This document shows, in pieces, positions 1 to 64,000 of a stretch of 64,000 bases of DNA. The stretch lies in contig NZ_CP146612.1 of the NCBI RefSeq assembly GCF_037094495.1, positions 1,302,001-1,366,000 of the forward strand, written 5' to 3'. How positions within the stretch are numbered: position 1 is the stretch's first letter; the number at the start of each line of letters is the position of its first letter. Below the pieces are notes generated by a model. That model made no database searches. It worked only from the letters and a program-made list of their open reading frames with translations, and had not been told where the DNA came from. The position numbers and the translations under genes were made by a program. The stretch comes from Dehalogenimonas sp. W (GTDB lineage Bacteria > Chloroflexota > Dehalococcoidia > Dehalococcoidales > Dehalococcoidaceae).

Positions 1-40
1 ATATTCAATCAACACTCCGTCAGCACCGGGATTGCGCGCC

Positions 41-1372
41 TCAGGCATGGTGCTTCAAACCGGCCTGAACGTCCTGATAAACCTTGCGGGTGATCCCGTA
101 TTTTTGTAACACCACAGCGGCCAGTACCAGAAATACCCCCGGAATCAAGCCGAAGGCCAGCCTGACGGCGACAATAGCTTCCGGTGTCTGCACTTCCAGT
201 GTGCCGTCATAGCCGAAGGTGCCGAGGAAAAATCCCAGCAGTAGTCCGGAGGTCGCTATGCCTATTTGATGAATGGTCATCCAGGAGCCGAAGTACACCG
301 CCTCATGTCTGACGCCGTTCTTATGCGCGTAATAATCCACCAGGTCAGGCACAAATGAGTAGGGGATTAACAGGTAAGCTGACATAATGACGCCCAGGAG
401 GCCGCATCCCGCGAAAAACAACAGGGTTGAGCCTTCCTGAACCAGCAGCCCGACCCCCAGCAGAACCACCGCACCCAGGGTGTTGGCTATCAGCAGTAAC
501 CTTCTCTTATCAAACCTCCGGGTCAGTTTGTACCATACCGGAATCAACAGCGCGGCGGTAATCGTGTAGATTGCCACGCCATAGGTACTGCTGCCGGTAT
601 CCACCAGGATATATTTAGCGAAGTAGGGGATTGAGGCCATCAGGCAGCCGGTGGCGATCGCGCCGAGATATTTGAAAACCAGCAGAATAACGACATATTT
701 TTCTTTGACCAGGCCCCAATACTGGCTCAGATTGATTTTGATCGGCCCGGTCACCGTGGCCGATACCTGCTCCAACCCTTTGATGCTGTTGGCCGCCACC
801 ACCAGCGTAATCGCGGTGAAAACACCAAAACCAGCCGCCATATACTTAAGCCCCAGCGCTTCATCGGTAAAGGAGGAAACCAGCAGTGCCACACTGCCGC
901 CCAGAATTATCCCCATGGTGGAAAAGACCGCCCTGATGCCGATAATCTGAGTTCGTTCGTCATAGTCCTTAGTCGCCACCGGCACCACGGCCATATAGGG
1001 GACGGACACAAAGGCATAAGCGGTGGAATATATCAGCATGCTGACCACCGCCAGTACATACTTTATCCCTTCGTCCAGCGATGCCGGGATTAACCACAGC
1101 AGGATAAAGCTGATGGCAAAAGGCACCGCGCCGAACAAAATGAACAGCCTTTTAGCGCCGAAAGTTGATTTAACGCGGTCATTGAACGCGCCGATCAGCG
1201 GGTTGGCGATTCCTTCCCATACTTTACCGATGAAAACCACCGTCCCGGCCAGCCAGGGAGTGATCCCCAGAATGTCGGTGAGGTAGTACAGAAAGAAGAA
1301 ACCGACAATGAAATAGGAAATGGAAATCCCGAAATCCCCGAAAGAATAGCCGATTTTTCTGGTTACTTTCAT
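41..1372 (-). CDS. GPH-family (MelB-like) sugar/cation symporter
   Basis: A 443-residue polytopic membrane protein of the glycoside-pentoside-hexuronide:cation symporter branch of the major facilitator superfamily. About twelve hydrophobic segments are visible. The N-terminus (KIGYSFGDFGISISYF) and the DYDERTQ loop after the fourth segment match this family. Members usually import a sugar or glycoside with Na+ or H+, but the substrate cannot be read here. It starts at ATG 1372 with only a weak Shine-Dalgarno. A minus-strand extended -10 (TGCTATTAT, around 1462-1469) lies about 90 nt upstream. It is transcribed away from the accessory island to its right, and no partner gene is visible on the left edge. 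Confidence 0.8.
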   Translation of the reverse strand: MKVTRKIGYSFGDFGISISYFIVGFFFLYYLTDILGITPWLAGTVVFIGKVWEGIANPLIGAFNDRVKSTFGAKRLFILFGAVPFAISFILLWLIPASLDEGIKYVLAVVSMLIYSTAYAFVSVPYMAVVPVATKDYDERTQIIGIRAVFSTMGIILGGSVALLVSSFTDEALGLKYMAAGFGVFTAITLVVAANSIKGLEQVSATVTGPIKINLSQYWGLVKEKYVVILLVFKYLGAIATGCLMASIPYFAKYILVDTGSSTYGVAIYTITAALLIPVWYKLTRRFDKRRLLLIANTLGAVVLLGVGLLVQEGSTLLFFAGCGLLGVIMSAYLLIPYSFVPDLVDYYAHKNGVRHEAVYFGSWMTIHQIGIATSGLLLGFFLGTFGYDGTLEVQTPEAIVAVRLAFGLIPGVFLVLAAVVLQKYGITRKVYQDVQAGLKHHA

Positions 1373-1547
1373 CGTGAGTTACTCAAATCCGGTATTAACC
1401 GATCCATATTTCCTCACTCGGCGGATTGTGCCGCCCCCGTTCTGCTACGGCGCGTTGCCGTATAATAGCACAGAATAGATATGTTCGGTGGATTTACAGG
1501 TAGAGCATGGGAAAGGGGCTTTATCTGAGTTGAATATTATAAATGTC
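1373..1547. other. Intergenic region between transporter and island promoter
   Basis: No gene is seen here. It holds the likely minus-strand promoter of the transporter (TATTAT -10 preceded by TG, no good -35) and marks a change to AT-richer sequence on the right. It is a plausible left boundary of the accessory island, although no attachment-site duplicate was found in it. Confidence 0.4.
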
Positions 1548-1576
1548 TTGCACCTTGTGTATTACGACCTTATAAT
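1548..1576 (+). promoter_or_regulatory. Sigma-70-type promoter of the phosphoesterase/ATPase operon
   Basis: TTGCAC (1548-1553), a 17-nt spacer and a perfect TATAAT (1571-1576). It is the only strong promoter ahead of the 1.6-5.6 kb genes, and transcription would start near 1583. Confidence 0.7.
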
Positions 1577-1621
1577 GGCTTGAATTAGGAGGACTATCTG
1601 TGCGCTTTATAAGGAACGATC

Positions 1622-1732
1622 TTGGATAACCTAAAAACTAAGAGTGAAATTATCGTGAACGTTCTCCAAGAAGGCTTAAAGCACCTTGTGTGGAGTAATC
1701 AAGAGGTTAGCGGAGGCGCAATGGTGTTATGA
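1622..1732 (+). CDS. Small ORF translationally coupled to the phosphoesterase gene
   Basis: A 36-codon reading frame starts at TTG 1622 behind AAGGA and ends in a TGA (1730-1732) that overlaps the ATG of the next gene (ATGA). The predicted peptide (LDNLKTKSEIIVNVLQEG at its start) looks like an amphipathic helix and matches nothing I recognise. Just upstream, a 9-codon frame (GTG 1600 to TAA 1629) follows an excellent TTAGGAGG ribosome site and overlaps this ORF. So the leader may hold two coupled mini-ORFs that set translation of the operon, or the remnant of a frameshifted gene. The overlap and ribosome sites are seen; the coding status is inferred. Confidence 0.4.
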   Translation: MDNLKTKSEIIVNVLQEGLKHLVWSNQEVSGGAMVL

Positions 1733-3204
1733 AACCTTTTTCCATTCTCCATATATCTGACCTCCACCGCTCGCCTCACGACCCGATTTCGAATGCTGAA
1801 CTCATTTCAGCTCTAGTCAAAGATCGTGACCGCTATGTTTACGAAGACCCCAAAATCGGGGTTCCTGAAGCTATAGTGGTTTGTGGCGACATAATACAAG
1901 GGGTATCGCTTGGCTCAGTGGACTATGAAACTCAGTTAACCCAGCAATACACAGTCGCAGAAGAATTTCTTGATGAGCTCGTACGGCGTTTTTTGGACGG
2001 TGATCGATCACGTCTAATAATGATACCGGGCAACCATGATATTGATTGGAATAAAGCACACAACTGTTTCGAAACGGTTGATTTAAACGATATTCCTTCT
2101 GACCTTGAATCTGTCCTTTATACAGACTCATCCGACTATCGATTAGATTGGAAATCATTAAAGTTATTGCGCATTACAAATCGCGATCTTTATGAGCAAA
2201 GGTTTGATACATTCTGGAGTTTCTTTGAGAGATTCTATTCAGGCGTTTCTGGTTTGTTGAGTGTTCACCCACATTCAGATGCTAATCTTTTTAGCCTCTG
2301 TGATGGTCGGATCGGCGTTGCCGCGTTCAATTCTTGCCATGACAACGACTGTTACGCTTTCCATGGTCGAATCAGCAAGGAAGCCATCGCGCGAAGTCAC
2401 CTTGAGTTGAATGACTCTGGCCATATCTTCGATTTACGCGTTGCGGTTTGGCATCACAATATTGAAGGGCCACCCTATCGCACGGACTACATGGATGTTG
2501 ATATTGTCCGTGGAATGATTGGTCGCGGTTTTCGGCTCGGTCTCTATGGTCACCAGCATAAGGCACAAATTACGCCACACCAGATATTGCTCCCCGACCA
2601 AGAAAAGATGGCGGTTGTTAGCGCTGGTTCATTATGTGGTGGTCAGGGTGAACTCCCCTTCGGTATTAACCGCCAGTACAATATTCTTGAAATATCACCG
2701 GATTTTTGTCACGTTCGGATTCATGTTCGTTCCATGTCCGTCGCAAACCTGTTTACGCGTTGGTATCTCCCGGAACTTGGAGGTGCAACGTTTGTTGACT
2801 GTGATTGGGAGCCTCTGAAAAATCCTGTTGGCGGTACCGTCAATACCGAAAATGTCCGTATGCGCCATGTGATTGAAGAAGCAGAAATTGCAGCAAAGAG
2901 TGGTAACCCGGCACATACGGTTGAACTTCTTCGGGGACACAATATGGCAGAGGGGAGTTATGCACGTGAACTACTCCTAGCCGCAGCCTTTGAAGACAAA
3001 GACTGGGCAACTCTCGTCCAGGTCGTAACAGAGCCGCATAACATTCTAGAGTTGGTACAACTGGTTGAAGCTTTTATTCAGACACAAGAATTTACGCATG
3101 CCACTGAAGCATTGGATCGTTTCTCTGAAGTAGTTCAGCTTTCTGAACCGCAAAACATGGAACTTCGGAAAAGGATCCACGCAGAGGAGATAATTAAGAG
3201 ATGA
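1729..3204 (+). CDS. Calcineurin-like metallophosphoesterase with helical C-terminal region
   Basis: A 491-residue protein with the full metallophosphoesterase motif set: D-x-H in HISDLHRS (D11, H13), GD at about 53-54, GNHD at 101-104, a WHHN histidine and the final GHQH. The catalytic domain fills roughly the first 310 residues. The remainder is helical and TPR-like (paired helices around residues 370-480). Such enzymes use two metal ions to cleave phosphodiesters, phosphomonoesters or nucleic acids; the substrate is unknown here. The ATG overlaps the stop of a small upstream ORF, and its own 3' end overlaps the GHKL ATPase gene by 4 nt (ATGA). The two proteins are therefore probably made together and act together. 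The pairing suggests a conflict or defence cassette (inference). Confidence 0.75.
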   Translation: MKPFSILHISDLHRSPHDPISNAELISALVKDRDRYVYEDPKIGVPEAIVVCGDIIQGVSLGSVDYETQLTQQYTVAEEFLDELVRRFLDGDRSRLIMIPGNHDIDWNKAHNCFETVDLNDIPSDLESVLYTDSSDYRLDWKSLKLLRITNRDLYEQRFDTFWSFFERFYSGVSGLLSVHPHSDANLFSLCDGRIGVAAFNSCHDNDCYAFHGRISKEAIARSHLELNDSGHIFDLRVAVWHHNIEGPPYRTDYMDVDIVRGMIGRGFRLGLYGHQHKAQITPHQILLPDQEKMAVVSAGSLCGGQGELPFGINRQYNILEISPDFCHVRIHVRSMSVANLFTRWYLPELGGATFVDCDWEPLKNPVGGTVNTENVRMRHVIEEAEIAAKSGNPAHTVELLRGHNMAEGSYARELLLAAAFEDKDWATLVQVVTEPHNILELVQLVEAFIQTQEFTHATEALDRFSEVVQLSEPQNMELRKRIHAEEIIKR

Positions 3205-5558
3205 ATCAGCAATCAGAGAAGATTCCCTTCGGGATTGAAATAAACCGCATGATTGATTTGCTTGCTGAGCAGATATACCCTACACCCTTTGCGCTTTTGC
3301 GTGAAAATGTTCAAAATTCCTACGATGCAATCTTGCTACGTCTCCATTTGAGCCAAAACTTCGAACCAAGAATCGAAGTGATTATTAAACCGAACCAAGT
3401 CATAGTGTCGGATAACGGAATCGGTATGTCACGGACTGATCTTCGCGACCACTTCTGGTTTGCGGGGTCGAGCAGTAAGAATACAAAAGAAGCGCAAGCT
3501 GCCGGTGTTGTCGGCACATTCGGTATCGGCGCCATGGCTAATTTTGGCATTGCAGAGGAACTAGTAGTTGAGACGGAGAGCGCTCTTGTTGGGGAACGTA
3601 CAAAGTGTTCTGTAATGAGGTCTAAGCTATCGGTGAATGAGGATTGTATATCTTTTGAAACGTGTGAGGCAACCGGCAACCCTGGCACCACTGTCACCGC
3701 CACTATGCAAGCAACAAAAACGATAAATGTGGCTGAGGCCGAGACTTATATATCTCAATTCGTAGCTCTTCTCTCATTAGACGTCTTGGTTAACAACAAA
3801 AAGGTAAGCGGACAACCTTTTGAAAATGCTGTATCTCAATTAGTTGCAACCTGGAAGTCCTCTTCCCTCAGTGCTGATCTAGGTGACGGGCTCAAAGCTG
3901 ATATCGACCTTACAGGTGCCATCAATGGTGAGACTAGAATTGAATTACATAACATTGAATATGGGTCGCAGATACTCAAGGGGCGCATGGCGTTGCGCCA
4001 GGGAGTCGGAAATTTGCGAACCTATCGAAACAGCTTTGGACTCGCTACAGCTAGCGTTACATCAGCTTATGGCTTTGGTGGGGTCGCTGATTTTCTGTTT
4101 TTGCATCCGACAGCGGGTCGCGAGGCACTAACCACAGACAGCCTCCAACTTCTCCAGAGAATCGTTACGCGGGTCGATGAATACGTTTCATTACAACTTG
4201 GCAACCGGCCAGAAAGTAACGTTAATTCGTACTTTGTTACATGGGCGGCTCAAAGGCATAGATACGACCTTTGTTCTCACCTGCTCGTCCGCGTTGAACC
4301 CGGTGAAACACTCGCGCTCCATGAAATCCAGGAGCTCTCACGACAGGCTCCGTTCCTCGTTTATGGTGGCACGGATACCTCAACAATTCAGCATGCCTCC
4401 GAGGACAGGCAGATTATCATGTTATCAAAGAATGCACAACGTAAGGATTGTGAGATAAACTATCTTCGTAATTACTGCAAGATCGAAGAACTATCGGACG
4501 ATCCCAAAGTTCTTTTAATGAAAGCTGATGCAGAGACAACTGGAGCTGAAAAGGCTTTTGCTTTTCGGTTAGCGTCGATTTTATCTACTGACTATTTTTT
4601 GGAAGTTGATATTCGTTTCGGTACCATTTCTCATGGATTCCCTGTTCTTGTGACATCTCGCACCACGCCGGTTGAAATCTACATCAATCCTAATACCTCG
4701 ACAGTACGAAGCATCTTAGAGCTTTTCGTGCGAGAATACGCAGCCTTCGGTCATATGGCAAAAGACTTCGTTCGTAACATGCTTTTTCCAAGAGTTGCAA
4801 ATCTTGTTCCAAGTTCAACCAGGCAGGGCGCGGAGGCTTTCCTAAAATCAATCAACCGAACTCGCGAGATTTTTGAGTATGAAATGACTGATCTAGAGAG
4901 TTTAACGGCACTCTGGAAGGATTATTTATCTGGGAAGATATCGTTCCAACAGGCATCAGATCGAGCGAACCGTGTAGCTGTGCGTAGCTACCAGATCTTT
5001 GATCGTGAAGCAGCCGGAGCAGTGCGAGATGTTGTCCCCGGTGTCATTGAAAACGAGGCAGCCACTGCACAAGAGAACGGGTCCCAATACGGTCCACTTC
5101 CCCCGATTCAGCGACTTGATATGAGCACAACCAAGAAGCTTCTCACGATTAATGAAAATGAACCGTCTCTTAAAGGTTACCGATGCTTTCTGGCGTTGAC
5201 AGATCGCATTCAAAAAGAAAAAGGCGATTTTTTTCTCCAACCACATCGTACATCGGTAGTATGGGGCGGCCAAAAGGCGTTATTCATATTCGAGCACCAC
5301 TCAGGTGATTTTGGACTATATTATGACCTACAGACTCAGGGTCTCATCAGTGAACAACCAGGTGGTGGATCATTCGAGACGTGCACAATTGTCATGAAAA
5401 ACCGTATTTTCATACCCATACCTCCGAACATCCAAGCATCCTTCTGGCCACATGATAATGAGAGGAAGAGATTCGAAGTACGTTGCGACATTCTTTATAT
5501 TGATCAGGAGGCACAGGATCAAAATTATTGTGAAACTAATGACGTAACAACCATATAA
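3201..5558 (+). CDS. Hsp90/MORC-like GHKL ATPase
   Basis: A 785-residue protein with an N-terminal Bergerat-fold ATPase. The N box is E35-N36..N39..D42 (LRENVQNSYDAI), the G1 box is DNGIGM (71-76), there is an AGSSSK segment at about 88-93, and the glycine-rich lid is GTFGIGAMANFG (105-116). The order and spacing match the Hsp90/HATPase_c_3 group rather than histidine kinases. The remaining 500 residues are not recognisable; the middle region may correspond to an S5-like transducer as in Hsp90, MutL and MORC. It is the second gene of the 1.5-kb promoter operon and overlaps the phosphoesterase by 4 nt. Hsp90-like and MORC-like ATPases occur in bacterial conflict systems. A housekeeping chaperone role is unlikely, because the length and C-terminus differ from HtpG. 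Confidence 0.7.
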   Translation: MNQQSEKIPFGIEINRMIDLLAEQIYPTPFALLRENVQNSYDAILLRLHLSQNFEPRIEVIIKPNQVIVSDNGIGMSRTDLRDHFWFAGSSSKNTKEAQAAGVVGTFGIGAMANFGIAEELVVETESALVGERTKCSVMRSKLSVNEDCISFETCEATGNPGTTVTATMQATKTINVAEAETYISQFVALLSLDVLVNNKKVSGQPFENAVSQLVATWKSSSLSADLGDGLKADIDLTGAINGETRIELHNIEYGSQILKGRMALRQGVGNLRTYRNSFGLATASVTSAYGFGGVADFLFLHPTAGREALTTDSLQLLQRIVTRVDEYVSLQLGNRPESNVNSYFVTWAAQRHRYDLCSHLLVRVEPGETLALHEIQELSRQAPFLVYGGTDTSTIQHASEDRQIIMLSKNAQRKDCEINYLRNYCKIEELSDDPKVLLMKADAETTGAEKAFAFRLASILSTDYFLEVDIRFGTISHGFPVLVTSRTTPVEIYINPNTSTVRSILELFVREYAAFGHMAKDFVRNMLFPRVANLVPSSTRQGAEAFLKSINRTREIFEYEMTDLESLTALWKDYLSGKISFQQASDRANRVAVRSYQIFDREAAGAVRDVVPGVIENEAATAQENGSQYGPLPPIQRLDMSTTKKLLTINENEPSLKGYRCFLALTDRIQKEKGDFFLQPHRTSVVWGGQKALFIFEHHSGDFGLYYDLQTQGLISEQPGGGSFETCTIVMKNRIFIPIPPNIQASFWPHDNERKRFEVRCDILYIDQEAQDQNYCETNDVTTI

Positions 5559-5695
5559 AATTTAAGATTGATCACGAAACCGCAAACAAAGATGACATGG
5601 CTAGGCGGTATATTGGCAATAACTCAGAAGGATAATGTTTGGTTGTGTCTATTAGTTCTCGAAATCTGTGGCTCATACAGACTGGATAAACTTTC

Positions 5696-6382
5696 CTAGG
5701 TGAAATTAAATTTGGCATTCTTACAAAATACCTTTGCACGCTCATAGAGACGTTTTTTATATCCTGGAGGGATTTGGTTATCTTTTTTCAATTTTAGTGT
5801 CAGATCGAATAGTTTGTTGAGCGCTTCTTTTTCACCGCTTATCAAGTACGATTCTTGATAATACCAAACGGCTTTATCATAGTCGTTTGCGTCTAACGCC
5901 AATTCGGCCAAATCAAAATAGAAGCCCTTCAATTTAACTACGTCATCTATTAGTGCTAGAAATTTGGTTTGAAAATCACTTTCACTACAATTTATCGCGA
6001 AATTTCTAATTGTATCAGAAGGTAGATAACGGAAACTTTCAACTAAAATGATGACAGGTTTTCCTAATCCATAGGCTATTCCTGTCTCCAAATAAAGATT
6101 CCCAATTGTCTTGGCCTTAGATGTTTTTGATGAAATCACCACGCAAAATGCGGCAGACTGTATCTCTCTACAAATTGAACAATAATAATCACCGCGTCGG
6201 ACAAGGGCAGCCCCTTCAACAATATCATAACCTCTATTTACGACACATGTTTTTACATTTTCCAACACTGTATCCATATCCGCGTTTCGGTTTTTCGCAG
6301 AAGGGGAAATCACGAATACATTTTTTGGATTAGGGTTTGGGAATTGCGAGCACTCCGATTGATTCAGAGCGCAAACAATCAC
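5696..6382 (-). CDS. TIR/nucleoside-deoxyribosyltransferase-like protein with TPR-like tail
   Basis: A 228-residue protein. The first 150 residues form a Rossmann-like domain with the TIR/NDT signature: VFVISPSA strand 1, a central FCVVISS strand, and YLETGIAYGLGKPVIIL, in which the Glu is in the position of the catalytic Glu of NAD-cleaving TIR or deoxyribosyltransferase domains. Residues about 155-215 contain TPR-like helices (LAELALDANDYDKAVWYYQ). The start is GTG 6382, fixed by a GTGA overlap with the stop of the upstream small gene. It converges on the GHKL ATPase gene with a gap of about 140 nt. Domains of this type are common effectors in antiphage systems, but activity here is inferred. 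Composition is AT-richer than the neighbouring chromosome. Confidence 0.6.
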   Translation of the reverse strand: MIVCALNQSECSQFPNPNPKNVFVISPSAKNRNADMDTVLENVKTCVVNRGYDIVEGAALVRRGDYYCSICREIQSAAFCVVISSKTSKAKTIGNLYLETGIAYGLGKPVIILVESFRYLPSDTIRNFAINCSESDFQTKFLALIDDVVKLKGFYFDLAELALDANDYDKAVWYYQESYLISGEKEALNKLFDLTLKLKKDNQIPPGYKKRLYERAKVFCKNAKFNFT

Positions 6383-6546
6383 TCTTTAGTCCTCACGTTT
6401 TTATATTTACCGGGGGATTTCTTATGATCAACTATCTTTCCGGTGGTAGTATCAATCTTGACATACCTTTTGGTAACAGGGTTTTCTACTTGAACACGTT
6501 TCGAAATTTGCCCTACTAGTTTTCCAGAACTTGAACGTTTTGCCAT
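6379..6546 (-). CDS. Small conserved-type basic protein (55 aa)
   Basis: This ORF reads from ATG 6546 to TGA 6379. It begins MAKRSSSGKLVGQIS, continues with a segment resembling NPVTKRYVKIDTTTGKI, and ends KKSPGKYKNVRTKE. It is very basic and low in hydrophobics. It resembles a widespread group of uncharacterised small proteins with an NPxTxxYVKxDTxTGKI core (recollection, not a search). It is followed by the TIR-like gene with a 4-nt GTGA overlap, so the two are probably translated together. It could be a nucleic-acid-binding partner or an antitoxin-like regulator of the TIR-like protein (inference only). Confidence 0.6.
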   Translation of the reverse strand: MAKRSSSGKLVGQISKRVQVENPVTKRYVKIDTTTGKIVDHKKSPGKYKNVRTKE

Positions 6547-6756
6547 GGTATTAACCTCAACCAGAGTATATCGTTACTCGTAAATCAAGTCAATCATGTG
6601 TTTCTATGGGCGAACAATGGATGACATTTATGCTAGGTGATACAAACTTGAGCAGGGAAGGGCAAGTATCCCAGAGAATATTCGATATGATGACAAAGAA
6701 TTACAACGAGGTGCTACGAATTCTCGTCGTCGGCACTCGTTCAACTCAACCCACTC

Positions 6757-6801
6757 CAACACTGTGTTTCTGGTGGGGTTTGACTCTCCCTGTCTCCACC
6801 A
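6757..6801 (+). other. tmRNA (ssrA) 3'-end-like fragment, candidate attachment site
   Basis: The stretch has the form of the last 45 nt of a tmRNA: a GTGTTTCTGG block, a T-arm-like GGGGTTTGACTCTCCC, and an acceptor 3' strand TGTCTCC followed by ACCA. No matching 5' half exists within 400 nt upstream, where a minus-strand gene lies, so it is a fragment and not a gene. Integrated elements often leave such a duplicated 3' end at their distal boundary. The orientation would place the element to its left (1.5-6.75 kb). An unrelated tRNA-like origin is possible. Confidence 0.45.
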
Positions 6802-7103
6802 CAATGGTTCCCTTTCAGTAAAAGTTGGCGGCTTCGGGTAAAGCACATTTTCAAATCGTCTGGGCTATCCGCTTCGTATATACTCCACATAACTATTATA
6901 CTGCACCCCGACACCTAAACTATCCATCCGGCTAGTATAAAACTAGCCTCATAAATGGTTTCCTCTTCGTCTGCCTGGTTTATTATCGTTCCGGGCTTAA
7001 ACGGGTGGATATACGGTGTGATTGGTACTTGATGTCGCCGTATAAACGCCATACACTAATATCCGGGTGAGTCGTGGATATCGGAAAGGTTTGAGGTGAC
7101 ACT
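6802..7103. other. Intergenic region right of the island
   Basis: About 300 nt without a convincing gene. It is AT-rich with several TATA-like hexamers (for example near 6895-6905), but no -35/-10 pair I would defend. It presumably contains the promoter of the DUF4870 protein gene. Confidence 0.4.
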
Positions 7104-8183
7104 ATGGGAATCGGGAAAGTAATACTATTCATCTTCGGATTGATCGGCCTGCTGACGTCATCGGGGTTTTTATTCGGGGGCGGGGCGATAATCCTGGCTG
7201 ACAACACCATCAAAGACAGTGATTCCTTCTATTCAACCCGGACTGTCCAGATTGAAAGTAATACCTATGCGGTGATTACCGGCCCGGCTGATATTTATCT
7301 GGGTGGTCGATGGGACTGGGGGAGCCTGGCTACCTTCAGAATAATGGGGAGCAACAACGATCCCGACGGCCAGATATTTATCGGTATTGCGCCGACTTCA
7401 GACATCAACGCCTACCTCAGCGGCGTTGAACATAGTGAAATCACTCAGTTTTCCATGTTTCCACATAATATAAGTTATGCCGTTCATTCAGGTGTCGTCG
7501 TGCCCGGCGCGCCGGCTGATCAGTCATTCTGGACCGCTTATGCCTATGGTACCGGTACCGAGACGCTGGAGTGGGATGTTGAGTCGGGCAGGTACTCGCT
7601 GTTGTTGATGAACGGCGACGGGACTGAAGGCGTTGACCTGGACGTTGAGTTCGGCTTAAAAATAGCCTGGTTAATCGGGGTGGGTATCGGTCTGCTGCTC
7701 ATGGGCGTTATCGGAATCATCATCAGTATCATCCTGATTTCCCTGGCATTCAGATCCTCATCCAACCGGAACCCGCCGACCCAGGGACCGGCGGTGCGGG
7801 CAGAAACAGACAGTTCTTCGGCTACCGAGACTCATGATGTTGTCGTCAATGAGTTAGCCGACAAGACTGGGATGGGCCTGGCTCCCAACGTCGCGGCTCT
7901 CCTTTGTTATGTGTTCGGCTGGGTCACCGGCATCATATTCTTTATTCTGGAGAAAGATAACAAATATGTCCGCTTCCATGCGCTTCAGAGCATCATCGTT
8001 TTTGGTTTTCTTTCCATGGCCGGCGCTGTATTGGGGGCCTGGCCGTTTTTCGGCACAATCTTTGAAGCCGGTATCGGTATCATCACTCTGGTTTTCTGGA
8101 TAATCCTGATGGTCAAAGCCTACCAGGGCGAGAAGTATAAGATGCCCTGGGCCGGCGACTTCGCGGAAAAGCAGGTTAGCTGA
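7104..8183 (+). CDS. DUF4870-type membrane protein with N-terminal extracytoplasmic domain
   Basis: A 359-residue protein with three parts. An N-terminal membrane segment (about 5-30) leads to an extracytoplasmic beta-rich domain (about 40-185). A second membrane helix follows (about 190-215), with a short acidic linker. The C-terminal domain (about 255-350) contains VAALLCYVFGWVTGIIF and FHALQS, typical of DUF4870/Tic20-like small membrane domains. The start is ATG 7104 after a GAGGTG site. The molecular function of the family is not established. It stands alone and ends in a strong hairpin. The N-terminal domain fusion suggests a sensor or envelope role (inference). Confidence 0.6.
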   Translation: MGIGKVILFIFGLIGLLTSSGFLFGGGAIILADNTIKDSDSFYSTRTVQIESNTYAVITGPADIYLGGRWDWGSLATFRIMGSNNDPDGQIFIGIAPTSDINAYLSGVEHSEITQFSMFPHNISYAVHSGVVVPGAPADQSFWTAYAYGTGTETLEWDVESGRYSLLLMNGDGTEGVDLDVEFGLKIAWLIGVGIGLLLMGVIGIIISIILISLAFRSSSNRNPPTQGPAVRAETDSSSATETHDVVVNELADKTGMGLAPNVAALLCYVFGWVTGIIFFILEKDNKYVRFHALQSIIVFGFLSMAGAVLGAWPFFGTIFEAGIGIITLVFWIILMVKAYQGEKYKMPWAGDFAEKQVS

Positions 8184-8226
8184 ATTATAGCTGTCTGCGG
8201 CGGTTGTGGCAGATTAACCACAATAA

Positions 8227-8259
8227 ACAAACCAGGTTGGCATGGCCAACCTGGTTTGT
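8227..8259. terminator. 15-bp perfect hairpin between convergent genes
   Basis: ACAAACCAGGTTGGC, loop ATG, then its exact complement. It lies between the convergent DUF4870 and glnN genes and probably acts as a bidirectional terminator, although neither side has a clean T-run. Confidence 0.6.
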
Positions 8260-8316
8260 GTCTCAATGAACTTCAGGCTCTGGAGCTATCGTATAGCTTT
8301 GGAAGCCTCCGTTTTT

Positions 8317-10428
8317 TTATACGCTAAACAACAATTTTGAATAGGTCGGCATCGGCCAGTATTCAGCAGAGACCAGGGTCTCCAATGCATCAGCATCCTT
8401 GCGCAACTCGCCCATGCCTTTGAACACCAGGTCGCGATAGGCTACGGCCTGGGTTTTGGAATTGCCGTGCAGGTCGGCAGTGGACTGGAGCGCCTGCTCA
8501 AGTTTGGCCAGGTTGGCGCTGAAGGACTGGGCCAATCCGCTGATGCGGTTGAACAAATCCTTCTCCACATCGGCATTACCACCAATGCCCAATACACTGC
8601 TGATGGAGGCTGCCAGGTGGGCTTTGTAGCTGATTACGGCCGGCAGGATCTGGCGCTTGGCCATCTCCACCATGGTTGAGCCTTCAATGTTGATCGTTTT
8701 GTTATAGATTTCGTATTGAATCTCGCTGCGGGATTCCATCTCCACCCGTGACAGGACGCCGTGTTTTTCCATCAGGGCCAGGTTCTTTTCCGCGCGGATC
8801 GCCCCGATGGCATCCACCATGTTGGACAAATTCGGCAAGCCGCGCTTCTCAGCCTCGGTGACCCAGGCCTCAGCGTAGTTATTGCCGTTAAAAATAACGC
8901 GTCCGTGTTTTTTTATGATCTCAAGCACAACCACGCCAATCTCTTTTTGGACATTGGCAGCCTTTTCCAGCCGATCGGCAATCTGACTGAGACTCTCGGC
9001 GACAATGGTGTTGAGCACGAAGTTGGCCTGGGCAATGGACTGCATGGAACCGACCATGCGGAATTCAAATTTATTACCGGTGAAGGCAAAAGGTGAGGTC
9101 CGGTTCCGGTCGGTGCTGTCCTTGGACAGTGACGGCAAAGAACTGGTGCCCAGATGCATCATGCCGCCTGACTTGCTGCTGGTGGCCCCGCCGGCCTCAA
9201 TCTGAGCCAGGATATCCGTCAGTTGCGCTCCCAGGAAGACAGAGATAATGGCCGGAGGCGCTTCGTTGGCGCCGAGACGGTGATCGTTGCCCGGGCTGGC
9301 GGCAGAGACCCGCAGCAGGTCGGCATATTCGTCCACGGCCTTGATGACCGCACTCAGGAAGATCAGGAACTGAACGTTGTCATGCGGATCCTTACCGGGT
9401 TCCAGCAGGTTCTGGCCGTCATTGGTGGACATTGACCAGTTATTGTGTTTACCCGAGCCGTTAATGCCGGCAAAAGGCTTTTCATGGAGTAAGCACACCA
9501 GGCCGTGACGCAGGGCGACTTTTCTCATCGTCTCCATCGTCAACTGATTATGGTCGGTGGCAATATTGCTGGTGGTGAAAATCGGGGCCAGTTCGTGCTG
9601 GCCGGGCGCCACTTCATTATGCTTGGTCTTAGCGGCCACTCCCAGCTTCCACAGCTCAGTATCAAGTTCGGACATAAAAGCCGCGATGCGGCTCTTGAGC
9701 TGGCCGAAATAATGGTCTTCCAATTCCTGGCCTTTGGGAGGCTTGGCGCCGAAAAGGGTGCGGCCGGTCAGAATCAGGTCCTGACGCTGATCAAACAGTT
9801 TTTTATCAATCAGGAAATATTCCTGCTCGGGGCCTACCGTGGTGGTGACCCGTCTGGTGGTCGTATTGCCCAGAACCCGCAGAATCCTGAGGGCCTGAGT
9901 GTTCAGGGCATCCATTGAGCGCAATAACGGGGTTTTCTTGTCCAGGGCTTCACCGGTATAGGAGGCGAAAGCTGTCGGGATACACAGCGTGCCGTCTTTA
10001 ACGAAAGCCGGCGAAGTGCAGTCCCAGGCAGTATAGCCGCGGGCTTCAAATGTGGCCCGCAGACCGCCGGAGGGGAAGGAAGAAGCATCCGGCTCTCCCT
10101 TGATAAGTTCCTTGCCGGAAAATTCCATGATCATGCGTCCGTCAGGGGTCGGAGAGATGAAGGAATCATGTTTTTCCGCGGTGATGCCGGTCATCGGCTG
10201 GAACCAGTGCGTGAAATGAGTCGCCCCCCGGTTGATAGCCCAGTCCTTCATGGCGCCGGCCACGACCTCGGCAACCTGGGCGTCAAGAGTCAAGCCTTCC
10301 TCAATCGTTTGTTTTAAGGATTTGTAAATCTCCTTGGGCAGGGTCTGGCGCATGACTTGATCATTGAAAACTTCACTGCCGTAGATACTCACCAGGTCAA
10401 TGGGTTCGCAGGGGTTGGAATGGGACAT
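8317..10428 (-). CDS. glnN: Type III glutamine synthetase
   Basis: Forms glutamine from glutamate, ammonia and ATP as a large-subunit (GSIII) enzyme. From ATG 10428 it has 703 residues, as expected for GlnN (about 700-730). An in-frame extension to 10605 is open but looks non-coding; the chosen start has a GGAGC site 9 nt upstream and the typical beginning ([14 protein letters not shown]). Conserved GSIII blocks are visible: [20 protein letters not shown] and [17 protein letters not shown] possible minus-strand promoter (-10 TATAAT at 10582-10587) would give a leader of about 145 nt, long enough for attenuation, but no riboswitch was recognised. It stands alone, with no ammonium transporter or PII gene beside it. 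Confidence 0.9.
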
Positions 10429-10668
10429 CGTTAAAGCTCCTTCATCAGTCAATAATTTTGCCGTTTGGTGCCATGGTCGGTAGTACCTTTGGTGATTCGG
10501 GCGGGTCTCGCCTTGAAAATTACAGCCACAGAATAACGAAGGAACAGTTGGAAATACTCTTTGGCCGACCGTACACCTTGTATTATATCGGGCAATTGTT
10601 ACCAATAAATTACGGCCTGGATATTTTATATGGGTGATTTGGATTTCCGGTTTGGAGAAAGCGCTAAT

Positions 10669-11763
10669 TTATTGCCGCTCCGTTGCCCGGGTCAGTTGCT
10701 CTACATTGCTTTTGGTGAAAAAGCCGTCAAAATCACCGAAGCGGTGGATGTACTCGGTCACCAGCAGCGTATCGGGTGAAGGCTCGGTAAAAGTTTGCTT
10801 CAGTCCTTCCTGCTCCGAACCCGCCAGGTCCAGCAGGAACTTTTGCCCGTTTTCTTTCAGCAAGCGGAAAACCCGGTCAATGTCATCGGTTTTGAAAGCC
10901 ATATGGTGCGGTCGGGCGCCGTAGTTGCGGATGAATTGCTCGGTCGGGCCGGGGTCATCGGCTCGCTGGTCACCGGGGATGCCGGAGGTAAAGACCAGGG
11001 CGAAGTCAGTCGGGCTCAACCGGGTGACGCTGGTGATGGAATTCAGGCTTCTGACATAAATTGCAAAATCAAACCGGTATTCGGTGAGGTTCATGAATTC
11101 GATGATGGCCTCTGTCCGGTCAGCCGCCGTGATTCTAAGCGCGACATGATCCAGATGTTTAACGGCGGACAGGTATTCCCGGTCCGGCTTTTTCGGCAAT
11201 TGGAGCCTGCTGACACTGTTTACCGGCCGGTAGCGCCCGCGCCCGCCGAGCCACTGGACAAAGCCGAGGGAGATGCCGGTGAAAGCCGACGGTCTGGTCT
11301 GGATGAACAGCCGGTTGCCGTGGTGGATAATGTCCGGGGTCATGAATTCAATGCCGCGGGCTTTTTGCAGGGCGGTGTATTTTTTAAGGTCAGCGGTGCG
11401 GAACACCAGCGTTTCCAGGCGGGTATCAGGCAGGGCCTGGGCTTTCGGCGCCAGATTGAACGGGCGGAAAGGATTGGCACCGGTTTTACGGCAGGTAACC
11501 AAAAAATCTGCGGAATCCGGAGTTTTCAGCACCCGGGTCATGACGGATTCATCCTCAAAAGCCTCGGTGATGGACAGGCCGGTGGTGTTGAGCAGGCCGC
11601 TGACCGCCGGTCCCAGCCGGTCGGGTTCGGTATTGATGATGACGTGGTCCAGTCCGCCGACCAGTCCTGACAAGCCGGTGCGGGCATGCTCTGCCTTAAT
11701 GAGCATGGTGGCTTCAATCAGTTTCTGGTCTTCTTTTTCTGTCTGGCGGTTGTCATACGGCAA
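10669..11763 (-). CDS. Two-domain VOC protein, 4-hydroxyphenylpyruvate dioxygenase-like
   Basis: A 364-residue protein with the two vicinal-oxygen-chelate repeats of HPPD. The second repeat retains a facial triad: H206 (HLDHVAL), H287 (PHHMAFKTDD) and E337 (LVTEYI). HPPD itself converts 4-hydroxyphenylpyruvate to homogentisate with Fe(II) and O2. An O2-dependent reaction would be odd in an anaerobe, so it may be a hydroxymandelate-synthase-like or another VOC enzyme. The start is TTG 11763, supported by GGAGG 8-9 nt upstream. It is divergent from an aldo/keto reductase gene across about 80 nt and shares that regulatory gap. No homogentisate-pathway neighbours are present. Confidence 0.65.
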   Translation of the reverse strand: MPYDNRQTEKEDQKLIEATMLIKAEHARTGLSGLVGGLDHVIINTEPDRLGPAVSGLLNTTGLSITEAFEDESVMTRVLKTPDSADFLVTCRKTGANPFRPFNLAPKAQALPDTRLETLVFRTADLKKYTALQKARGIEFMTPDIIHHGNRLFIQTRPSAFTGISLGFVQWLGGRGRYRPVNSVSRLQLPKKPDREYLSAVKHLDHVALRITAADRTEAIIEFMNLTEYRFDFAIYVRSLNSITSVTRLSPTDFALVFTSGIPGDQRADDPGPTEQFIRNYGARPHHMAFKTDDIDRVFRLLKENGQKFLLDLAGSEQEGLKQTFTEPSPDTLLVTEYIHRFGDFDGFFTKSNVEQLTRATERQ

Positions 11764-11843
11764 GGCGGCTGCCTCCGCTATTAATTCATTTTATGATAAC
11801 ATCAAAGCAGTTGTTTGTAATCAATTATTTGAAGGATGATTGC

Positions 11844-12818
11844 ATGACGCCAAAATCAGTCAGAACGTTAGGGGGGTCCGGTATATCGGTTACGTCTGTC
11901 GGCCTGGGCAGCTGGCAGTTTTCCGGTAAAGTCATCGGCTCCGCTTATTGGAAGCAGTTGAATTCGGTAGACATAAACGATATTGTCGCCGCGGCGCTTG
12001 AAGGCGGCATCAACTGGTTTGATACGGCGGAGTTATATGGTTTCGGCCGTTCGGAGAAGGCGCTGGCCCGGGCGCTGGCGGCGGCTGGCAAAACGCCGGA
12101 TCAGGTGATGATCGCTACCAAGTGGTTTCCGGCTTTTCGTCCGGCGGTCTCCATCAAGCGGACGATTGACCGGCGGCTGGCTAATGTGGCGCCTTTTGAA
12201 GTCGGTTTGCATCAGGTGCATTTCGCCAATTCCCTGTCTTCGGTAGAGAAACAGATGGATGTCATGGCTGACCTGGTGGAGCAGGGGAAAATCAAGGCGG
12301 TCGGGATCAGCAATTATTCGGCGACATTGATTCGGCGGGCTCACCGCCGGTTGCGGCAGCGGGGAGTGCCGCTGGCTGCGGTGCAGACCCGGTATAACCT
12401 GCTTGACCGGACGATAGACCAAAACGGGGTTCTGGATACAGCCAAAGAACTGGGGATTACGGTGATTGCTTATTCCCCGTTGCAACTGGGGTTGCTCAGC
12501 GGCAAATATCACCGGCGGCCGGAAACGGTGGCGGCCTTGCCGTATATGCGGCGCCGAGTCATCCGCCCGCTGGTGGAGCGTTCCCGGCGGCTGTTGCATG
12601 AACTGGAAGAGATAGCGGCGGGACACAACGTCACCCCGGCTCAGGCGGCGCTGAACTGGCTGATTAACGCTCACGGGGAGACCGTGGTGGCTATCCCCGG
12701 CGCCACTTCGGCGGATCAGGCAACCCGGAACGCCGAAGCCATGAAATTTCAATTGTCCGCCGCTGAGATGGCACATCTGGACCGGGTTTCGCGGGCTGCC
12801 GCTGTTATTGCGGAATAG
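11844..12818 (+). CDS. Aldo/keto reductase
   Basis: A 324-residue NAD(P)H-dependent oxidoreductase of the (beta/alpha)8 AKR fold. The catalytic tetrad is visible as D60 (NWFDTAELYG), Y65, K93 (IATKW) and H126 (LHQVHF). The cofactor-binding C-terminal region (AIPGATSADQ) is present. The start is ATG 11844, 7 nt after GAAGGATG; an open frame runs further upstream but lacks a ribosome site. The substrate is unknown; relatives reduce small aldehydes and ketones. It is divergent from the VOC protein gene, and co-regulation is possible but not shown. Confidence 0.85.
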   Translation: MTPKSVRTLGGSGISVTSVGLGSWQFSGKVIGSAYWKQLNSVDINDIVAAALEGGINWFDTAELYGFGRSEKALARALAAAGKTPDQVMIATKWFPAFRPAVSIKRTIDRRLANVAPFEVGLHQVHFANSLSSVEKQMDVMADLVEQGKIKAVGISNYSATLIRRAHRRLRQRGVPLAAVQTRYNLLDRTIDQNGVLDTAKELGITVIAYSPLQLGLLSGKYHRRPETVAALPYMRRRVIRPLVERSRRLLHELEEIAAGHNVTPAQAALNWLINAHGETVVAIPGATSADQATRNAEAMKFQLSAAEMAHLDRVSRAAAVIAE

Positions 12819-12910
12819 GGGCCGGCTCAACGGGAAATCAGGTCGTCGTCCTGAGTCGCCCTCCGCAGCGGTAATATTTATTTTTGTCTGGTACCGGAAA
12901 AGGCCCGGAA

Positions 12911-13149
12911 TGGGACATTTGACTATTGCATTATCTCGCAGAATATGCTATTATATGTTCTGATTTTAGGCACCAGGTGAAAGTAGTACCCGAGCTGAAT
13001 TGTTTCTTATACTGACGAATCCCCGCCACCCCCGATTCAATCGTAAAAATGGATTCGCTTCCTTCGTTTATCGGACAGAATACGACCCGGCTTACCAATA
13101 ACACCTTGAGGGTAAGGCAGACTGCCAACTGATCACTGACCACTGATCA
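12911..13149 (+). repeat. Dispersed ~240-bp repeat, copy A, with internal promoter
   Basis: This segment is repeated in inverse orientation at 53401-53644 with roughly 90% identity, and about 118 nt near its right half carry only one difference. A promoter is conserved in both copies: TTGCAT (12926-12931), 17 nt, TATTAT (12949-12954). No ORF is conserved, but CGAATCC (about 13015) and GGATTCG (about 13050) can pair, so the transcript could be a structured small RNA. It runs directly into the heptad repeats and the 3' end of the DUF72 gene, to which a transcript would be antisense. Whether it is a non-autonomous mobile element or an RNA gene is unresolved. Confidence 0.6.
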
Positions 13150-13218
13150 CTGTAAACTGATAACTGCCAACTGCAAACTGATTACTGACTACTGACTACT
13201 GACTACTGACTACTATCA
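13107..13218 (+). repeat. Degenerate heptamer repeats (ACTGNNA/CAGTNNT type)
   Basis: About sixteen consecutive 7-nt units of the ACTGatc / ACTGacc / ACTGtaa type. The same kind of repeat occurs at 52223-52244, 53399-53426 and 56312-56360. The array supplies the stop codon and last residues (LQSVDSSQ) of the DUF72 gene. It is a short tandem repeat, not a CRISPR array: there are no long conserved repeats or spacers. Confidence 0.7.
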
Positions 13219-14030
13219 ACTGACTGCAGTATATTTTTCATATCCTGCGCATTCCGGGGCGCGTAAGCCTGCCAGTGATTATTAAAAAAGGCGTACACGG
13301 TATGACCCTGAGCGGCGGTTCTAACCTGTTCCGTCAGCAGTTCAATCTCCGGTTCTGAATAGAGATAACGGTATCGGGTTTCATTGTTGCCGGTCCACCA
13401 GTCGGCGGCGTTGCGGCCGTGAAACCGGAAATATGCCAGGCCGGAGGTCAGCGGCAGGTTGCGGGCGATGGAAGAGCTGAACTGCGGTTCATCAATGTTG
13501 ACCCAGGCGGCACCGGCTTCTGACAGCATCCCCGCCATAGCCGCATCATCACTCCAGCTGCGATGCCGCAGCTCTATTGCCAGCGGATAGTCGCTGAAGG
13601 TGTGCAGTACCGCCTGCAGTAGTTGTTGCCCCTGAGGAGTGTTTTCAAAGCCGGCCGGGAACTGTGCCAGCACCGCGCCCAGTTTGCCGGCCTGGTGCAG
13701 CGGCCGGATGCCGCGGGTGAACTGTTCCACATCATCCCGGCAGATGACGGCTGTCTCGCCGGTGGCCTTTTCAAACATCCCGGGATGGGTGAATTTCTGC
13801 CACAGCTTGGCGGTGAACTTGAAATCATCCGGAGTTTTACGCACCCAGCTTTCGGCATACGCCGGGTTGACCGGGGCGTAGAAGGAACTGTTAATCTCCA
13901 CGCAGTTAAAGGCCTGAGCATAAAAACCCAGTTCGTTACGGGTGCCCGGCGGGTAAAAATATCCGTTCCAGGTGCCCTCGCCGCGCGGGTAGCTCCAGCC
14001 GGAAGTGCCGATGTAAATATCGCCGGTCAT
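13203..14030 (-). CDS. DUF72 (YecE-like) TIM-barrel protein
   Basis: Matches the DUF72 family: GTSGWSYP near the start, a FYPPG and VEINSSFY region, then TPDDFKFTAKLWQKFTHP and a terminal region with YFRFHGRN and YAFFNNHW. The biochemical role of the family is not established. The proposed start is ATG 14030 (MTGDIYIGTSGW), where family members begin; the frame stays open to a TTG at 14087. The C-terminus (LQSVDSSQ) is encoded by the heptad array, so repeat expansion may have replaced the original end. It is divergent from lexA, and its 5' region adjoins the lexA operator, so SOS co-regulation is possible. Confidence 0.8.
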   Translation of the reverse strand: MTGDIYIGTSGWSYPRGEGTWNGYFYPPGTRNELGFYAQAFNCVEINSSFYAPVNPAYAESWVRKTPDDFKFTAKLWQKFTHPGMFEKATGETAVICRDDVEQFTRGIRPLHQAGKLGAVLAQFPAGFENTPQGQQLLQAVLHTFSDYPLAIELRHRSWSDDAAMAGMLSEAGAAWVNIDEPQFSSSIARNLPLTSGLAYFRFHGRNAADWWTGNNETRYRYLYSEPEIELLTEQVRTAAQGHTVYAFFNNHWQAYAPRNAQDMKNILQSVDSSQ

Positions 14031-14093
14031 CACCCTGATATTATAATCCCTTCTTGAGTTAAGGGTGCAGCTAAAAATATGCCGCAAAACCTA

Positions 14094-14146
14094 TTGACAA
14101 TACCCCGGCGTAAGTATAACATATGTAATATATAACAAATGTTATA
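14094..14146 (+). promoter_or_regulatory. lexA promoter with two palindromic LexA-type operators
   Basis: TTGACA (14094-14099) is followed by two ATAACA-n-TGTTAT-type boxes. One is ATAACATATGTAAT (14116-14129); the better one is TATAACAAATGTTATA (14131-14146). They overlap the -10 and start region just upstream of lexA. Autoregulation by LexA is the obvious reading, and binding is inferred from position and symmetry. Confidence 0.65.
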
Positions 14147-14157
14147 AGAGGTGCGGT

Positions 14158-14790
14158 ATGGAAGCACTTTCAGACAAACAACAAAAAGTTTTGGACTATC
14201 TCGGGCGGTTTATTGACCGCCACGGCTACGCCCCCTCCATGCGGGACATCGCCGGCGGCTGCGGTCTTAAAGCAGCGCCGGTGGCTCAGTATTACCTGGA
14301 TGTTCTGGAAAAGAAAGGTTATATCAGCCGGATGAAGGGGGTTTCCCGCAGTATCACTTTTCCGCTTAAGGCAGCCGGTTCTTTGAAGCTGGTGCCGCTG
14401 CTGGGTACTATCGCTGCCGGTACGCCCATCGCTCTGCCGGAAAATGATACCTGGAGTCTGTCGCCTGAAGAAATGCTGGAGGTCTCTGATGACATCCTGC
14501 GCGGGCGCACCAATGTGTTTGCGCTGAAAGTCCGGGGCACTTCCATGATTGATGCCCTGGTGGATGACGGTGATACGGTGCTGCTGACTCAGGCCAATAC
14601 CGCCGAGGACGGGGCCATGGTGGCGGTGTGGCTGCAGGACCGCAATGAGGTAACCCTGAAAAAGATTTACCGTGAAGCCGGTCGGATTCGCCTCCAGCCG
14701 GCCAACCGCTATATGGATCCCATTTTCTGTGACCCCGGCAACGTTGAAATTCAGGGCCGGGTCATCGGCATCATCCGCAAGCTGGACTAA
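14158..14790 (+). CDS. lexA: LexA repressor
   Basis: A 210-residue SOS repressor/protease. The N-terminal winged HTH covers residues 1-65 (SMRDIAGGCGLKAAPVAQYYLDVLEKKGYI). The self-cleavage site is A87-G88 (TIAAGTP). The Ser-Lys dyad is S129 (VRGTSMID) and K168 (EVTLKK). When RecA filaments form on single-stranded DNA, LexA cuts itself and derepresses its targets. The recognition helix differs from E. coli, as expected for a non-TTCTC-type operator such as the one seen upstream. It heads the imuB-dnaE2 cassette with a 23-nt gap, so induction and target genes are in one unit. Confidence 0.93.
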   Translation: MEALSDKQQKVLDYLGRFIDRHGYAPSMRDIAGGCGLKAAPVAQYYLDVLEKKGYISRMKGVSRSITFPLKAAGSLKLVPLLGTIAAGTPIALPENDTWSLSPEEMLEVSDDILRGRTNVFALKVRGTSMIDALVDDGDTVLLTQANTAEDGAMVAVWLQDRNEVTLKKIYREAGRIRLQPANRYMDPIFCDPGNVEIQGRVIGIIRKLD

Positions 14791-14813
14791 GCAGTCTTTT
14801 TGAAGAGCAGACC

Positions 14814-15992
14814 ATGAAATTGTGTTGCCTCCTTTTGCCTAATTTTCCGTTCCGTTGTGAAACGCTGCGGCAGCCGGAGCTTGCCGGCCGTCCGGCGGTG
14901 GTTACCTATTCCGTCGGTTCGCAGAAATTAGTGCTGGACCACTCACCGGGCCTTAAAGGCGTGGAGCGGGCGATGCCGCTACAGCAGGCGCTGTCCCGAC
15001 AGCGTGAACTGGCTATCGTTCAGGCCGATATGGCCCATTACCGGGGCATATTTGACATCGTTCTTGATCGTCTGGAGCAGGTCAGTCCGCTGGTGGAAGG
15101 TAGTGTCCTGGGCGATATTTATATCGGCTGCGGTGGGATGGAGCGGCTTTACCCGGATGACCGGGCGCTGGTGCAGGTGGCCCGGCAGACTGTTCCGGCT
15201 GATTTTGAAGTTCGTTGCGGTATCGCCGACGGCAAGTTCCTGTCCCGGCTCATGGCCCTGAACAACAGTTCCGACGGCTTTGAGAAGGCTGCCGGAGATA
15301 TTGCCGGATTATTAAAAGACATGAGCTGTGATTTATTGCCGGTGTCGCTTAAAAGCAAAAGCCGGCTGCATGATTTTGGTCTGCATACCCTGGGACAGCT
15401 GACCGCGCTGTCGCGGCCGCAGCTGGAGGCTCAGTTCGGGCCGGAAGGCGGGCTCATCTGGAAACTGGCCCGCGGCCGGGATAATACGCCGCTTTATCCC
15501 CGGCTGTCCGAGGAGACTATTGAAGAAAGCACCAGCCTGCCGTCACCGGTGACTTCGCTGGAAGTCCTGTTGCTGGCCGTGGAATCATTGTTAATCCGAG
15601 CCTTTGGCCGGTTCGGGACGCGGGGCTGCGGCGTGCGCTGTATTGAATTGTGGAGCCGCACCAGCGCTGCGGAGTACTGGCAGAAGACAGTGCATTTCAA
15701 GGAACCGGCAATGACGGTCGCCGCGGCTCTCCGCCGCGTTAAACAGGTGATAGAGAATTGTCCCCAGCCCGGACCGGTGGAGGAACTGGGCATGAAGGTT
15801 GTCCGGCTGGGGCGGCCCGGCGGACAGCAGAGCAGTATCTTCACCGAAGTCAGGTCGTCCGATAAACTGGAAAGCGATATTCAGCAACTGGAACTCAAGA
15901 TGGGCGCGCCGCAACTGTTTAAGGTAAAGGAGGTGGAGCCGTGGTCCCGGATACCGGAAAGACGCTACACGCTGACACCCTTAAGCCGGTAA
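14814..15992 (+). CDS. imuB: ImuB-like Y-family polymerase homologue
   Basis: A 392-residue Y-family protein in which the catalytic acidic residues are missing. The first motif reads LCCLLLPNFPF instead of a DMDxFF-type motif, and the SIDE-type motif is replaced by LGDIYIGCGGM. That is the hallmark of ImuB, the non-catalytic adaptor that links DnaE2 to the beta clamp in induced mutagenesis. The thumb (LHDFGLHTLGQL) and little-finger regions are present. It is shorter than typical ImuB (about 500 residues), and the missing C-terminal segment may correspond to the overlapping 94-residue protein. No imuA gene is seen between lexA and imuB. Confidence 0.8.
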   Translation: MKLCCLLLPNFPFRCETLRQPELAGRPAVVTYSVGSQKLVLDHSPGLKGVERAMPLQQALSRQRELAIVQADMAHYRGIFDIVLDRLEQVSPLVEGSVLGDIYIGCGGMERLYPDDRALVQVARQTVPADFEVRCGIADGKFLSRLMALNNSSDGFEKAAGDIAGLLKDMSCDLLPVSLKSKSRLHDFGLHTLGQLTALSRPQLEAQFGPEGGLIWKLARGRDNTPLYPRLSEETIEESTSLPSPVTSLEVLLLAVESLLIRAFGRFGTRGCGVRCIELWSRTSAAEYWQKTVHFKEPAMTVAAALRRVKQVIENCPQPGPVEELGMKVVRLGRPGGQQSSIFTEVRSSDKLESDIQQLELKMGAPQLFKVKEVEPWSRIPERRYTLTPLSR

Positions 15993-16225
15993 ACCTGCCG
16001 GAGCCGGTTATGGTGCGCGAAGACGCCTCACAGCCGGCGGCCGTAAACCTGAACCGGCGCTGGTTGCCGGTGGAGCGGGTGGCGGAAAGCTGGCGGGTGG
16101 ATGATGAATGGTGGCGTCCCCGGCCGCTGGCCCGGCTTTATTACGCCGTTATCCTCTCCAGCGGACGGCGGCTGACGGTCTTCAAAGACCTGACGGACGG
16201 CCGCTGGTATCACCAGAGCTACTAA
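15941..16225 (+). CDS. Small DUF6504-like protein between imuB and dnaE2
   Basis: A 94-residue protein starting at GTG 15941, directly behind AAGGAGGTGGAGCC, within the last 52 nt of imuB in another frame. The C-terminal half (WRVDDEWWRPRPLARLYY and TVFKDLTDGRWYHQ) resembles the DUF6504-type module seen beside or fused to translesion polymerases (recollection). The N-terminal half is proline-rich and probably disordered. It is likely a component or tether of the mutasome, given its place between imuB and dnaE2. The function is not experimentally known. Confidence 0.65.
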   Translation: MVPDTGKTLHADTLKPVNLPEPVMVREDASQPAAVNLNRRWLPVERVAESWRVDDEWWRPRPLARLYYAVILSSGRRLTVFKDLTDGRWYHQSY

Positions 16226-16253
16226 AAAAAGAAGCTGAAAGCTGGCGGCTGAA

Positions 16254-19200
16254 ATGGCTTACGCTGAACTACACTGTCACAGTTACTATTCCTTCCATGA
16301 CGGCGCTTCCTCGCTGGAAGAACTGATTGTCCGTTCCAGAGAACTGGGTTATACCGCGCTGGCCGTTACCGACCACGACAACCTGTGCGGGGCCATGCGC
16401 TTCTCCCATCTTACGCAGTCAATGGGTCTGCCGGGCATCATCGGTGCCGAGGTGACGCTGGAAGGCGGGTTTCATCTTACTTTGCTGGCGGAAAATCAGG
16501 AGGGCTACCGCAATTTAAGCCGCCTGATTACCATCGGGCATGAGACCGGGGAGCGCCATCTGCCCCGGATACCGGAAGCGCGGCTGGCCGATCACGCCGC
16601 CGGTCTTATCGTGTTGTCCGGCTGCCCTCAGGGCCGGTTGTCTTTACTGGCGGCGGAAGGGCGTCTTGATGAGGCCCGTATGCTTATCCGCCGGTATCTT
16701 GAGTGGTTCGGCAGCGGCAACTATTTTATTGAACTGCAGCATAATCTGGTCTATGGTGACGATGAACGTAACCGCCGGCTGGTCCGGCTGGCCGGCGAAA
16801 CAGGCGTGCCGGTGGTCGCTGCCGGTAATGCGCATTATCATGTCCGGGAGCGGCACCGGCTGCAGGATTGTCTGGTGGCCGTCAAGGCCTGTAAAAGTCT
16901 GGAAGCCAGCCATTTAGAGCGGCGGCCAAACTCGGAATTTTACCTGCGTGCGGTGCCGGAAATAGAGGCCCTTTTCCGCGGCTGCCCGGAGGCCGTGGCT
17001 AATACGGTCGGCATCGCCGCTCGCTGTACCTTTAATCTGGCGGCTCAGGTCGGCTATGCCTTGCCGGATTACCCGGCGCCTGAAGGTTATACGCCGGAAA
17101 GTTATCTGGAGCAGCTGTGTCTGGAGGCCGCCGTCAGGCGTTACGGCAGCGTTACCCCGGCCGTCAGGTTGCGGCTGGATGAAGAGTTCCGGCTGGTGCG
17201 TAAGCACAATCTGGCTGGCTTTCTGTTGCTGTACCATGACGTTATCAAACTGGGGCGGGAGGTCATGATAGATCAGGGGCTGACCACCCCGGAGGTGCCT
17301 CTGGAAGAAAATCCGCCGGGCCGGGGTCGCGGCTCATCGGTATCGCTGCTGATCGGTTACCTCATCGGCCTGTCGCATATAGATCCGTTGCAGTACAAGC
17401 TGTCGCTGGAGCGGTTTTTGCCGGAAGACGCCCTGGGTTGCGTGCCGGATATTGATCTGGATTTTCCCCGGCGGATTCGTGAGGAACTTATACTGCGTAC
17501 CCACCGGAAATGGGGCTGGCGCTACGCTGCCCTGACCGGTACCATCGCCACCTATCAGATAAAGGGGGCGGTGCGGGGTCTGGGCAAGGCGCTTAGTTTG
17601 CCCCCGGAAGAAGTGGACCAACTGGCGAAATATGTTGAATGGGGCAGTGCCAAAAAACTGGAGAAGCGGATGCAGCAGGAACCACGCTTTCGTGCCAGGG
17701 TTACGGCACCCGTCTGGCGGGACCTGATAACGCTGGCTGCGGAGCTTGACGGTTTCCCCAAGTATCTGGGACAGCACCCCGGCGGCATGATTATTTCCTC
17801 GGTGCCGCTGACTGATATCGTACCGGTGCAGCGGGGTGCCATGGCCGGACGCTATGTCTGCCAGTGGGATAAGGACAGCATTGACGATGCCGGCTGTGTC
17901 AAGATTGATTTTCTGGCTCTGGGGGCCTTGTCCCAGATGCAGGATGCCGTGGAGTTGGTCAGGCAACGCACCGGCCGGTTCATAGATATGTCCCGGATAG
18001 ATTTTGATGACCCGGCGGTTTATGACATGCTCGGCCGCGGCGATACCATCGGTATCTTTCAGGTGGAGTCGGCCGCCCAGATGCAGACCATTACCCGGCT
18101 GAAGCCCCGCAATCTGCTGGACATGGCCCACGAAGTGGCGGCCGTGCGTCCTGGTGTCGGCGCCAACGGCGGTGTCCAGGAATACCTGGCCCGGCGGCTG
18201 GGCCGGAGGCCGGTGGCCTTTGACCATCCGCTGGAAAAGCGGGCCTTGGAGCGTACTTTGGGCGTGGTGTTGTTTCAGGATCAGGTCAACCAACTGGCTA
18301 TTGACGTTGCCGGGCTGTCGCCGAGCCTGGCTGATCAGCTCCGGCGCGCTTTCAGCCGTCGCCATAATGAGGCGATGCTGGAACACTTTCACGGTCTGTT
18401 TATGGCCGGTGCCGCCGGTCGCGGCGTGCCTGAGGACGCCGCCGAAATCATCTGGCGCAAGTTTAACGGCCAGTACATGTTCCCGGAGTCGCATGCCTTT
18501 GCCTTTGGTGTAACCGCCTATCAGGCGTCATGGCTTAAACTGTATTACCCGCTGGAGTTTTTTACCGCTATTTTCAATCAGCAGCCGATGGGTTTTTACA
18601 ATCTGGAAACGCTGAAAGAGGATGCCAAACGCCACGGCATTACCGTGCTGGGGCCGGATATTAACCGCAGTTTAAGTGAATGTACCGTTGAGAACAGTGC
18701 GTTGCGTCTGGGTTTGCGACAGGTGACCGGATTGGGCGAGGCCGCGGCGACGGCAATTGTCGGCAGCCGGAATAAGGCCGGGGATTACAAGAGTATCGGG
18801 GATTTTCTGGAACGCAGCGGTGTTTTGGAAGATGTGGCGCTGTCCCTGACCGGTGCCGGAGCCTTTGACGGCCTGGAGGCTAACCGCCGGCAGGTGAAAT
18901 GGGAAATCGGCCTGCGGTACCGCCCGGTTAACTCTCAGTTATTCTTGCCGCTGCCGGTAGCCCAGGATATGGCGGCCCTGGCCGCGCCCGGGGTATGGGA
19001 ACGTATGGAGGAGGAATACTGCACGCTGGGACTGTACCCGGCCGGTCACATCATGGCCGGTATGAGGCCGCGGTTGTCACCCGGTATCAGCTCCAGCCGC
19101 GACATCGCCGCCATGCGTGACGGTACCGAGCTTACTACCGCCGGCATGGTCATCCGCCGGCAGCGGCCGCATCGCAAGGTGGTGTTTATTACCCTGGAAG

Positions 19201-19391
19201 ATGAATTCGGGCATATTCCGTTGATGATTTTCCCCGGGATATATGAGCGTAATGAACATCGGTTTAAATCCCCCTTTATCGTGGTCAGGGGGCGGTTGTC
19301 ACGGCGTGACGGGACTCATAATCTGGTGGTGGAACAGGTAAAGACATTTACCGCGCTGGCAAAGGCGCCGGCGTCAAAGGATTGGGGCTAA
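16254..19391 (+). CDS. dnaE2: Error-prone DNA polymerase III alpha, DnaE2
   Basis: A 1045-residue C-family polymerase, the usual length for DnaE2. The PHP domain (ELHCHSYYSFHDGAS; VTDHDNL) occupies the first 280 residues. The polymerase core includes GRGSSVSLLIGYLIG and the catalytic aspartates in PDIDLDFPRR, plus FPESHAFAFGVTAYQ. It has a helix-hairpin-helix region (TGLGEAAATAIV) and a C-terminal OB-fold (about 940-1030). DnaE2 copies over lesions in the SOS response together with ImuB. It lies in the lexA cassette 28 nt after the small DUF6504-like gene. No replicative-type clamp-binding end was identified. Confidence 0.88.
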   Translation: MAYAELHCHSYYSFHDGASSLEELIVRSRELGYTALAVTDHDNLCGAMRFSHLTQSMGLPGIIGAEVTLEGGFHLTLLAENQEGYRNLSRLITIGHETGERHLPRIPEARLADHAAGLIVLSGCPQGRLSLLAAEGRLDEARMLIRRYLEWFGSGNYFIELQHNLVYGDDERNRRLVRLAGETGVPVVAAGNAHYHVRERHRLQDCLVAVKACKSLEASHLERRPNSEFYLRAVPEIEALFRGCPEAVANTVGIAARCTFNLAAQVGYALPDYPAPEGYTPESYLEQLCLEAAVRRYGSVTPAVRLRLDEEFRLVRKHNLAGFLLLYHDVIKLGREVMIDQGLTTPEVPLEENPPGRGRGSSVSLLIGYLIGLSHIDPLQYKLSLERFLPEDALGCVPDIDLDFPRRIREELILRTHRKWGWRYAALTGTIATYQIKGAVRGLGKALSLPPEEVDQLAKYVEWGSAKKLEKRMQQEPRFRARVTAPVWRDLITLAAELDGFPKYLGQHPGGMIISSVPLTDIVPVQRGAMAGRYVCQWDKDSIDDAGCVKIDFLALGALSQMQDAVELVRQRTGRFIDMSRIDFDDPAVYDMLGRGDTIGIFQVESAAQMQTITRLKPRNLLDMAHEVAAVRPGVGANGGVQEYLARRLGRRPVAFDHPLEKRALERTLGVVLFQDQVNQLAIDVAGLSPSLADQLRRAFSRRHNEAMLEHFHGLFMAGAAGRGVPEDAAEIIWRKFNGQYMFPESHAFAFGVTAYQASWLKLYYPLEFFTAIFNQQPMGFYNLETLKEDAKRHGITVLGPDINRSLSECTVENSALRLGLRQVTGLGEAAATAIVGSRNKAGDYKSIGDFLERSGVLEDVALSLTGAGAFDGLEANRRQVKWEIGLRYRPVNSQLFLPLPVAQDMAALAAPGVWERMEEEYCTLGLYPAGHIMAGMRPRLSPGISSSRDIAAMRDGTELTTAGMVIRRQRPHRKVVFITLEDEFGHIPLMIFPGIYERNEHRFKSPFIVVRGRLSRRDGTHNLVVEQVKTFTALAKAPASKDWG

Positions 19392-19434
19392 ACTTGTACC
19401 GTTAAAGGAAAATAGGGTAAGCTGAAAAAGCAAA

Positions 19435-19446
19435 AGTACTAATACC
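19435..19446 (+). promoter_or_regulatory. AGTACTAGTACT-like motif upstream of zinc-ribbon membrane protein
   Basis: AGTACTAATACC, two mismatches from the 12-bp palindrome shared by the respiratory and haem promoters at 20552, 28440, 28472 and 35819. It is 24 nt upstream of the next start codon. Confidence 0.35.
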
Positions 19447-19469
19447 AGTGGTGCTATTGGAGGTGACAC

Positions 19470-20384
19470 ATGGTGAAATATCTCGGACGTTTGATGCTGG
19501 TTTTATGGTTCGCCGTGATGTCTGTCGGAATTGCCCCGGTGAGTCCGATCGCCGCCGCTGACGGCGAAACGATCACCGGCTATGAAAACGTCACCATCTG
19601 GGTTTATCCGGAGTACGATGACCCGCGCCTGCTGGTGATGATGGAAGGGGATATTACGGGCGCTGATGCCCCGGCTGAAGTCCGGTTCCTGGTGCCGGCG
19701 ACCGCGCAGATGTATTCTGCCGGTTCCATTGATAGTCAGGGGGTTTATTCCGGAGGTCCGCCGAACCGGGAGGCCTCAGAGATTTCCGGATGGGATGAAA
19801 TCAGTTACGAGCTAACCTCCCAATCCTTCCGTGTTGAATACTATGCGCCGTTAATCAACGGCCAGGTGGATAAGTCCATAGCCCTGGATTATCAGTTTCT
19901 TTATCCCGTGGTTAATCTGGAAGTTATCATCCAGGAGCCGCGGACATCATCGGGGTTTAAAGCGGTCCCCGCGGGAACCAGTTTTATTGATGCTGAGGGG
20001 TTCAAATCTCATTCATATACCTATGATGCGGTTATTGCCGGGCAGTCGTTAGTATATGACATAACCTATACCAAAGCCGACAGTCGCCCTTCTCTGGAGA
20101 TTAATGAAAACGGGACTTCGGGTGCATTGACCGCAGTTATTGTCATTCTCGCCTTAACAGCCGCCGTAGCCGGGTTCTTCTTGTGGCTGAGATCCGCCGG
20201 TAAAAAGCCGGCGAACCGCGCCGCTAAACGGCGTGCCGGCAGACAACAACCCAAAGGCAAAACGTTGCCTGCCCGGGGCACGTCCAATGCACGTTTTTGC
20301 TCCTACTGTGGTAAACCCTTGAAAGGATCGGGCGCCTTTTGCGCCTTTTGCGGTGAAGCCACCGGGCATGGCTCTGAAGACTAA
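19470..20384 (+). CDS. Exported membrane-anchored protein with C-terminal zinc ribbon
   Basis: A 304-residue protein with four parts. A signal peptide covers residues 1-30. An extracytoplasmic beta-rich domain lies at about 35-215. One membrane helix follows (about 222-245) and then a basic linker. The C-terminus is a zinc ribbon with two CxxC knuckles (FCSYCGKPL and FCAFCGEA) on the cytoplasmic side. The start is ATG 19470, behind GGAGGTGACAC. Its architecture recalls the membrane protein at 24997-26124 and the zinc-ribbon protein at 24556-24990 inside the cytochrome maturation cluster, so a role in that block is plausible. No known function is recognised. Confidence 0.55.
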   Translation: MVKYLGRLMLVLWFAVMSVGIAPVSPIAAADGETITGYENVTIWVYPEYDDPRLLVMMEGDITGADAPAEVRFLVPATAQMYSAGSIDSQGVYSGGPPNREASEISGWDEISYELTSQSFRVEYYAPLINGQVDKSIALDYQFLYPVVNLEVIIQEPRTSSGFKAVPAGTSFIDAEGFKSHSYTYDAVIAGQSLVYDITYTKADSRPSLEINENGTSGALTAVIVILALTAAVAGFFLWLRSAGKKPANRAAKRRAGRQQPKGKTLPARGTSNARFCSYCGKPLKGSGAFCAFCGEATGHGSED

Positions 20385-20515
20385 ATAGTAAGAGTATCAA
20401 AACCCGTAGTAATGGAAAATCCCGTGGAAGGAAGGCTTGGTTTTGCCCTTCGTAGGAAATTGCTTTTTACGACGTGGTTCTTTTGTCGGGTTGGGTTTGT
20501 CGGGAATGGGAAGTG

Positions 20516-20585
20516 TTGACAAGCTGAAAATGCCTCATGTACTATATCCAAAGAACTAGTGCTAAAGCTCAATGATTATCATTGA
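20516..20585 (+). promoter_or_regulatory. Cytochrome/ccm operon promoter with Fur-box-like palindrome
   Basis: TTGACA (20516-20521), 18 nt, TACTAT (20540-20545). A near-palindrome AGAACTAGTGCT (20552-20563) covers the predicted start site. TCAATGATTATCATTGA (20569-20585), an inverted repeat of 7 bp around TTA, matches the core of the Fur box. Iron-dependent control of the haem-protein operon is a reasonable inference. Confidence 0.6.
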
Positions 20586-20637
20586 CATCCAGGGAATCAG
20601 GCTTCTGCATCAATCAAGTGATAAGGCGGATTAACGG

Positions 20638-21750
20638 ATGGCAACATTTACGGGCAGAAAATGGATTTTATTCGGCATTATCACGCTCATGATGTCGCTG
20701 CTTTTCATTCTCTCAGCCTGTTCTCAAACCCCCGACGAAGAAACCAGCGGTACCGTTGAAGATTCTCATACCACAGTTGAATATGCCGGTTCCGATGCTT
20801 GCTTTGACTGTCATCCCGCAATCCACAATGATTTTGTGACCTCCGGTAATCCCTGGAAGTTAAAAACCTCTGAGGTTGCCCGCAATAATCCCATTCCGAT
20901 ACCTGCCGGATATGCTTGGGAACTGATCAGCTATGTCATCGGCGGTAATACATGGAAGACATTGTATGTGGACAATAACGGCTACCTGATTACCTCTGCC
21001 GGCGGTAAACCCGGCAACAATCAGTATAATCTGCTTACCGGCGTCTGGTCGGATTATGCCCCGGACGAACAGATTCCATTTACTTGCGGTGAATGTCATA
21101 CCACCGGTTATTCTCCGGAAGGTAATCAGGGCGGTTTGCCCGGCATCGTCGGCACCTGGGAACTGGAGGGTGTTCAGTGTGAAGCCTGCCACGGGCCGGC
21201 CCGGGATCATGTTGAAGGACAGGGTGAAAAAAAGGAGACGGTGGTTATTGATTCTTCTGCCGCATTGTGTGGCCGCTGTCATACCAGCGGTGATGACCTG
21301 AGTGTCATCCCGGCTAACAATGGGTTCATATTAAAGAACGGGCAATATAATGAACATCAGGCGTCCCCTCACCAGTATACGGATTGTGTAAAATGCCATG
21401 ACCCGCATAAAAAGGGTGAGTTCTCCGTCAAGATAGATTGTGGTGATTGTCACTTGAAGGTGCGTGACGACTATACCGGCAGTACCATGGATATTGTAGG
21501 CGTAGACTGTGAAGATTGTCACATGCCTAAGGCAACGCTCTCCGGCCAGAGCCTTGGTCTTTATCAGGGTGATGTCAGAACGCACTTGTTCCGGATCAAC
21601 ACCGACCCGGATGCTCCGATGTTCAGTGAGGACGGGAGTCAGGCTAACGGGTATGTAACCCTGGATTTTGCCTGCCTGTCATGCCATTTGCAACGAGACA
21701 TTGAATGGGCGGCGGCTAATGCTCCAGGGATTCACTCGGCGGGTAAGTGA
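20638..21750 (+). CDS. Octahaem c-type cytochrome lipoprotein
   Basis: A 370-residue protein with a lipoprotein signal (LFILSAC lipobox, Cys about 28) and eight CxxCH motifs: CFDCH, CGECH, CEACH, CGRCH, CVKCH, CGDCH, CEDCH and CLSCH. It should be exported, lipid-anchored and loaded with eight haems by the Ccm proteins encoded downstream. A role in extracytoplasmic electron transfer is expected. A catalytic function like that of hydroxylamine- or tetrathionate-converting cytochromes cannot be assigned, since no CxxCK haem is present. First gene after the promoter at 20516; it is joined to the dihaem cytochrome by a few nucleotides. Confidence 0.85.
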   Translation: MATFTGRKWILFGIITLMMSLLFILSACSQTPDEETSGTVEDSHTTVEYAGSDACFDCHPAIHNDFVTSGNPWKLKTSEVARNNPIPIPAGYAWELISYVIGGNTWKTLYVDNNGYLITSAGGKPGNNQYNLLTGVWSDYAPDEQIPFTCGECHTTGYSPEGNQGGLPGIVGTWELEGVQCEACHGPARDHVEGQGEKKETVVIDSSAALCGRCHTSGDDLSVIPANNGFILKNGQYNEHQASPHQYTDCVKCHDPHKKGEFSVKIDCGDCHLKVRDDYTGSTMDIVGVDCEDCHMPKATLSGQSLGLYQGDVRTHLFRINTDPDAPMFSEDGSQANGYVTLDFACLSCHLQRDIEWAAANAPGIHSAGK

Positions 21751-21755
21751 TTGAT

Positions 21756-22145
21756 ATGAAGAACAGTGGTGTTATTAGAAAAAGGATAAAAAGGATTCTG
21801 CTGGCATTACTGGCGTTCATGGTGGTGATGGGGCCGGTAACGGCCTGGATATTACCCAACATCCACAACATCATCACGATAAATGATTTTGATTATACCC
21901 TTGATTCTGGTATTGTTTCACTGGCGCCTCCTGGTCTGGTGCCGCAGCCTCCGGCAATATTACAGGCGACCGGACCTTCCGATTATGTGAAAACTCCCCA
22001 CTCTTTGGAAGGCCGTGTGGGGTTTTGTTTTGATTGTCACTCCCTAAGCGGTAAAATACCTTCGCCGGCCAGTCATCTTGGCCGGCCTCAGGACGATTGT
22101 ACAGTCTGTCACAGTCCGGTATGGGTGATCGCTGAAACCGGTTGA
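21756..22145 (+). CDS. Small membrane-anchored dihaem cytochrome c
   Basis: A 129-residue protein with an N-terminal membrane anchor (basic KNSGVIRKRIKR followed by a hydrophobic stretch) and two CxxCH motifs (CFDCH and CTVCH) in its last 50 residues. A GTG at 21747 overlapping the previous stop (GTGA) is an alternative start. It is a candidate electron link between the membrane quinone pool or the molybdoenzyme and the octahaem cytochrome. It lies 13 nt ahead of ccmE. Confidence 0.75.
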   Translation: MKNSGVIRKRIKRILLALLAFMVVMGPVTAWILPNIHNIITINDFDYTLDSGIVSLAPPGLVPQPPAILQATGPSDYVKTPHSLEGRVGFCFDCHSLSGKIPSPASHLGRPQDDCTVCHSPVWVIAETG

Positions 22146-22158
22146 AAGGTGGGTGCAG

Positions 22159-22560
22159 ATGGGTAAGAAGAAGTTTGTTATCGGCGGTTTGATTCTGTTT
22201 CTCGCGATCGGTTCGCTTGGCTGGGTGGGGTTTATGAATTCAGCCACTTATTATTACGAAGTCAATGATTTTCTGGAGCGACAGGAACTTCTTGGCGATC
22301 AGAGTGTCCGGGTTAATGGGACAGTCGTTTCCGGCTCGGTGGAGACCGCGAACGGGGGATTGGGCATCACTTTCACAATTAGGGATGTGACATTAAGTTC
22401 CGCGACTATTCCGGTCGTCTATCACGGGGCAGTACCGGACACCTTTCAACCGGATACTGACGTAGTTGTTGAAGGGAAATTTTCTGCGGATGGCGTTTTT
22501 GAAGCGACAGCTATTATGACTAAGTGCGCTTCAAAATATGAACCTGAGCTTGCAGAATGA
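22159..22560 (+). CDS. ccmE: Cytochrome c maturation haem chaperone CcmE, Cys-type
   Basis: A 133-residue membrane-anchored OB-fold haem chaperone (anchor at about 5-26). In the classical protein, haem binds covalently to a His in HxxxY. Here the motif is C123-A-S-K-Y127, the CxxxY variant known from archaea and Desulfovibrio System I. That variant goes with maturation systems lacking CcmH, and none is found in this cluster. The start is ATG 22159, behind AGGTGG; a GTG at 22153 would be too close to the ribosome site. It would receive haem from CcmC/CcmD (27.5-28.4 kb) and pass it to CcmF. Confidence 0.85.
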   Translation: MGKKKFVIGGLILFLAIGSLGWVGFMNSATYYYEVNDFLERQELLGDQSVRVNGTVVSGSVETANGGLGITFTIRDVTLSSATIPVVYHGAVPDTFQPDTDVVVEGKFSADGVFEATAIMTKCASKYEPELAE

Positions 22561-22576
22561 AATGGACAATTGAATA

Positions 22577-24526
22577 ATGGCTGATATCGGTTACATCGCG
22601 CTTTTCCTTGCGCTGGCCGTCTCTGTTTATTCTGTAATAGCTTTCATCGTTGGTGGCATCAAGAATGGTAATTCAGCTTGGTTCGGAAGCGCGCGAAACA
22701 GCCTTCTGGCAGCTACTGGTCTGATTACCATTGCCGTCGGCGTTTTGTGGACGGCAATACTGACCCATCAGTTTAATATTGAATATGTTGCCCAGTATAC
22801 CTCCACCGATATGCCCCTTGTATATCTTATAAGTACTTTGTGGGCGGGTAACGATGGTTCTTTGTTGTTCTGGGCCTGGTTGTTGTCAATATTTGCCGCC
22901 ATCGTAGTTCTTACACGACACCGCACCGGTCAGGACCTGGTTCCGATTGCCTCAGCCGTGATGATGTTTAGCCTGGTGTTTTTCTTGGTGTTGTTGGTGG
23001 TTGTTGCCAATCCGTTTGATACATTGAGCTTTACCCCCCTTGAAGGTAACGGGCTGAATCCGTTGCTGGAGAACATCGGGATGGTGGTACACCCGCCGAC
23101 CCTGCTTTTTGGATATGTCGGTTTTACCGTACCTTTTGCATTTGCTATTGCCGCCCTGGTCAAAGGACGGGCCAGCGACGAATGGCTGGTCCTAAGTCGC
23201 CGCTGGGCACTGATTACCTGGCTTATCCTCGGTCTCGGCCTGGTTATCGGCATGTGGTGGGCTTACGTTGAATTAGGCTGGGGCGGTTATTGGGCGTGGG
23301 ATCCGGTTGAAAACGCGGGCCTGATGCCTTGGTTGCTGGCCACTGCTTTTTTGCATTCCATCAAGATGCAGCGCCGGCGGGGCATGTTCAAAGTCTGGAA
23401 TATGCTCCTGATTATAGGTACGTTCGGGCTCAGTATATTTGGAACTTTCCTTACGCGCAGTGGGCTGCTTTCGTCGGTTCATACCTTTGGTGAAACCGGG
23501 CTTGAGCCTTATTTTCTTACCTTTTTAGGTGTTACCATTTTAGGTGCGTTGGGATTGCTGGCATACAGAAGCCGGATGCTCAGAAGCGAAACCGAGATGG
23601 AATCGTTTGTGTCCAGAGAAAGCACCTTTTTACTGAATAATCTTCTGTTTGTCGGTGCCACCATCGCTGTTTTTGTCGGTACTATGTTTCCGGCTATCTC
23701 CGAACTGTTCGGCGGTTCCGAGGTTACTTTAGGAGCCAATTTCTTTAATCAGGTAAACGGGCCGATATTCCTGGCTATTGTTGCATTGGCTGGTATTTGC
23801 ACACTGATTGGCTGGCGGAAAGCGTCTAATAGTAATCTGATTCGCAATTTTTTACGGCCGCTGATTGCTGCTTTGGTGCTGGCGGTTGTGTTGTTTGCCT
23901 TAGGGGTCCGCGAATTGACGGCGTTGGCAGCTTACCCGCTTTTGCTTTTTGTCCTGATGACCATTTTAACGGAGTGGTTGCGGGGGGCCAATTCCCGCCG
24001 TAAGGTCAGGAACGAGAATTTTATTATCGCTTTCCTGCGGTTGATCTGGTCAAACAAGCCCCGCTATGGCGGTTACATCATTCATCTGGGTATTCTGGTA
24101 ATGACCATGGGCATCATCGGCTCATCGGTGTTTGATGCCAAAACCACTGCCGTGTTGAATGAAGGTGAGACCGTTGAGATCAACCAATATGCCCTGACAT
24201 TTGATAAGCTGGATTTTTATACTACCCCCAGCAGAGATGTGATTACTGCCGGACTGGCGGTAACTGCTGATGGCAAAGATGCCGGGCATATTATTGCAGA
24301 GAAGATATACCACTATAGTTTTGCGCAACCAGTGACGGAAGTCGGCATCATCGGTTCCCCCATAGAAGACTTGTACGTCATATTTATAGACTGGGATGAA
24401 ACCGGAGCTGCCGCTTTTGAGATTAGAGTAATTCCGCTGGTGTTGTGGGTATGGATAGGGGGCATGATTATTGCCCTGGGCGGAGTGGTCGCCTTCTGGC
24501 CGGAACGCCGTGCGGTAACTGCCTGA
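22577..24526 (+). CDS. ccmF: Haem lyase CcmF
   Basis: A 649-residue polytopic membrane protein. The haem-handling WWD motif is visible (WGGYWAWDPVENAGLMPW at about 235-253), with LFWAWL and VHPPTLL earlier and a large soluble loop near the C-terminus (about 515-610). CcmF takes haem from CcmE and attaches it to CxxCH motifs of exported apocytochromes. It lies directly between ccmE and a CcmI-like zinc-ribbon gene, in the operon that starts with two cytochromes. Confidence 0.92.
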   Translation: MADIGYIALFLALAVSVYSVIAFIVGGIKNGNSAWFGSARNSLLAATGLITIAVGVLWTAILTHQFNIEYVAQYTSTDMPLVYLISTLWAGNDGSLLFWAWLLSIFAAIVVLTRHRTGQDLVPIASAVMMFSLVFFLVLLVVVANPFDTLSFTPLEGNGLNPLLENIGMVVHPPTLLFGYVGFTVPFAFAIAALVKGRASDEWLVLSRRWALITWLILGLGLVIGMWWAYVELGWGGYWAWDPVENAGLMPWLLATAFLHSIKMQRRRGMFKVWNMLLIIGTFGLSIFGTFLTRSGLLSSVHTFGETGLEPYFLTFLGVTILGALGLLAYRSRMLRSETEMESFVSRESTFLLNNLLFVGATIAVFVGTMFPAISELFGGSEVTLGANFFNQVNGPIFLAIVALAGICTLIGWRKASNSNLIRNFLRPLIAALVLAVVLFALGVRELTALAAYPLLLFVLMTILTEWLRGANSRRKVRNENFIIAFLRLIWSNKPRYGGYIIHLGILVMTMGIIGSSVFDAKTTAVLNEGETVEINQYALTFDKLDFYTTPSRDVITAGLAVTADGKDAGHIIAEKIYHYSFAQPVTEVGIIGSPIEDLYVIFIDWDETGAAAFEIRVIPLVLWVWIGGMIIALGGVVAFWPERRAVTA

Positions 24527-24555
24527 CTAGTATCTGAAGCCGATAGGGGATATTA

Positions 24556-24990
24556 ATGATTATTGCGCTGGCAATATTAATGGCTTTGGCGGTTTTTGTC
24601 GCCGTGGTTTATCCATTTTTCAGAGTAAGTGGTGTTAAGGAAAAGCTAGTGCGGACCGGCAGTGTGAAAGAGGTTCATTATCAGCGTGACCATACCTATG
24701 TTTTGCTTAAAGAATTAGAAACTGACTATCAATCGGGTACTCTTAGTCGCGAAGACTATGAGGAATTGGAGTCTAAATATCGGAACCGGGCAGTGTCCAT
24801 ATTAAAGGACCTTGATAATATTCAGTCCGAGTCTAACGAAGGATTGCGTAGCCTTGAAGCAGATATAGAGCAACAAATCGGCCGACTCAGAAAGGCCAAA
24901 GGGCGATTTTGCGCCTATTGCGGAGCGCAGCAGGACTTGGATACTCTGTTTTGTCCGGATTGCGGCAAGCGTTTGAAGACTAAGGGGTAG
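24556..24990 (+). CDS. CcmI-like membrane protein with zinc ribbon
   Basis: A 144-residue protein. One N-terminal membrane helix (about 2-22) is followed by a helical region (VLLKELETDYQSGTLSREDYEELE) like the short-coil region after the first helix of CcmI/CcmH proteins. A C-terminal zinc ribbon has the knuckles FCAYCGA and FCPDCGK. CcmI normally presents apocytochrome to the lyase; the zinc ribbon is not part of classical CcmI. The position between ccmF and ccmA supports a maturation role. It might take over part of the job of the missing CcmG/CcmH (inference). Confidence 0.55.
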   Translation: MIIALAILMALAVFVAVVYPFFRVSGVKEKLVRTGSVKEVHYQRDHTYVLLKELETDYQSGTLSREDYEELESKYRNRAVSILKDLDNIQSESNEGLRSLEADIEQQIGRLRKAKGRFCAYCGAQQDLDTLFCPDCGKRLKTKG

Positions 24991-24996
24991 GATCTA

Positions 24997-26124
24997 TTGA
25001 AAAAAGCGGTTCTTGTTTTTTTTGTGGCGTTCGTTCTCTCGTTTAATCAAGTTGCTGCGGCTGAGGCAGACGGTGTCATAACCGGGCAGCTAATTAACGG
25101 CTCACTAAATGGTGAGCCGGCAGGGGCGCTGGGCCTGATTTTGGAAGCCTACGGCGCCGGTGCGGTTGAGCCGGTTGCTACCGCAGCGGTCGCCGGGTCT
25201 GACGGATCCTTTGAATTTACCGGTTTAAATACCGATTCTTCAATCACATATTATGTCGCCGCTGAATATCTGGGGGTAACGTATTACAGTGAACCCATTA
25301 ATTTTCCGACAGATGTTGTTGTCGTTGAAGCTGAAGTGCCGGTTTATGAGACCACTGAACTTGATGATGCGGTCAGTATCGCTTTGTCGCATACCATAAT
25401 TTCGCTAGAAGAGGATGGTCTCGGTTTTACCGAATTTTTTATTATTGAAAACAAGGGTGACCGTACTTATGTCGGATCAGGGCAGGTAATCGGCACCGCT
25501 GCCGTCACTTTGGTATTACCCCTGCCAAATGACGCTGAACATATTGAGATAGGTGCTGAAATCGCTGACACAGTTGTATTCACTAATGCCGGTTTGGTGT
25601 ATTCCGGGCCGATCAAACCGGGGTACACACCTGCGACTTATTCATACCATATCCATACCAGCCAGTCACAATATCTATTTAGTCGCCAGGTAGACTACAC
25701 ACAGGACAGATATGAATTACTGGTACAAGGTACCGACAAAATTAATGCCCCGTTGTTAACTAGAAATGAGACCTTGGTAATTGAAAACGTGGCTTATCAA
25801 TATTTCTCCGGCAGTGCCATTTCCGGTGGGGAAGTGCTGTCCATCCAACTTGACGGGTTAAAGACAAATCCTGCGCAGACTATTTTATGGGTCGGCGGTG
25901 TTCTTGTGCTTTTGGTTGCCGGGTTTGTACTCCTCATGCGCCGAGGTGGCCGGGGTCGTGTGGCGGTCAACGGAAATGAGCGTGAACAGTTGCTGATTCA
26001 AATTGCCCGGTTGGATGACGAATATGAGAGCGGGAACATTGAAGAGGGTGAATATCGGACAAAACGGGCTGAATTGAAGAACGCCGTATTGACCATGAGT
26101 CAGCGACCGGAAGACGAGGAATAA
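24997..26124 (+). CDS. Exported carboxypeptidase-regulatory-like protein with membrane anchor
   Basis: A 375-residue protein starting at TTG 24997. It has a signal peptide (about 1-22) and a carboxypeptidase-regulatory-like beta domain (VITGQLINGS, DGSFEFTGL). A second beta-rich region and a membrane helix (about 298-318) follow. The cytoplasmic tail (LLIQIARLDDEYESGNIEEGEY) resembles the helical tail of the preceding CcmI-like protein. It lies within the ccm operon, 3 nt before ccmA. No family member of known function comes to mind; a scaffold for apocytochromes is one possibility. Confidence 0.5.
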   Translation: MKKAVLVFFVAFVLSFNQVAAAEADGVITGQLINGSLNGEPAGALGLILEAYGAGAVEPVATAAVAGSDGSFEFTGLNTDSSITYYVAAEYLGVTYYSEPINFPTDVVVVEAEVPVYETTELDDAVSIALSHTIISLEEDGLGFTEFFIIENKGDRTYVGSGQVIGTAAVTLVLPLPNDAEHIEIGAEIADTVVFTNAGLVYSGPIKPGYTPATYSYHIHTSQSQYLFSRQVDYTQDRYELLVQGTDKINAPLLTRNETLVIENVAYQYFSGSAISGGEVLSIQLDGLKTNPAQTILWVGGVLVLLVAGFVLLMRRGGRGRVAVNGNEREQLLIQIARLDDEYESGNIEEGEYRTKRAELKNAVLTMSQRPEDEE

Positions 26125-26126
26125 AC

Positions 26127-26849
26127 GTGGTAGGGAAGGACGAGAAAGAACTGGCGGTTACGGTTAGTCAACTCGTCAAAACGTTCAACCATCGTCCTGC
26201 TCTTAAGGATGTGTCCTTAACAATCGGACGGGGGGAGAAGCTCGTTATCTTCGGCCCCAACGGGGCTGGTAAGACTACCTTGCTAAAAATTCTTGCGACC
26301 CTGATGAAGCCTGGTTCCGGCACCGTCCGTATTGAGGGGTATAGTCTTGACCAGGACGCCGAACAAATCCGGAGACGGATCGGAGTGGTCAGTCATCAGA
26401 GTTACCTTTACGGCGGCTTGACGGCCTTTGAAAATCTGGAATTTTATGCCAAATTACATGACATCCCAAATCCTGGCCGTAAGGTTAGGGAAGTGGTGGA
26501 TCTGGTGGCAATGACCCCCAGAATTAACGATAGGGTTGTCACTTTTTCCCGGGGTATGCAGCAACGGGTTTCCATCGCTCGCTCCTTACTGCATGACCCG
26601 TCAATTTTGTTGTTGGATGAACCGGAAACCGGACTTGACCAGGCGGCTATCGCTACCGTCTGGAGTCTTCTACGGGAGCGCGGACGTACCATAATAATGA
26701 CCACTCACAGTCTGGAAAGAGGATTGGAAATTGCAGACCGGGTGGTTATTCTGAACAAGGGAAGAGTTGTCCTGGAATCCTCGGTTTCATCTATGAGTCT
26801 GGCAAGTTGCCGCCAATCATACTTTGAACTGACCGGAGCCAGATCGTGA
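26127..26849 (+). CDS. ccmA: Haem exporter ATP-binding protein CcmA
   Basis: A 240-residue ABC ATPase: Walker A GPNGAGKTT, a degenerate signature FSRGMQQRVSIA, Walker B ILLLDEPETGLD and the switch His in TTHS. CcmA works with CcmB, CcmC and CcmD to release haem-loaded CcmE. The start is GTG 26127, and the 3' end overlaps ccmB (GTGA). Assignment as CcmA rests on the neighbours, since the ATPase alone is generic. Confidence 0.85.
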   Translation: MVGKDEKELAVTVSQLVKTFNHRPALKDVSLTIGRGEKLVIFGPNGAGKTTLLKILATLMKPGSGTVRIEGYSLDQDAEQIRRRIGVVSHQSYLYGGLTAFENLEFYAKLHDIPNPGRKVREVVDLVAMTPRINDRVVTFSRGMQQRVSIARSLLHDPSILLLDEPETGLDQAAIATVWSLLRERGRTIIMTTHSLERGLEIADRVVILNKGRVVLESSVSSMSLASCRQSYFELTGARS

Positions 26850-27520
26850 GTTCATCTTTTAAGAAAATAAAGGCAATCCTTTACAAGGATATGATCTCGG
26901 AACTGCGGACCCGTGAGGTGACCTTTTCCGTATTGGTATTTTCATTACTGGTTATCGTGATTTTTAATTTTGCGTTCGGAGTGGACAGGCCGACGATGGA
27001 AGCCGTGGCGCCGGGGGTGCTCTGGGTCGCATTTGCGTTTGCCGGAGTTCTTGCGTTAAATCGGACATTCATACCGGAAAAAGAAAATGGGTGTCTTGAT
27101 GGTATTTTATCGTGTCCGGTTAGCCGCGAAGATATCTTTTTGGGAAAAATGTTGTCCAGTTTGGTCTTCATGCTGGTGGTTGAAGCGATTACTCTGCCGG
27201 TTTTTGCGGTTCTTTTTAACCTGCCGGTCCTCTCGTTACAGATTATTGTGGTCACTGTTCTGTCCACCATCGGCTTCGTTGCCGTCGGCACCTTGTTTTC
27301 AGCTTTAGCAGTCAATACACGGGCCAGGGAAATGGTATTGCCCATTCTGTTTTTGCCGGTGGCTGTCCCCGTGATTATCAGTGCGGTTAAAGCCTCAGAA
27401 ATAGCGCTTGCCGGTGGCGGCTGGGGGGACATTTCTTCGTGGGTGTTGATCATAGTGGCTTTTGACGCCGTATTTGTGACCGTCCCATACCTGGTTTTTA
27501 ATTATGTTGTGGAGGAGTAG
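26846..27520 (+). CDS. ccmB: Haem exporter permease CcmB
   Basis: A 224-residue membrane protein with about six hydrophobic segments and the typical CcmB opening (KKIKAILYKDMISELRTRE). It forms the membrane part of the CcmAB transporter. It starts at GTG 26846, overlapping ccmA by 4 nt, and is followed by ccmC after 3 nt. Confidence 0.85.
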   Translation: MSSSFKKIKAILYKDMISELRTREVTFSVLVFSLLVIVIFNFAFGVDRPTMEAVAPGVLWVAFAFAGVLALNRTFIPEKENGCLDGILSCPVSREDIFLGKMLSSLVFMLVVEAITLPVFAVLFNLPVLSLQIIVVTVLSTIGFVAVGTLFSALAVNTRAREMVLPILFLPVAVPVIISAVKASEIALAGGGWGDISSWVLIIVAFDAVFVTVPYLVFNYVVEE

Positions 27521-27523
27521 CCG

Positions 27524-28213
27524 ATGGATAAACCGATGAAAACAATATCCCCCCGATGGAGTTATTTTCTGCTGGGATTGAGCGCTGTTTCAATTATCGT
27601 CAGTTTGTTTATGGTTTTTGTCGTGGTGCCTACTGAAGCTACCATGGGCATCATTCAGCGTATTTTTTATTATCATGTACCGGTGGCCTGGGTGGCATTT
27701 CTGGCGTTTTTCGTGGTCTTTGTCGCCAGCATAATGTATCTGTGGAAACGGTCACGAATGTGGGATATTATCGCGCACGCAGCTGCCGAGATTGGCGTTA
27801 TTTTTACTACGCTGGTCTTGATAACCGGTTCTATTTGGGCCAAGCCCATTTGGGGTGTTTGGTGGACCTGGGATGCGCGCCTGACGGCGTCCCTGGTATT
27901 ATGGCTGATTTATATCTCCTACTTAATTGTCCGTTCATTTATCGCTGAAGAAGAGCGGGCGGCTCGCTTTGCCGCCGTAGTCGGTATTATAGGCTTTGTG
28001 GATGTTCCCATTGTGGCCCTGGCTATCGTCCTGTGGGGCACTCAGCATCCCAATCCGGTTATTTTTGAGGGCGGGTTGGCACCGACCATGCTGGCGACAC
28101 TGCTGACAAGCCTGCTGGCTATTACGAGTGTATTCTTCCTGTTATTGCTGCAGCGCATATCGCTCAGACAAGATGAACTTAGAATCAACGAATTAAAACG
28201 TTATTTGGACTGA
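27524..28213 (+). CDS. ccmC: Haem-handling protein CcmC
   Basis: A 229-residue six-helix membrane protein. The WWD domain is visible as WGVWWTWDARLTASLVLW, flanked by candidate haem-ligand histidines (YYHVPVAW and GTQHP). CcmC loads haem onto CcmE. It belongs to the ccm operon and is followed 15 nt later by a ccmD-like gene. Confidence 0.9.
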   Translation: MDKPMKTISPRWSYFLLGLSAVSIIVSLFMVFVVVPTEATMGIIQRIFYYHVPVAWVAFLAFFVVFVASIMYLWKRSRMWDIIAHAAAEIGVIFTTLVLITGSIWAKPIWGVWWTWDARLTASLVLWLIYISYLIVRSFIAEEERAARFAAVVGIIGFVDVPIVALAIVLWGTQHPNPVIFEGGLAPTMLATLLTSLLAITSVFFLLLLQRISLRQDELRINELKRYLD

Positions 28214-28228
28214 CGAAAGGAAATCACC

Positions 28229-28372
28229 ATGGAAAACATAGAATATTTATTTGCTGTATTCGCCATAATCTGGGTCGTGATTTTTGCCTACGTTATGATA
28301 TTGATCCGAAGACAGCAACGCTTGAAACAAGAAATTTCGCGTTTGACCGAGATTCTCTCCGAACGTACTTAA
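28229..28372 (+). CDS. ccmD: CcmD-like small membrane protein
   Basis: A 47-residue ORF (ATG 28229 to TAA 28370-28372) behind GAAAGG. It has one membrane helix (LFAVFAIIWVVIFAYVMIL) followed by a basic coil (RRQQRLKQEISRLTEIL). This is exactly the size, topology and position of CcmD, which stabilises the CcmABC complex. Sequence conservation in the family is low, so the call rests on context. Confidence 0.75.
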   Translation: MENIEYLFAVFAIIWVVIFAYVMILIRRQQRLKQEISRLTEILSERT

Positions 28373-28439
28373 TTCATTTTTCCGCTGGTTGACGCTGTCA
28401 TTGAGTGTCTATTGTTAACTTGGTAGTAACTATATATAA

Positions 28440-28496
28440 AGTATTAGTACTCAACTCACTAAAACCTTGACAGTACTAGTTCCCCGGGCTTATACT
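28440..28496 (+). promoter_or_regulatory. Promoter of the hexahaem cytochrome/molybdoenzyme region with two operators
   Basis: TTGACA (28467-28472), 18 nt, TATACT (28491-28496). Two copies of the AGTACTAGTACT-like motif are present. AGTATTAGTACT (28440-28451) lies upstream of the -35, and AGTACTAGTTCC (28472-28483) lies inside the spacer. They are 32 bp apart, three helical turns, which suits one regulator binding the same face of the DNA. Confidence 0.6.
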
Positions 28497-28587
28497 TCGG
28501 CGTGTCACTGCTGACTTGCAGTACCCTCATCTTGTTGCTTTTTTGCGCGCGCAAACGCGAGGCAAATAAAGAGAAAGGAGACCCGAA

Positions 28588-29634
28588 ATGCCAAAAATGA
28601 CTCGGGGAGGGGTGGTGGCCACATTACTTGGGGCGCTCATGTTATTTGGGTTGTCACTGGTGTTTGTGGGATGTACCGGGGAGCAGGGATTAGCAGGACC
28701 GGCAGGACCTGCGGGCCCGCAAGGACCTCCAGGTGAACCGGGCGAAGACCCAACGGTGGCTTGTATTGACTGCCATAACGAAACTGGTCTGATCACCTCA
28801 AAAAGACTGCAATACAGCTATTCCGTACACGGAACCAGCGCGCCGGAATCAGATACTCAGACTGTATATGATTATGCCGGAGCTCGCGACAACTGCACCG
28901 CCTGCCATTCAGGAACCGGTTTTATAACCTGGCAGGAACAAGGTGGTTCAACGAGTGCAGTCAAAGCAGCAGTCAATAACACCAGAATTGATTGCCGTGC
29001 TTGCCACGAAATCCACACGACCTATTCAGAGGATGACTTCAAGTTGCGCACAATTGATGCGGTGCCGATGCTGATTGACTCCACTAAGATCTATGACGCC
29101 GGCAGCAGCAACTTGTGTGCTAATTGTCACCAGTCTCGAACCCCGGCACCGGTGCCGGGTGGTGGAGTGGTTGCTATTCCTAATACCCACTATGGACCGC
29201 ATCATGGGCCCCAGGCAACCATGCTGTTGAGCATCGGGGGGTACGGACTCGTTGATGACCCCAATCCTCATGCAACTCAGGTGGAAGGCGGCTGTGTAAC
29301 CTGCCACATGGCCGATGACAAAGCCACCCAGGCCGGAGGCCACACCTTCAATGCTTCTCTGGCTGGGTGTCAGAGTTGCCATGAAGGATTGAATACCTTT
29401 GATCGTCATGGTGTTCAAACTGAGACCAAGGCTTTGTTAAACCAATTGGAATCTTTGCTTACGCAACAAGGCGTGATGCATGACGGCGAACCGGTTGCCG
29501 GTAAAACCTTCACTGAAGATCAGGTTGGAGCATACTTCAATTGGCTGTACATAACTGAAGACGGCAGCCTCGGCGTTCACAATTCCTACTATGTCCAGGA
29601 GCTATTGAAGAAGTCTATTTCTGATATAAGCTAA
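28588..29634 (+). CDS. Hexahaem cytochrome c lipoprotein with collagen-like stalk
   Basis: A 348-residue protein. The lipobox (LVFVGC, Cys about 29) is followed by seven Gly-x-y triplets (GEQGLAGPAGPAGPQ and on), a collagen-like stalk, and then six CxxCH motifs (CIDCH, CTACH, CRACH, CANCH, CVTCH, CQSCH). It should be lipid-anchored outside the membrane, with the haem domain held away from the surface. The C-terminal 80 residues are haem-free and helical. A hairpin separates it from the molybdoenzyme genes, for which it may be the electron partner (inference). Confidence 0.85.
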   Translation: MPKMTRGGVVATLLGALMLFGLSLVFVGCTGEQGLAGPAGPAGPQGPPGEPGEDPTVACIDCHNETGLITSKRLQYSYSVHGTSAPESDTQTVYDYAGARDNCTACHSGTGFITWQEQGGSTSAVKAAVNNTRIDCRACHEIHTTYSEDDFKLRTIDAVPMLIDSTKIYDAGSSNLCANCHQSRTPAPVPGGGVVAIPNTHYGPHHGPQATMLLSIGGYGLVDDPNPHATQVEGGCVTCHMADDKATQAGGHTFNASLAGCQSCHEGLNTFDRHGVQTETKALLNQLESLLTQQGVMHDGEPVAGKTFTEDQVGAYFNWLYITEDGSLGVHNSYYVQELLKKSISDIS

Positions 29635-29658
29635 TCGGGCGTCGCACATTCAGGGTTG

Positions 29659-29699
29659 GATTGGAGGGGGAGTAGCGTAGGGATGGCTCCCCTCCAATC
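29659..29699 (+). terminator. Terminator-like hairpin after the hexahaem cytochrome gene
   Basis: GATTGGAGGGG and its exact complement CCCCTCCAATC around a 19-nt loop, 24 nt after the stop. There is no strong T-run, so it may only attenuate read-through into the molybdoenzyme operon. Confidence 0.5.
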
Positions 29700-29816
29700 T
29701 AAATATCCATCAGACAGACTCGGCGTCATATTTGTCAGTGAGAACTGTGGTAATAGCCGATACACCGGCAGATTTTTGGTAGAGAACTCTAATTACCGTT
29801 AGGAAAAGTTTTTGAT

Positions 29817-32800
29817 ATGAAAAATGGGATCAACCGCCGGGATTTCATTAAACTCAGCAGTGGTACCGTTGGGTTGTTTGCAACCACCGGTCTATTCCGA
29901 GGCCCGCTTGAGCCGCTGGTTGACAGTCATATTAAACAGGTTGAGCTCAGGTGGGGTACTGAGACTCCCACTATTTGCCCATTTTGCTCCTGCGGTTGTG
30001 GCCTGGTCTGTTATGTTGCTGATGATCGTTTGGTACGGATTGAGGGGGATACTTCTCATCCCATCAACCATGGTTCAGTCTGTCCCAAAGGCGGGGCTTT
30101 GGCCCAGGTCAGGAACGGGGTAGAAGAAGGCAGTTTCAACCAGCAGCGTTTACAGCACGTTCTCTATCGGGCCCCTGGATCCGATGTTTGGGAACAAAAA
30201 GATTGGAATTATGCTTTTGACCGCATCGCGCGCCGGATAAAAGATACCAGAGATTCTCATTGGATTGAGGTGAACCATCGTGGACGCCGGGTTAACCGGG
30301 TAGATGCGATCGGTTCAATCGGGGGTGCTGCACTAAATAATGAAGAATGCTATTTGATTTCTAAAATGGTGCGTGCTTTGGGTGTTGCGTACGTGGAGCA
30401 TCAGGGTGCTAACAGTCAATTATCAGGGTTTGCCGGACTTAACGCCTCTTTCGGGCGTGGGGCAATGAGCAATCATTGGACGGATGTATCCAATTCGGAT
30501 TGCGTACTTATTATCGGAGCCAACGTTGCCGAAAATCATGCCACTGGATTTTTACATGTAAAATCGGCTCAGGATAAAGGTGCTGTTGTCATCAATGTTG
30601 ATCCGCGCTTTACCAGGACCTCGGCGAAAGCAGATGTATATTGTCCGCTCAGATCCGGCACGGATTTAGCCTTTGTTGGAGGCTTGATCAAGTTCGTTAT
30701 TAAAGATATTGAAGCTAATCCCGAAAATTACAACTTGGACTATATCAGGAATTACACCAATGCTTCATATTTAGTGCGGTCGGAATTTAAGGGGCCGGAA
30801 GTGCTTGACGGCTTTTTTTCCGGATTCAACACCAATACGTCTGAATATCAGAGGACTAGTTGGGCTTTCCAGAAAGGCGAAGATGGTCTGCCTTTAAGGG
30901 ACAGCTCATTGATGTCTCCGGAGTGCGTGTTTCAACTGATTAAACGGCATTTTGCCCGATATACGGTCGAACTGGTCAGTACCGTTACCGGTATCTCGCC
31001 GCGGTTATTGAATCAAGCGTACCGCCTTTTTGGTGACACCGGGGCTAAGAATAAAGCCGGGACTATCATGTGTTCTACGGGGACAACTCAGCATACCACC
31101 GGTACGCAAACGATTCGGGCGATGGCTATTTTGCAACTGCTATTGGGTAATATGGGAATTGCCGGTGGCGGCGTCAATGTTATCAGCGTTGAGTCAAACG
31201 CTCAGGGTGCATCTGACCATGGTCTTGTGTCCGGTTTGCTGCCGGGTTATCTGGAGATGCCGTTAGATACTGACACTAATCTGATGGCATACGGCAACCG
31301 ATTACAAAATCATGGAAACCCAGGAACCTATTCCCACGGTACCCAATCCACCGGACTTGTCAGTTTACTGAGGGCATGGTTCGGCGAAACGGCTGTGGCC
31401 GATGATGGATTTGGCTATGATTATTTGGTTAGGCTAGATAGTGATGGTGACTATTCAGGTCTGTCCCTGCTTGATGGTGTCTCCCAGGGGCGTGTTAACG
31501 GACTGATGGTTTGGGGACAGAATCCTGCCGTTGGCAGTGCCGGGGCCGATGCAGTTAGTCGAGGTCTGGAGAGATTAGACTGGCTGGTAGTCACCGATCT
31601 TTTTGAGACTGAAACGGCGGCCTTCTGGAAACGTCCCGGTATTAATCCGTCCGGGATTCAAACCGAGGTGTTTTTATTGCCGGCGGCGGCCTCATTTGAA
31701 AAATCCGGCAGCGTCACCAATTCCGGGAGATGGATGCAGTGGCGCGAAAAAGCGCTGGATCCGCTAGGAGAAAGCCGCGCTGACCTGGGAATTGTTGACG
31801 GTATCATGAAACGCCTGAAAGACCTTTATGCCGAAGAGGGAGGGCCTAATGAAAAAGCGATTTCAAACCTCACCTGGAGCTATGGCGATGCCCTCTCGGT
31901 GGCCCGTGAAATCAATGGTTATCGCGTCGGCACCGGCCTTCGGCTTGAGGCCGCAGACGATCTGACTGAGGACGGTGACACGGTCTGTGGAAATCGTTTG
32001 TATCGCGGAAGCATGGCTGGATCCGGCAATATGGCAGCCCGCAGAGATATTGACCCGGGTGGGTTTATCATAAACCTGTATCATCGTTGGGGCTGGAGCT
32101 GGCCGGGCAACACCCGGATTCTGCATAACCGCGCTTCAGTGGATCTTGATGGAAAGCCTTGGGACGGTCGGCGTTCGGTGATTGAATGGGATTCTTTCAA
32201 CAAACGTTGGAAAGGGGACGTGCCTGACGGCACGGGAGGGCCGCATGCGCAGGCTTTTGTGAATCTGGAATACGGCTGCGGCCGGATGTTCACCGCAGGC
32301 TTGCCGGACGGGCCTTTGCCGGAACACTATGAACCTTGGGAGAGCCCGGTTCAAAATATGCTTTCATCTATTCAGAATACCCCGCTCTTGCGGCAGTTTG
32401 AACCCCTCAGGGCCAATGCGGCGGAATACCCTTTGGTAGCCTTCACGTTTCGGGTGGGAGAGCACTTTGGTTCCGGGCAGATGACGCGTAATATGCCCTG
32501 GCTTTTGGAAATGTCTCCAGAGCCATTTATTGAAATAAGTTATGAACTGGCCGGGCAGCGGGGAATTAGAAACGGTGACGAAGTTATTGTGCGCTCTGTC
32601 CGGGGAGAAATTCGGATGCGGGCGTTGCTGACTCATCGTCTCAAACCGCTTGATATCGGTGGTCAGACAATACATCAGGTAGCCCTGCCAACTCAGTGGG
32701 GTTTTATCGGTCTCGGCACCGGAGATAGCGCAAATAGGTTGATTCCGGCGGTCGGAGATGCAATGTCTGCGGTGCCGGAATTTAAAGCATTTTTATGCGA

Positions 32801-32819
32801 TATCGTAAAGGGGGCATAG
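29817..32819 (+). CDS. Molybdopterin oxidoreductase, formate-dehydrogenase-like catalytic subunit with Ser at the Sec/Cys position
   Basis: A 1000-residue protein with a twin-arginine signal (INRRDFIKLSSG). The 4Fe-4S site is C54-x2-C57-x3-C61 and C89. It is collinear with respiratory formate dehydrogenase FdnG throughout (AALNNEECYL, FGRGAMSNHW, LLGNMGIAGGGVN, NSGRWMQW). Counting from FGRGAM in both proteins, the metal-ligand selenocysteine of FdnG falls on S200 here (codon AGT 30414-30416). Ser is also described for the FDH-like OmeA subunit of Dehalococcoides (from memory), which is not thought to be a normal formate dehydrogenase. The true substrate is therefore open. It forms an operon with a 4Fe-4S subunit and an NrfD-like subunit with no gaps. 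Confidence 0.85.
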   Translation: MKNGINRRDFIKLSSGTVGLFATTGLFRGPLEPLVDSHIKQVELRWGTETPTICPFCSCGCGLVCYVADDRLVRIEGDTSHPINHGSVCPKGGALAQVRNGVEEGSFNQQRLQHVLYRAPGSDVWEQKDWNYAFDRIARRIKDTRDSHWIEVNHRGRRVNRVDAIGSIGGAALNNEECYLISKMVRALGVAYVEHQGANSQLSGFAGLNASFGRGAMSNHWTDVSNSDCVLIIGANVAENHATGFLHVKSAQDKGAVVINVDPRFTRTSAKADVYCPLRSGTDLAFVGGLIKFVIKDIEANPENYNLDYIRNYTNASYLVRSEFKGPEVLDGFFSGFNTNTSEYQRTSWAFQKGEDGLPLRDSSLMSPECVFQLIKRHFARYTVELVSTVTGISPRLLNQAYRLFGDTGAKNKAGTIMCSTGTTQHTTGTQTIRAMAILQLLLGNMGIAGGGVNVISVESNAQGASDHGLVSGLLPGYLEMPLDTDTNLMAYGNRLQNHGNPGTYSHGTQSTGLVSLLRAWFGETAVADDGFGYDYLVRLDSDGDYSGLSLLDGVSQGRVNGLMVWGQNPAVGSAGADAVSRGLERLDWLVVTDLFETETAAFWKRPGINPSGIQTEVFLLPAAASFEKSGSVTNSGRWMQWREKALDPLGESRADLGIVDGIMKRLKDLYAEEGGPNEKAISNLTWSYGDALSVAREINGYRVGTGLRLEAADDLTEDGDTVCGNRLYRGSMAGSGNMAARRDIDPGGFIINLYHRWGWSWPGNTRILHNRASVDLDGKPWDGRRSVIEWDSFNKRWKGDVPDGTGGPHAQAFVNLEYGCGRMFTAGLPDGPLPEHYEPWESPVQNMLSSIQNTPLLRQFEPLRANAAEYPLVAFTFRVGEHFGSGQMTRNMPWLLEMSPEPFIEISYELAGQRGIRNGDEVIVRSVRGEIRMRALLTHRLKPLDIGGQTIHQVALPTQWGFIGLGTGDSANRLIPAVGDAMSAVPEFKAFLCDIVKGA

Positions 32820-33617
32820 ATGGTTGAAGTTGCGGTACTGGTTGATATTACCCGCTGCATAGGTTGCCGGGCTTGTCAGATGTCATGCAAGCAGTGGTGG
32901 CGTTTAGAACCGTCGGAGACATCTTTTAGCCCTACCATCACGAATCCCCCCAAGCGAGACGAACACACTTATCTTAATGTTGAGTACCATGAAGTCATCG
33001 GTGACGACGGGCGACTTTCCTGGAATTTTGTTCATAAACGTTGTTTCCATTGCGTGGACCCGGTGTGTGTGTCTGTCTGCCCTGTCGCGGCGATGCGGAA
33101 GACGCCTGACGGTCCGGTGGTTTGGGATGAAGCCCGCTGTATGGGTTGCCGTTATTGCGCCCAGGCTTGCCCTTTCAGAATACCCAATTATCAGTTCCAC
33201 AGCCTCTGGCCGGAGGTCAGTAAATGTTGGTTCTGTTGGGACCGGATTGCCGAAGGCCTGCAACCGGCTTGCTCCAAGGCCTGTCCGCCCAAGGCGATAG
33301 AATTCGGTGAACGGGAAGCCGTGTTGGCTGAAGCCCATCGCCGGATTGAAGAGTTTCCAGAAAAATACGTTGATTATGTTTATGGTGAGAAAGAAGCCGG
33401 AGGAACCTCTCTTTTTTACATCTCCGGGGTGCCTTTTGAACAACTCGGTTTTAATATGGCAGTCCCTCATGAACCCTTGCCTGAATTAACATGGGAATTT
33501 TTAAGTAAGATCCCGTTTGAAGCGGCGGCCATAATCGGTTCAATGACTGCTATCTGGTATATTCGAGGCCGGGCGCTACAAGATTTGCCGGAGAAAGATG
33601 AGGCTGGTCATGAATAA
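32820..33617 (+). CDS. 4Fe-4S electron-transfer subunit (HybA/FdnH type)
   Basis: A 265-residue protein with four cysteine clusters (CIGCRACQMSC; CFHCVDPVCVSVC; CMGCRYCAQAC; CWFCWDRIAEGLQPAC and CSKAC), enough for four 4Fe-4S centres, and one C-terminal membrane helix (about 236-252). It should carry electrons between the molybdenum subunit and the membrane subunit. The ATG follows the previous stop directly, and its end overlaps the NrfD-like gene by 8 nt. Confidence 0.88.
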   Translation: MVEVAVLVDITRCIGCRACQMSCKQWWRLEPSETSFSPTITNPPKRDEHTYLNVEYHEVIGDDGRLSWNFVHKRCFHCVDPVCVSVCPVAAMRKTPDGPVVWDEARCMGCRYCAQACPFRIPNYQFHSLWPEVSKCWFCWDRIAEGLQPACSKACPPKAIEFGEREAVLAEAHRRIEEFPEKYVDYVYGEKEAGGTSLFYISGVPFEQLGFNMAVPHEPLPELTWEFLSKIPFEAAAIIGSMTAIWYIRGRALQDLPEKDEAGHE

Positions 33618-34821
33618 CAAGCCTTCTCTTTACACCCGTTGGGCACCATCAAGCGATACTCCGTTATTTACCCCGTGGAGTGTGTTGTTGTTACTGTTAG
33701 CTATTGGTGCACTGGCCGTCGCGGCGGGCAAATTCATATTTGGGATGCACGCCGTAGATAATCTTAGCAATGACTGGCCTTGGGGGATTTGGGTTTCGTT
33801 TAATGTCATGGCAGGGGTTGCCTTGAGCGCCGGCGGTTTTGTAACAGCAGGGATCGTCTATATATTTCGCATTAAAAGATATTGGCCGGTAATACGGCCG
33901 GCAGTGTTTACCGCGTTTATCGGATATGTCATTGCCGGGGCTGGTATTGCCATTGATATCGGGCGCACTCCGAGAATTGTACATCCTTTGTGGATGTGGC
34001 AACCGGAATCAGTCATGTTTGAAGTTGCGGTCTGTATGACCATTTACACGACGGTGCTATTTTTTGAATTCAGTCCCCTGATTGCAGAGCGGTTTCGATT
34101 GCGGCGCACCCTTAAATTCCTACATGCTATTATGATTCCGCTGATTATTTTGGGCATTACTCTGTCGTTCATGCATCAGTCCTCACTGGGGGCTGTTCAC
34201 CTGATCATGCCGCATTTAATGTATCCCTTGTGGTACAGTGAATGGATGGGCCACATGTTCTTTGTGTCTGCCATGGCCCTTGGTTTGTGTGTCGTCATTA
34301 TTGAGTCAACCATAAGTTCAAAGATATTTAAAAAAGGGCTGCGGATTGACCTGCTGGGCGGTTTGGGTAAGGCTGCAGCCTGGATACTCCTCGCTTATTT
34401 ACTTTTCCGGTTCTGGGATTTGAATACAACCGGACGGCTGGACAGTTTTACCTTGGATAATACCTTCGGCTGGCTATTTACCGTAGAAATCGGGCTGATG
34501 ACCTTGGCAATGATTTTACTTTTCATCAAAGGCGTTCGGCGTTCTGCCGGGTGGCTTTTTACAGCCTCTATGTTCGTCTTGATAGCCGTAGTATTAAATC
34601 GGCTAACTACTGATTTGATCGCCATGGCTCCATCCAGAACGACCGCGTATGTACCCGCCTGGACGGAGCTGCTTTTTTCCATCGGTCTCGTGGCTGGCGC
34701 CATGTTTGTTTTCAGGGTGGTGGCTAAGTATCTGCCCTTGTTTGAAGGTCGGGGTTACGGGCTCTCTGGGGAAGAAGAAAAGGCCAGCTTTTCCTCGACT
34801 GCTGAAACTGAAACCGCCTGA
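33610..34821 (+). CDS. NrfD/PsrC-like integral membrane subunit
   Basis: A 403-residue protein with about ten membrane segments, of the NrfD/PsrC/HybB family. These anchor CISM enzymes and exchange electrons with quinones without haem. GVHLIM-like and HPLWMW segments and a WPWGIWV opening are typical. The start chosen is ATG 33610 (MNNKPSLYTRW); an ATG at 33598 in the same frame is possible. Together with the two upstream genes it makes a three-subunit membrane complex with its active site outside. Confidence 0.87.
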   Translation: MNNKPSLYTRWAPSSDTPLFTPWSVLLLLLAIGALAVAAGKFIFGMHAVDNLSNDWPWGIWVSFNVMAGVALSAGGFVTAGIVYIFRIKRYWPVIRPAVFTAFIGYVIAGAGIAIDIGRTPRIVHPLWMWQPESVMFEVAVCMTIYTTVLFFEFSPLIAERFRLRRTLKFLHAIMIPLIILGITLSFMHQSSLGAVHLIMPHLMYPLWYSEWMGHMFFVSAMALGLCVVIIESTISSKIFKKGLRIDLLGGLGKAAAWILLAYLLFRFWDLNTTGRLDSFTLDNTFGWLFTVEIGLMTLAMILLFIKGVRRSAGWLFTASMFVLIAVVLNRLTTDLIAMAPSRTTAYVPAWTELLFSIGLVAGAMFVFRVVAKYLPLFEGRGYGLSGEEEKASFSSTAETETA

Positions 34822-34844
34822 GGTTAGTTTCGGTCCGGTCAAAA

Positions 34845-35738
34845 TTATAAATTCGGTTTAAGCATCAACACCGGACAGGGTGCGCCGACCATTATGCGTT
34901 CAGCTGTGCTGCCATAGACCCATCGCCCCTTACCGGATTGGCCATGAGTAGACATGGCGATGAAACTGAATGGGTTGCTGGCGGCTAGATTGATGATCTC
35001 TTCGGCCGTTTTACCGACGAGTACCTGAGTCCGGGCCTTAACCCCTTGGTCACCCAATTTATTTTTGATTGAGTTCAGGTATTGCTGTCCGTTTTTTACC
35101 GACAGGGCAGATTCCCGGCTCTCCTTTTCGCGCCATACGTCCTTCATTTCGTCAGTAAAATCGGAAGGAATGATTGGTTCACGGCAGACATTGGTGAGAA
35201 CAATCTCAGTTTGATTTACTCCCCATTCTTTGATTAATTGGACCACAAGGGGCAAAATGGATTCTGCAACCGGTGATTCATCCAACGGAACGATAACATC
35301 TGTGTGTTGCCAATCGCAATTAACCGAAGTTCCATTACGGATCAGCCACACCGGTTTATCAGTCTGACGCAACACTTTGAGCGCAATAGAACCAAGGACC
35401 CAGCGGTTAAATCCAGAGCGGCCATGGGTGCCCATCAGGATGAAATCACTATTGTCTGATGCGGCATATTTGGAAATGCCATCGCTTGCCTGCCCGTTGA
35501 TCATGACGGCCTTAGCCTTGACCGGTCGTCCGGTATCATGGGATTGACGGATGAGTTTGTTGGCGGTTGCCTCAACGTAAGCCTCGTGCATTGGGCAGAA
35601 CTGGTCTTCAGGCTCACAGATATGTAGGCAGGTAATTTCCAAGTCAAGCCGGTGGGCGAGTTCTCTGGAGAAAGGGAAAACTATTTCCCCCATTTTGGAA
35701 CCGTCAAGTGGAACCAGTAACCGTTTGAACAATGACAT
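34845..35738 (-). CDS. Tandem universal stress protein
   Basis: A 297-residue protein with two UspA domains (residues about 1-145 and 155-297). Each ends in the nucleotide-binding pattern G-x2-G-x9-G-S/T (GTHGRSGFNRWVLGS and STHGQSGKGRWVYGST), so ATP binding is likely. The start is ATG 35738, 5 nt after GGAGG; an ATG at 35750 is part of that ribosome site. It is convergent with the NrfD-like gene. The role is probably in stress or redox adaptation and is not specific. Confidence 0.85.
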   Translation of the reverse strand: MSLFKRLLVPLDGSKMGEIVFPFSRELAHRLDLEITCLHICEPEDQFCPMHEAYVEATANKLIRQSHDTGRPVKAKAVMINGQASDGISKYAASDNSDFILMGTHGRSGFNRWVLGSIALKVLRQTDKPVWLIRNGTSVNCDWQHTDVIVPLDESPVAESILPLVVQLIKEWGVNQTEIVLTNVCREPIIPSDFTDEMKDVWREKESRESALSVKNGQQYLNSIKNKLGDQGVKARTQVLVGKTAEEIINLAASNPFSFIAMSTHGQSGKGRWVYGSTAERIMVGAPCPVLMLKPNL

Positions 35739-35818
35739 AGCGTCCTCCATGTCTGTAGTCGGTTTACACTCTGAGGATTCTAGCGCTATCCGGAGAAGAT
35801 AGTCAAAAATATAGCGAA

Positions 35819-35841
35819 AGTTCTAGTACTTATGATATACT
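35819..35841 (+). promoter_or_regulatory. Promoter region of the haem operon with AGTACTAGTACT-like operator
   Basis: AGTTCTAGTACT (35819-35830) sits 5 nt upstream of a TATACT -10 (35836-35841), in the same spacer position as at 28472. No good -35 is visible, suggesting activator dependence. Confidence 0.5.
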
Positions 35842-35896
35842 CTTGGCGCCAAGTAATCAAATCATATAATGTGCTGATGTTGGAAAGGGGTCGTTT

Positions 35897-37075
35897 ATGA
35901 TTTCAATTTCCCGGTTACTGTGTGACAACATTGGACCTCAGGATTCTTTGCGTTACAGCCCAAATGCAAACGCGGATGGCCAGCCCAAACCGTTTCAACC
36001 GCCGATAGTAGTCTGGAATTGCACCCGAGCTTGTAACCTGCATTGCATTCATTGTTATGCCAGCGCCACCAATAACTGCTCGCCTGATGAAATCAGTACC
36101 GATGAAGCTAAGACGTTTATCAAAGGACTGGCTGACTTCGGCGTACCAGTGATTCTTTTTTCCGGTGGCGAACCTTTAATGCGGCGTGATTTGTTTGAAT
36201 TGGCTGATTTTGCCCGGGCGCATGGAATCCGGGTCGCCCTGTCTACCAACGGCACTCTCATTGATCGGGAAATGGCGGTCAGGATTCAAAATGCCGGTTT
36301 CGCTGAAGTCGGTATCAGCCTTGATGGTATTGGTGAGAATAATGATAAGTTTCGTGTTCAACCCGGCGCTTTTGAAGCTGCCCTCACAGGAATTCGGCAC
36401 TGCGTGGATTTGAAACAAAGGGTTTCTTTAAGGTTGACTATCACCGGACATAATCATAAGGAAATTCCTGCGATGCTGGATTTGATTGAGGAAGAAAATA
36501 TACCCCGCGTCTGTTTTTATCACCTGGCTTATACCGGGAGAGGCGACAAAATCATCAAAGATGACCTGACCCATGCGGAAACACGGGCTGCGGTTGATGT
36601 TATCTGTGATAGAACAATTGACTGGCACAAACGTGGTATTGCTAAAGAAATTTTAACGGTGGATAATGCCGCCGATGGGGTTTACCTGTATCTGAGGGCC
36701 CGCTTGACTGACCCGGAAAGAGCGGAAACCATTTACAGTTTGTTGAAGCGAAACGGCGGCAACAGCTCCGGAATTAAAATTGGCGCCATTGATGACCGGG
36801 GCAATGTCCATCCTGATCAATTTACCTGGCACCACACTTTCGGTAATATCAGAGAGCGTAAATTCGGCGATATCTGGATGGATACTTCCCATCCGCTTCT
36901 CGCTGCGTTGAAGGATCGGAAGAAGGTGCTTTCCGGACGTCGCTGCCCCCAGTGCCGTTATCTGGAAGTATGTAATGGTAATCTAAGGGTACGGGCTGAA
37001 TCGGTCAGCGGTGATTATTGGGAAGATGACCCAGCCTGTTATTTGAGTGACGAAGAAATCGGGATTATCGCGTGA
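35897..37075 (+). CDS. ahbC: Radical SAM enzyme AhbC (didecarboxysiroheme to Fe-coproporphyrin III)
   Basis: A 392-residue radical SAM/SPASM protein. The cluster-binding C46-x3-C50-x2-C53 (ACNLHCIHC) and SGGEPL are visible. The NirJ/AhbC-type opening (ISRLLCDN..DSLRY) and the C-terminal cysteine region ending DPACYLSDEEIG are those of AhbC/NirJ. In the siroheme-dependent haem pathway AhbC removes two acetate side chains from 12,18-didecarboxysiroheme. NirJ of haem d1 synthesis is the main alternative, but the neighbours fit haem b. First gene of the operon, behind GGAAAGGGG; its end overlaps ahbD (GTGA). Confidence 0.82.
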   Translation: MISISRLLCDNIGPQDSLRYSPNANADGQPKPFQPPIVVWNCTRACNLHCIHCYASATNNCSPDEISTDEAKTFIKGLADFGVPVILFSGGEPLMRRDLFELADFARAHGIRVALSTNGTLIDREMAVRIQNAGFAEVGISLDGIGENNDKFRVQPGAFEAALTGIRHCVDLKQRVSLRLTITGHNHKEIPAMLDLIEEENIPRVCFYHLAYTGRGDKIIKDDLTHAETRAAVDVICDRTIDWHKRGIAKEILTVDNAADGVYLYLRARLTDPERAETIYSLLKRNGGNSSGIKIGAIDDRGNVHPDQFTWHHTFGNIRERKFGDIWMDTSHPLLAALKDRKKVLSGRRCPQCRYLEVCNGNLRVRAESVSGDYWEDDPACYLSDEEIGIIA

Positions 37076-38214
37076 CAGTTGAAAAATCAAGCAAAGATAT
37101 CATAATTCCCAAACTTCAATTGGTGGCTTGGGAAGTCACCCGCAGCTGTAATCTTTTGTGCGACCATTGTCGCGCTTCTGCGGTACAAGGACCTTATTCC
37201 GGGGAACTCAATACCGCCGAGTGTTTTAACCTGGTTGACGAGATAACTGAGGTGGGGAGTCCAATCCTTATCCTGACCGGCGGAGAACCGCTCCTGAGAT
37301 CGGATATTTTTAAAATAGCTGATTATGCTTCATCAAAAGGTCTGCGGGTGGTATTGGGAACAAACGGGACTCTGATTGATCCGGACATGGCGGCAAAAAT
37401 GCAGGCAGTCCCGGTAGCTCGGATCGGGGTGAGTCTGGATTTTCCAACACCGGAACTTCAGGACAAATTCCGGGGACAAGCTGGTGCCTTTGAAGCGGCG
37501 ATACGCGGAATAACCAATGCCCGGCGTGCAGGTATCAGCGTTCAGATAAATGCTACCATCACCAAACTTAACGCCTGCTATCTTGATGATCTGTTAGCTT
37601 TGGCGAATGAACTTGAAGCCGTCGCCTTTCATCCATTTATGCTGGTGCCTACCGGTCGCGGCAAGGGGTTGGCGGAAGTGGAACTTTCTCCTCAGGAATA
37701 CGAAGATATTCTGAATTGGATTTACGACAAACAACAGGAATTGGGTGACCGGATGTTTTTCAAGCCGACCGATGCGCCCCATTACCTAAGGATAGTACGG
37801 CAACGGCAAAAACAATCACGTCTGACGGCACAGGCCTCTCCTGCATCTTGTCATCGGGAGGCTGATGGTCATTCAGGCAATCAGCCTCACGCTCATGCGA
37901 TGAATGCCTTGAGCCGCGGGTGCCTGGCCGGAACGGGTTTTTGCTTCGTTTCGCACCGGGGTGATGTTCAGGGTTGCGGTTATCTTGATGTTCAAGCCGG
38001 TAATGTCCGGGAACAAAAGTTCACCCAAATTTGGAATAATTCTCAATTGTTCTGTGATTTACGTGATTTGAGTCTTTATAAAGGTAAGTGCGGGCAGTGT
38101 GAATATCGCCGATTATGCGGCGGGTGCCGGGCGCGCGCTTTTGAAGCTACCGGCGATTATCTGGAAGCCGAGCCTTATTGTATTTATGAGCCGCAGTTGG
38201 CTGAGCAACATTAA
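37072..38214 (+). CDS. ahbD: Radical SAM haem synthase AhbD
   Basis: A 380-residue radical SAM/SPASM protein that should decarboxylate two propionates of Fe-coproporphyrin III to the vinyl groups of haem b. The SAM cluster is in SCNLLCDHC, followed by TGGEPLL. The SPASM cysteines include SRGCLAGTGFCF and CGQCEYRRLCGGCRARA, the pattern of AhbD. A His-rich insertion lies between (about 260-280, HREADGHSG..HAHAM). The start is GTG 37072, overlapping ahbC by 4 nt. Confidence 0.82.
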   Translation: MTVEKSSKDIIIPKLQLVAWEVTRSCNLLCDHCRASAVQGPYSGELNTAECFNLVDEITEVGSPILILTGGEPLLRSDIFKIADYASSKGLRVVLGTNGTLIDPDMAAKMQAVPVARIGVSLDFPTPELQDKFRGQAGAFEAAIRGITNARRAGISVQINATITKLNACYLDDLLALANELEAVAFHPFMLVPTGRGKGLAEVELSPQEYEDILNWIYDKQQELGDRMFFKPTDAPHYLRIVRQRQKQSRLTAQASPASCHREADGHSGNQPHAHAMNALSRGCLAGTGFCFVSHRGDVQGCGYLDVQAGNVREQKFTQIWNNSQLFCDLRDLSLYKGKCGQCEYRRLCGGCRARAFEATGDYLEAEPYCIYEPQLAEQH

Positions 38215-38237
38215 GCCCGTGAAAGGGGTGGTGAGGC

Positions 38238-39212
38238 ATGATGACGTGTGACGCGACCGATAAAAAACTCATCGGATTATTACAGCGTGATTTTCCCTTG
38301 AGCCTGGAGCCTTTTAATGATCTGGGTCGTTGTTTGGGTTTATCTGGAGCCGCTGTTTTGGAGCGCACCAAACGTTTTAAGGAAGACGGTCTTGTCCGGC
38401 AAATCGGCCCGGTCCTTGAAGCTCGTAAACTGGGTCACTATACCACCCTGATAGCCCTCAAGATTGCATCGGAAAACGTTGAAAAGGCCACCGGGGTCAT
38501 TAAACATCATCGGAGTATCAGCCACGGGTACCTGCGACAGCATGAATTCAATGTGTGGGTTACCTTGACGGCCCCTTCTGAATCAGCCATGAAAGATGAA
38601 TTGCACCGGCTGAAAGAGCAAACACTGGCGGATGAGATTGCGGAATTGCCGGTAGTAAAGCTGTTTAAAATAGGTTTTTATCTGGACCTCGAAGAAAATG
38701 GCAGGCAACCGGACTTCAATACGGCCGTGGATTACCGTCCCGTCAATATTACCCCTGAAAAACGGGCTGTGCTCAATGAACTGCAACAGGATTTACCGCT
38801 GATTGACCGCCCTTTTGAGGCCATGGCCCGGAATGCCGGAATTGACACCGAAGGGTTTTTAAGTTGTTGCCGGTCATTGAAGGATGACGGGGTGATACGC
38901 CGTTTTGGAGCGGCGGTAAATCATCGCCGCGCCGGATATGTAGCCAATGCCATGACCTGTTGGGCAGTACCGCCGGAATTAGTGGACACCGTCGGCACAC
39001 GACTGGCCGCTCAAAAAGAGGTTTCCCATTGCTATGAGAGGAAAACAGGTTCGGGTTGGGAGTATAATCTGTTTGCGATGATTCATGGCCGCCGGGATGT
39101 TGAATGCTTTCGAGTGGCTGATGCGGTAACCGATGAGCTGGGATTAGATAAATATTCGGCTCTTTTCAGTATTCATGAAATCAAAAAAGAAAGAGTTAAG
39201 CACCGAATTTGA
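38238..39212 (+). CDS. ahbAB: Fused siroheme decarboxylase AhbA-AhbB
   Basis: A 324-residue protein made of two Lrp/AsnC-like halves. Residues 1-160 look like one subunit (DKKLIGLLQRDFPL; VRQIGPVLEARKLGHYTTL). Residues 170-324 look like the other (RAVLNELQQDLPL; IRRFGAAVNHRRAGY; VSHCYERKTGSGWEYNLFAMIHG, the AhbB hallmark). In other organisms AhbA and AhbB are separate and form a heterodimer that converts siroheme to 12,18-didecarboxysiroheme; here both are in one chain. It lies between ahbD and the sirC-like gene. DNA-binding regulator annotation would be a mistake, despite the HTH-like fold. Confidence 0.8.
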   Translation: MMTCDATDKKLIGLLQRDFPLSLEPFNDLGRCLGLSGAAVLERTKRFKEDGLVRQIGPVLEARKLGHYTTLIALKIASENVEKATGVIKHHRSISHGYLRQHEFNVWVTLTAPSESAMKDELHRLKEQTLADEIAELPVVKLFKIGFYLDLEENGRQPDFNTAVDYRPVNITPEKRAVLNELQQDLPLIDRPFEAMARNAGIDTEGFLSCCRSLKDDGVIRRFGAAVNHRRAGYVANAMTCWAVPPELVDTVGTRLAAQKEVSHCYERKTGSGWEYNLFAMIHGRRDVECFRVADAVTDELGLDKYSALFSIHEIKKERVKHRI

Positions 39213-39850
39213 GTGAGGCACCAAAATACTACCCCACATTTATCAGCCTGACTGGACGGGATTGTCTGGTTATTGGGGGTGGTACCGTTGCCCAGCGTAA
39301 AATAGAAACCCTGTTGGAATGTCAGGCGAGGGTGAGGGTCATCAGCCCTCAGGTGGTATCCCGGGTGGCTGAATTGGCGGCTGCCGGTTCTATTGAGCTT
39401 GTTGACCGGGGATATGCAGAGGGTGATCTGGACGGTGCCTTTTTAGTAGTCTCGGCCACTAATGATGCGGCTGTTAACCAGCAGGTTTCACTGGAGGCGG
39501 CGCGGCGAGGCCAGTTGATTAATATGGTTGATGATCCGGACCACTCTAATTTTATCGTACCGGCAACGCTAAATCGGGGAGATATTACCATTGCGGTTTC
39601 TACTGCCGGCACCAGTCCGGCGCTGGCCCGCCGAATCAAGCACGATATTGAAGAAAGTATCGGTGCTGAATATGCCGATGTCGCTAAACTGGTCGGCGGG
39701 GTGCGGCGCAACCTTTTAGATCGGGGCATATCCATCAGCCCCGAAAAATGGCAGGCGGCATTGGATTTGGAAGAGCTGACCGGATTGGTCAGGAACGGCC
39801 GGGGCCAACAGGCCGCCGAGATACTGCTAACAAAATTAGTGGAAGATTAG
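39209..39850 (+). CDS. Precorrin-2 dehydrogenase / putative sirohydrochlorin ferrochelatase (SirC/CysG N-terminal type)
   Basis: A 213-residue protein with an NAD-binding Rossmann fold (CLVIGGGTVAQRKIETLL). The CysG/Met8-type active region NMVDDPDHSNFIVPA contains the Asp used for dehydrogenation and chelation in CysG. STAGTSPALARRIK follows. It would oxidise precorrin-2 to sirohydrochlorin and may insert iron to give siroheme; no separate sirB gene is seen. The start is TTG 39209, overlapping the stop of ahbAB (TTGA). Confidence 0.82.
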   Translation: MSEAPKYYPTFISLTGRDCLVIGGGTVAQRKIETLLECQARVRVISPQVVSRVAELAAAGSIELVDRGYAEGDLDGAFLVVSATNDAAVNQQVSLEAARRGQLINMVDDPDHSNFIVPATLNRGDITIAVSTAGTSPALARRIKHDIEESIGAEYADVAKLVGGVRRNLLDRGISISPEKWQAALDLEELTGLVRNGRGQQAAEILLTKLVED

Positions 39851-39866
39851 CGGGGAAGAAATACAC

Positions 39867-41126
39867 GTGCAAATCTGTGCCGTTGGCGTTGCCCATCATA
39901 CCGCACCCGTACACATTCGGGAAAGACTGGCGATCGGCCATGCCCGGTTACCCGAAGTCCTGAGTGAACTGCAACGCTACGTTGACTACGGCGTCGTGCT
40001 TTCAACCTGCAACCGGACCGAAATCTATGTTTCCGGTGGGATTGAGCGTAAGCTTGAAGAGCATGCAATCAAATTCCTGAATGATTTTACAGGGGTCTCC
40101 TTCGCCGACTTGCTGCCGCATATCTATTTGAAAAAGGATGCCAGTGCCTGTGGGCATCTCTTCCGGGTGGCCGGCGGCCTGGATTCCATGATCATCGGTG
40201 AGTATGAGATATTAGGACAGATTAACACGGCACTTGAGATTGCTGAACAGTCCAAAATGGTGAATCTGCCGTTGCGGCAGCTGTTTAATCAAGCCGCCGG
40301 TACCGGTCGGCGAATTAGAGAAGAAACTGATATCAGCAAGAACGCCCTGTCGGTCAGTTCGGTGGCGGTTGACCTGGCAAAGCAGGTGCTGGGAGAATTA
40401 AAAGGGTGTTGTGTATTAGTGATCGGGGCCGGTGAAGCCGGGAGATTGGTGGCCAAAGCCGCCAGGGAGCGCGGAGCTTCCCGGTTGATAATTTACAATC
40501 GCTCCCGGGACAAGGCTCTGGAGCTGGCAAAGTCCCTCGGGGCGGAACAGGTCACGGACGACCTGTGTCACGCCCTGGCTGAAGCCGATGTGGTGGTGAG
40601 CTGTACCTCCGCCCCACATACGGTGGTAGATTATGAGCATATGGTTCAGGCAAAAAAGCGCCGTACAAGACACCAGGTGGTGATGGTGGATATTGCCGTT
40701 CCCCGGGATATTGACCCGAAGGTCAAAACACTGGACGGTGTCGTCCTCTATAATCTGGATGATATGACCGAAATCTGTAATGCTAATCGTAACCGGCGGC
40801 AACGTGAAAGTCTCAAGGCGATGAAAATCATCAGCGCCGAAGCCGATGATTTTCTGGATTGGTGGCAATCGCTGGAAGTGAAGCCGACGGTGACCGCTCT
40901 TATCAAAAAGGCTGAAAATATCCGCAAGATGCAATTGGAACAGACCATCAAGAAACTGCCGCCGATGTCGGAAGAACAGCGGCAAAATCTGGAGGCAATG
41001 ACCCGGTCAATAGTCACCAAGGTATTGCACGACCCCATTGCCTATCTTAAAGAAGACTCCCGGAATAAGAAAGAGTATTCAAAAATGGTCAACGAAATTT
41101 TCCGGCTGGATAGAGAGAAAGTTTGA
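39867..41126 (+). CDS. hemA: Glutamyl-tRNA reductase
   Basis: A 419-residue enzyme reducing glutamyl-tRNA to glutamate-1-semialdehyde with NADPH, the first committed step of C5 tetrapyrrole synthesis. The catalytic Cys is C48 (STCNRTEIY). GLDSMIIGEYEILGQ and the NADPH-binding VLVIGAGEAGRL follow, with a C-terminal dimerisation helix. It starts at GTG 39867, 16 nt after the sirC-like gene. Its stop is 1 nt before the hemC start. Confidence 0.93.
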   Translation: MQICAVGVAHHTAPVHIRERLAIGHARLPEVLSELQRYVDYGVVLSTCNRTEIYVSGGIERKLEEHAIKFLNDFTGVSFADLLPHIYLKKDASACGHLFRVAGGLDSMIIGEYEILGQINTALEIAEQSKMVNLPLRQLFNQAAGTGRRIREETDISKNALSVSSVAVDLAKQVLGELKGCCVLVIGAGEAGRLVAKAARERGASRLIIYNRSRDKALELAKSLGAEQVTDDLCHALAEADVVVSCTSAPHTVVDYEHMVQAKKRRTRHQVVMVDIAVPRDIDPKVKTLDGVVLYNLDDMTEICNANRNRRQRESLKAMKIISAEADDFLDWWQSLEVKPTVTALIKKAENIRKMQLEQTIKKLPPMSEEQRQNLEAMTRSIVTKVLHDPIAYLKEDSRNKKEYSKMVNEIFRLDREKV

Positions 41127-41127
41127 A

Positions 41128-42054
41128 GTGATACAACCAGGTATAAGGATCGGTTCGCGGGCTAGCCGCCTGGCGCTGGTACAGGCGGAATATATCAAAT
41201 CGCGTTTGCAACAGGCCCATCCCGAAGTAGCGTTTAACATCGTGAAAATCAGCACTCAGGGGGACCTGAATCGGCGGGTTTCCATGGGGGAATTACCCGG
41301 CGTGGGCTTTTTCGTGAAGGAAATAGAAGCCGCTTTGATGGCGGATGAAGTGGATATTGCAGTTCACTCACTTAAGGATATGCCCGCCGACGTGCCGCCG
41401 GGGCTTGCCCTGACGGCGGTGCCTGAACGCGAGGATCCGCGGGATGCCTTAATCTCCCGGGGTCATTATTCCCTGTCGGAGCTGCCTCCGGGGGCTAAAA
41501 TCGGCAGTGACAGCCTCAGACGAGCCTTTCAAATCAAGGCGGTTCGGCCGGACATCCAGGTGGTATCCATCCGGGGAAATATTGAAACCCGTATCAAGGC
41601 GGTTGACACCGGGCAGGTTGACGCGGTTATTCTGGCCGCCGCCGGGTTAATCCGGCTGGGTTGGCGGGACCGGATAAACCAGTACCTGTCGCTGGAAATA
41701 TTTTTGCCTCCGCCCGGGCAGGCGGCGCTGGGGATTGAGATCCGGAGTGGAGATGACCGAAGAGCCGCACTTACAGCGGCGGTTAACCACGCTCCCACTC
41801 ATCAGGCAGTGAAAGCAGAAAGAGCCTTTCTTCGCCGATTAGGCGGCGGCTGCCGGGCCCCTATTGCGGCTCTGGGTACGGTTGACGGTGCTGTGCTAAC
41901 ATTGCGGGGTACGGTCGCCGATGAAAGCGGCAGAACGATTATCACAGACCAGGCTTCCGGCGATGTTTCGGCGGCCGAAAAAGTCGGTATCGCGCTCGCA
42001 GAACGTCTGTTGAGTCTGGGTGCCGCCCAATTTATCAATAAGGCAGGGGAATAG
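41128..42054 (+). CDS. hemC: Hydroxymethylbilane synthase (porphobilinogen deaminase)
   Basis: A 308-residue enzyme that joins four porphobilinogens. The N-terminal IRIGSRASRLALVQ, IAVHSLKDMP and the dipyrromethane-cofactor cysteine C242 (LGGGCRAPIA) are clear. The start is GTG 41128, 1 nt after hemA, which gives the standard length; the open frame continues upstream inside hemA and should be ignored. Confidence 0.93.
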   Translation: MIQPGIRIGSRASRLALVQAEYIKSRLQQAHPEVAFNIVKISTQGDLNRRVSMGELPGVGFFVKEIEAALMADEVDIAVHSLKDMPADVPPGLALTAVPEREDPRDALISRGHYSLSELPPGAKIGSDSLRRAFQIKAVRPDIQVVSIRGNIETRIKAVDTGQVDAVILAAAGLIRLGWRDRINQYLSLEIFLPPPGQAALGIEIRSGDDRRAALTAAVNHAPTHQAVKAERAFLRRLGGGCRAPIAALGTVDGAVLTLRGTVADESGRTIITDQASGDVSAAEKVGIALAERLLSLGAAQFINKAGE

Positions 42055-43572
42055 ATGCAGCAAGGTATGGTATATCTGGTCGGTGCGGGTCCGGGTGACC
42101 CCGGATTGATTACCGTCAAGGGACTGGCCTGTCTGAGTAAAGCCGAGGTTATTGTCTACGACCATTTGCTGGACGAGTGTCTGATGGAAGCGGCTCAAGC
42201 CGGAGTGGAAAAAATATATGCCGGTAAAAAAGCCGGCTGTCACGCCCTGAAACAGGAAGAAATTAACCAGTTGCTGGTGGATAAGGCGGCGGCAGGAAAA
42301 ATCGTGGTTCGCCTCAAAGGCGGCGACCCGTTTGTCCTGGGACGGGGCGGTGAGGAAGCCGAAGCCTTAAGAAATGCCGGTTTGCCGTTTGAGGTAGTGC
42401 CCGGTATCACCTCTTCAATTTCCGCGCCGGCATATGCCGGTATCCCGGTGACTCACAGGACGCTGGCTTCATCATTTTCCGTTATCACCGGGCATGAAGA
42501 CCCGGCCAAGGAAACCAGCAGCATCAATTGGGCCAAGGCCGCTATCGCCACCGACACTCTGGTATTTTTAATGGGCACGGCTAACTTGCCCAGGATTGTG
42601 GCTAAACTGATTGAGCACGGCCGAGCCCCTCAAACGCCGGCCGCCGTGATTATGAACGGTACCCGTCCGGAACAGAAGGTGGTAACCGGCACCTTGGACA
42701 ACATTGTTGAAGTCGCCCGGAAAGGCGGCATCCAGCCGCCTTCCATTACTGTTGTCGGCGATGTGGTCAGCATGCGGCAGAAAATAAACTGGTTTGACAA
42801 CCGGCCGCTGCATGGCCGGAAGGTATTGGTTACCCGCTCCCGAAGTCAGGCCAGTGAGTTGAGCCGGGCACTGTCCGCCCGCGGCGCCATAGCGGTGGAA
42901 TTGCCGGTAATTTCAATTATCGCCGGGGATGAAGCCAGGCTGGATGCCGCCGTAAACGATGCCGGCAGGTATGACTGGGTAATCTTTACCAGTGTAAACG
43001 GCGTTGAAGCCTTTTTCCAGAGTCTTGACCGACAGGGTAAGGACAGCCGCTGGTTTGCCGGGTCACAAATTGCCGCTATCGGTCCGGCGACCGCCGCAGC
43101 GCTTGAGGCTCGTTGCCTGCGGCCGGATTTCATGCCGGCGGAATATACCGCAGAAGCCGTTCTGGCCGGTTTTGGCGATGAAGCAGTTCGCGGTCAACGG
43201 TTCCTGCTGCCGAGGGCGGATATCGCCCCACCGCTGCTGGCTGAAGGATTACAACAGCGAGGCGGTGAAGTGGTGGAGATTGCCGCCTATCGGACCAGGG
43301 GTGAACCGGGTAGCGATTCCGATACGGCCAAGTCGGCGGCTGCCGGCTGTGAAGTAATCACGTTTTGCTCGTCCTCCACCGTAGAGTATCTGCTGAAACT
43401 TATCCCGGCTGAAGAACTGACCGGCAAGATTATTGCCTGTATCGGGCCGGTGACGGCCGCCACGGCTGAACAATCAGGTCTGAAGGTGACTATACAGGCA
43501 GGGCAACATACCATCCCCGGCCTGGTAGAGGCGATTGAGGAATATTATGCGGCGGAGGGGGACGGTGAGTAA
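42055..43572 (+). CDS. cobA-hemD: Fused uroporphyrinogen-III methyltransferase / uroporphyrinogen-III synthase
   Basis: A 505-residue bifunctional protein. Residues 1-245 are SUMT (YLVGAGPGDPGLITVKG; RLKGGDPFVLGRGGEEA; PGITSSISAPAYAGIPVTHR), making precorrin-2 with two SAM. Residues 250-505 are HemD-like (VLVTRSRSQASELSRAL; DWVIFTSVNGVEAFF; TFCSSSTVEYLLKL), closing the tetrapyrrole ring. Fusing the two steps channels uroporphyrinogen III to precorrin-2, and thus toward siroheme, which fits the Ahb genes upstream. The ATG follows the hemC stop without a gap. Confidence 0.92.
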   Translation: MQQGMVYLVGAGPGDPGLITVKGLACLSKAEVIVYDHLLDECLMEAAQAGVEKIYAGKKAGCHALKQEEINQLLVDKAAAGKIVVRLKGGDPFVLGRGGEEAEALRNAGLPFEVVPGITSSISAPAYAGIPVTHRTLASSFSVITGHEDPAKETSSINWAKAAIATDTLVFLMGTANLPRIVAKLIEHGRAPQTPAAVIMNGTRPEQKVVTGTLDNIVEVARKGGIQPPSITVVGDVVSMRQKINWFDNRPLHGRKVLVTRSRSQASELSRALSARGAIAVELPVISIIAGDEARLDAAVNDAGRYDWVIFTSVNGVEAFFQSLDRQGKDSRWFAGSQIAAIGPATAAALEARCLRPDFMPAEYTAEAVLAGFGDEAVRGQRFLLPRADIAPPLLAEGLQQRGGEVVEIAAYRTRGEPGSDSDTAKSAAAGCEVITFCSSSTVEYLLKLIPAEELTGKIIACIGPVTAATAEQSGLKVTIQAGQHTIPGLVEAIEEYYAAEGDGE

Positions 43573-44548
43573 TTTTCCTGAACTCAGGTTGCGGCGATTG
43601 CGGCAGACTCCCGGTCTGCGGCGGCTGTTCCGCGAAACCGAACTGGACGGCGGTGATTTTATCCTGCCGCTTTTCGTTGAGGAAGGTGATGGGCCCGGCA
43701 GCAGCATCAGTTCCATGCCTGGAGTGGCCCGGCAGACGCTTGAGAGCCTGCCGGGGGAACTTGAAGAGATTGTCCGGCTGGGTATCGGCGCCGTGATTCT
43801 CTTTGGTATTCCAGACACGAAAGATGAACTGGGTTCATCCGGGCTTGACCCTGAGGGTATCGTGCCGCAGGCGGTCAGGCTGATCAAGCGGCAGGCGCCG
43901 GAACTGACGGTGATTACCGACGTCTGCCTGTGTGAATACACCAGTCACGGCCATTGCGGTATCATCAAAGGCGGTGGCGTTGATAACGATGCCACGTTGC
44001 CGCTGCTGGCTAAAATGGCCGTGATGCACGCCCGGGCCGGGGCTGACATGGTCGCGCCTTCAGATATGATGGACGGCCGGGTCGGGGCGATCAGGCAGGC
44101 CCTGGATGAGGCCGGGCTGGAAAATACCCCGATTCTGGCGTATTCCGCTAAATATGCTTCTGCCTTTTACGGGCCTTTCCGCGAAGCCGCCGGTTCTACG
44201 CCCGGATTCGGTGATCGCCGGGGCTATCAAATGGACCCGGCCAATGCCCGTGAAGCCACCCGGGAAATCATAACCGACATCAATGAGGGGGCTGATGCCG
44301 TCATGGTTAAACCGGCGCTGGCCTACCTGGACATTATCCGGCAGACGAAAGATAGCTTTGACTATCCGGTGGTTGCTTACAACGTTTCGGGCGAATATGC
44401 CATGGTCAAGGCCACCGCCGAGCGGGGCTGGGGCGATGAAAAGCGCCTGGTGTTGGAGATACTGACTTCCATTAAACGCGCCGGCGCTGACGCCATAATT
44501 ACCTATCATGCCAAAGATGCCGCCCGGTGGCTGGGGGAACAGGACTAA
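43565..44548 (+). CDS. hemB: Delta-aminolevulinic acid dehydratase (porphobilinogen synthase)
   Basis: A 327-residue enzyme condensing two 5-aminolevulinates. The zinc-binding cysteine region ([15 protein letters not shown]) is present. One Schiff-base Lys lies in [16 protein letters not shown] and the second in [12 protein letters not shown]. The start is GTG 43565 ([13 protein letters not shown]), 8 nt inside the end of cobA-hemD; an ATG 30 nt earlier is in frame but less likely. Its stop overlaps the hemL ATG (TAATG). Confidence 0.92.
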
Positions 44549-45852
44549 TGGAGCGATATCCTAAATCAGCCGAACTGTTTGCCGCCGCGCAGCGGGTTTT
44601 ACCCGGCGGCGTGAACAGCCCTGTCCGGGCTTTTAAGGCCGTTGGCGGTCAGCCGCTGTTTATAGAGCGCGGCGAGGGCGCGTACCTTCACGACGTTGAT
44701 GGTCACCGGTTTATTGACTTCGTCGGCTCCTGGGGGCCGATGATTCTGGGGCACGCCAGTCCGGCGGTGATTAAAGCCATCGTGGAAACAGCCGGAAAGG
44801 GCACCAGTTTCGGCGCGCCCAGCCGGTTGGAGACCGAACTGGCGGAGGCAATAAACAACGCCATGCCTCATCTGGAGATGGTACGGCTGGTCAGTTCCGG
44901 CACCGAGGCGGTCATGAGCGCCTTGAGACTGGCCCGGGCCTTCACCGGCCGCGATAAGATTATAAAATTTGAAGGCGGCTATCACGGCCACTCCGACGGC
45001 CTGCTGTCCAAGTCCGGCTCCGGTCTGGCGACGCTGGGTATTCCCGAATCACCCGGCGTGCCCGCCTCTTTCGCTGCGGAAACGCTGACCGGCGTTTATA
45101 ATGACCTGAGTTCGGTTGAAACGCTGTTTGAGCAGTTTCCCGGCCAGATTGCCGCGGTGATACTGGAACCGGTGGCCGCCAATATGGGCGTCATTCCGCC
45201 GCAGCCCGGTTTCCTGGAAGGATTACGGCAGTTAACCTGTGAGCGCGGTGCCTTGCTGGTATTTGACGAGGTAATCTCCGGTTTCCGCGTCGCCCAGGGC
45301 GGTGCCGCTGCCAGGTACGGTGTGACGCCGGACCTGACTACGCTGGGTAAAATCATCGGCGGCGGTCTGCCGGTGGGGGCTTACGGCGGCCGCGCGGACA
45401 TCATGCGCCATGTCGCGCCGTCCGGGCCGGTGTATCAGGCCGGTACCTTGTCTGGTAATCCGCTGGCAATGGCCGCCGGGCTTGCCACTCTCGCCGCTCT
45501 GGCAGCTCCGGGCGTCTATCAAGCCCTGGAGGACAAGGGGCGTATGCTGGCTGACGGTATTCTGACGGTTACCGGGAAACTGGGACTGCCGGTGACGCTG
45601 AATCGGGTCGGCAGCCTGATGACACTGTTCTTTACCGGCGATGAAGTGACCAACTACACTTCGGCCAGCCGTTCCGACACCGGGTGTTTCGGGGTCTTTC
45701 ACCGGGCATTGCTGGACAACGGGATATACTGGCCGCCGTCTCAATTTGAGGCGGCCTTCCTGTCCACTGCCCACAGCGAAGCTGATATAATAGAGACCAT
45801 CCGGGTTATTGGGCTCGCCCTGAACAAAACAGAAATAGCACAGCCCGGATAA
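44548..45852 (+). CDS. hemL: Glutamate-1-semialdehyde 2,1-aminomutase
   Basis: A 434-residue PLP enzyme producing 5-aminolevulinate. The opening ([23 protein letters not shown]), FDEVISGFR and the PLP lysine in [17 protein letters not shown] are diagnostic. The start is ATG 44548, overlapping the hemB stop by one base. It completes the C5 route with hemA, hemB, hemC and hemD in one operon. Confidence 0.93.
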
Positions 45853-45868
45853 AGGGTGGTAACAACAC

Positions 45869-46756
45869 ATGCACGTCAGGGATATTTACGGCCAGGGTAA
45901 TATTGTCTTCAGTTTTGAACTCTTCCCGCCGCGGTCGGAAGATGCTTCAGAACGGCTTTTCGCTACCATCAAGGACCTGATTCCGTTGGAACCGGCCTGC
46001 GTTTCGGTTACTTACGGCGCCGGTGGCTCCACCCGTGAGCTGACGCATGACCTGGTGGTGCGGATTCAACAGGAAACCGGACTGACGGTTATTTCTCATC
46101 TCACCTGTGTCGGTTCTTCCCGCGATGAAATCTACCGGATACTTGAACGTTATCGCCGCAGCGGCATTGAGAATATCATGGCCCTGCGGGGCGATCCGCC
46201 CAAAGGGCAGGCCGATTTCGTGCCTGCCGCCGACGGCTTCAGTCACGCTGCCGAACTGGTGGAGTTTATCAAGGAACATTTCCCCGACATGGGTATCGGC
46301 GTGGCTGGATATCCCGAAGGTCACCCCCAGATGCCCAACCGCCTGACGGAGATTGAATATCTCAAAGCCAAGGTGGATGCCGGGGCGGATTATATCTGTA
46401 CTCAGCTTTTCTTTGATAACCGTGATTTCTATGATTTTCGGGAGCGTTGTCACCTGGCGGGGATTACGGTGCCCGTCGTGGCCGGCATCGCCCCGGTTAC
46501 CTCCAGCCGGCAGTTAAAAAAGATGGCTGAAGTGGCCGCCGGCACCCGCTTTCCGGCCAGTCTGCTTAAGGCGGTCGCCCGCACTGAAGATGATGACGGG
46601 GTCAGGGAAGTCGGCGTGCATTGGGCTACCGAGCAGGTCCGGGATCTGGTGGACCACGGAGCGGCCGGTATTCACTTCTATACACTCAATACCTCAGGCG
46701 CCACCCTGCAAATCTACAAGGCGCTCGGCATCACCAGTTCCCGCAGATTGGCCTAA
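45869..46756 (+). CDS. metF: 5,10-methylenetetrahydrofolate reductase
   Basis: A 295-residue FAD-dependent TIM-barrel enzyme (FSFELFPPRS; CVSVTYGAGGS; ALRGDPP; GYPEGHP). It makes 5-methyltetrahydrofolate for methionine and SAM, or serves in the methyl branch of the Wood-Ljungdahl pathway. Its place at the end of the haem operon, 16 nt after hemL, may reflect the SAM needs of CobA, AhbC and AhbD (inference). Its last 63 nt overlap the 3' end of recO on the other strand. Confidence 0.9.
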   Translation: MHVRDIYGQGNIVFSFELFPPRSEDASERLFATIKDLIPLEPACVSVTYGAGGSTRELTHDLVVRIQQETGLTVISHLTCVGSSRDEIYRILERYRRSGIENIMALRGDPPKGQADFVPAADGFSHAAELVEFIKEHFPDMGIGVAGYPEGHPQMPNRLTEIEYLKAKVDAGADYICTQLFFDNRDFYDFRERCHLAGITVPVVAGIAPVTSSRQLKKMAEVAAGTRFPASLLKAVARTEDDDGVREVGVHWATEQVRDLVDHGAAGIHFYTLNTSGATLQIYKALGITSSRRLA

Positions 46757-47542
46757 CCGCGTATCCGAAGCCGGTTCTAACGGCGGCAGCATGACTTCCA
46801 GTTGGTGCAGCCAGGCGCTGCTTTTGATATCGCGTTCCAGCAGATAACGCAGGTAGTTGTGCAACAGTTGCTTCAGCTCCCGGTTGAGCACTGAGTCCAG
46901 CTTCAGGCGCACCGATTGAGCCAGCCCGTGGTCAACCAGAAAGCGCAGCACCTTCTGGCCGTTGACCGAAACCGGCAGCACGGACGATTTAGCCGCACAG
47001 TTCGGACACAGCAGCCCCCCCAGACTGTTGGAAAAGTAATTCACCTCGGCTTTAAGCGCCGCGCCGCAGTCCAGACAGAGCCGCAGTTGCGGCTGGAAGC
47101 CCAGTGCGCTCAGCAGATTAAGCTCAAAAAAGCGGCTCAACAGCTCCATATTTTCGGCGGTGCAGGCATTGTCCAGCGTTTCAACCAGCAGGTCAAAAAC
47201 CAGAGTGCTGGGTTGCTCTTCCTCTACGAAATGGTTGACCAGTTCGGCGTAATACAGCGCGTAGGCCGTTCTTTCCAGTGAAGAGCGCAGGCACAGGTGC
47301 GGGTTGAGCGTCTGACTGCCGATAATGGTCGGGAAGCCCTTGCCCCGCGTTAAAGTAATGTCCGTATAATTGAGCAGTTCCAGGTGTCCGGCCAGTTTGC
47401 TGCCGGACTTGCGGACGCCCCGGGCCAGCGCCGAAACCTTGCCGGATTGCCGGGTGAACAAGGTAATCACCCGGTCAGCCTCTTTCAGCCGGGCGCGCTT
47501 GATGACTATCGCCGGTGTTTTAATTTCCCTGGCATCACTCAT
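46694..47542 (-). CDS. recO: Recombination mediator RecO
   Basis: A 282-residue protein with an N-terminal OB-fold (PAIVIKRARLKEADRVITLFT), a helical region and the RecO zinc finger (CLDC...CPNC). It loads RecA with RecR, which is encoded 2 kb upstream on the same strand. It overlaps the metF tail by 63 nt at its 3' end, and its start overlaps the stop of alkD. It is slightly longer than average at the C-terminus. Confidence 0.87.
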   Translation of the reverse strand: MSDAREIKTPAIVIKRARLKEADRVITLFTRQSGKVSALARGVRKSGSKLAGHLELLNYTDITLTRGKGFPTIIGSQTLNPHLCLRSSLERTAYALYYAELVNHFVEEEQPSTLVFDLLVETLDNACTAENMELLSRFFELNLLSALGFQPQLRLCLDCGAALKAEVNYFSNSLGGLLCPNCAAKSSVLPVSVNGQKVLRFLVDHGLAQSVRLKLDSVLNRELKQLLHNYLRYLLERDIKSSAWLHQLEVMLPPLEPASDTRLGQSAGTGDAERLVDLQGGA

Positions 47543-48234
47543 AAAGTGGCTGACTTCCCGGACAGGCGATTCTGCACGGCTTCGCTCCTAAGTTCCCGCA
47601 AAGCATCGGCGGCAATCCAACGGGCGGCCTTGTTGTTCAGGGTGGTCATTTCTTCGCCGGTTGTAATCGCCAGCGCGTTGAGCGCGATTGAACGTTTACC
47701 GATCTGGCGTAGTGCCCAGTTAACGGCCTTTTTGACCAAATTACGTTCATCCGCCGCGCCGCGCAACAGGTGCGGCAGAAACTCCGCCAATCCGGCGTCT
47801 GACACCATCTTGTTACCGACCGCCAGCCGGGCCATCAACACAAAACCGGCCCGCTTGATAAACTCCCCCTCGGCGCGGCTCCATTCCAGGGCTTTTTCAT
47901 AGGCGTAAGGTGTCTTTTCCCATAGATTGGCACAAACCTGGTCGCAGGTATCCCAGGAATCAAATTCTGACGTCCATCGGTCCATCAGTTCCGGGGTAAC
48001 CTGTCCGGGATCGGCGACCATTGAGGCCAGAATCCGCGCCTCATGGATACCGGTCTGCCAAAGCTCCAGGGCCAGCGGGTGTTGCTTGCGGTGGGCCCGG
48101 GCAATTTCCCGCAGGGCGGGTATTGATACCCCCAGGGTATTATCGGAGTTGATGCCGAAGCGGGCCATGCCGGCAACATTGGCCGGATTGGCGGCTTCCC
48201 GCAGGTGCTTGATGATGATAGTGCAATCGTTCAT
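47539..48234 (-). CDS. AlkD-like DNA alkylation repair (HEAT-repeat) glycosylase
   Basis: A 231-residue all-helical protein of the DNA alkylation repair family: MARFGINSDNTLGVSIPALR, WDTCDQVCANLW and the terminal helices VKKAVNWALRQIGKRS. AlkD removes bulky or positively charged alkylated bases without base flipping. It is translationally coupled to recO (4-nt overlap) and to the csaA-like gene upstream. Confidence 0.85.
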   Translation of the reverse strand: MNDCTIIIKHLREAANPANVAGMARFGINSDNTLGVSIPALREIARAHRKQHPLALELWQTGIHEARILASMVADPGQVTPELMDRWTSEFDSWDTCDQVCANLWEKTPYAYEKALEWSRAEGEFIKRAGFVLMARLAVGNKMVSDAGLAEFLPHLLRGAADERNLVKKAVNWALRQIGKRSIALNALAITTGEEMTTLNNKAARWIAADALRELRSEAVQNRLSGKSATL

Positions 48235-48560
48235 AAAATCCTCGTGCCCGGCGGGGTAACGGCATCCGGCGCGATGAGAACCACGTCACCTTCTTCCGGC
48301 ACGGCACCCAGCACCAGTACTTCAGATACGAAATCGGCGACCTGCCGCGGAGGCAGGTTGGTGACCGCCAGTAGGGTGCGTCCTTCCAGTTCTGCCGGCT
48401 GGTAACGCCGGGTCAATTGAGCGCTGGACTGCCGGATGCCCAAATCGCCGAAGTCCAGCCATAATTTATAAGCTGCCTGCCGGGCTTTGGGAAAAGGTTC
48501 TGCCTTGATGACCCGGCCAGTGCGGATTTCTATTTTGGTAAAATCATCGTAGGTTATCAT
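48231..48560 (-). CDS. CsaA-like tRNA-binding OB-fold protein
   Basis: A 109-residue protein consisting of one EMAPII/CsaA-type OB-fold (FTKIEIRTGRVIKAEPFPKARQ; LAVTNLPPRQVADFVSEVLVLGA). Relatives bind tRNA or act as secretion-related chaperones. It overlaps alkD by 4 nt and follows corA closely. Confidence 0.85.
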   Translation of the reverse strand: MITYDDFTKIEIRTGRVIKAEPFPKARQAAYKLWLDFGDLGIRQSSAQLTRRYQPAELEGRTLLAVTNLPPRQVADFVSEVLVLGAVPEEGDVVLIAPDAVTPPGTRIL

Positions 48561-48564
48561 GCGC

Positions 48565-49626
48565 CTAGAGCCACTTTTTGCGGCGGAAGAAAATCAGCAG
48601 GGCGATAGCCACGGCGGACATGAAGCCGAGAATCAGGAAATAGCCGTATTCCCAGCCCAGTTCCGGCATATTCTCAAAATTCATGCCGTAAACCCCGGCA
48701 ATGAAAGTCAGCGGGATGAAGATGGTAGCGATTATGGTCAGCACCTTCATGACGGCGTTCATCCGGTTGGAGACGCTGGAGAGGTAAATATCCAGCAGGT
48801 CGGACAGCATTTCCCGGGCGTTTTCAATACTGTCCATTGCCTGGACGGTATGGTCGTAAACATCCTGAAAATAAATCCGGGTGGCATCGTGAATCAATGA
48901 AGAATCCGAGTTACGGAGTCCGCTGATGACCTCCCGCAACGGCCAGATACCGCGGCGCATGAATAATAATTCTCTTTTAAGGTTTTTAATGATGGAAAGA
49001 GTGCCCTCAGCAGGGGATTCCAGCAGATTCTCCTCCAGATTTTCGGTGATCTCGCCGAAATCCTCCAGCACCACAAAATAGTTGTCCACGATGGCATCAA
49101 TAAGTGCGTAGGCCAGGGAATCAGCGGTTTGGCGGCGCAACATGCCCTTGTTTTTACGCAGACGTTCCCGAACCAGACCGAAGGCATCGCCCGCACCTTC
49201 CTGGAAAGAGATGACATAATTTCTGCCCAGTATCAGGCTGACCTGTTCAGCAACGGTTTCGCCTTCAATTTCATCCCGGTACAGCATCTTGAGTACGATA
49301 AAGAGATACTCTTCATGATCCTCAAGTTTCGGTCTTTGCTGGGTGTTGACGATGTCTTCCTGGATGAGCGGATGCAGTCCGAAGCGCTGCCCGATTCTTT
49401 GGATTATTGCCGGATCTTGAAGGCCGTCAACATTGATCCAGGTGATCGTGCCTTCCCGGAGAGCAAAGGTTTCGTTGATGTCGTCAAGAGGTTTTTCCTG
49501 GAATTCCGCTGTGCTGTAATCTATCAGGTTCAAGCGTGTTTTCTCGGTTCGCCGGCGGCCGACATGAATCACGGTTCCCGGCGGCATCCCGGCTTTATGA
49601 GACTGACTGAAAACTTCTTGATTCAC
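48565..49626 (-). CDS. corA: CorA-type Mg2+/Co2+ transporter
   Basis: A 353-residue protein: a large cytoplasmic N-terminal domain, a long stalk helix and two C-terminal membrane helices with the signature YGMNFENMPE (pore GMN). It should form a pentameric divalent-cation channel. It lies between csaA-like and recR genes on the minus strand. Confidence 0.9.
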   Translation of the reverse strand: MNQEVFSQSHKAGMPPGTVIHVGRRRTEKTRLNLIDYSTAEFQEKPLDDINETFALREGTITWINVDGLQDPAIIQRIGQRFGLHPLIQEDIVNTQQRPKLEDHEEYLFIVLKMLYRDEIEGETVAEQVSLILGRNYVISFQEGAGDAFGLVRERLRKNKGMLRRQTADSLAYALIDAIVDNYFVVLEDFGEITENLEENLLESPAEGTLSIIKNLKRELLFMRRGIWPLREVISGLRNSDSSLIHDATRIYFQDVYDHTVQAMDSIENAREMLSDLLDIYLSSVSNRMNAVMKVLTIIATIFIPLTFIAGVYGMNFENMPELGWEYGYFLILGFMSAVAIALLIFFRRKKWL

Positions 49627-49641
49627 CTGAAGATTCTCCGC

Positions 49642-50253
49642 TTAAAACTCCTGACGGTTTTCCAGCGCCCGGGACAACGTTACGTCATCGGCGTATTCAA
49701 TCTCGCCGCCGAAAGGCAGCCCCCGGGCCAGCCGGGTTACTCTGACGCCCAGCGGGGTAATCAGGCGCTGCAGGTACATGGCGGTGGTCTCGCCTTCCAC
49801 GTTGGCATTGGTCGCCAGGATAACCTCGGTGACGGTGCCGCTTTCCAGCCGCTGCATTAGTTCCGCCAACCGGATATCAGCGGTGCCGACGCCCTCGGAA
49901 GGGGACACCGCGCCGTGTAAAACATGGTAGGCGCCCTTATAGACGCCGGTGTGTTCCAGCGTCAGCATATCCTGAGGCTGTTCCACCACGCAGATTCGGG
50001 TCGCGTCACGTTCCGGCGAGGCACAGATGGTGCAGGTGTCGTCGTCGGTGATGTTCCAGCAAATACGGCACAACCGAGTCTGCTGCTTGACGCCGATGAG
50101 GGCGTCAGCCAGTTCCCGCACCTGATCCGCACTGGCCTTCAGGATATGATAGGACAGGCGCTGGGCGCTTTTCGGCCCGATGCCCGGCAACCGGCCCAGC
50201 ACTTCGGTCAGGCGATTGACTGCCGCGGCCGTGGACTTGGGTGCCTCTTTCAT
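49642..50253 (-). CDS. recR: Recombination protein RecR
   Basis: A 203-residue RecFOR component: a helix-hairpin-helix ([20 protein letters not shown]), a C4 zinc finger ([16 protein letters not shown]), and a Toprim domain ([32 protein letters not shown]). It belongs to the classical dnaX-ybaB-recR operon seen here in full. Confidence 0.94.
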
Positions 50254-50256
50254 CGT

Positions 50257-50556
50257 TTAGCCCAGTCCGGGCATTCCCATGCCGCCCATCATGCCGGACA
50301 TTTCCTTACTGGCCGCTTTCTTGGCTTTTTCGGTGGCATCATTGATGGCCTTGATGATGTTATCCTCAAGCTGCCGCGTTTTTTCCGGTTTCATCGCTTC
50401 CGGGTCAATGGTGATGGACAGCAGTTTCTGCTGGCCGTTGACGGTTACTTTGACCGAGCCTTTTTCACCTTCAACTACAATTTTGTCCAGTTCTTTCTGT
50501 ATCTTGGACAGTTGTGATTTGAGTTCCATTGCTTTTTTTACCTGGGAAAAGTCCAT
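50257..50556 (-). CDS. YbaB/EbfC nucleoid-associated protein
   Basis: A 99-residue DNA-binding protein (GEKGSVKVTVNGQQKLLSI; LEDNIIKAINDATEKAKKA) with a Gly/Met-rich tail. It is located between dnaX and recR as in most bacteria. Its ATG overlaps the dnaX stop by one base. Confidence 0.92.
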   Translation of the reverse strand: MDFSQVKKAMELKSQLSKIQKELDKIVVEGEKGSVKVTVNGQQKLLSITIDPEAMKPEKTRQLEDNIIKAINDATEKAKKAASKEMSGMMGGMGMPGLG

Positions 50557-52178
50557 TATTCCTCCACGTTATCTACGTTTATTATCTCGGCGCCGCGTCG
50601 CTGCGCCTCCTTGACCAGGTGGTTGGCGGGCGGCTCATGCAGGCAGTTGACCTCGCACGGGACGCCCAGACAGGCCGACAGAATCTCGGCGGTGATCCGC
50701 CGGTTCTCCGGCTCATTGATCTTGTTCATATGAATCGGGAACTTAAACGACAGGGTTACCACGCCGTCAGTGAAGCTGACGGGCTGCACTCCGGCGCTGC
50801 GCAGGATGGCCAAAGCCGAGGAACGCCGCAGCTTCGGCGGGGCGCAGCCGAGGATGTTCGGCCAGTTATTCCGGAGTTCCTCCAGCGTACTCACCGGTTC
50901 GGCGGCGGGCGACGGGGCAGGCCCGGGTGTCTCCGGCCTGGGCGGGGCGGGGCTTTCAGCCCTGGTGGTTACTGGCGCCGGTTCCGCATCGGGTTTTGCC
51001 GCCGCTGGTTTAGCCGCAGCAGGCGGCGAGACCGGTTTGCGTGGCTCTGCCGGACGGACCGGAGAGTGGGAGGACGCCGGCGCGGCGGCTACCGGGGCAG
51101 CCGGGGGCAGTACCGCGTCCATCAGCGCCATTTCCATGGCCAGCGGGGTCGTCATATCAGTATTGCCGGCTAACGAGATGAAGCCTTTCAGCGCCCGCAT
51201 GATGTAATCCATGGAGGCCGCAGCTGCGGCGGTTTTGGCGGCGAGCAATTCTTCATCGGTCAGATTGAGGGAGTCCGCCGTGCCGGCTTTCACCAGAAGC
51301 ACCTGGCGCAGTTTCTCAATCACTTCCCGGTTAAACTGTTTAAGGTCAACGCCGTCGGCAGCGACACCGGCCAGCAACCGGATACCGGCAGCGGCGTCCG
51401 CTTCGGCAATAGCCTGCATCAACTGGCCGGCACGACCATCGCCGGTCAGCCCGAGGCTGTCCTGAACCTGGCGCAGACTGATGGTGCCCTGGCAGACGGT
51501 AGCCGTCTGTTGCAGCAGGTTTTCCGCATCCCGCAGGCTGCCGCCGGCCGCCCGGGCCAGCAGTGTCAGGCCCTCGCGGTCAATATCAACCCCCTCAGCC
51601 TTTGCGACCTCGGCCAGCTTGTCGGTGACGTCGGCGGTAGTCAGACGGCGGAAGTCAAAGCGCTGACAGCGGGACAAAATGGTGGGTAGTATCTTATGCA
51701 ATTCAGTGGTGGCCAGAATAAAGATGACCCGCGGCGGTGGTTCCTCCAGCGTCTTCAACAGCGCGTTGGAAGCACTGGTGGACAGCATGTGGACTTCATC
51801 AATAATGTAGACCTTGAATCTGCCTTCGGCCGGCGCGTAATTGGCGCGTTCGGTGAGTTCCCGAATCCGGTCCACCTGGGTGAACGTCGCGGCATCAATC
51901 TCAATGACATCCATGGCACTGCCCTGAGTGACAGCCTGGCACATGGAGCAGGTGTTGCACGGCTCACCGGTGCCTTCGTTGGTCAGGCAGTTGACCGCCT
52001 TGGCCAGGATACGCCCGGTGGAAGTCTTGCCGGTACCCCGCGGCCCGCAGAAAAGATATGCCTGGGCTACCCGTTGCTGCCGCAGGGCGGACAGCAGGGT
52101 GTCGGTTATCGGCTTCTGGCCCACCACCTCGCCGAGGCTCTGGGGGCGCCATTTGCGGTAATAAACATGAGACGTCAT
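50556..52178 (-). CDS. dnaX: DNA polymerase III subunit gamma/tau
   Basis: A 540-residue clamp-loader ATPase: Walker A GPRGTGKTS, a zinc module (CLTNEGTGEPCNTCSMC), Walker B IIDEVHML, sensor ILATTEL and the arginine-finger SRCQRFDF. Residues about 370-440 form a Pro/Ala-rich linker before a C-terminal domain that would bind the alpha subunit. First gene of dnaX-ybaB-recR; the IS110 element lies 65 nt upstream of its start and may have displaced its original promoter. Confidence 0.93.
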   Translation of the reverse strand: MTSHVYYRKWRPQSLGEVVGQKPITDTLLSALRQQRVAQAYLFCGPRGTGKTSTGRILAKAVNCLTNEGTGEPCNTCSMCQAVTQGSAMDVIEIDAATFTQVDRIRELTERANYAPAEGRFKVYIIDEVHMLSTSASNALLKTLEEPPPRVIFILATTELHKILPTILSRCQRFDFRRLTTADVTDKLAEVAKAEGVDIDREGLTLLARAAGGSLRDAENLLQQTATVCQGTISLRQVQDSLGLTGDGRAGQLMQAIAEADAAAGIRLLAGVAADGVDLKQFNREVIEKLRQVLLVKAGTADSLNLTDEELLAAKTAAAAASMDYIMRALKGFISLAGNTDMTTPLAMEMALMDAVLPPAAPVAAAPASSHSPVRPAEPRKPVSPPAAAKPAAAKPDAEPAPVTTRAESPAPPRPETPGPAPSPAAEPVSTLEELRNNWPNILGCAPPKLRRSSALAILRSAGVQPVSFTDGVVTLSFKFPIHMNKINEPENRRITAEILSACLGVPCEVNCLHEPPANHLVKEAQRRGAEIINVDNVEE

Positions 52179-52222
52179 AAGCAGGGAGATTATACCTTAT
52201 AGTTAGTTTGCTGTCAGCAACC

Positions 52223-52244
52223 GTTGGCAGTTATCAGTTTACAG
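52223..52244 (-). repeat. Distal remnant of the heptad array interrupted by the IS110 element
   Basis: On the minus strand this reads CTGTAAACTGATAACTGCCAAC, matching the uninterrupted array of copy A (about 13132-13153). It is the right target half of the IS110 insertion. Confidence 0.7.
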
Positions 52245-52260
52245 CAACTGTAATGGAATC

Positions 52261-53385
<1,125 letters not shown>

Positions 53386-53400
53386 AGTTAAAGATACAAG

Positions 53401-53644
53401 TTATCAGTGGTCAGTGATCAGTTGGCAGTCTGCCTTACCCTCAAAGTGTTATTGGTAAGCCGGGTCGTATTCTGTCCGATAAACGAAGGAAGCGAATCCA
53501 TTTTTACGATTGAATCGGGGGTGGCGGAGGATTCGTCGGGATAAGAAACAATTCAGCTCGGGTACAACTTTCACCTGATGACTAAAAACAGAACATATAA
53601 TAGCATAAACTGCGACGTAATGCAAGGGGTAAATGTCCCATTTA
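53401..53644 (-). repeat. Dispersed ~240-bp repeat, copy B, with internal promoter
   Basis: The reverse complement of copy A (12911-13149), about 90% identical. The TTGCAT (53620-53625) / 17 nt / TATTAT (53597-53602) promoter is conserved on the minus strand. It points into the IS110 element, which interrupts the heptad tail at 53398-53400. Read-through could supply transcription for the bridge RNA and transposase. Confidence 0.65.
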
Positions 53645-53699
53645 AGGGATTTATTTTAATCTGGGGATGATCATTGTGAAATCTTCTTCCAGCCTGGTA

Positions 53700-54485
53700 C
53701 TACTTCTCCACTTGCTCCAGATCATCTGATAAATCCGGGGTTAAATCCAGGTCATAGAAGTCACTGTCGGGACCGGGCAGGGTCAGATTGAATTCGGAGA
53801 TATAATCAATGGCGGCGGTAGCCTCGGATATTTGCAGGTCAAGCACATGACCGCCGGCCTGTTTGTCGGCCGTCAGGAAATGCAGGTGGAAGCCGGGGAC
53901 GTTGATGCCGTCAACGTACGGCGGACTGATGAAGCCCACGATGGTTCCCGCCACGTTGGTGAATTCAAATACACTTTGGTTGGCGGTTACTGCCGCCAGC
54001 GGCGGATAGGGCTTTTGCTGCGCCGGGACGCTGCGCGTCTGCACATAGGAAAAAGTGCCGGTAATCTCAACGGCATAAAAGATGTTATCGGTGGGCAGAA
54101 TGCCGTCCAGAAAAGTCTGCAAGGTTACATAACTGGTGCCCGCTGCCAGCGGAACTTCCTTGTCAGTGTCAAAAAAGGTGACGGCGGCGAAGGGGGCGGT
54201 GACGCTGTCGGCCGGGACATAGGCGACACCATCGGCTTTGACCTGGTAGAAAACGCCGTCATAAAAGACCATCTCGCCGTCAAGACCTTCAAAGGTGCCG
54301 ATACCGAAATCCCCGTACTCTTTCAATTCGCCTAGAGACATGACGCCGTCATAAACCCCGTTGAGCAGGGCGTCAATGGTGGAGATCTGGGTCAGGGCAT
54401 CGCTTTTGGGAGCGGGAGCGCAGGACGACAGACCGATTATCGCCAGTAACAAGGCCGGAACAACAAGAATATTTCCAGGTTTCAT
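53700..54485 (-). CDS. Acetolactate decarboxylase, predicted lipoprotein
   Basis: A 261-residue protein from ATG 54485. It has a lipoprotein signal (LLLAIIGLSSC) followed by the complete alpha-acetolactate decarboxylase fold (DALLNGVYDGVMSLGEL; GDFGIGTFEGLDGEM). The zinc ligands are in FHLHFLTADKQAGGHVLD. The family converts acetolactate to acetoin with CO2 release. Export and lipidation are unexpected for a fermentation enzyme and may mean another substrate; no acetolactate synthase gene is nearby. It is preceded by an open stretch to 54557 that I take as non-coding. Confidence 0.8.
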   Translation of the reverse strand: MKPGNILVVPALLLAIIGLSSCAPAPKSDALTQISTIDALLNGVYDGVMSLGELKEYGDFGIGTFEGLDGEMVFYDGVFYQVKADGVAYVPADSVTAPFAAVTFFDTDKEVPLAAGTSYVTLQTFLDGILPTDNIFYAVEITGTFSYVQTRSVPAQQKPYPPLAAVTANQSVFEFTNVAGTIVGFISPPYVDGINVPGFHLHFLTADKQAGGHVLDLQISEATAAIDYISEFNLTLPGPDSDFYDLDLTPDLSDDLEQVEK

Positions 54486-54602
54486 CAGAAAAAATTCGCC
54501 TTTCAAGGGGGTTCGGGGTGCCTTACCGTCAGGAGATTCTAACAACGGGAGAGGCAAATCACAAACGGCGGCAGCTGACCGCTGAGGTTTGATAACTTGT
54601 CA

Positions 54603-56309
54603 TCACGTCCGTTTGAAATGGCGTTCCAGCGCAACGGTTTCCAGCTTCATCAGGGTGGGGCGGCCGTGGGGACAGGTGTTGGGGACTTCCGCCTTCTCCA
54701 AATCCAGCAGCAAGGCCCGTATTTCCTCCTGGGTCAGGCTTTTGCCGGAGCGGACGGCAGAATGACAGGCGATGAGTTCGGCCAGTTTTTCCTCGCCGCG
54801 GGTACGGGATTCCGGGGAATTGAGAAACTCATGCAGCGCCGTGAGCCAGTCACTCCCGGCCAGGGCCGAAGGCACCGCCCGGACCAGCAGCGTGCGGCCG
54901 CCGAAGTCCTCAGTGACGAAACCGAATTCTGCCAGCATTTTGGACAGTGCGGTCACGACGGCAGCTTCCGCCGGACTGAGTTCAACGTTCCGCGGTTCTA
55001 AGAGCGCCTGGGAGGCCGGAGTGTGGTTTTGCCGCGCCGTCAGTACCTTTTCGTACATGATGCGTTCGTGCGCGGCGTGCTGGTCAACGATATATAAACC
55101 GTCCGGCCCCTCGGCCAGAATATAACAGCCGGCCACCTGGCCGATGGCCCGGAGGGCCGGTAAAGACCGCGCCACGGTCATGCCCGATGCGGGCAGCGAC
55201 CGGGCAGGGGCGGCGGTTTCCGGAAACAGATTTTCCACAAAGGGCTTCATATCCTGCCGATAATCAGATGGCCGATAAAGCGGTACCGGTTCGCCGATAA
55301 CCGGCACCGGGGATTCACCGATCAGTGCCGAACGAACAGATTGACGCACGAAATTGAAGATACGGTTATCCTGATGAAATTTTATCTCGGTCTTGGCCGG
55401 ATGGATGTTAATGTCAATGTCTGCCGGCGGCAGGGTCAGATTGATGACGGCCACCGGATAACGACCTACGGTGAGCAGGCCGTGATAAGCTTCTTCTACT
55501 GCCCGGCTGAGCATGGGGCTTTTCACCCAGCGCTGGTTAACGAAGAAGAACAAGCCTGTGCGGTTAGCCCGGCCGGCATCAGGCGGCGCAGCCAGGCCGG
55601 AAACCGACAGCGACTCAGCGGCGGCTTCAACATCAATCATGCGGGAGGCCGTTTCCCGCCCCAGTATCTCGGCAGCGGTATCCCGTAATTGACCGGTGCC
55701 CGGCGTGTTCAAAGAGCGGCGGCCGTCAACGGTAAGGGTAAAACGCACCTCCGGCCGGGCCAGGGCATAGTTGCTGACTACGTTGACGATATGGCCGGTT
55801 TCAGTGGCATCTGTTTTCAGGAATTTCAGCCGCGCCGGTACCGCTTTGAACAGGTGGGAGACACTGATGCTGGTGCCGCGGGTGCGGGCGGCGGGTTTGT
55901 CGGATGTCCGGCCGTCGCGCCGGATGACTAAACACCCCGAAGGGGCATTGGCTACGGCGGTTAAAAGCTCTACGTCGGCTACGGATGTAATACTGCCCAG
56001 CGCCTCGCCGCGGAAGCCCAGGCTCATGATACCGGTCAGGTCATCAAAAGAAGTTATCTTGGAAGTGGCGTGGCGGGTAAAAACCAGCGGCAGATCGGCC
56101 GGGGCGATGCCGCAACCGTCATCGCTGACCCGGATAAGGCCGGTGCCGCCGCCTTTAATCTCAATATCCAGGTTCCGCGCTCCGGCATCCAGGGCGTTCT
56201 CAATAAGTTCCTTGACCACTGACGCCGGACGCTCCACCACCTCGCCGGCGGCGATACGGGCGACGGTTTTTGAGTCCAGCAGTTTGATAGGCACAGTAGG
56301 ATTGTACAT
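54603..56309 (-). CDS. mutL: DNA mismatch repair protein MutL
   Basis: A 568-residue MutL. The GHKL ATPase motifs are RIAAGEVVERPASVVKELIENALDAGA, DDGCGI and GFRGEAL (residues about 15-110). The C-terminal endonuclease motif is DQHAAHERIMYE, and the metal-binding ends include ACHSAVRSGKSL and CPHGRPTLMKL. So it is a nicking-type MutL as in bacteria without MutH. No mutS gene is in the window. Heptad repeats lie immediately upstream, and no clear ribosome site is seen at ATG 56309. Confidence 0.93.
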   Translation of the reverse strand: MYNPTVPIKLLDSKTVARIAAGEVVERPASVVKELIENALDAGARNLDIEIKGGGTGLIRVSDDGCGIAPADLPLVFTRHATSKITSFDDLTGIMSLGFRGEALGSITSVADVELLTAVANAPSGCLVIRRDGRTSDKPAARTRGTSISVSHLFKAVPARLKFLKTDATETGHIVNVVSNYALARPEVRFTLTVDGRRSLNTPGTGQLRDTAAEILGRETASRMIDVEAAAESLSVSGLAAPPDAGRANRTGLFFFVNQRWVKSPMLSRAVEEAYHGLLTVGRYPVAVINLTLPPADIDINIHPAKTEIKFHQDNRIFNFVRQSVRSALIGESPVPVIGEPVPLYRPSDYRQDMKPFVENLFPETAAPARSLPASGMTVARSLPALRAIGQVAGCYILAEGPDGLYIVDQHAAHERIMYEKVLTARQNHTPASQALLEPRNVELSPAEAAVVTALSKMLAEFGFVTEDFGGRTLLVRAVPSALAGSDWLTALHEFLNSPESRTRGEEKLAELIACHSAVRSGKSLTQEEIRALLLDLEKAEVPNTCPHGRPTLMKLETVALERHFKRT

Positions 56310-56311
56310 GA

Positions 56312-56360
56312 GAAGGCAGGCAGTTGTCAGTAGTCAGTTATCAGTTGACAGTTCGCAGTT
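56312..56360 (+). repeat. Heptamer repeats between mutL and the histidine kinase
   Basis: About seven CAGTNNT-type units (CAGTTGT, CAGTAGT, CAGTTAT, and so on) fill the whole 50-nt gap between the two genes. Same family as at 13.1 and 52.2-53.4 kb. Confidence 0.65.
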
Positions 56361-56361
56361 G

Positions 56362-57717
56362 TCAGGTTTTGGAGTTGACCGGCAGGGTCACGGTAAAGGT
56401 GGAGCCTTTACCCAATTCGCTTTCCACCTCCACCCGGCCGCCGTACATCAGGGTTATGCCCTCAACGATGGGCAGCCCCAGCCCGTTGCCCTCGGCGTGG
56501 CGGTCAACCCGGTAGAACCGCCAGAAGATCTTTTCCAATTGGTCCGGCGGTATGCCGCGGCCCGTGTCCGCCACGGTAATCGTTATCAGCCCGCTGCTTT
56601 CCGTCATGGTAAAGGTAACGCCGCCCTGACTCGTCGCCTTCACGGCGTTTTCCAACAGGTTGTCGACGATGCGCTGGAAGTCCAGCGGTTCTCCAGTCGT
56701 TTCTATATCCGGCTGGATTTTATGTGTAAGCGTAAGTCCCCTGGCGGCGCAGGGCGCCTCCCAGTTGGTGAGGATTTCTTCTATGAGGCTGGAGAGGTCA
56801 AAGGGGGAGTTTTCCTGGTCGGGTACGGTATCCAGGCTGGTCAGCGTCAGCAGGTCTTCCACCATGGACTCCATCTGCTCCGTGTCTTCCTCTATGGAGC
56901 GCAGCGCCTCCCGATAGTAGTCCTTCGGCCTATCCCGCTCCAACGCCAAAGATGTCTGTGCCTTGATGTTGGTCAGCGGTGCCCGCAGGTCGTGGGTGGC
57001 GTCCTCGGTGAACCGCCGCTGGCGGTCAATGAAGCCGTGGATGCGGTCAAAAGCGGAATTCAGTGTCCCGGAGAGCTGCCCCAACTCATCGTTGCCCCTA
57101 ACCGGTATGCGGTCAGTCAGCTTGCCGGGGTCAATCCCCTCAGCGGTCACCCTGATTGCCTTCACCTGCCGTAATGAGTGGTTAGCCAGGGCGTAACCGG
57201 ATGCCCCGGCGATGATGAGGGCGAAGGGAACGGATCCGTAGAGGACGTTCTTGTATTGGTCCACGGTACTGCCGATGTAGCTGGAGTCACGCGTCACCAC
57301 CAATAACTTGCCAGGGGATGATTCGTTGTACGGCCCGATACACAATTGCCGGCCGTCCAATCCCTCTTTGAACTGAAAACCAGTACCAAGTGTGGTGAAA
57401 CCTGACAGCGAAAGACGAACGTCATCAAGTAACGACGGGTTACCCATGAGGGTTTCTGTTTCAACGTTGTAGATGAAAAGCGAACCCGGAACCTGGACTT
57501 CCAATTCGTTCAGCATCTCGGGAAGTTCTTCATTGCCGCTGATGAATATGGAAGACTTGACTCTGTTAAAATCAACGATCAACGATTCATACAGGTTATC
57601 ATGTAAGCCCGAGGATAACAGCGCCAAAGATATCCAGCCGAACGTTGCCAGCGTGACCACCAGAACGACGGAATAAATAACCGTCAGCCTGAATTTAACG
57701 CTTTTCAACCAGTTCAT
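56362..57717 (-). CDS. Sensor histidine kinase
   Basis: A 451-residue membrane kinase: membrane helix 1 (about 10-35), an extracytoplasmic domain (about 36-158), helix 2 (about 160-180) and HAMP. The H box has H242 (FTEDATHDLRAPLTNIKAQ), followed by N (DNLLENAVKAT), G1 (VADTGRGIP), F and G2 (GNGLGLPIVEGI) boxes. It is of the extracytoplasmic-sensing, EnvZ/CusS-like layout, not PhoR with a PAS domain. The start is ATG 57717, overlapping the stop of the response regulator (ATGA). The signal is unknown; its likely targets are the secreted-protein genes to the right. Confidence 0.9.
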   Translation of the reverse strand: MNWLKSVKFRLTVIYSVVLVVTLATFGWISLALLSSGLHDNLYESLIVDFNRVKSSIFISGNEELPEMLNELEVQVPGSLFIYNVETETLMGNPSLLDDVRLSLSGFTTLGTGFQFKEGLDGRQLCIGPYNESSPGKLLVVTRDSSYIGSTVDQYKNVLYGSVPFALIIAGASGYALANHSLRQVKAIRVTAEGIDPGKLTDRIPVRGNDELGQLSGTLNSAFDRIHGFIDRQRRFTEDATHDLRAPLTNIKAQTSLALERDRPKDYYREALRSIEEDTEQMESMVEDLLTLTSLDTVPDQENSPFDLSSLIEEILTNWEAPCAARGLTLTHKIQPDIETTGEPLDFQRIVDNLLENAVKATSQGGVTFTMTESSGLITITVADTGRGIPPDQLEKIFWRFYRVDRHAEGNGLGLPIVEGITLMYGGRVEVESELGKGSTFTVTLPVNSKT

Positions 57718-58388
57718 GGAATTTTCAGCCTGTAGCCTTCTCCACGAATGGTCTGGATCGGGCCGGTTCCGGCATTCCAGCCGAGGCGCCGGCGCAACCT
57801 CTTGATGAGAGAGTCCATGGTGTTGGAAACGTGGTCTGTCTCTCCGCCCCATACATGCTCTTCTATCATTATCCGTGTAAGCACCCTTCCGGGGTGGGTG
57901 ATAAAGTAGTCCAGCGCCCGGTACTCCATGGCAGTCAGGGCAACAAGATTTCCGTCAGCCGTGACTTCATGCGTCACTGTATCAACCGTGACCCCGGAGA
58001 TCTCCACAACGGTTTGTCCCCCATTGGCCTGTCTTCTTTGCAGAGATCGGATGCGCGCCTTTAGCTCGGTTATAGAGAACGGTTTGCACAGATAATCGTC
58101 GGCACCGGCGTCCAGTCCCTCAATGCGGTGCCCGATGTGTGTTTTAGCTGTCAGCATGAAGATCGGTGTAGTCATGCCCTGTTTTCTTAAGATACGGCAG
58201 ACATCGGTGCCGGAAATCTCCCCCGGCAGCATCACGTCCAGAATGAGGAGATCAAAGTTTGAGGTTTCGGCGTACAGCAGCCCGGATTCGCCTTCATCAG
58301 CCAGTTCTACAATGTGCCCCCCATCGTTTAACCCCCGTTGGATCAACCGGGCGAGTTTGAGGTTATCTTCAACCAGCAATATCCTCAT
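57714..58388 (-). CDS. OmpR/PhoB-family response regulator
   Basis: A 224-residue regulator. The receiver domain has acidic residues E7-D8, phospho-acceptor D51 (LLILDVMLPG), T/K switch residues (MLTAKT) and the DDYLCKPF segment. The winged-helix output domain (TAMEYRALDYFITHPGRVLTR; VSNTMDSLIKRLRRRL) is of OmpR type. Such proteins bind direct repeats of about 7 bp every 11 bp, exactly the pattern found upstream of the divergent gene at 58500 and at 61.2 and 63.2 kb. It is co-transcribed with the kinase. Confidence 0.92.
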   Translation of the reverse strand: MRILLVEDNLKLARLIQRGLNDGGHIVELADEGESGLLYAETSNFDLLILDVMLPGEISGTDVCRILRKQGMTTPIFMLTAKTHIGHRIEGLDAGADDYLCKPFSITELKARIRSLQRRQANGGQTVVEISGVTVDTVTHEVTADGNLVALTAMEYRALDYFITHPGRVLTRIMIEEHVWGGETDHVSNTMDSLIKRLRRRLGWNAGTGPIQTIRGEGYRLKIP

Positions 58389-58428
58389 TTACAAAACACT
58401 TTCGTACTACCTAAATCTTAGCTTCGGC

Positions 58429-58462
58429 CTGTCATAATTCTGTCAGGTTCGGGTGCTATTAT
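58429..58462 (+). promoter_or_regulatory. Pho-box-like direct repeat and -10 of the 58.5-kb gene
   Basis: CTGTCAT-AATT-CTGTCAG (58429-58446) is almost the E. coli Pho-box consensus. A TATTAT -10 follows after exactly 10 nt (58457-58462), and the repeat replaces the -35. The site lies in the divergent gap next to the response-regulator gene and may also control that gene. Confidence 0.65.
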
Positions 58463-58499
58463 GGGACAGGTGAAAATGATTACAACCTGGAGGTGTGAA

Positions 58500-59168
58500 A
58501 TGAGAAACCTGATCTTGAGTCTGTGTGTCTGTATGTTGCTGGCCGTTCCGGCACCAAAGATCACCTCCGCTGCTTCCTCCTCGGAAAATTACACCCTTGA
58601 GCCTCCTATTGTCAACAGTACCAAAGATCAGCCCAGAACCCCGTCCGAGATTGAGGCCGCCCACCCCATGTCCGCGGAGGCGGAGGCCGCCATAGTCCAC
58701 GTTGTCCCGCAATGCCCGGTCATCATTGACGGTGTGTGGTATACGGCTGAGCAGATCAACCTTTTCGATGGACAGCGTCTTCGGTTCACCGTGGATAAAG
58801 CAGGCGTTCTTTACGCTTTCACCACTGTGGAAGATTTTGAGTATTTCATACAAAGCGAGTACGGACGCGTTTTTGACGCGTTACCAGACATGGGTACATC
58901 TTCAACCGGCTTGACCGTTTCATACTTGCATACAGATATGTGGTACGAGGGGGGAGTGCCTCTCGTCGTGGTTCCCGGGGGCAAATTGGAGTACCTGGGC
59001 GTGTATAACAATGCCATTTCATCGGCAAAAATAAGCGACACACGTGGCGTCATGCTTTATGAATATGAAGCGTGTATGGGTTCCTCTTATTACTTACCGC
59101 CTGGCACCGTTTGGTCAATGCTCATTTTCCAAGGCTGGAACGACCGGGCTTCTTCTCTTCAGGGATAG
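58500..59168 (+). CDS. Secreted protein of unknown function
   Basis: A 222-residue protein with a clear signal peptide (about 1-24, LILSLCVCMLLAVPAPKITSA) and a mature part rich in Tyr, Val and acidic residues, probably all beta. There are only two cysteines after the signal (HVVPQCPVII and YEACMGSS), which could form a disulphide. The start is ATG 58500 behind GGAGG. I do not recognise the family. It is the first gene under the Pho-box-like promoter, divergent from the two-component genes, so it is likely a direct target of that regulator. Confidence 0.55.
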   Translation: MRNLILSLCVCMLLAVPAPKITSAASSSENYTLEPPIVNSTKDQPRTPSEIEAAHPMSAEAEAAIVHVVPQCPVIIDGVWYTAEQINLFDGQRLRFTVDKAGVLYAFTTVEDFEYFIQSEYGRVFDALPDMGTSSTGLTVSYLHTDMWYEGGVPLVVVPGGKLEYLGVYNNAISSAKISDTRGVMLYEYEACMGSSYYLPPGTVWSMLIFQGWNDRASSLQG

Positions 59169-59328
59169 GGGAATAACCAAGTCCGTTACCTCCGTAATGA
59201 GGCGCCGGCCGGAAGGAGGAGCCGAGATGAATGTATAACGGTTCTCGCAGCGTGGCCTTTACATGGGACGAAAGAAAAGGTTCCCAAACGGCAGTCAAAG
59301 GTCTAAAATAAACGAAAGGAAAACTCAA

Positions 59329-60429
59329 ATGCAATTCAAGAAACGGTTTCTAATGGTTTTCATGTCCCTGACGCTTCTAGTGGGGATGCTGGGTGGGGGG
59401 GCCCCGTTCGTACAAGCGCAGGAGATGGTTAACAGCAAAACGGGTGCCTATGAATTTTCAGTCAAGCCGGGCACCGAAGAATGGAAGCGGTTCCTCAATT
59501 TCGATGAAATGCTAGAAGCGTGCCAAGTGCCTGAAGAGATATTGAAAAATATGTCAACCACAGCATTAGTGGAAACAGTTTTAAATTACCCACTGTTACG
59601 TGTTTACATGGCACATGATGACTTTCAGCAAGGGTTTGAGATTCTAACCTCCAATTTTAATGGTTTGCAAGAATTGTTTAATCGCTACAATGCAGGTACC
59701 GAGGTTTTCCAAATATACCTTGCGATGGATCCTTCATCGATCAACAAAGAATGGACCGATGTCCAGAAAGGTTCATATGCTCTCAGTTTTCTGGATATTG
59801 AAATGTTGCTTTTCCAAGAGCCGATCCTCACAAGCTTAACTGCCATTGAACTCCAGATGTTGGAAATAGAGGCTGGGAATAAGAACCGATTGATGCAAAA
59901 TAACCCAGAGGTGTATAGCCTTTTTAATAGACAGATCTGTGCATCTCTCCTTGAGCAAGCATGCAACCAATACTCGAATAGATATTATGGTACGTCTGTA
60001 TATACACCGATGGGTAGTGCCGTTGCGGCCCTACAAATGCAACCAGGAGATGAGCTTAGCCCGGCAGAGATAGCTTCCATAAACGCGTATTATGATTCTG
60101 CTTTCCCATACGCAACAAGAATGAAAAGTGCAACACGGATGTATAACTGTCACTCCTATGCTTGGTATAGTCAGGAATGGGGAAATACGATATGGATAAA
60201 TGCGCCTAATCAGGCGACATATTGGAATGATGGCAGTTATAGTCAATGGACCGGGGTGCCCTATGTGAACCTAAAGGTAAGATATGTTAATGATGATCAT
60301 TCCGCAATAATATACTCGACGGTGAATCATCAATACATATCGAAATGGGGCGCGGCCGGTTTATACACACACAGTCCCAGCCACTGCCCATACGTATCTA
60401 CAACACTTTACTATTATTCCAGAAATTGA
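59329..60429 (+). CDS. Secreted protein with C-terminal Cys/His (papain-like?) domain
   Basis: A 366-residue protein with a signal peptide (about 1-30, cleavage after VQA), a helical middle region (about 60-225) and a distinct C-terminal domain. That domain contains C274-H275 (MYNCHSYAWYSQEWG), then H324 in VNDDHSAIIYS and KWGAAGLYTHSPSHCPY. The C...H order and the HSAI motif recall NlpC/P60- or CHAP-type amidases, and similar NCHSYAW domains exist in secreted Firmicute proteins (recollection). Peptidase or amidase activity is an inference. The start is ATG 59329 after GAAAGG. It is followed by a hairpin. Confidence 0.5.
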   Translation: MQFKKRFLMVFMSLTLLVGMLGGGAPFVQAQEMVNSKTGAYEFSVKPGTEEWKRFLNFDEMLEACQVPEEILKNMSTTALVETVLNYPLLRVYMAHDDFQQGFEILTSNFNGLQELFNRYNAGTEVFQIYLAMDPSSINKEWTDVQKGSYALSFLDIEMLLFQEPILTSLTAIELQMLEIEAGNKNRLMQNNPEVYSLFNRQICASLLEQACNQYSNRYYGTSVYTPMGSAVAALQMQPGDELSPAEIASINAYYDSAFPYATRMKSATRMYNCHSYAWYSQEWGNTIWINAPNQATYWNDGSYSQWTGVPYVNLKVRYVNDDHSAIIYSTVNHQYISKWGAAGLYTHSPSHCPYVSTTLYYYSRN

Positions 60430-60452
60430 CCAAAAAGATAACGCGACAGACC

Positions 60453-60477
60453 GGAGGTGGAGGCAATTTCCACCTCC
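60453..60477 (+). terminator. Terminator-like hairpin
   Basis: GGAGGTGGA, 7-nt loop, TCCACCTCC, 24 nt after the stop of the 59.3-kb gene. No T-run follows. It may be attenuating, since the next gene has no separate promoter that I can see. Confidence 0.45.
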
Positions 60478-60515
60478 AGTTTGCGGAACGTAATAGAGAA
60501 TTGCTAGGAGGGCAA

Positions 60516-61019
60516 ATGAAATCCCAATTCATGCCAAAACGGATTATCCTAATTCTGTTAATTGTTTCTCAGCTGACAATGACACTCGTTGGCTGTAGCG
60601 CTTCAGAAAGCAAGGGGGGGTTCAGTGTTATTTTGGCAGATACTGGTGAATCCCTGCTGACCGAAAGTGACATTAAAGCTTACCATGCTGACACTAACTC
60701 TCTCGAACTCAATACGTCCGGAATCAGCAAGTGGAATTCACAGCTGATTTATCAGGATGCCCCCAAGTTAGAAGACAGTATGTTTGGCCGTGAATTCATT
60801 ATCGAGATTGAAGGTAAAGAGGTCGGTAGAGGCAAACTTTGGTCGAATGCTTCTTCTTCAACATTCCTAGGACTGGTGATTCTTGATGCTCTCGGAAGAC
60901 TAGATAACGCCAATAATACTCTTTGGATCCAATCAGGTTATCCTAATACCGGGACATTACCCCCAACAATAAGTTCTGAACTCATCCGATATTTTGAAAA
61001 GCAGGATAAAATAAAATAG
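60516..61019 (+). CDS. Putative lipoprotein of unknown function
   Basis: A 167-residue protein from ATG 60516 (ribosome site TAGGAGGG). It has a lipoprotein signal with lipobox TLVGC (Cys about 27) and a small alpha/beta mature domain. No known family is recognised. It lies between two other exported proteins in the region controlled by the direct-repeat promoters. Confidence 0.5.
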   Translation: MKSQFMPKRIILILLIVSQLTMTLVGCSASESKGGFSVILADTGESLLTESDIKAYHADTNSLELNTSGISKWNSQLIYQDAPKLEDSMFGREFIIEIEGKEVGRGKLWSNASSSTFLGLVILDALGRLDNANNTLWIQSGYPNTGTLPPTISSELIRYFEKQDKIK

Positions 61020-61208
61020 TATAGTTTACCCAGAATACTGGGGCCGGAACGCGAAGTTTGGATTATGGGAAAAAAGCATCAGATCATGCTGGAATATGCC
61101 ATCCATGGCCCCCCTTCGATTCTTCGACAGCCCGCGCATTATTTGAGTAACAGGATTACGGGGATAAAAAAGCAAAGAAATAAAAATAACCGTAAAAACA
61201 GACCCGTT
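61020..61208. other. Intergenic region before the lipoprotein duplication
   Basis: No gene is seen in this 190-nt stretch, only AT-rich sequence and no convincing hairpin. It ends at the direct-repeat promoter of the 61.3-kb gene. Confidence 0.4.
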
Positions 61209-61242
61209 TATTCATCTCCTGTTCATGTTGGGGTGATATAAT
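61209..61242 (+). promoter_or_regulatory. Direct-repeat operator and -10 of the 61.3-kb lipoprotein gene
   Basis: TATTCAT-CTCC-TGTTCAT (61209-61226), 10 nt, TATAAT (61237-61242). Same geometry as at 58429 and 63220. Confidence 0.6.
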
Positions 61243-61280
61243 CCGTAACAATAGGAATGATCAAACGTGGAGGCATCACA

Positions 61281-61787
61281 ATGAAATGGCATAAACTCAT
61301 ACCGGCGGCATTACTGACCATAATACTGACAACCGGCCTTTTGACCGGCTGTGCGAAGGTGGAAGCCGACCAGCCATCAGGACTCGTGGTCAATAGCCTT
61401 TCATATTCGATCGGCAATGTTGACGGGGATCCGGAGAAACCGGTCAAGATCTCATATTCCCTTTCGATCCAGAACAAAAGTAAAAGCGACATTTTCATCG
61501 GCAGAGTAACCCCCGTTATATCCGGGCCTGGGAATGATCTTATCCTGACCCAGACCGATGATTTTGACGCAAACACCAAGTTGGCCCCGGATTCTTTTGC
61601 TAATATCAACGGGGAACTGATCCTGGATCCCGGCTACACCGGCATGACGAAGGAAGATATGAAATGTTTAATGCCGAAGACTACAGAGTCCAAGGTATCG
61701 GCGTTCGCCATATATGGTGGAACGATGGGTATGCACGAGGCGTTCAATATGGAAGCACCGGATAGGAGGAGTGACGGTGAGTCGTGA
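61281..61787 (+). CDS. Lipoprotein, paralogue of the 63.3-kb gene
   Basis: A 168-residue protein with a lipoprotein signal (LLTGCAKVEA). The beta-sandwich-like mature region begins LVVNSLSYSIGNVDGDP and continues VKISYSLSIQNKSKSD, which suggests an extracytoplasmic Ig-like or FxLD-type domain. It is about 85-90% identical over most of its length to 63290-63742, but the C-terminal 40 residues differ. Its 3' end overlaps a small membrane-protein gene. The family is unknown to me. Confidence 0.6.
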   Translation: MKWHKLIPAALLTIILTTGLLTGCAKVEADQPSGLVVNSLSYSIGNVDGDPEKPVKISYSLSIQNKSKSDIFIGRVTPVISGPGNDLILTQTDDFDANTKLAPDSFANINGELILDPGYTGMTKEDMKCLMPKTTESKVSAFAIYGGTMGMHEAFNMEAPDRRSDGES

Positions 61788-62088
61788 TCTCGGAATGGCA
61801 CTAATGGTACTTTGCGGATTGGCTGTCTCATTACTTTCAATCCTGCTAGCAAATTGGTTAGGAGTGATTGTTGGAGGGGCTTTTCTGATTTCAACAATCG
61901 GATCTCTGATATGGAAACACTCGGGACCAAAATATGCAATTGGAACGGGTTTGATAGTACTAAGTTGGTCCATAGTATTTTTAGCTACAAACTACGAAGC
62001 GACATCTATTTACGGCCTTGCCGGAGTAATTGTAACTAGTTTGTTTACGGTGGGGGCTTTTTTCACCTACCGTGATCAAAACAAATAA
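61777..62088 (+). CDS. Small three-helix membrane protein
   Basis: A 103-residue protein starting at GTG 61777, fixed by GGAGG 7 nt upstream, inside the last 11 nt of the lipoprotein gene. Three hydrophobic helices (about 6-28, 30-47 and 52-100 in part) end in a short charged tail (TYRDQNK). Function unknown; coupled to the lipoprotein. Confidence 0.55.
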   Translation: MSRDLGMALMVLCGLAVSLLSILLANWLGVIVGGAFLISTIGSLIWKHSGPKYAIGTGLIVLSWSIVFLATNYEATSIYGLAGVIVTSLFTVGAFFTYRDQNK

Positions 62089-62101
62089 GGCAAGTTGCCC
62101 C

Positions 62102-62518
62102 ATGGGAAATGCATGGGCGGCGACCGGGCTCGCCATAAGCACGGATCCTTGGAGTTTTGGGGAATCTCACAACATTGATATCAACCTGCTCGGGTATACA
62201 GGATGGGCAATGATGTCAACTTGGTTTTGGGATATTGGTACTTTTGCAGTTACATATAATATTTACGATGTAACAGGTGGGTATTATGTAGATAGTCGGA
62301 CACTGTATAGCAGAGAATTTGCTATTGTCTTCCAAGAAGATACTCCAATCTACGGATCAATCAACACAACACTACAGGCTGATCGTACATACCTAATATT
62401 CCTGCATGCCTACATTGATGCCAGCGCTTCGGACATGACAAGCTTTTCGCAGTCTTGGTCAAATGGGCCCGACTATTACACTACTTGGTCTATGATCGAA
62501 CTCGCCTACAACAATTAA
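62102..62518 (+). CDS. Beta-rich protein of unknown function, possibly 5'-truncated
   Basis: A 138-residue frame from ATG 62102 (or GTG 62072, overlapping the previous gene). The sequence (TGWAMMSTWFWDIGTFAVTYN; YGSINTTLQADRTYLIFLHAYI) looks like a secreted beta-sandwich, yet neither start gives a signal peptide or a good ribosome site. Either the N-terminus was lost or it is fed by coupled translation. A strong hairpin follows. Confidence 0.4.
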   Translation: MGNAWAATGLAISTDPWSFGESHNIDINLLGYTGWAMMSTWFWDIGTFAVTYNIYDVTGGYYVDSRTLYSREFAIVFQEDTPIYGSINTTLQADRTYLIFLHAYIDASASDMTSFSQSWSNGPDYYTTWSMIELAYNN

Positions 62519-62540
62519 CGTATTTGTAATTTAAGACAAT

Positions 62541-62586
62541 ACAATATCCAAGAGAGGGTTAATATTGACCTTCTCTTGGATATTGT
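62541..62586. terminator. 18-bp hairpin after the beta-rich gene
   Basis: ACAATATCCAAGAGA plus GGG (with one G-T pair) and its complement around a 10-nt AT loop. Very stable, but not followed by a T-run. Confidence 0.5.
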
Positions 62587-62620
62587 ATATAAAAATCAAG
62601 GTTTGAAACGAGGTATTCTG

Positions 62621-63070
62621 ATGAAGTACGGATTAGGCGAGATTATTCTTATAATTGCTCTAATCGGACTTGTTGGAGTGCGGGTATTCCTTTACGCACT
62701 GGGATCATTGCACAAGAAAGAATCAGGTAAATATGTGACGTCTAAGGGAACGATACATATCCCCAAGGTTGATCTGGACAGAATCCCGACATCAAAAAGA
62801 GTCCAAATTGAAACAATGCCGATTGAAAAACAAGTTGCTTTCCTGGACGAATATTTGTGGCGGACGAAGAACCTGCCCGAGGCATATCTTCATTGGGCGT
62901 TTTTCGGGATGCATTATACCTATCTGGTAAGAGATGATCTCCAGTTTCGCTACTGGCTGACACTTGGCGGGTTGCTGGTTTGGGCGGTCATTGATTTATT
63001 CAGGATGCCTGAGATGGTCATGGCATATAATCTTAAACTTGTTGACCGAGTGTTAAAAGAGTTGGGATAG
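62621..63070 (+). CDS. Small membrane protein of unknown function
   Basis: A 149-residue protein from ATG 62621 (GAGG 8 nt upstream). It has an N-terminal membrane helix (about 7-27), a soluble charged middle (HIPKVDLDRIPTSKRVQIE), a second hydrophobic stretch (about 113-130, FRYWLTLGGLLVWAVIDLF) and a short tail. No family recognised. Confidence 0.5.
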   Translation: MKYGLGEIILIIALIGLVGVRVFLYALGSLHKKESGKYVTSKGTIHIPKVDLDRIPTSKRVQIETMPIEKQVAFLDEYLWRTKNLPEAYLHWAFFGMHYTYLVRDDLQFRYWLTLGGLLVWAVIDLFRMPEMVMAYNLKLVDRVLKELG

Positions 63071-63219
63071 TGCCAACTGACGGGTTTATTCCCAATTTGT
63101 TTTCAGACACAGTACGAACGGTTTGTCGTCTGCTCCGGTGAGCCTCGCGGTGAAGGGTTTTAAGCTATTAGTTAGTAGCAATCTGTTTTAGGGAAAATAT
63201 TTTCCCGTAAAAACCGTTT

Positions 63220-63253
63220 CGTTCATCTCCCGTTCATGTTGGGGTGGTATAAT
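63220..63253 (+). promoter_or_regulatory. Direct-repeat operator and -10 of the 63.3-kb lipoprotein gene
   Basis: CGTTCAT-CTCC-CGTTCAT, an exact 7-bp direct repeat with 11-bp period (63220-63237), then 10 nt and TATAAT (63248-63253). It is the clearest example of the shared operator. Confidence 0.65.
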
Positions 63254-63289
63254 CCTAAAAATAGGAAAGACCAACGAGGAGGCATCGTT

Positions 63290-63742
63290 ATGAAATGGCA
63301 TAAACTCATACCGGCTGCATTACTGACCATAATACTGACAGCCGGCCTCTTAACCGGCTGCGCGAAGGTGGAAGCCGGCCAGCCATCAGGACTCGTGATC
63401 AATAGCCTGTCATATTCGATCGGCAATGTTGACGGGGATCCGAAGAAACCGGTCAAGATCTCATATTCCCTTTCTATCCAGAACAAAAGTAGAAACGACA
63501 TATTCGTCGGCAGAGTAACCCCCGTTTTGTCCGGGTCCGGGAACGATCTTATCCTGACCCAAACCGATGATTTTGACGCAAACACCAAGCTGTCGCCGGA
63601 TTCTTATGCCAATATCAACGGGGAACTGATTCTGGATACCGGCGACACCGGCATGTCCAAGGAAGAGATGAGTGCATCACTCAATATCACGGGGGTGGAA
63701 GTAGAATCCACTCTCATCCTTGGTCTTCCCGGCCAGGAATGA
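63290..63742 (+). CDS. Lipoprotein, paralogue of the 61.3-kb gene
   Basis: A 150-residue protein from ATG 63290 (CGAGGAGG upstream). The lipobox is LLTGCAKVEA and the mature domain is nearly the same as in the 61.3-kb protein, with a different C-terminal end (LNITGVEVESTLILGLPGQE). The duplication includes about 65 nt of promoter. It is likely regulated by the adjacent two-component system. Confidence 0.6.
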   Translation: MKWHKLIPAALLTIILTAGLLTGCAKVEAGQPSGLVINSLSYSIGNVDGDPKKPVKISYSLSIQNKSRNDIFVGRVTPVLSGSGNDLILTQTDDFDANTKLSPDSYANINGELILDTGDTGMSKEEMSASLNITGVEVESTLILGLPGQE

Positions 63743-63885
63743 CCGGATATCGTTCATTGTGGAAAAATACCTCAGAAAATACGAGCTGTCCCCGGACACC
63801 AGGGCACGCGCAGCGTGCTCCTACGGATAATACTTCAGGAAATGAGGTGTCCCCCCCACAGCAGGTGACGGCAGTATTTAACTGA
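63743..63885. other. Intergenic region with short palindrome
   Basis: No gene is seen. It contains a small REP-like palindrome (GCACGC-GCA-GCGTGC, 63804-63818) and two imperfect copies of a CAGAAAATACGAGCTGTCCCC-like segment (about 63772 and 63837). Confidence 0.4.
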
Positions 63886-64000
63886 TCAGGATTTAGACTC
63901 GCCAGTACCATACTGGTTCATGACGGTTTTTACTTCTTCTATGCGCTCCGGTTTCAGCATCGCTAATATTTTGGGAACAAAGCTTCCCAAGTATTCCACG
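63886..64000 (-). CDS. C-terminal end of an unidentified gene (cut by the window edge)
   Basis: A minus-strand frame enters from the right edge and stops at TGA 63886-63888. The last residues include VEYLGSFVPKILAMLKPE and EEVKTVMNQYGTGESKS. It looks like a helical protein end and is too short to identify. Confidence 0.4.
   Translation of the reverse strand, partial: VEYLGSFVPKILAMLKPERIEEVKTVMNQYGTGESKS

Follow-up and report, generated by a model that had tools for sequence, protein, structure and literature searches.

In Dehalogenimonas sp. W, three promoters next to a two-component system carry direct repeats which, in our judgment, are quite likely the operators of the neighboring OmpR/PhoB-type regulator and its close paralogs, and through which these proteins would activate a small envelope regulon. 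Related bacteria keep the same arrangement beside matching regulator genes, so that cell-surface proteins, and not the response to phosphate starvation, are very probably what this small switch controls. It is this comparative evidence, rather than the sites of the window (the whole 64,000-nucleotide stretch that was analyzed) by themselves, that carries the case.

Promoter sites and genes of the window

The first-pass annotation had placed repeats with an 11-bp period at 58429, 61209 and 63220, each 10 nt 5' of a TATWAT hexamer, and this was borne out to the base. The features of this region are as follows.

56362..57717, - strand: sensor histidine kinase with N-terminal TM segment, extracytoplasmic stretch, HAMP, HisKA and HATPase (Pfam, hydropathy)
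57714..58388, - strand: OmpR/PhoB-type response regulator, 224 aa, receiver and winged-helix domains (Pfam)
58429..58462, + strand: site 1, CTGTCAT (58429-58435) AATT CTGTCAG (58440-58446), GTTCGGGTGC (10 nt), TATTAT (58457-58462)
58500..59168, + strand: exported protein, 222 aa, conserved beside orthologous regulators
59206..59399, + strand: constant leader cassette (untranslated leader and signal peptide), DNA homology ending at about +70 of the ORF
59329..60429, + strand: exported protein, 366 aa, constant signal peptide followed by a mature part of no known family
60516..61019, + strand: putative lipoprotein, 167 aa, lipobox LVGC (sequence; no Pfam match)
61209..61242, + strand: site 2, TATTCAT (61209-61215) CTCC TGTTCAT (61220-61226), GTTGGGGTGA, TATAAT (61237-61242)
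61281..61787, + strand: lipoprotein, 168 aa, lipobox LTGC (sequence, Pfam search, paralog comparison)
63220..63253, + strand: site 3, CGTTCAT (63220-63226) CTCC CGTTCAT (63231-63237), GTTGGGGTGG, TATAAT (63248-63253)
63290..63742, + strand: lipoprotein, 150 aa, paralog of the 61281 product (paralog comparison)

As read from the sequence, two 7-bp repeats are separated by a 4-bp spacer (period 11) in all three sites, and the gap from the repeat end to TATWAT is exactly 10 nt in each and reads GTTxGGGTGN; the GTTxGGGTG that had been described as common to the gaps is thus exact in three of three. The TG of GGGTG lies one base 5' of the hexamer, so that each promoter has an extended -10 (TGN-TATWAT); none of the three has a -35 hexamer resembling TTGACA. 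Site 1 is divergent from the regulator gene. It had also been claimed that all three promoters precede exported proteins, and the ORFs 3' of the sites (58500, 61281 and 63290) indeed start with a signal peptide or lipobox. No exported protein of the window has a Pfam domain above cut-off, and an Rfam search of 56000-64000 gave no match to a riboswitch or other known RNA.

By its domains, the 224-aa regulator is a member of the OmpR/PhoB type (Pfam Response_reg, 6.8e-26, and Trans_reg_C, 1.8e-19, both above cut-off), and the putative 11-bp direct-repeat operator agrees with this assignment. In the kinase, TM1 was located from hydropathy and TM2 from its position before HAMP. The N-terminal extracytoplasmic region has no Pfam match, and the earlier description of the signal as extracytoplasmic, without further assignment, was fair. 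The protein encoded at 58500 has 40-58% identity to its relatives in the alignment. The C-terminus of these relatives is weakly similar to inhibitor I36 and crystallin domains, with a weak Pfam I36 match in five of seven family members, the window copy not being among them. For the 366-aa protein, no relative with a solved structure was found. A promoter and its lipoprotein gene are duplicated within about 2 kb (61209-61787 and 63220-63742); the mature parts of the two lipoproteins are 73% identical, and the DNA of their signal peptides is 94% identical.

The window itself offers limited statistics. Two occurrences of TTCAT-N6-TTCAT were observed versus 0.13 expected, and sites 2 and 3 are one event and not independent, because both precede paralogous lipoprotein genes. 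Site 1 by itself is not significant, since 0.68 occurrences of TGTCATN5TGTCA (with at most 1 mismatch) are expected in the window by chance. Across 27 aligned sites, the predicted activator box takes the place of the -35 element and its distance to the -10 is kept; in this alignment the row of site 1 is shifted by two letters, with column scores slightly lowered.

The motif in the host genome and in related bacteria

The host genome is a single contig of 1.77 Mb, with a G+C content of 0.52-0.53 in the regions read. A genome scan with the composite motif, proposed in the first-pass annotation, was carried out by pattern search (TTCATN6TTCATGTTGGGGTGNTATAAT, up to 3 mismatches) and yielded 7 matches versus 0 for the reversed control pattern. 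Together with two divergent variants, these matches make nine sites in three clusters (252-254k, 718-725k and 1360-1365k), every one of which has its own OmpR-type regulator/kinase pair. The nearest site lies 59 bp from the regulator gene in the window, 52 bp at 717k and 2829 bp at 257k, and the nearest site of each cluster is within 4.6 kb of one of the three related regulators (random placement, P <= 1e-5). The idea of a local regulon of the window pair is supported in that the repeats accompany an OmpR-type pair, but it was too narrow, as the motif occurs at two further loci; because each of these has its own regulator pair, cross-talk is possible. Genome-wide, the predicted targets encode exported proteins, lipoproteins (DUF6612 in one case) and small membrane proteins. 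An ABC-2 permease is also among them, together with an ATPase that NCBIfam matches best, though below cut-off, to a lantibiotic-protection transporter.

We searched eleven genomes of the family, and the strict motif was present in three of the eight Dehalogenimonas-like genomes, with no match to the reversed pattern. A looser motif also matches G010 and G001 and G002, the two Dehalococcoides genomes with a close relative of the window regulator, in each case adjoining a related regulator. No match was found in G004 and G009 despite a 43-44% identical regulator. Absence of the repeats upstream of orthologs had been named in advance as refuting their role; they are present at G007:453k (77% identity), at G008:1120k (65%), and in G001 and G002. 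The regions between the regulator and the divergent exported gene contain 11-bp TCA repeats, up to four consecutive ones in G001, G002 and G007:1526k. In nine such regions, 14 TCA pairs at spacing 11 were observed versus 0.54 expected (1000 shuffles, shuffle maximum 4), with further peaks at spacings 22 and 33. Within the clade of the window regulator (tree support 97/96), all eight members, Dehalococcoides included, carry 11-bp TCA repeats in the promoter that diverges from the regulator gene.

The site 1 region is better conserved than the flanking coding DNA: the segment from the regulator start to the -10 (58389-58462) is 89% identical at the G007 ortholog locus, versus 78% for the regulator gene (63% at third codon positions) and 52% for the exported gene. 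The near-textbook Pho box of site 1 is not kept letter for letter, however, since in this 77% ortholog the second half-site is CTGACAG and not CTGTCAG, a form that also allows an inverted-repeat reading. In G007 and G008, certain motif copies lie more than 10 kb from any regulator (L114, L120), and a transposase cluster adjoins one of the G007 copies (L115). At L114:10688-11959, the G007 counterpart of the 252-257k cluster, two putative operator sites and the target genes are kept, and a 423-aa ORF which is repeated elsewhere in G007 (probable transposase) occupies the expected place of the regulator and kinase. In G008, an ECF-type sigma factor gene is preceded by a motif-like site (L121:9965, - strand) whose nearest related regulator is 12 kb away.

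When 156 genomes of the order were scanned blind to regulators, five matched: the three Dehalogenimonas-like genomes with the strict motif, G043 and G144. The single G043 match has an imperfect first repeat, no regulator is present on its 3-kb locus, and it is probably a chance match. In G144, which belongs to a different family, both matches share one 6.7-kb contig (C32, L178) with an OmpR regulator gene. A further site, stronger than these two, is located about 70 bp 5' of this gene; the box is thus in the regulator's own promoter, which suggests autoregulation. Of the two other, divergent sites, one is 5' of the gene for an exported protein and the other 5' of a MacAB-like exporter operon. 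The same architecture was seen beside a sister regulator of another clade, G008:47k (GTTCAG-N5-GTTCAG), and the sister pair at G000:623k has GTTAA-type boxes divergent from and downstream of the pair, which may be a sister system with changed specificity. The GTTAA-type 11-bp repeats flanking the 623k pair (L130:8414, - strand, and L130:10590, + strand) have the same -10 spacing. As the letters vary with the regulator and the geometry is constant, the boxes behave like operators.

Predicted mechanism and alternative readings

Binding of a 7-bp repeat with a 4-bp spacer by tandem dimers of the OmpR/PhoB family is established (PMC4832192; PMC4415409). In our model, the kinase would read an extracytoplasmic cue, and the phosphorylated regulator would bind the two 11-bp units as a head-to-tail dimer. 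The bound regulator would most likely recruit RNA polymerase to the extended -10 promoter (TGN-TATWAT), because the box covers the -35 position, and activation by direct RNA polymerase contact would fit this placement together with the extended -10. The divergent exported protein would thereby be switched on, as would lipoproteins and membrane proteins farther along and, at the sister loci, ABC exporters. Our best guess for the cue, which we hold weakly, is envelope stress, because ABC exporters and lipoproteins are among the targets.

The letters of the boxes also bring to mind genuine Pho boxes of a PhoB-like regulon answering phosphate limitation, as site 1 comes close to E. coli CTGTCAT-N4-CTGTCAT, and the Streptomyces PhoP box, GTTCACC-N4-GTTCACC, is similar to sites 2 and 3 (PMC4415409, PMC4832192). 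However, the window regulator reached none of the NCBIfam equivalog cut-offs, with 191.4 bits on the PhoB model TIGR02154 against a cut-off of 296.2, and no phosphate gene was recognized among the predicted targets. Moreover, the phoU-pst operon of the host genome is located at 702-708k, about 650 kb from the window, and its promoter (G000:C1:707685-707722, L153) does not have the window box; it reads TTTAACAAAACCTTAACATGGCCTTAACA, a TTAACA array with an 11-bp period. As sequence matches to the array, similar TTAACA-type repeats occur in the other Dehalogenimonas genomes G005, G006, G007, G008 and G010. The TTAACA array is likely the genuine Pho box of the genus, and the window box would therefore be another thing. 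A response regulator at 710.8k, with 240 bits on the PhoB model (also below cut-off), is plausibly PhoB. The missed PhoB cut-off and the different pst box led us to reject a phosphate regulon as the main reading; the phosphate link suggested in the first-pass annotation is not supported, and we regard genuine Pho boxes in the window as very improbable.

A further question is which regulator binds which box. It is a distinct possibility, if an unlikely one, that a paralogous regulator (717k or 257k) mainly serves sites 2 and 3 and the window regulator only site 1, all within one cross-talking network. The boxes of the 720k locus are identical in letters to site 3 and nearly so to site 2, whereas site 1 reads GTCAT/GTCAG, and box letters vary with the regulator at other loci. 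On the other hand, the regulator nearest to both of these sites belongs to the window pair (2.8 kb from site 2 and 4.8 kb from site 3), and a TTCAT-type site is likewise present 3.6 kb from the 65% ortholog at G008:1120k. Regarding the mode of action, the box might be a repressor site and not an activator site: proteins of the OmpR family are able to repress a promoter that they cover, and a number of the -10 elements are extended and close to consensus. The -35 placement without a -35 hexamer of its own is, however, typical of activation, and we consider repression rather improbable. Finally, the boxes might be promoter DNA that was multiplied through duplication and has no role tied to a particular regulator. 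Sites 2 and 3 were duplicated along with their genes, 15-25 bp of upstream sequence are common to some distal sites, and transposase genes adjoin sites in G007. Yet the box is constant while the sequence 3' of the -10 and the genes differ, and the divergent boxes of Dehalococcoides and G144 are too diverged for recent copies but have the 11-bp period and the distance to the -10 intact, which leaves duplication by itself with hardly any credence. We thus prefer operators of the window regulator and its close paralogs.

Known systems and the constant leader cassette

Like the E. coli PhoB system, the window has two 11-nt direct units, a box just 5' of the -10 and an OmpR/PhoB-type regulator, but this regulator lacks a pst link as well as a PhoB-level score, and sites 2 and 3 read TTCAT. 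The units of sites 2 and 3 (TTCATC-, GTTCATG-type) have TTCA and the 11-nt period in common with the Streptomyces coelicolor PhoP box, whereas the window targets are exported proteins without assigned function and not phosphate genes. Operator geometry is also the same in Mycobacterium tuberculosis PhoP, of which a tandem dimer binds 7-bp direct repeats with a strict 4-bp spacer, but the letters and the regulon differ, and the likeness observed is one of geometry. Heavy-metal CopR/CusR-type regulators and RppA are among the best NCBIfam models for the window regulator (190-203 bits), all below cut-off (CopR/CusR model TIGR01387, 191.5 bits versus 279.2), and no metal genes were found among the predicted targets. 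In organohalide-respiring bacteria, two-component systems adjoin rdhAB of Dehalogenimonas (PMC13390414), and the Sulfurospirillum PCE regulator has a direct-repeat operator, CTATW-N17-CTATW (PMC7755780). Two-component control is common to these systems and the window, and a direct-repeat operator to the Sulfurospirillum system and the window; however, the window targets are envelope proteins and the operator is different.

No description of the window operator was found in the literature searched, and the operator of this Dehalogenimonas and Dehalococcoides regulator clade was apparently undescribed before. Both genera are used for chlorinated-solvent clean-up and are hard to manipulate; with this operator in hand, the regulon can be predicted, and footprinting alone is enough to test the prediction. 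In addition, the co-varying paralogous regulators and boxes offer a natural series for specificity change in OmpR-type proteins.

The exported genes at the regulator loci have a near-constant signal peptide (KKRFLMVFMSLTLLVGMMGGG) and an untranslated leader in common, and in the eleven genomes clear matches to this peptide were confined to these loci. The mature parts are mostly without detectable similarity, and in most pairs the homology ends about 70 nt into the ORF. For example, two G007 genes are 98.4% identical over 315 bp up to a point 70 nt into the ORF, beyond which they are completely different. Such a pattern resembles an exchange of domains behind a leader that stays the same. Tentatively, and with some doubt, the loci might be two-component-controlled sites of surface-protein diversification, at which a constant cassette with regulator-matched promoters has been joined repeatedly to unrelated mature domains. 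The pattern of constant leader and variable protein is unexplained and merits a separate study. Besides the window (59206-59399), leader cassettes were located at L122:10145-10459 and 13527-13841, L116:4132, L118:6726 and, in two genes, L119.
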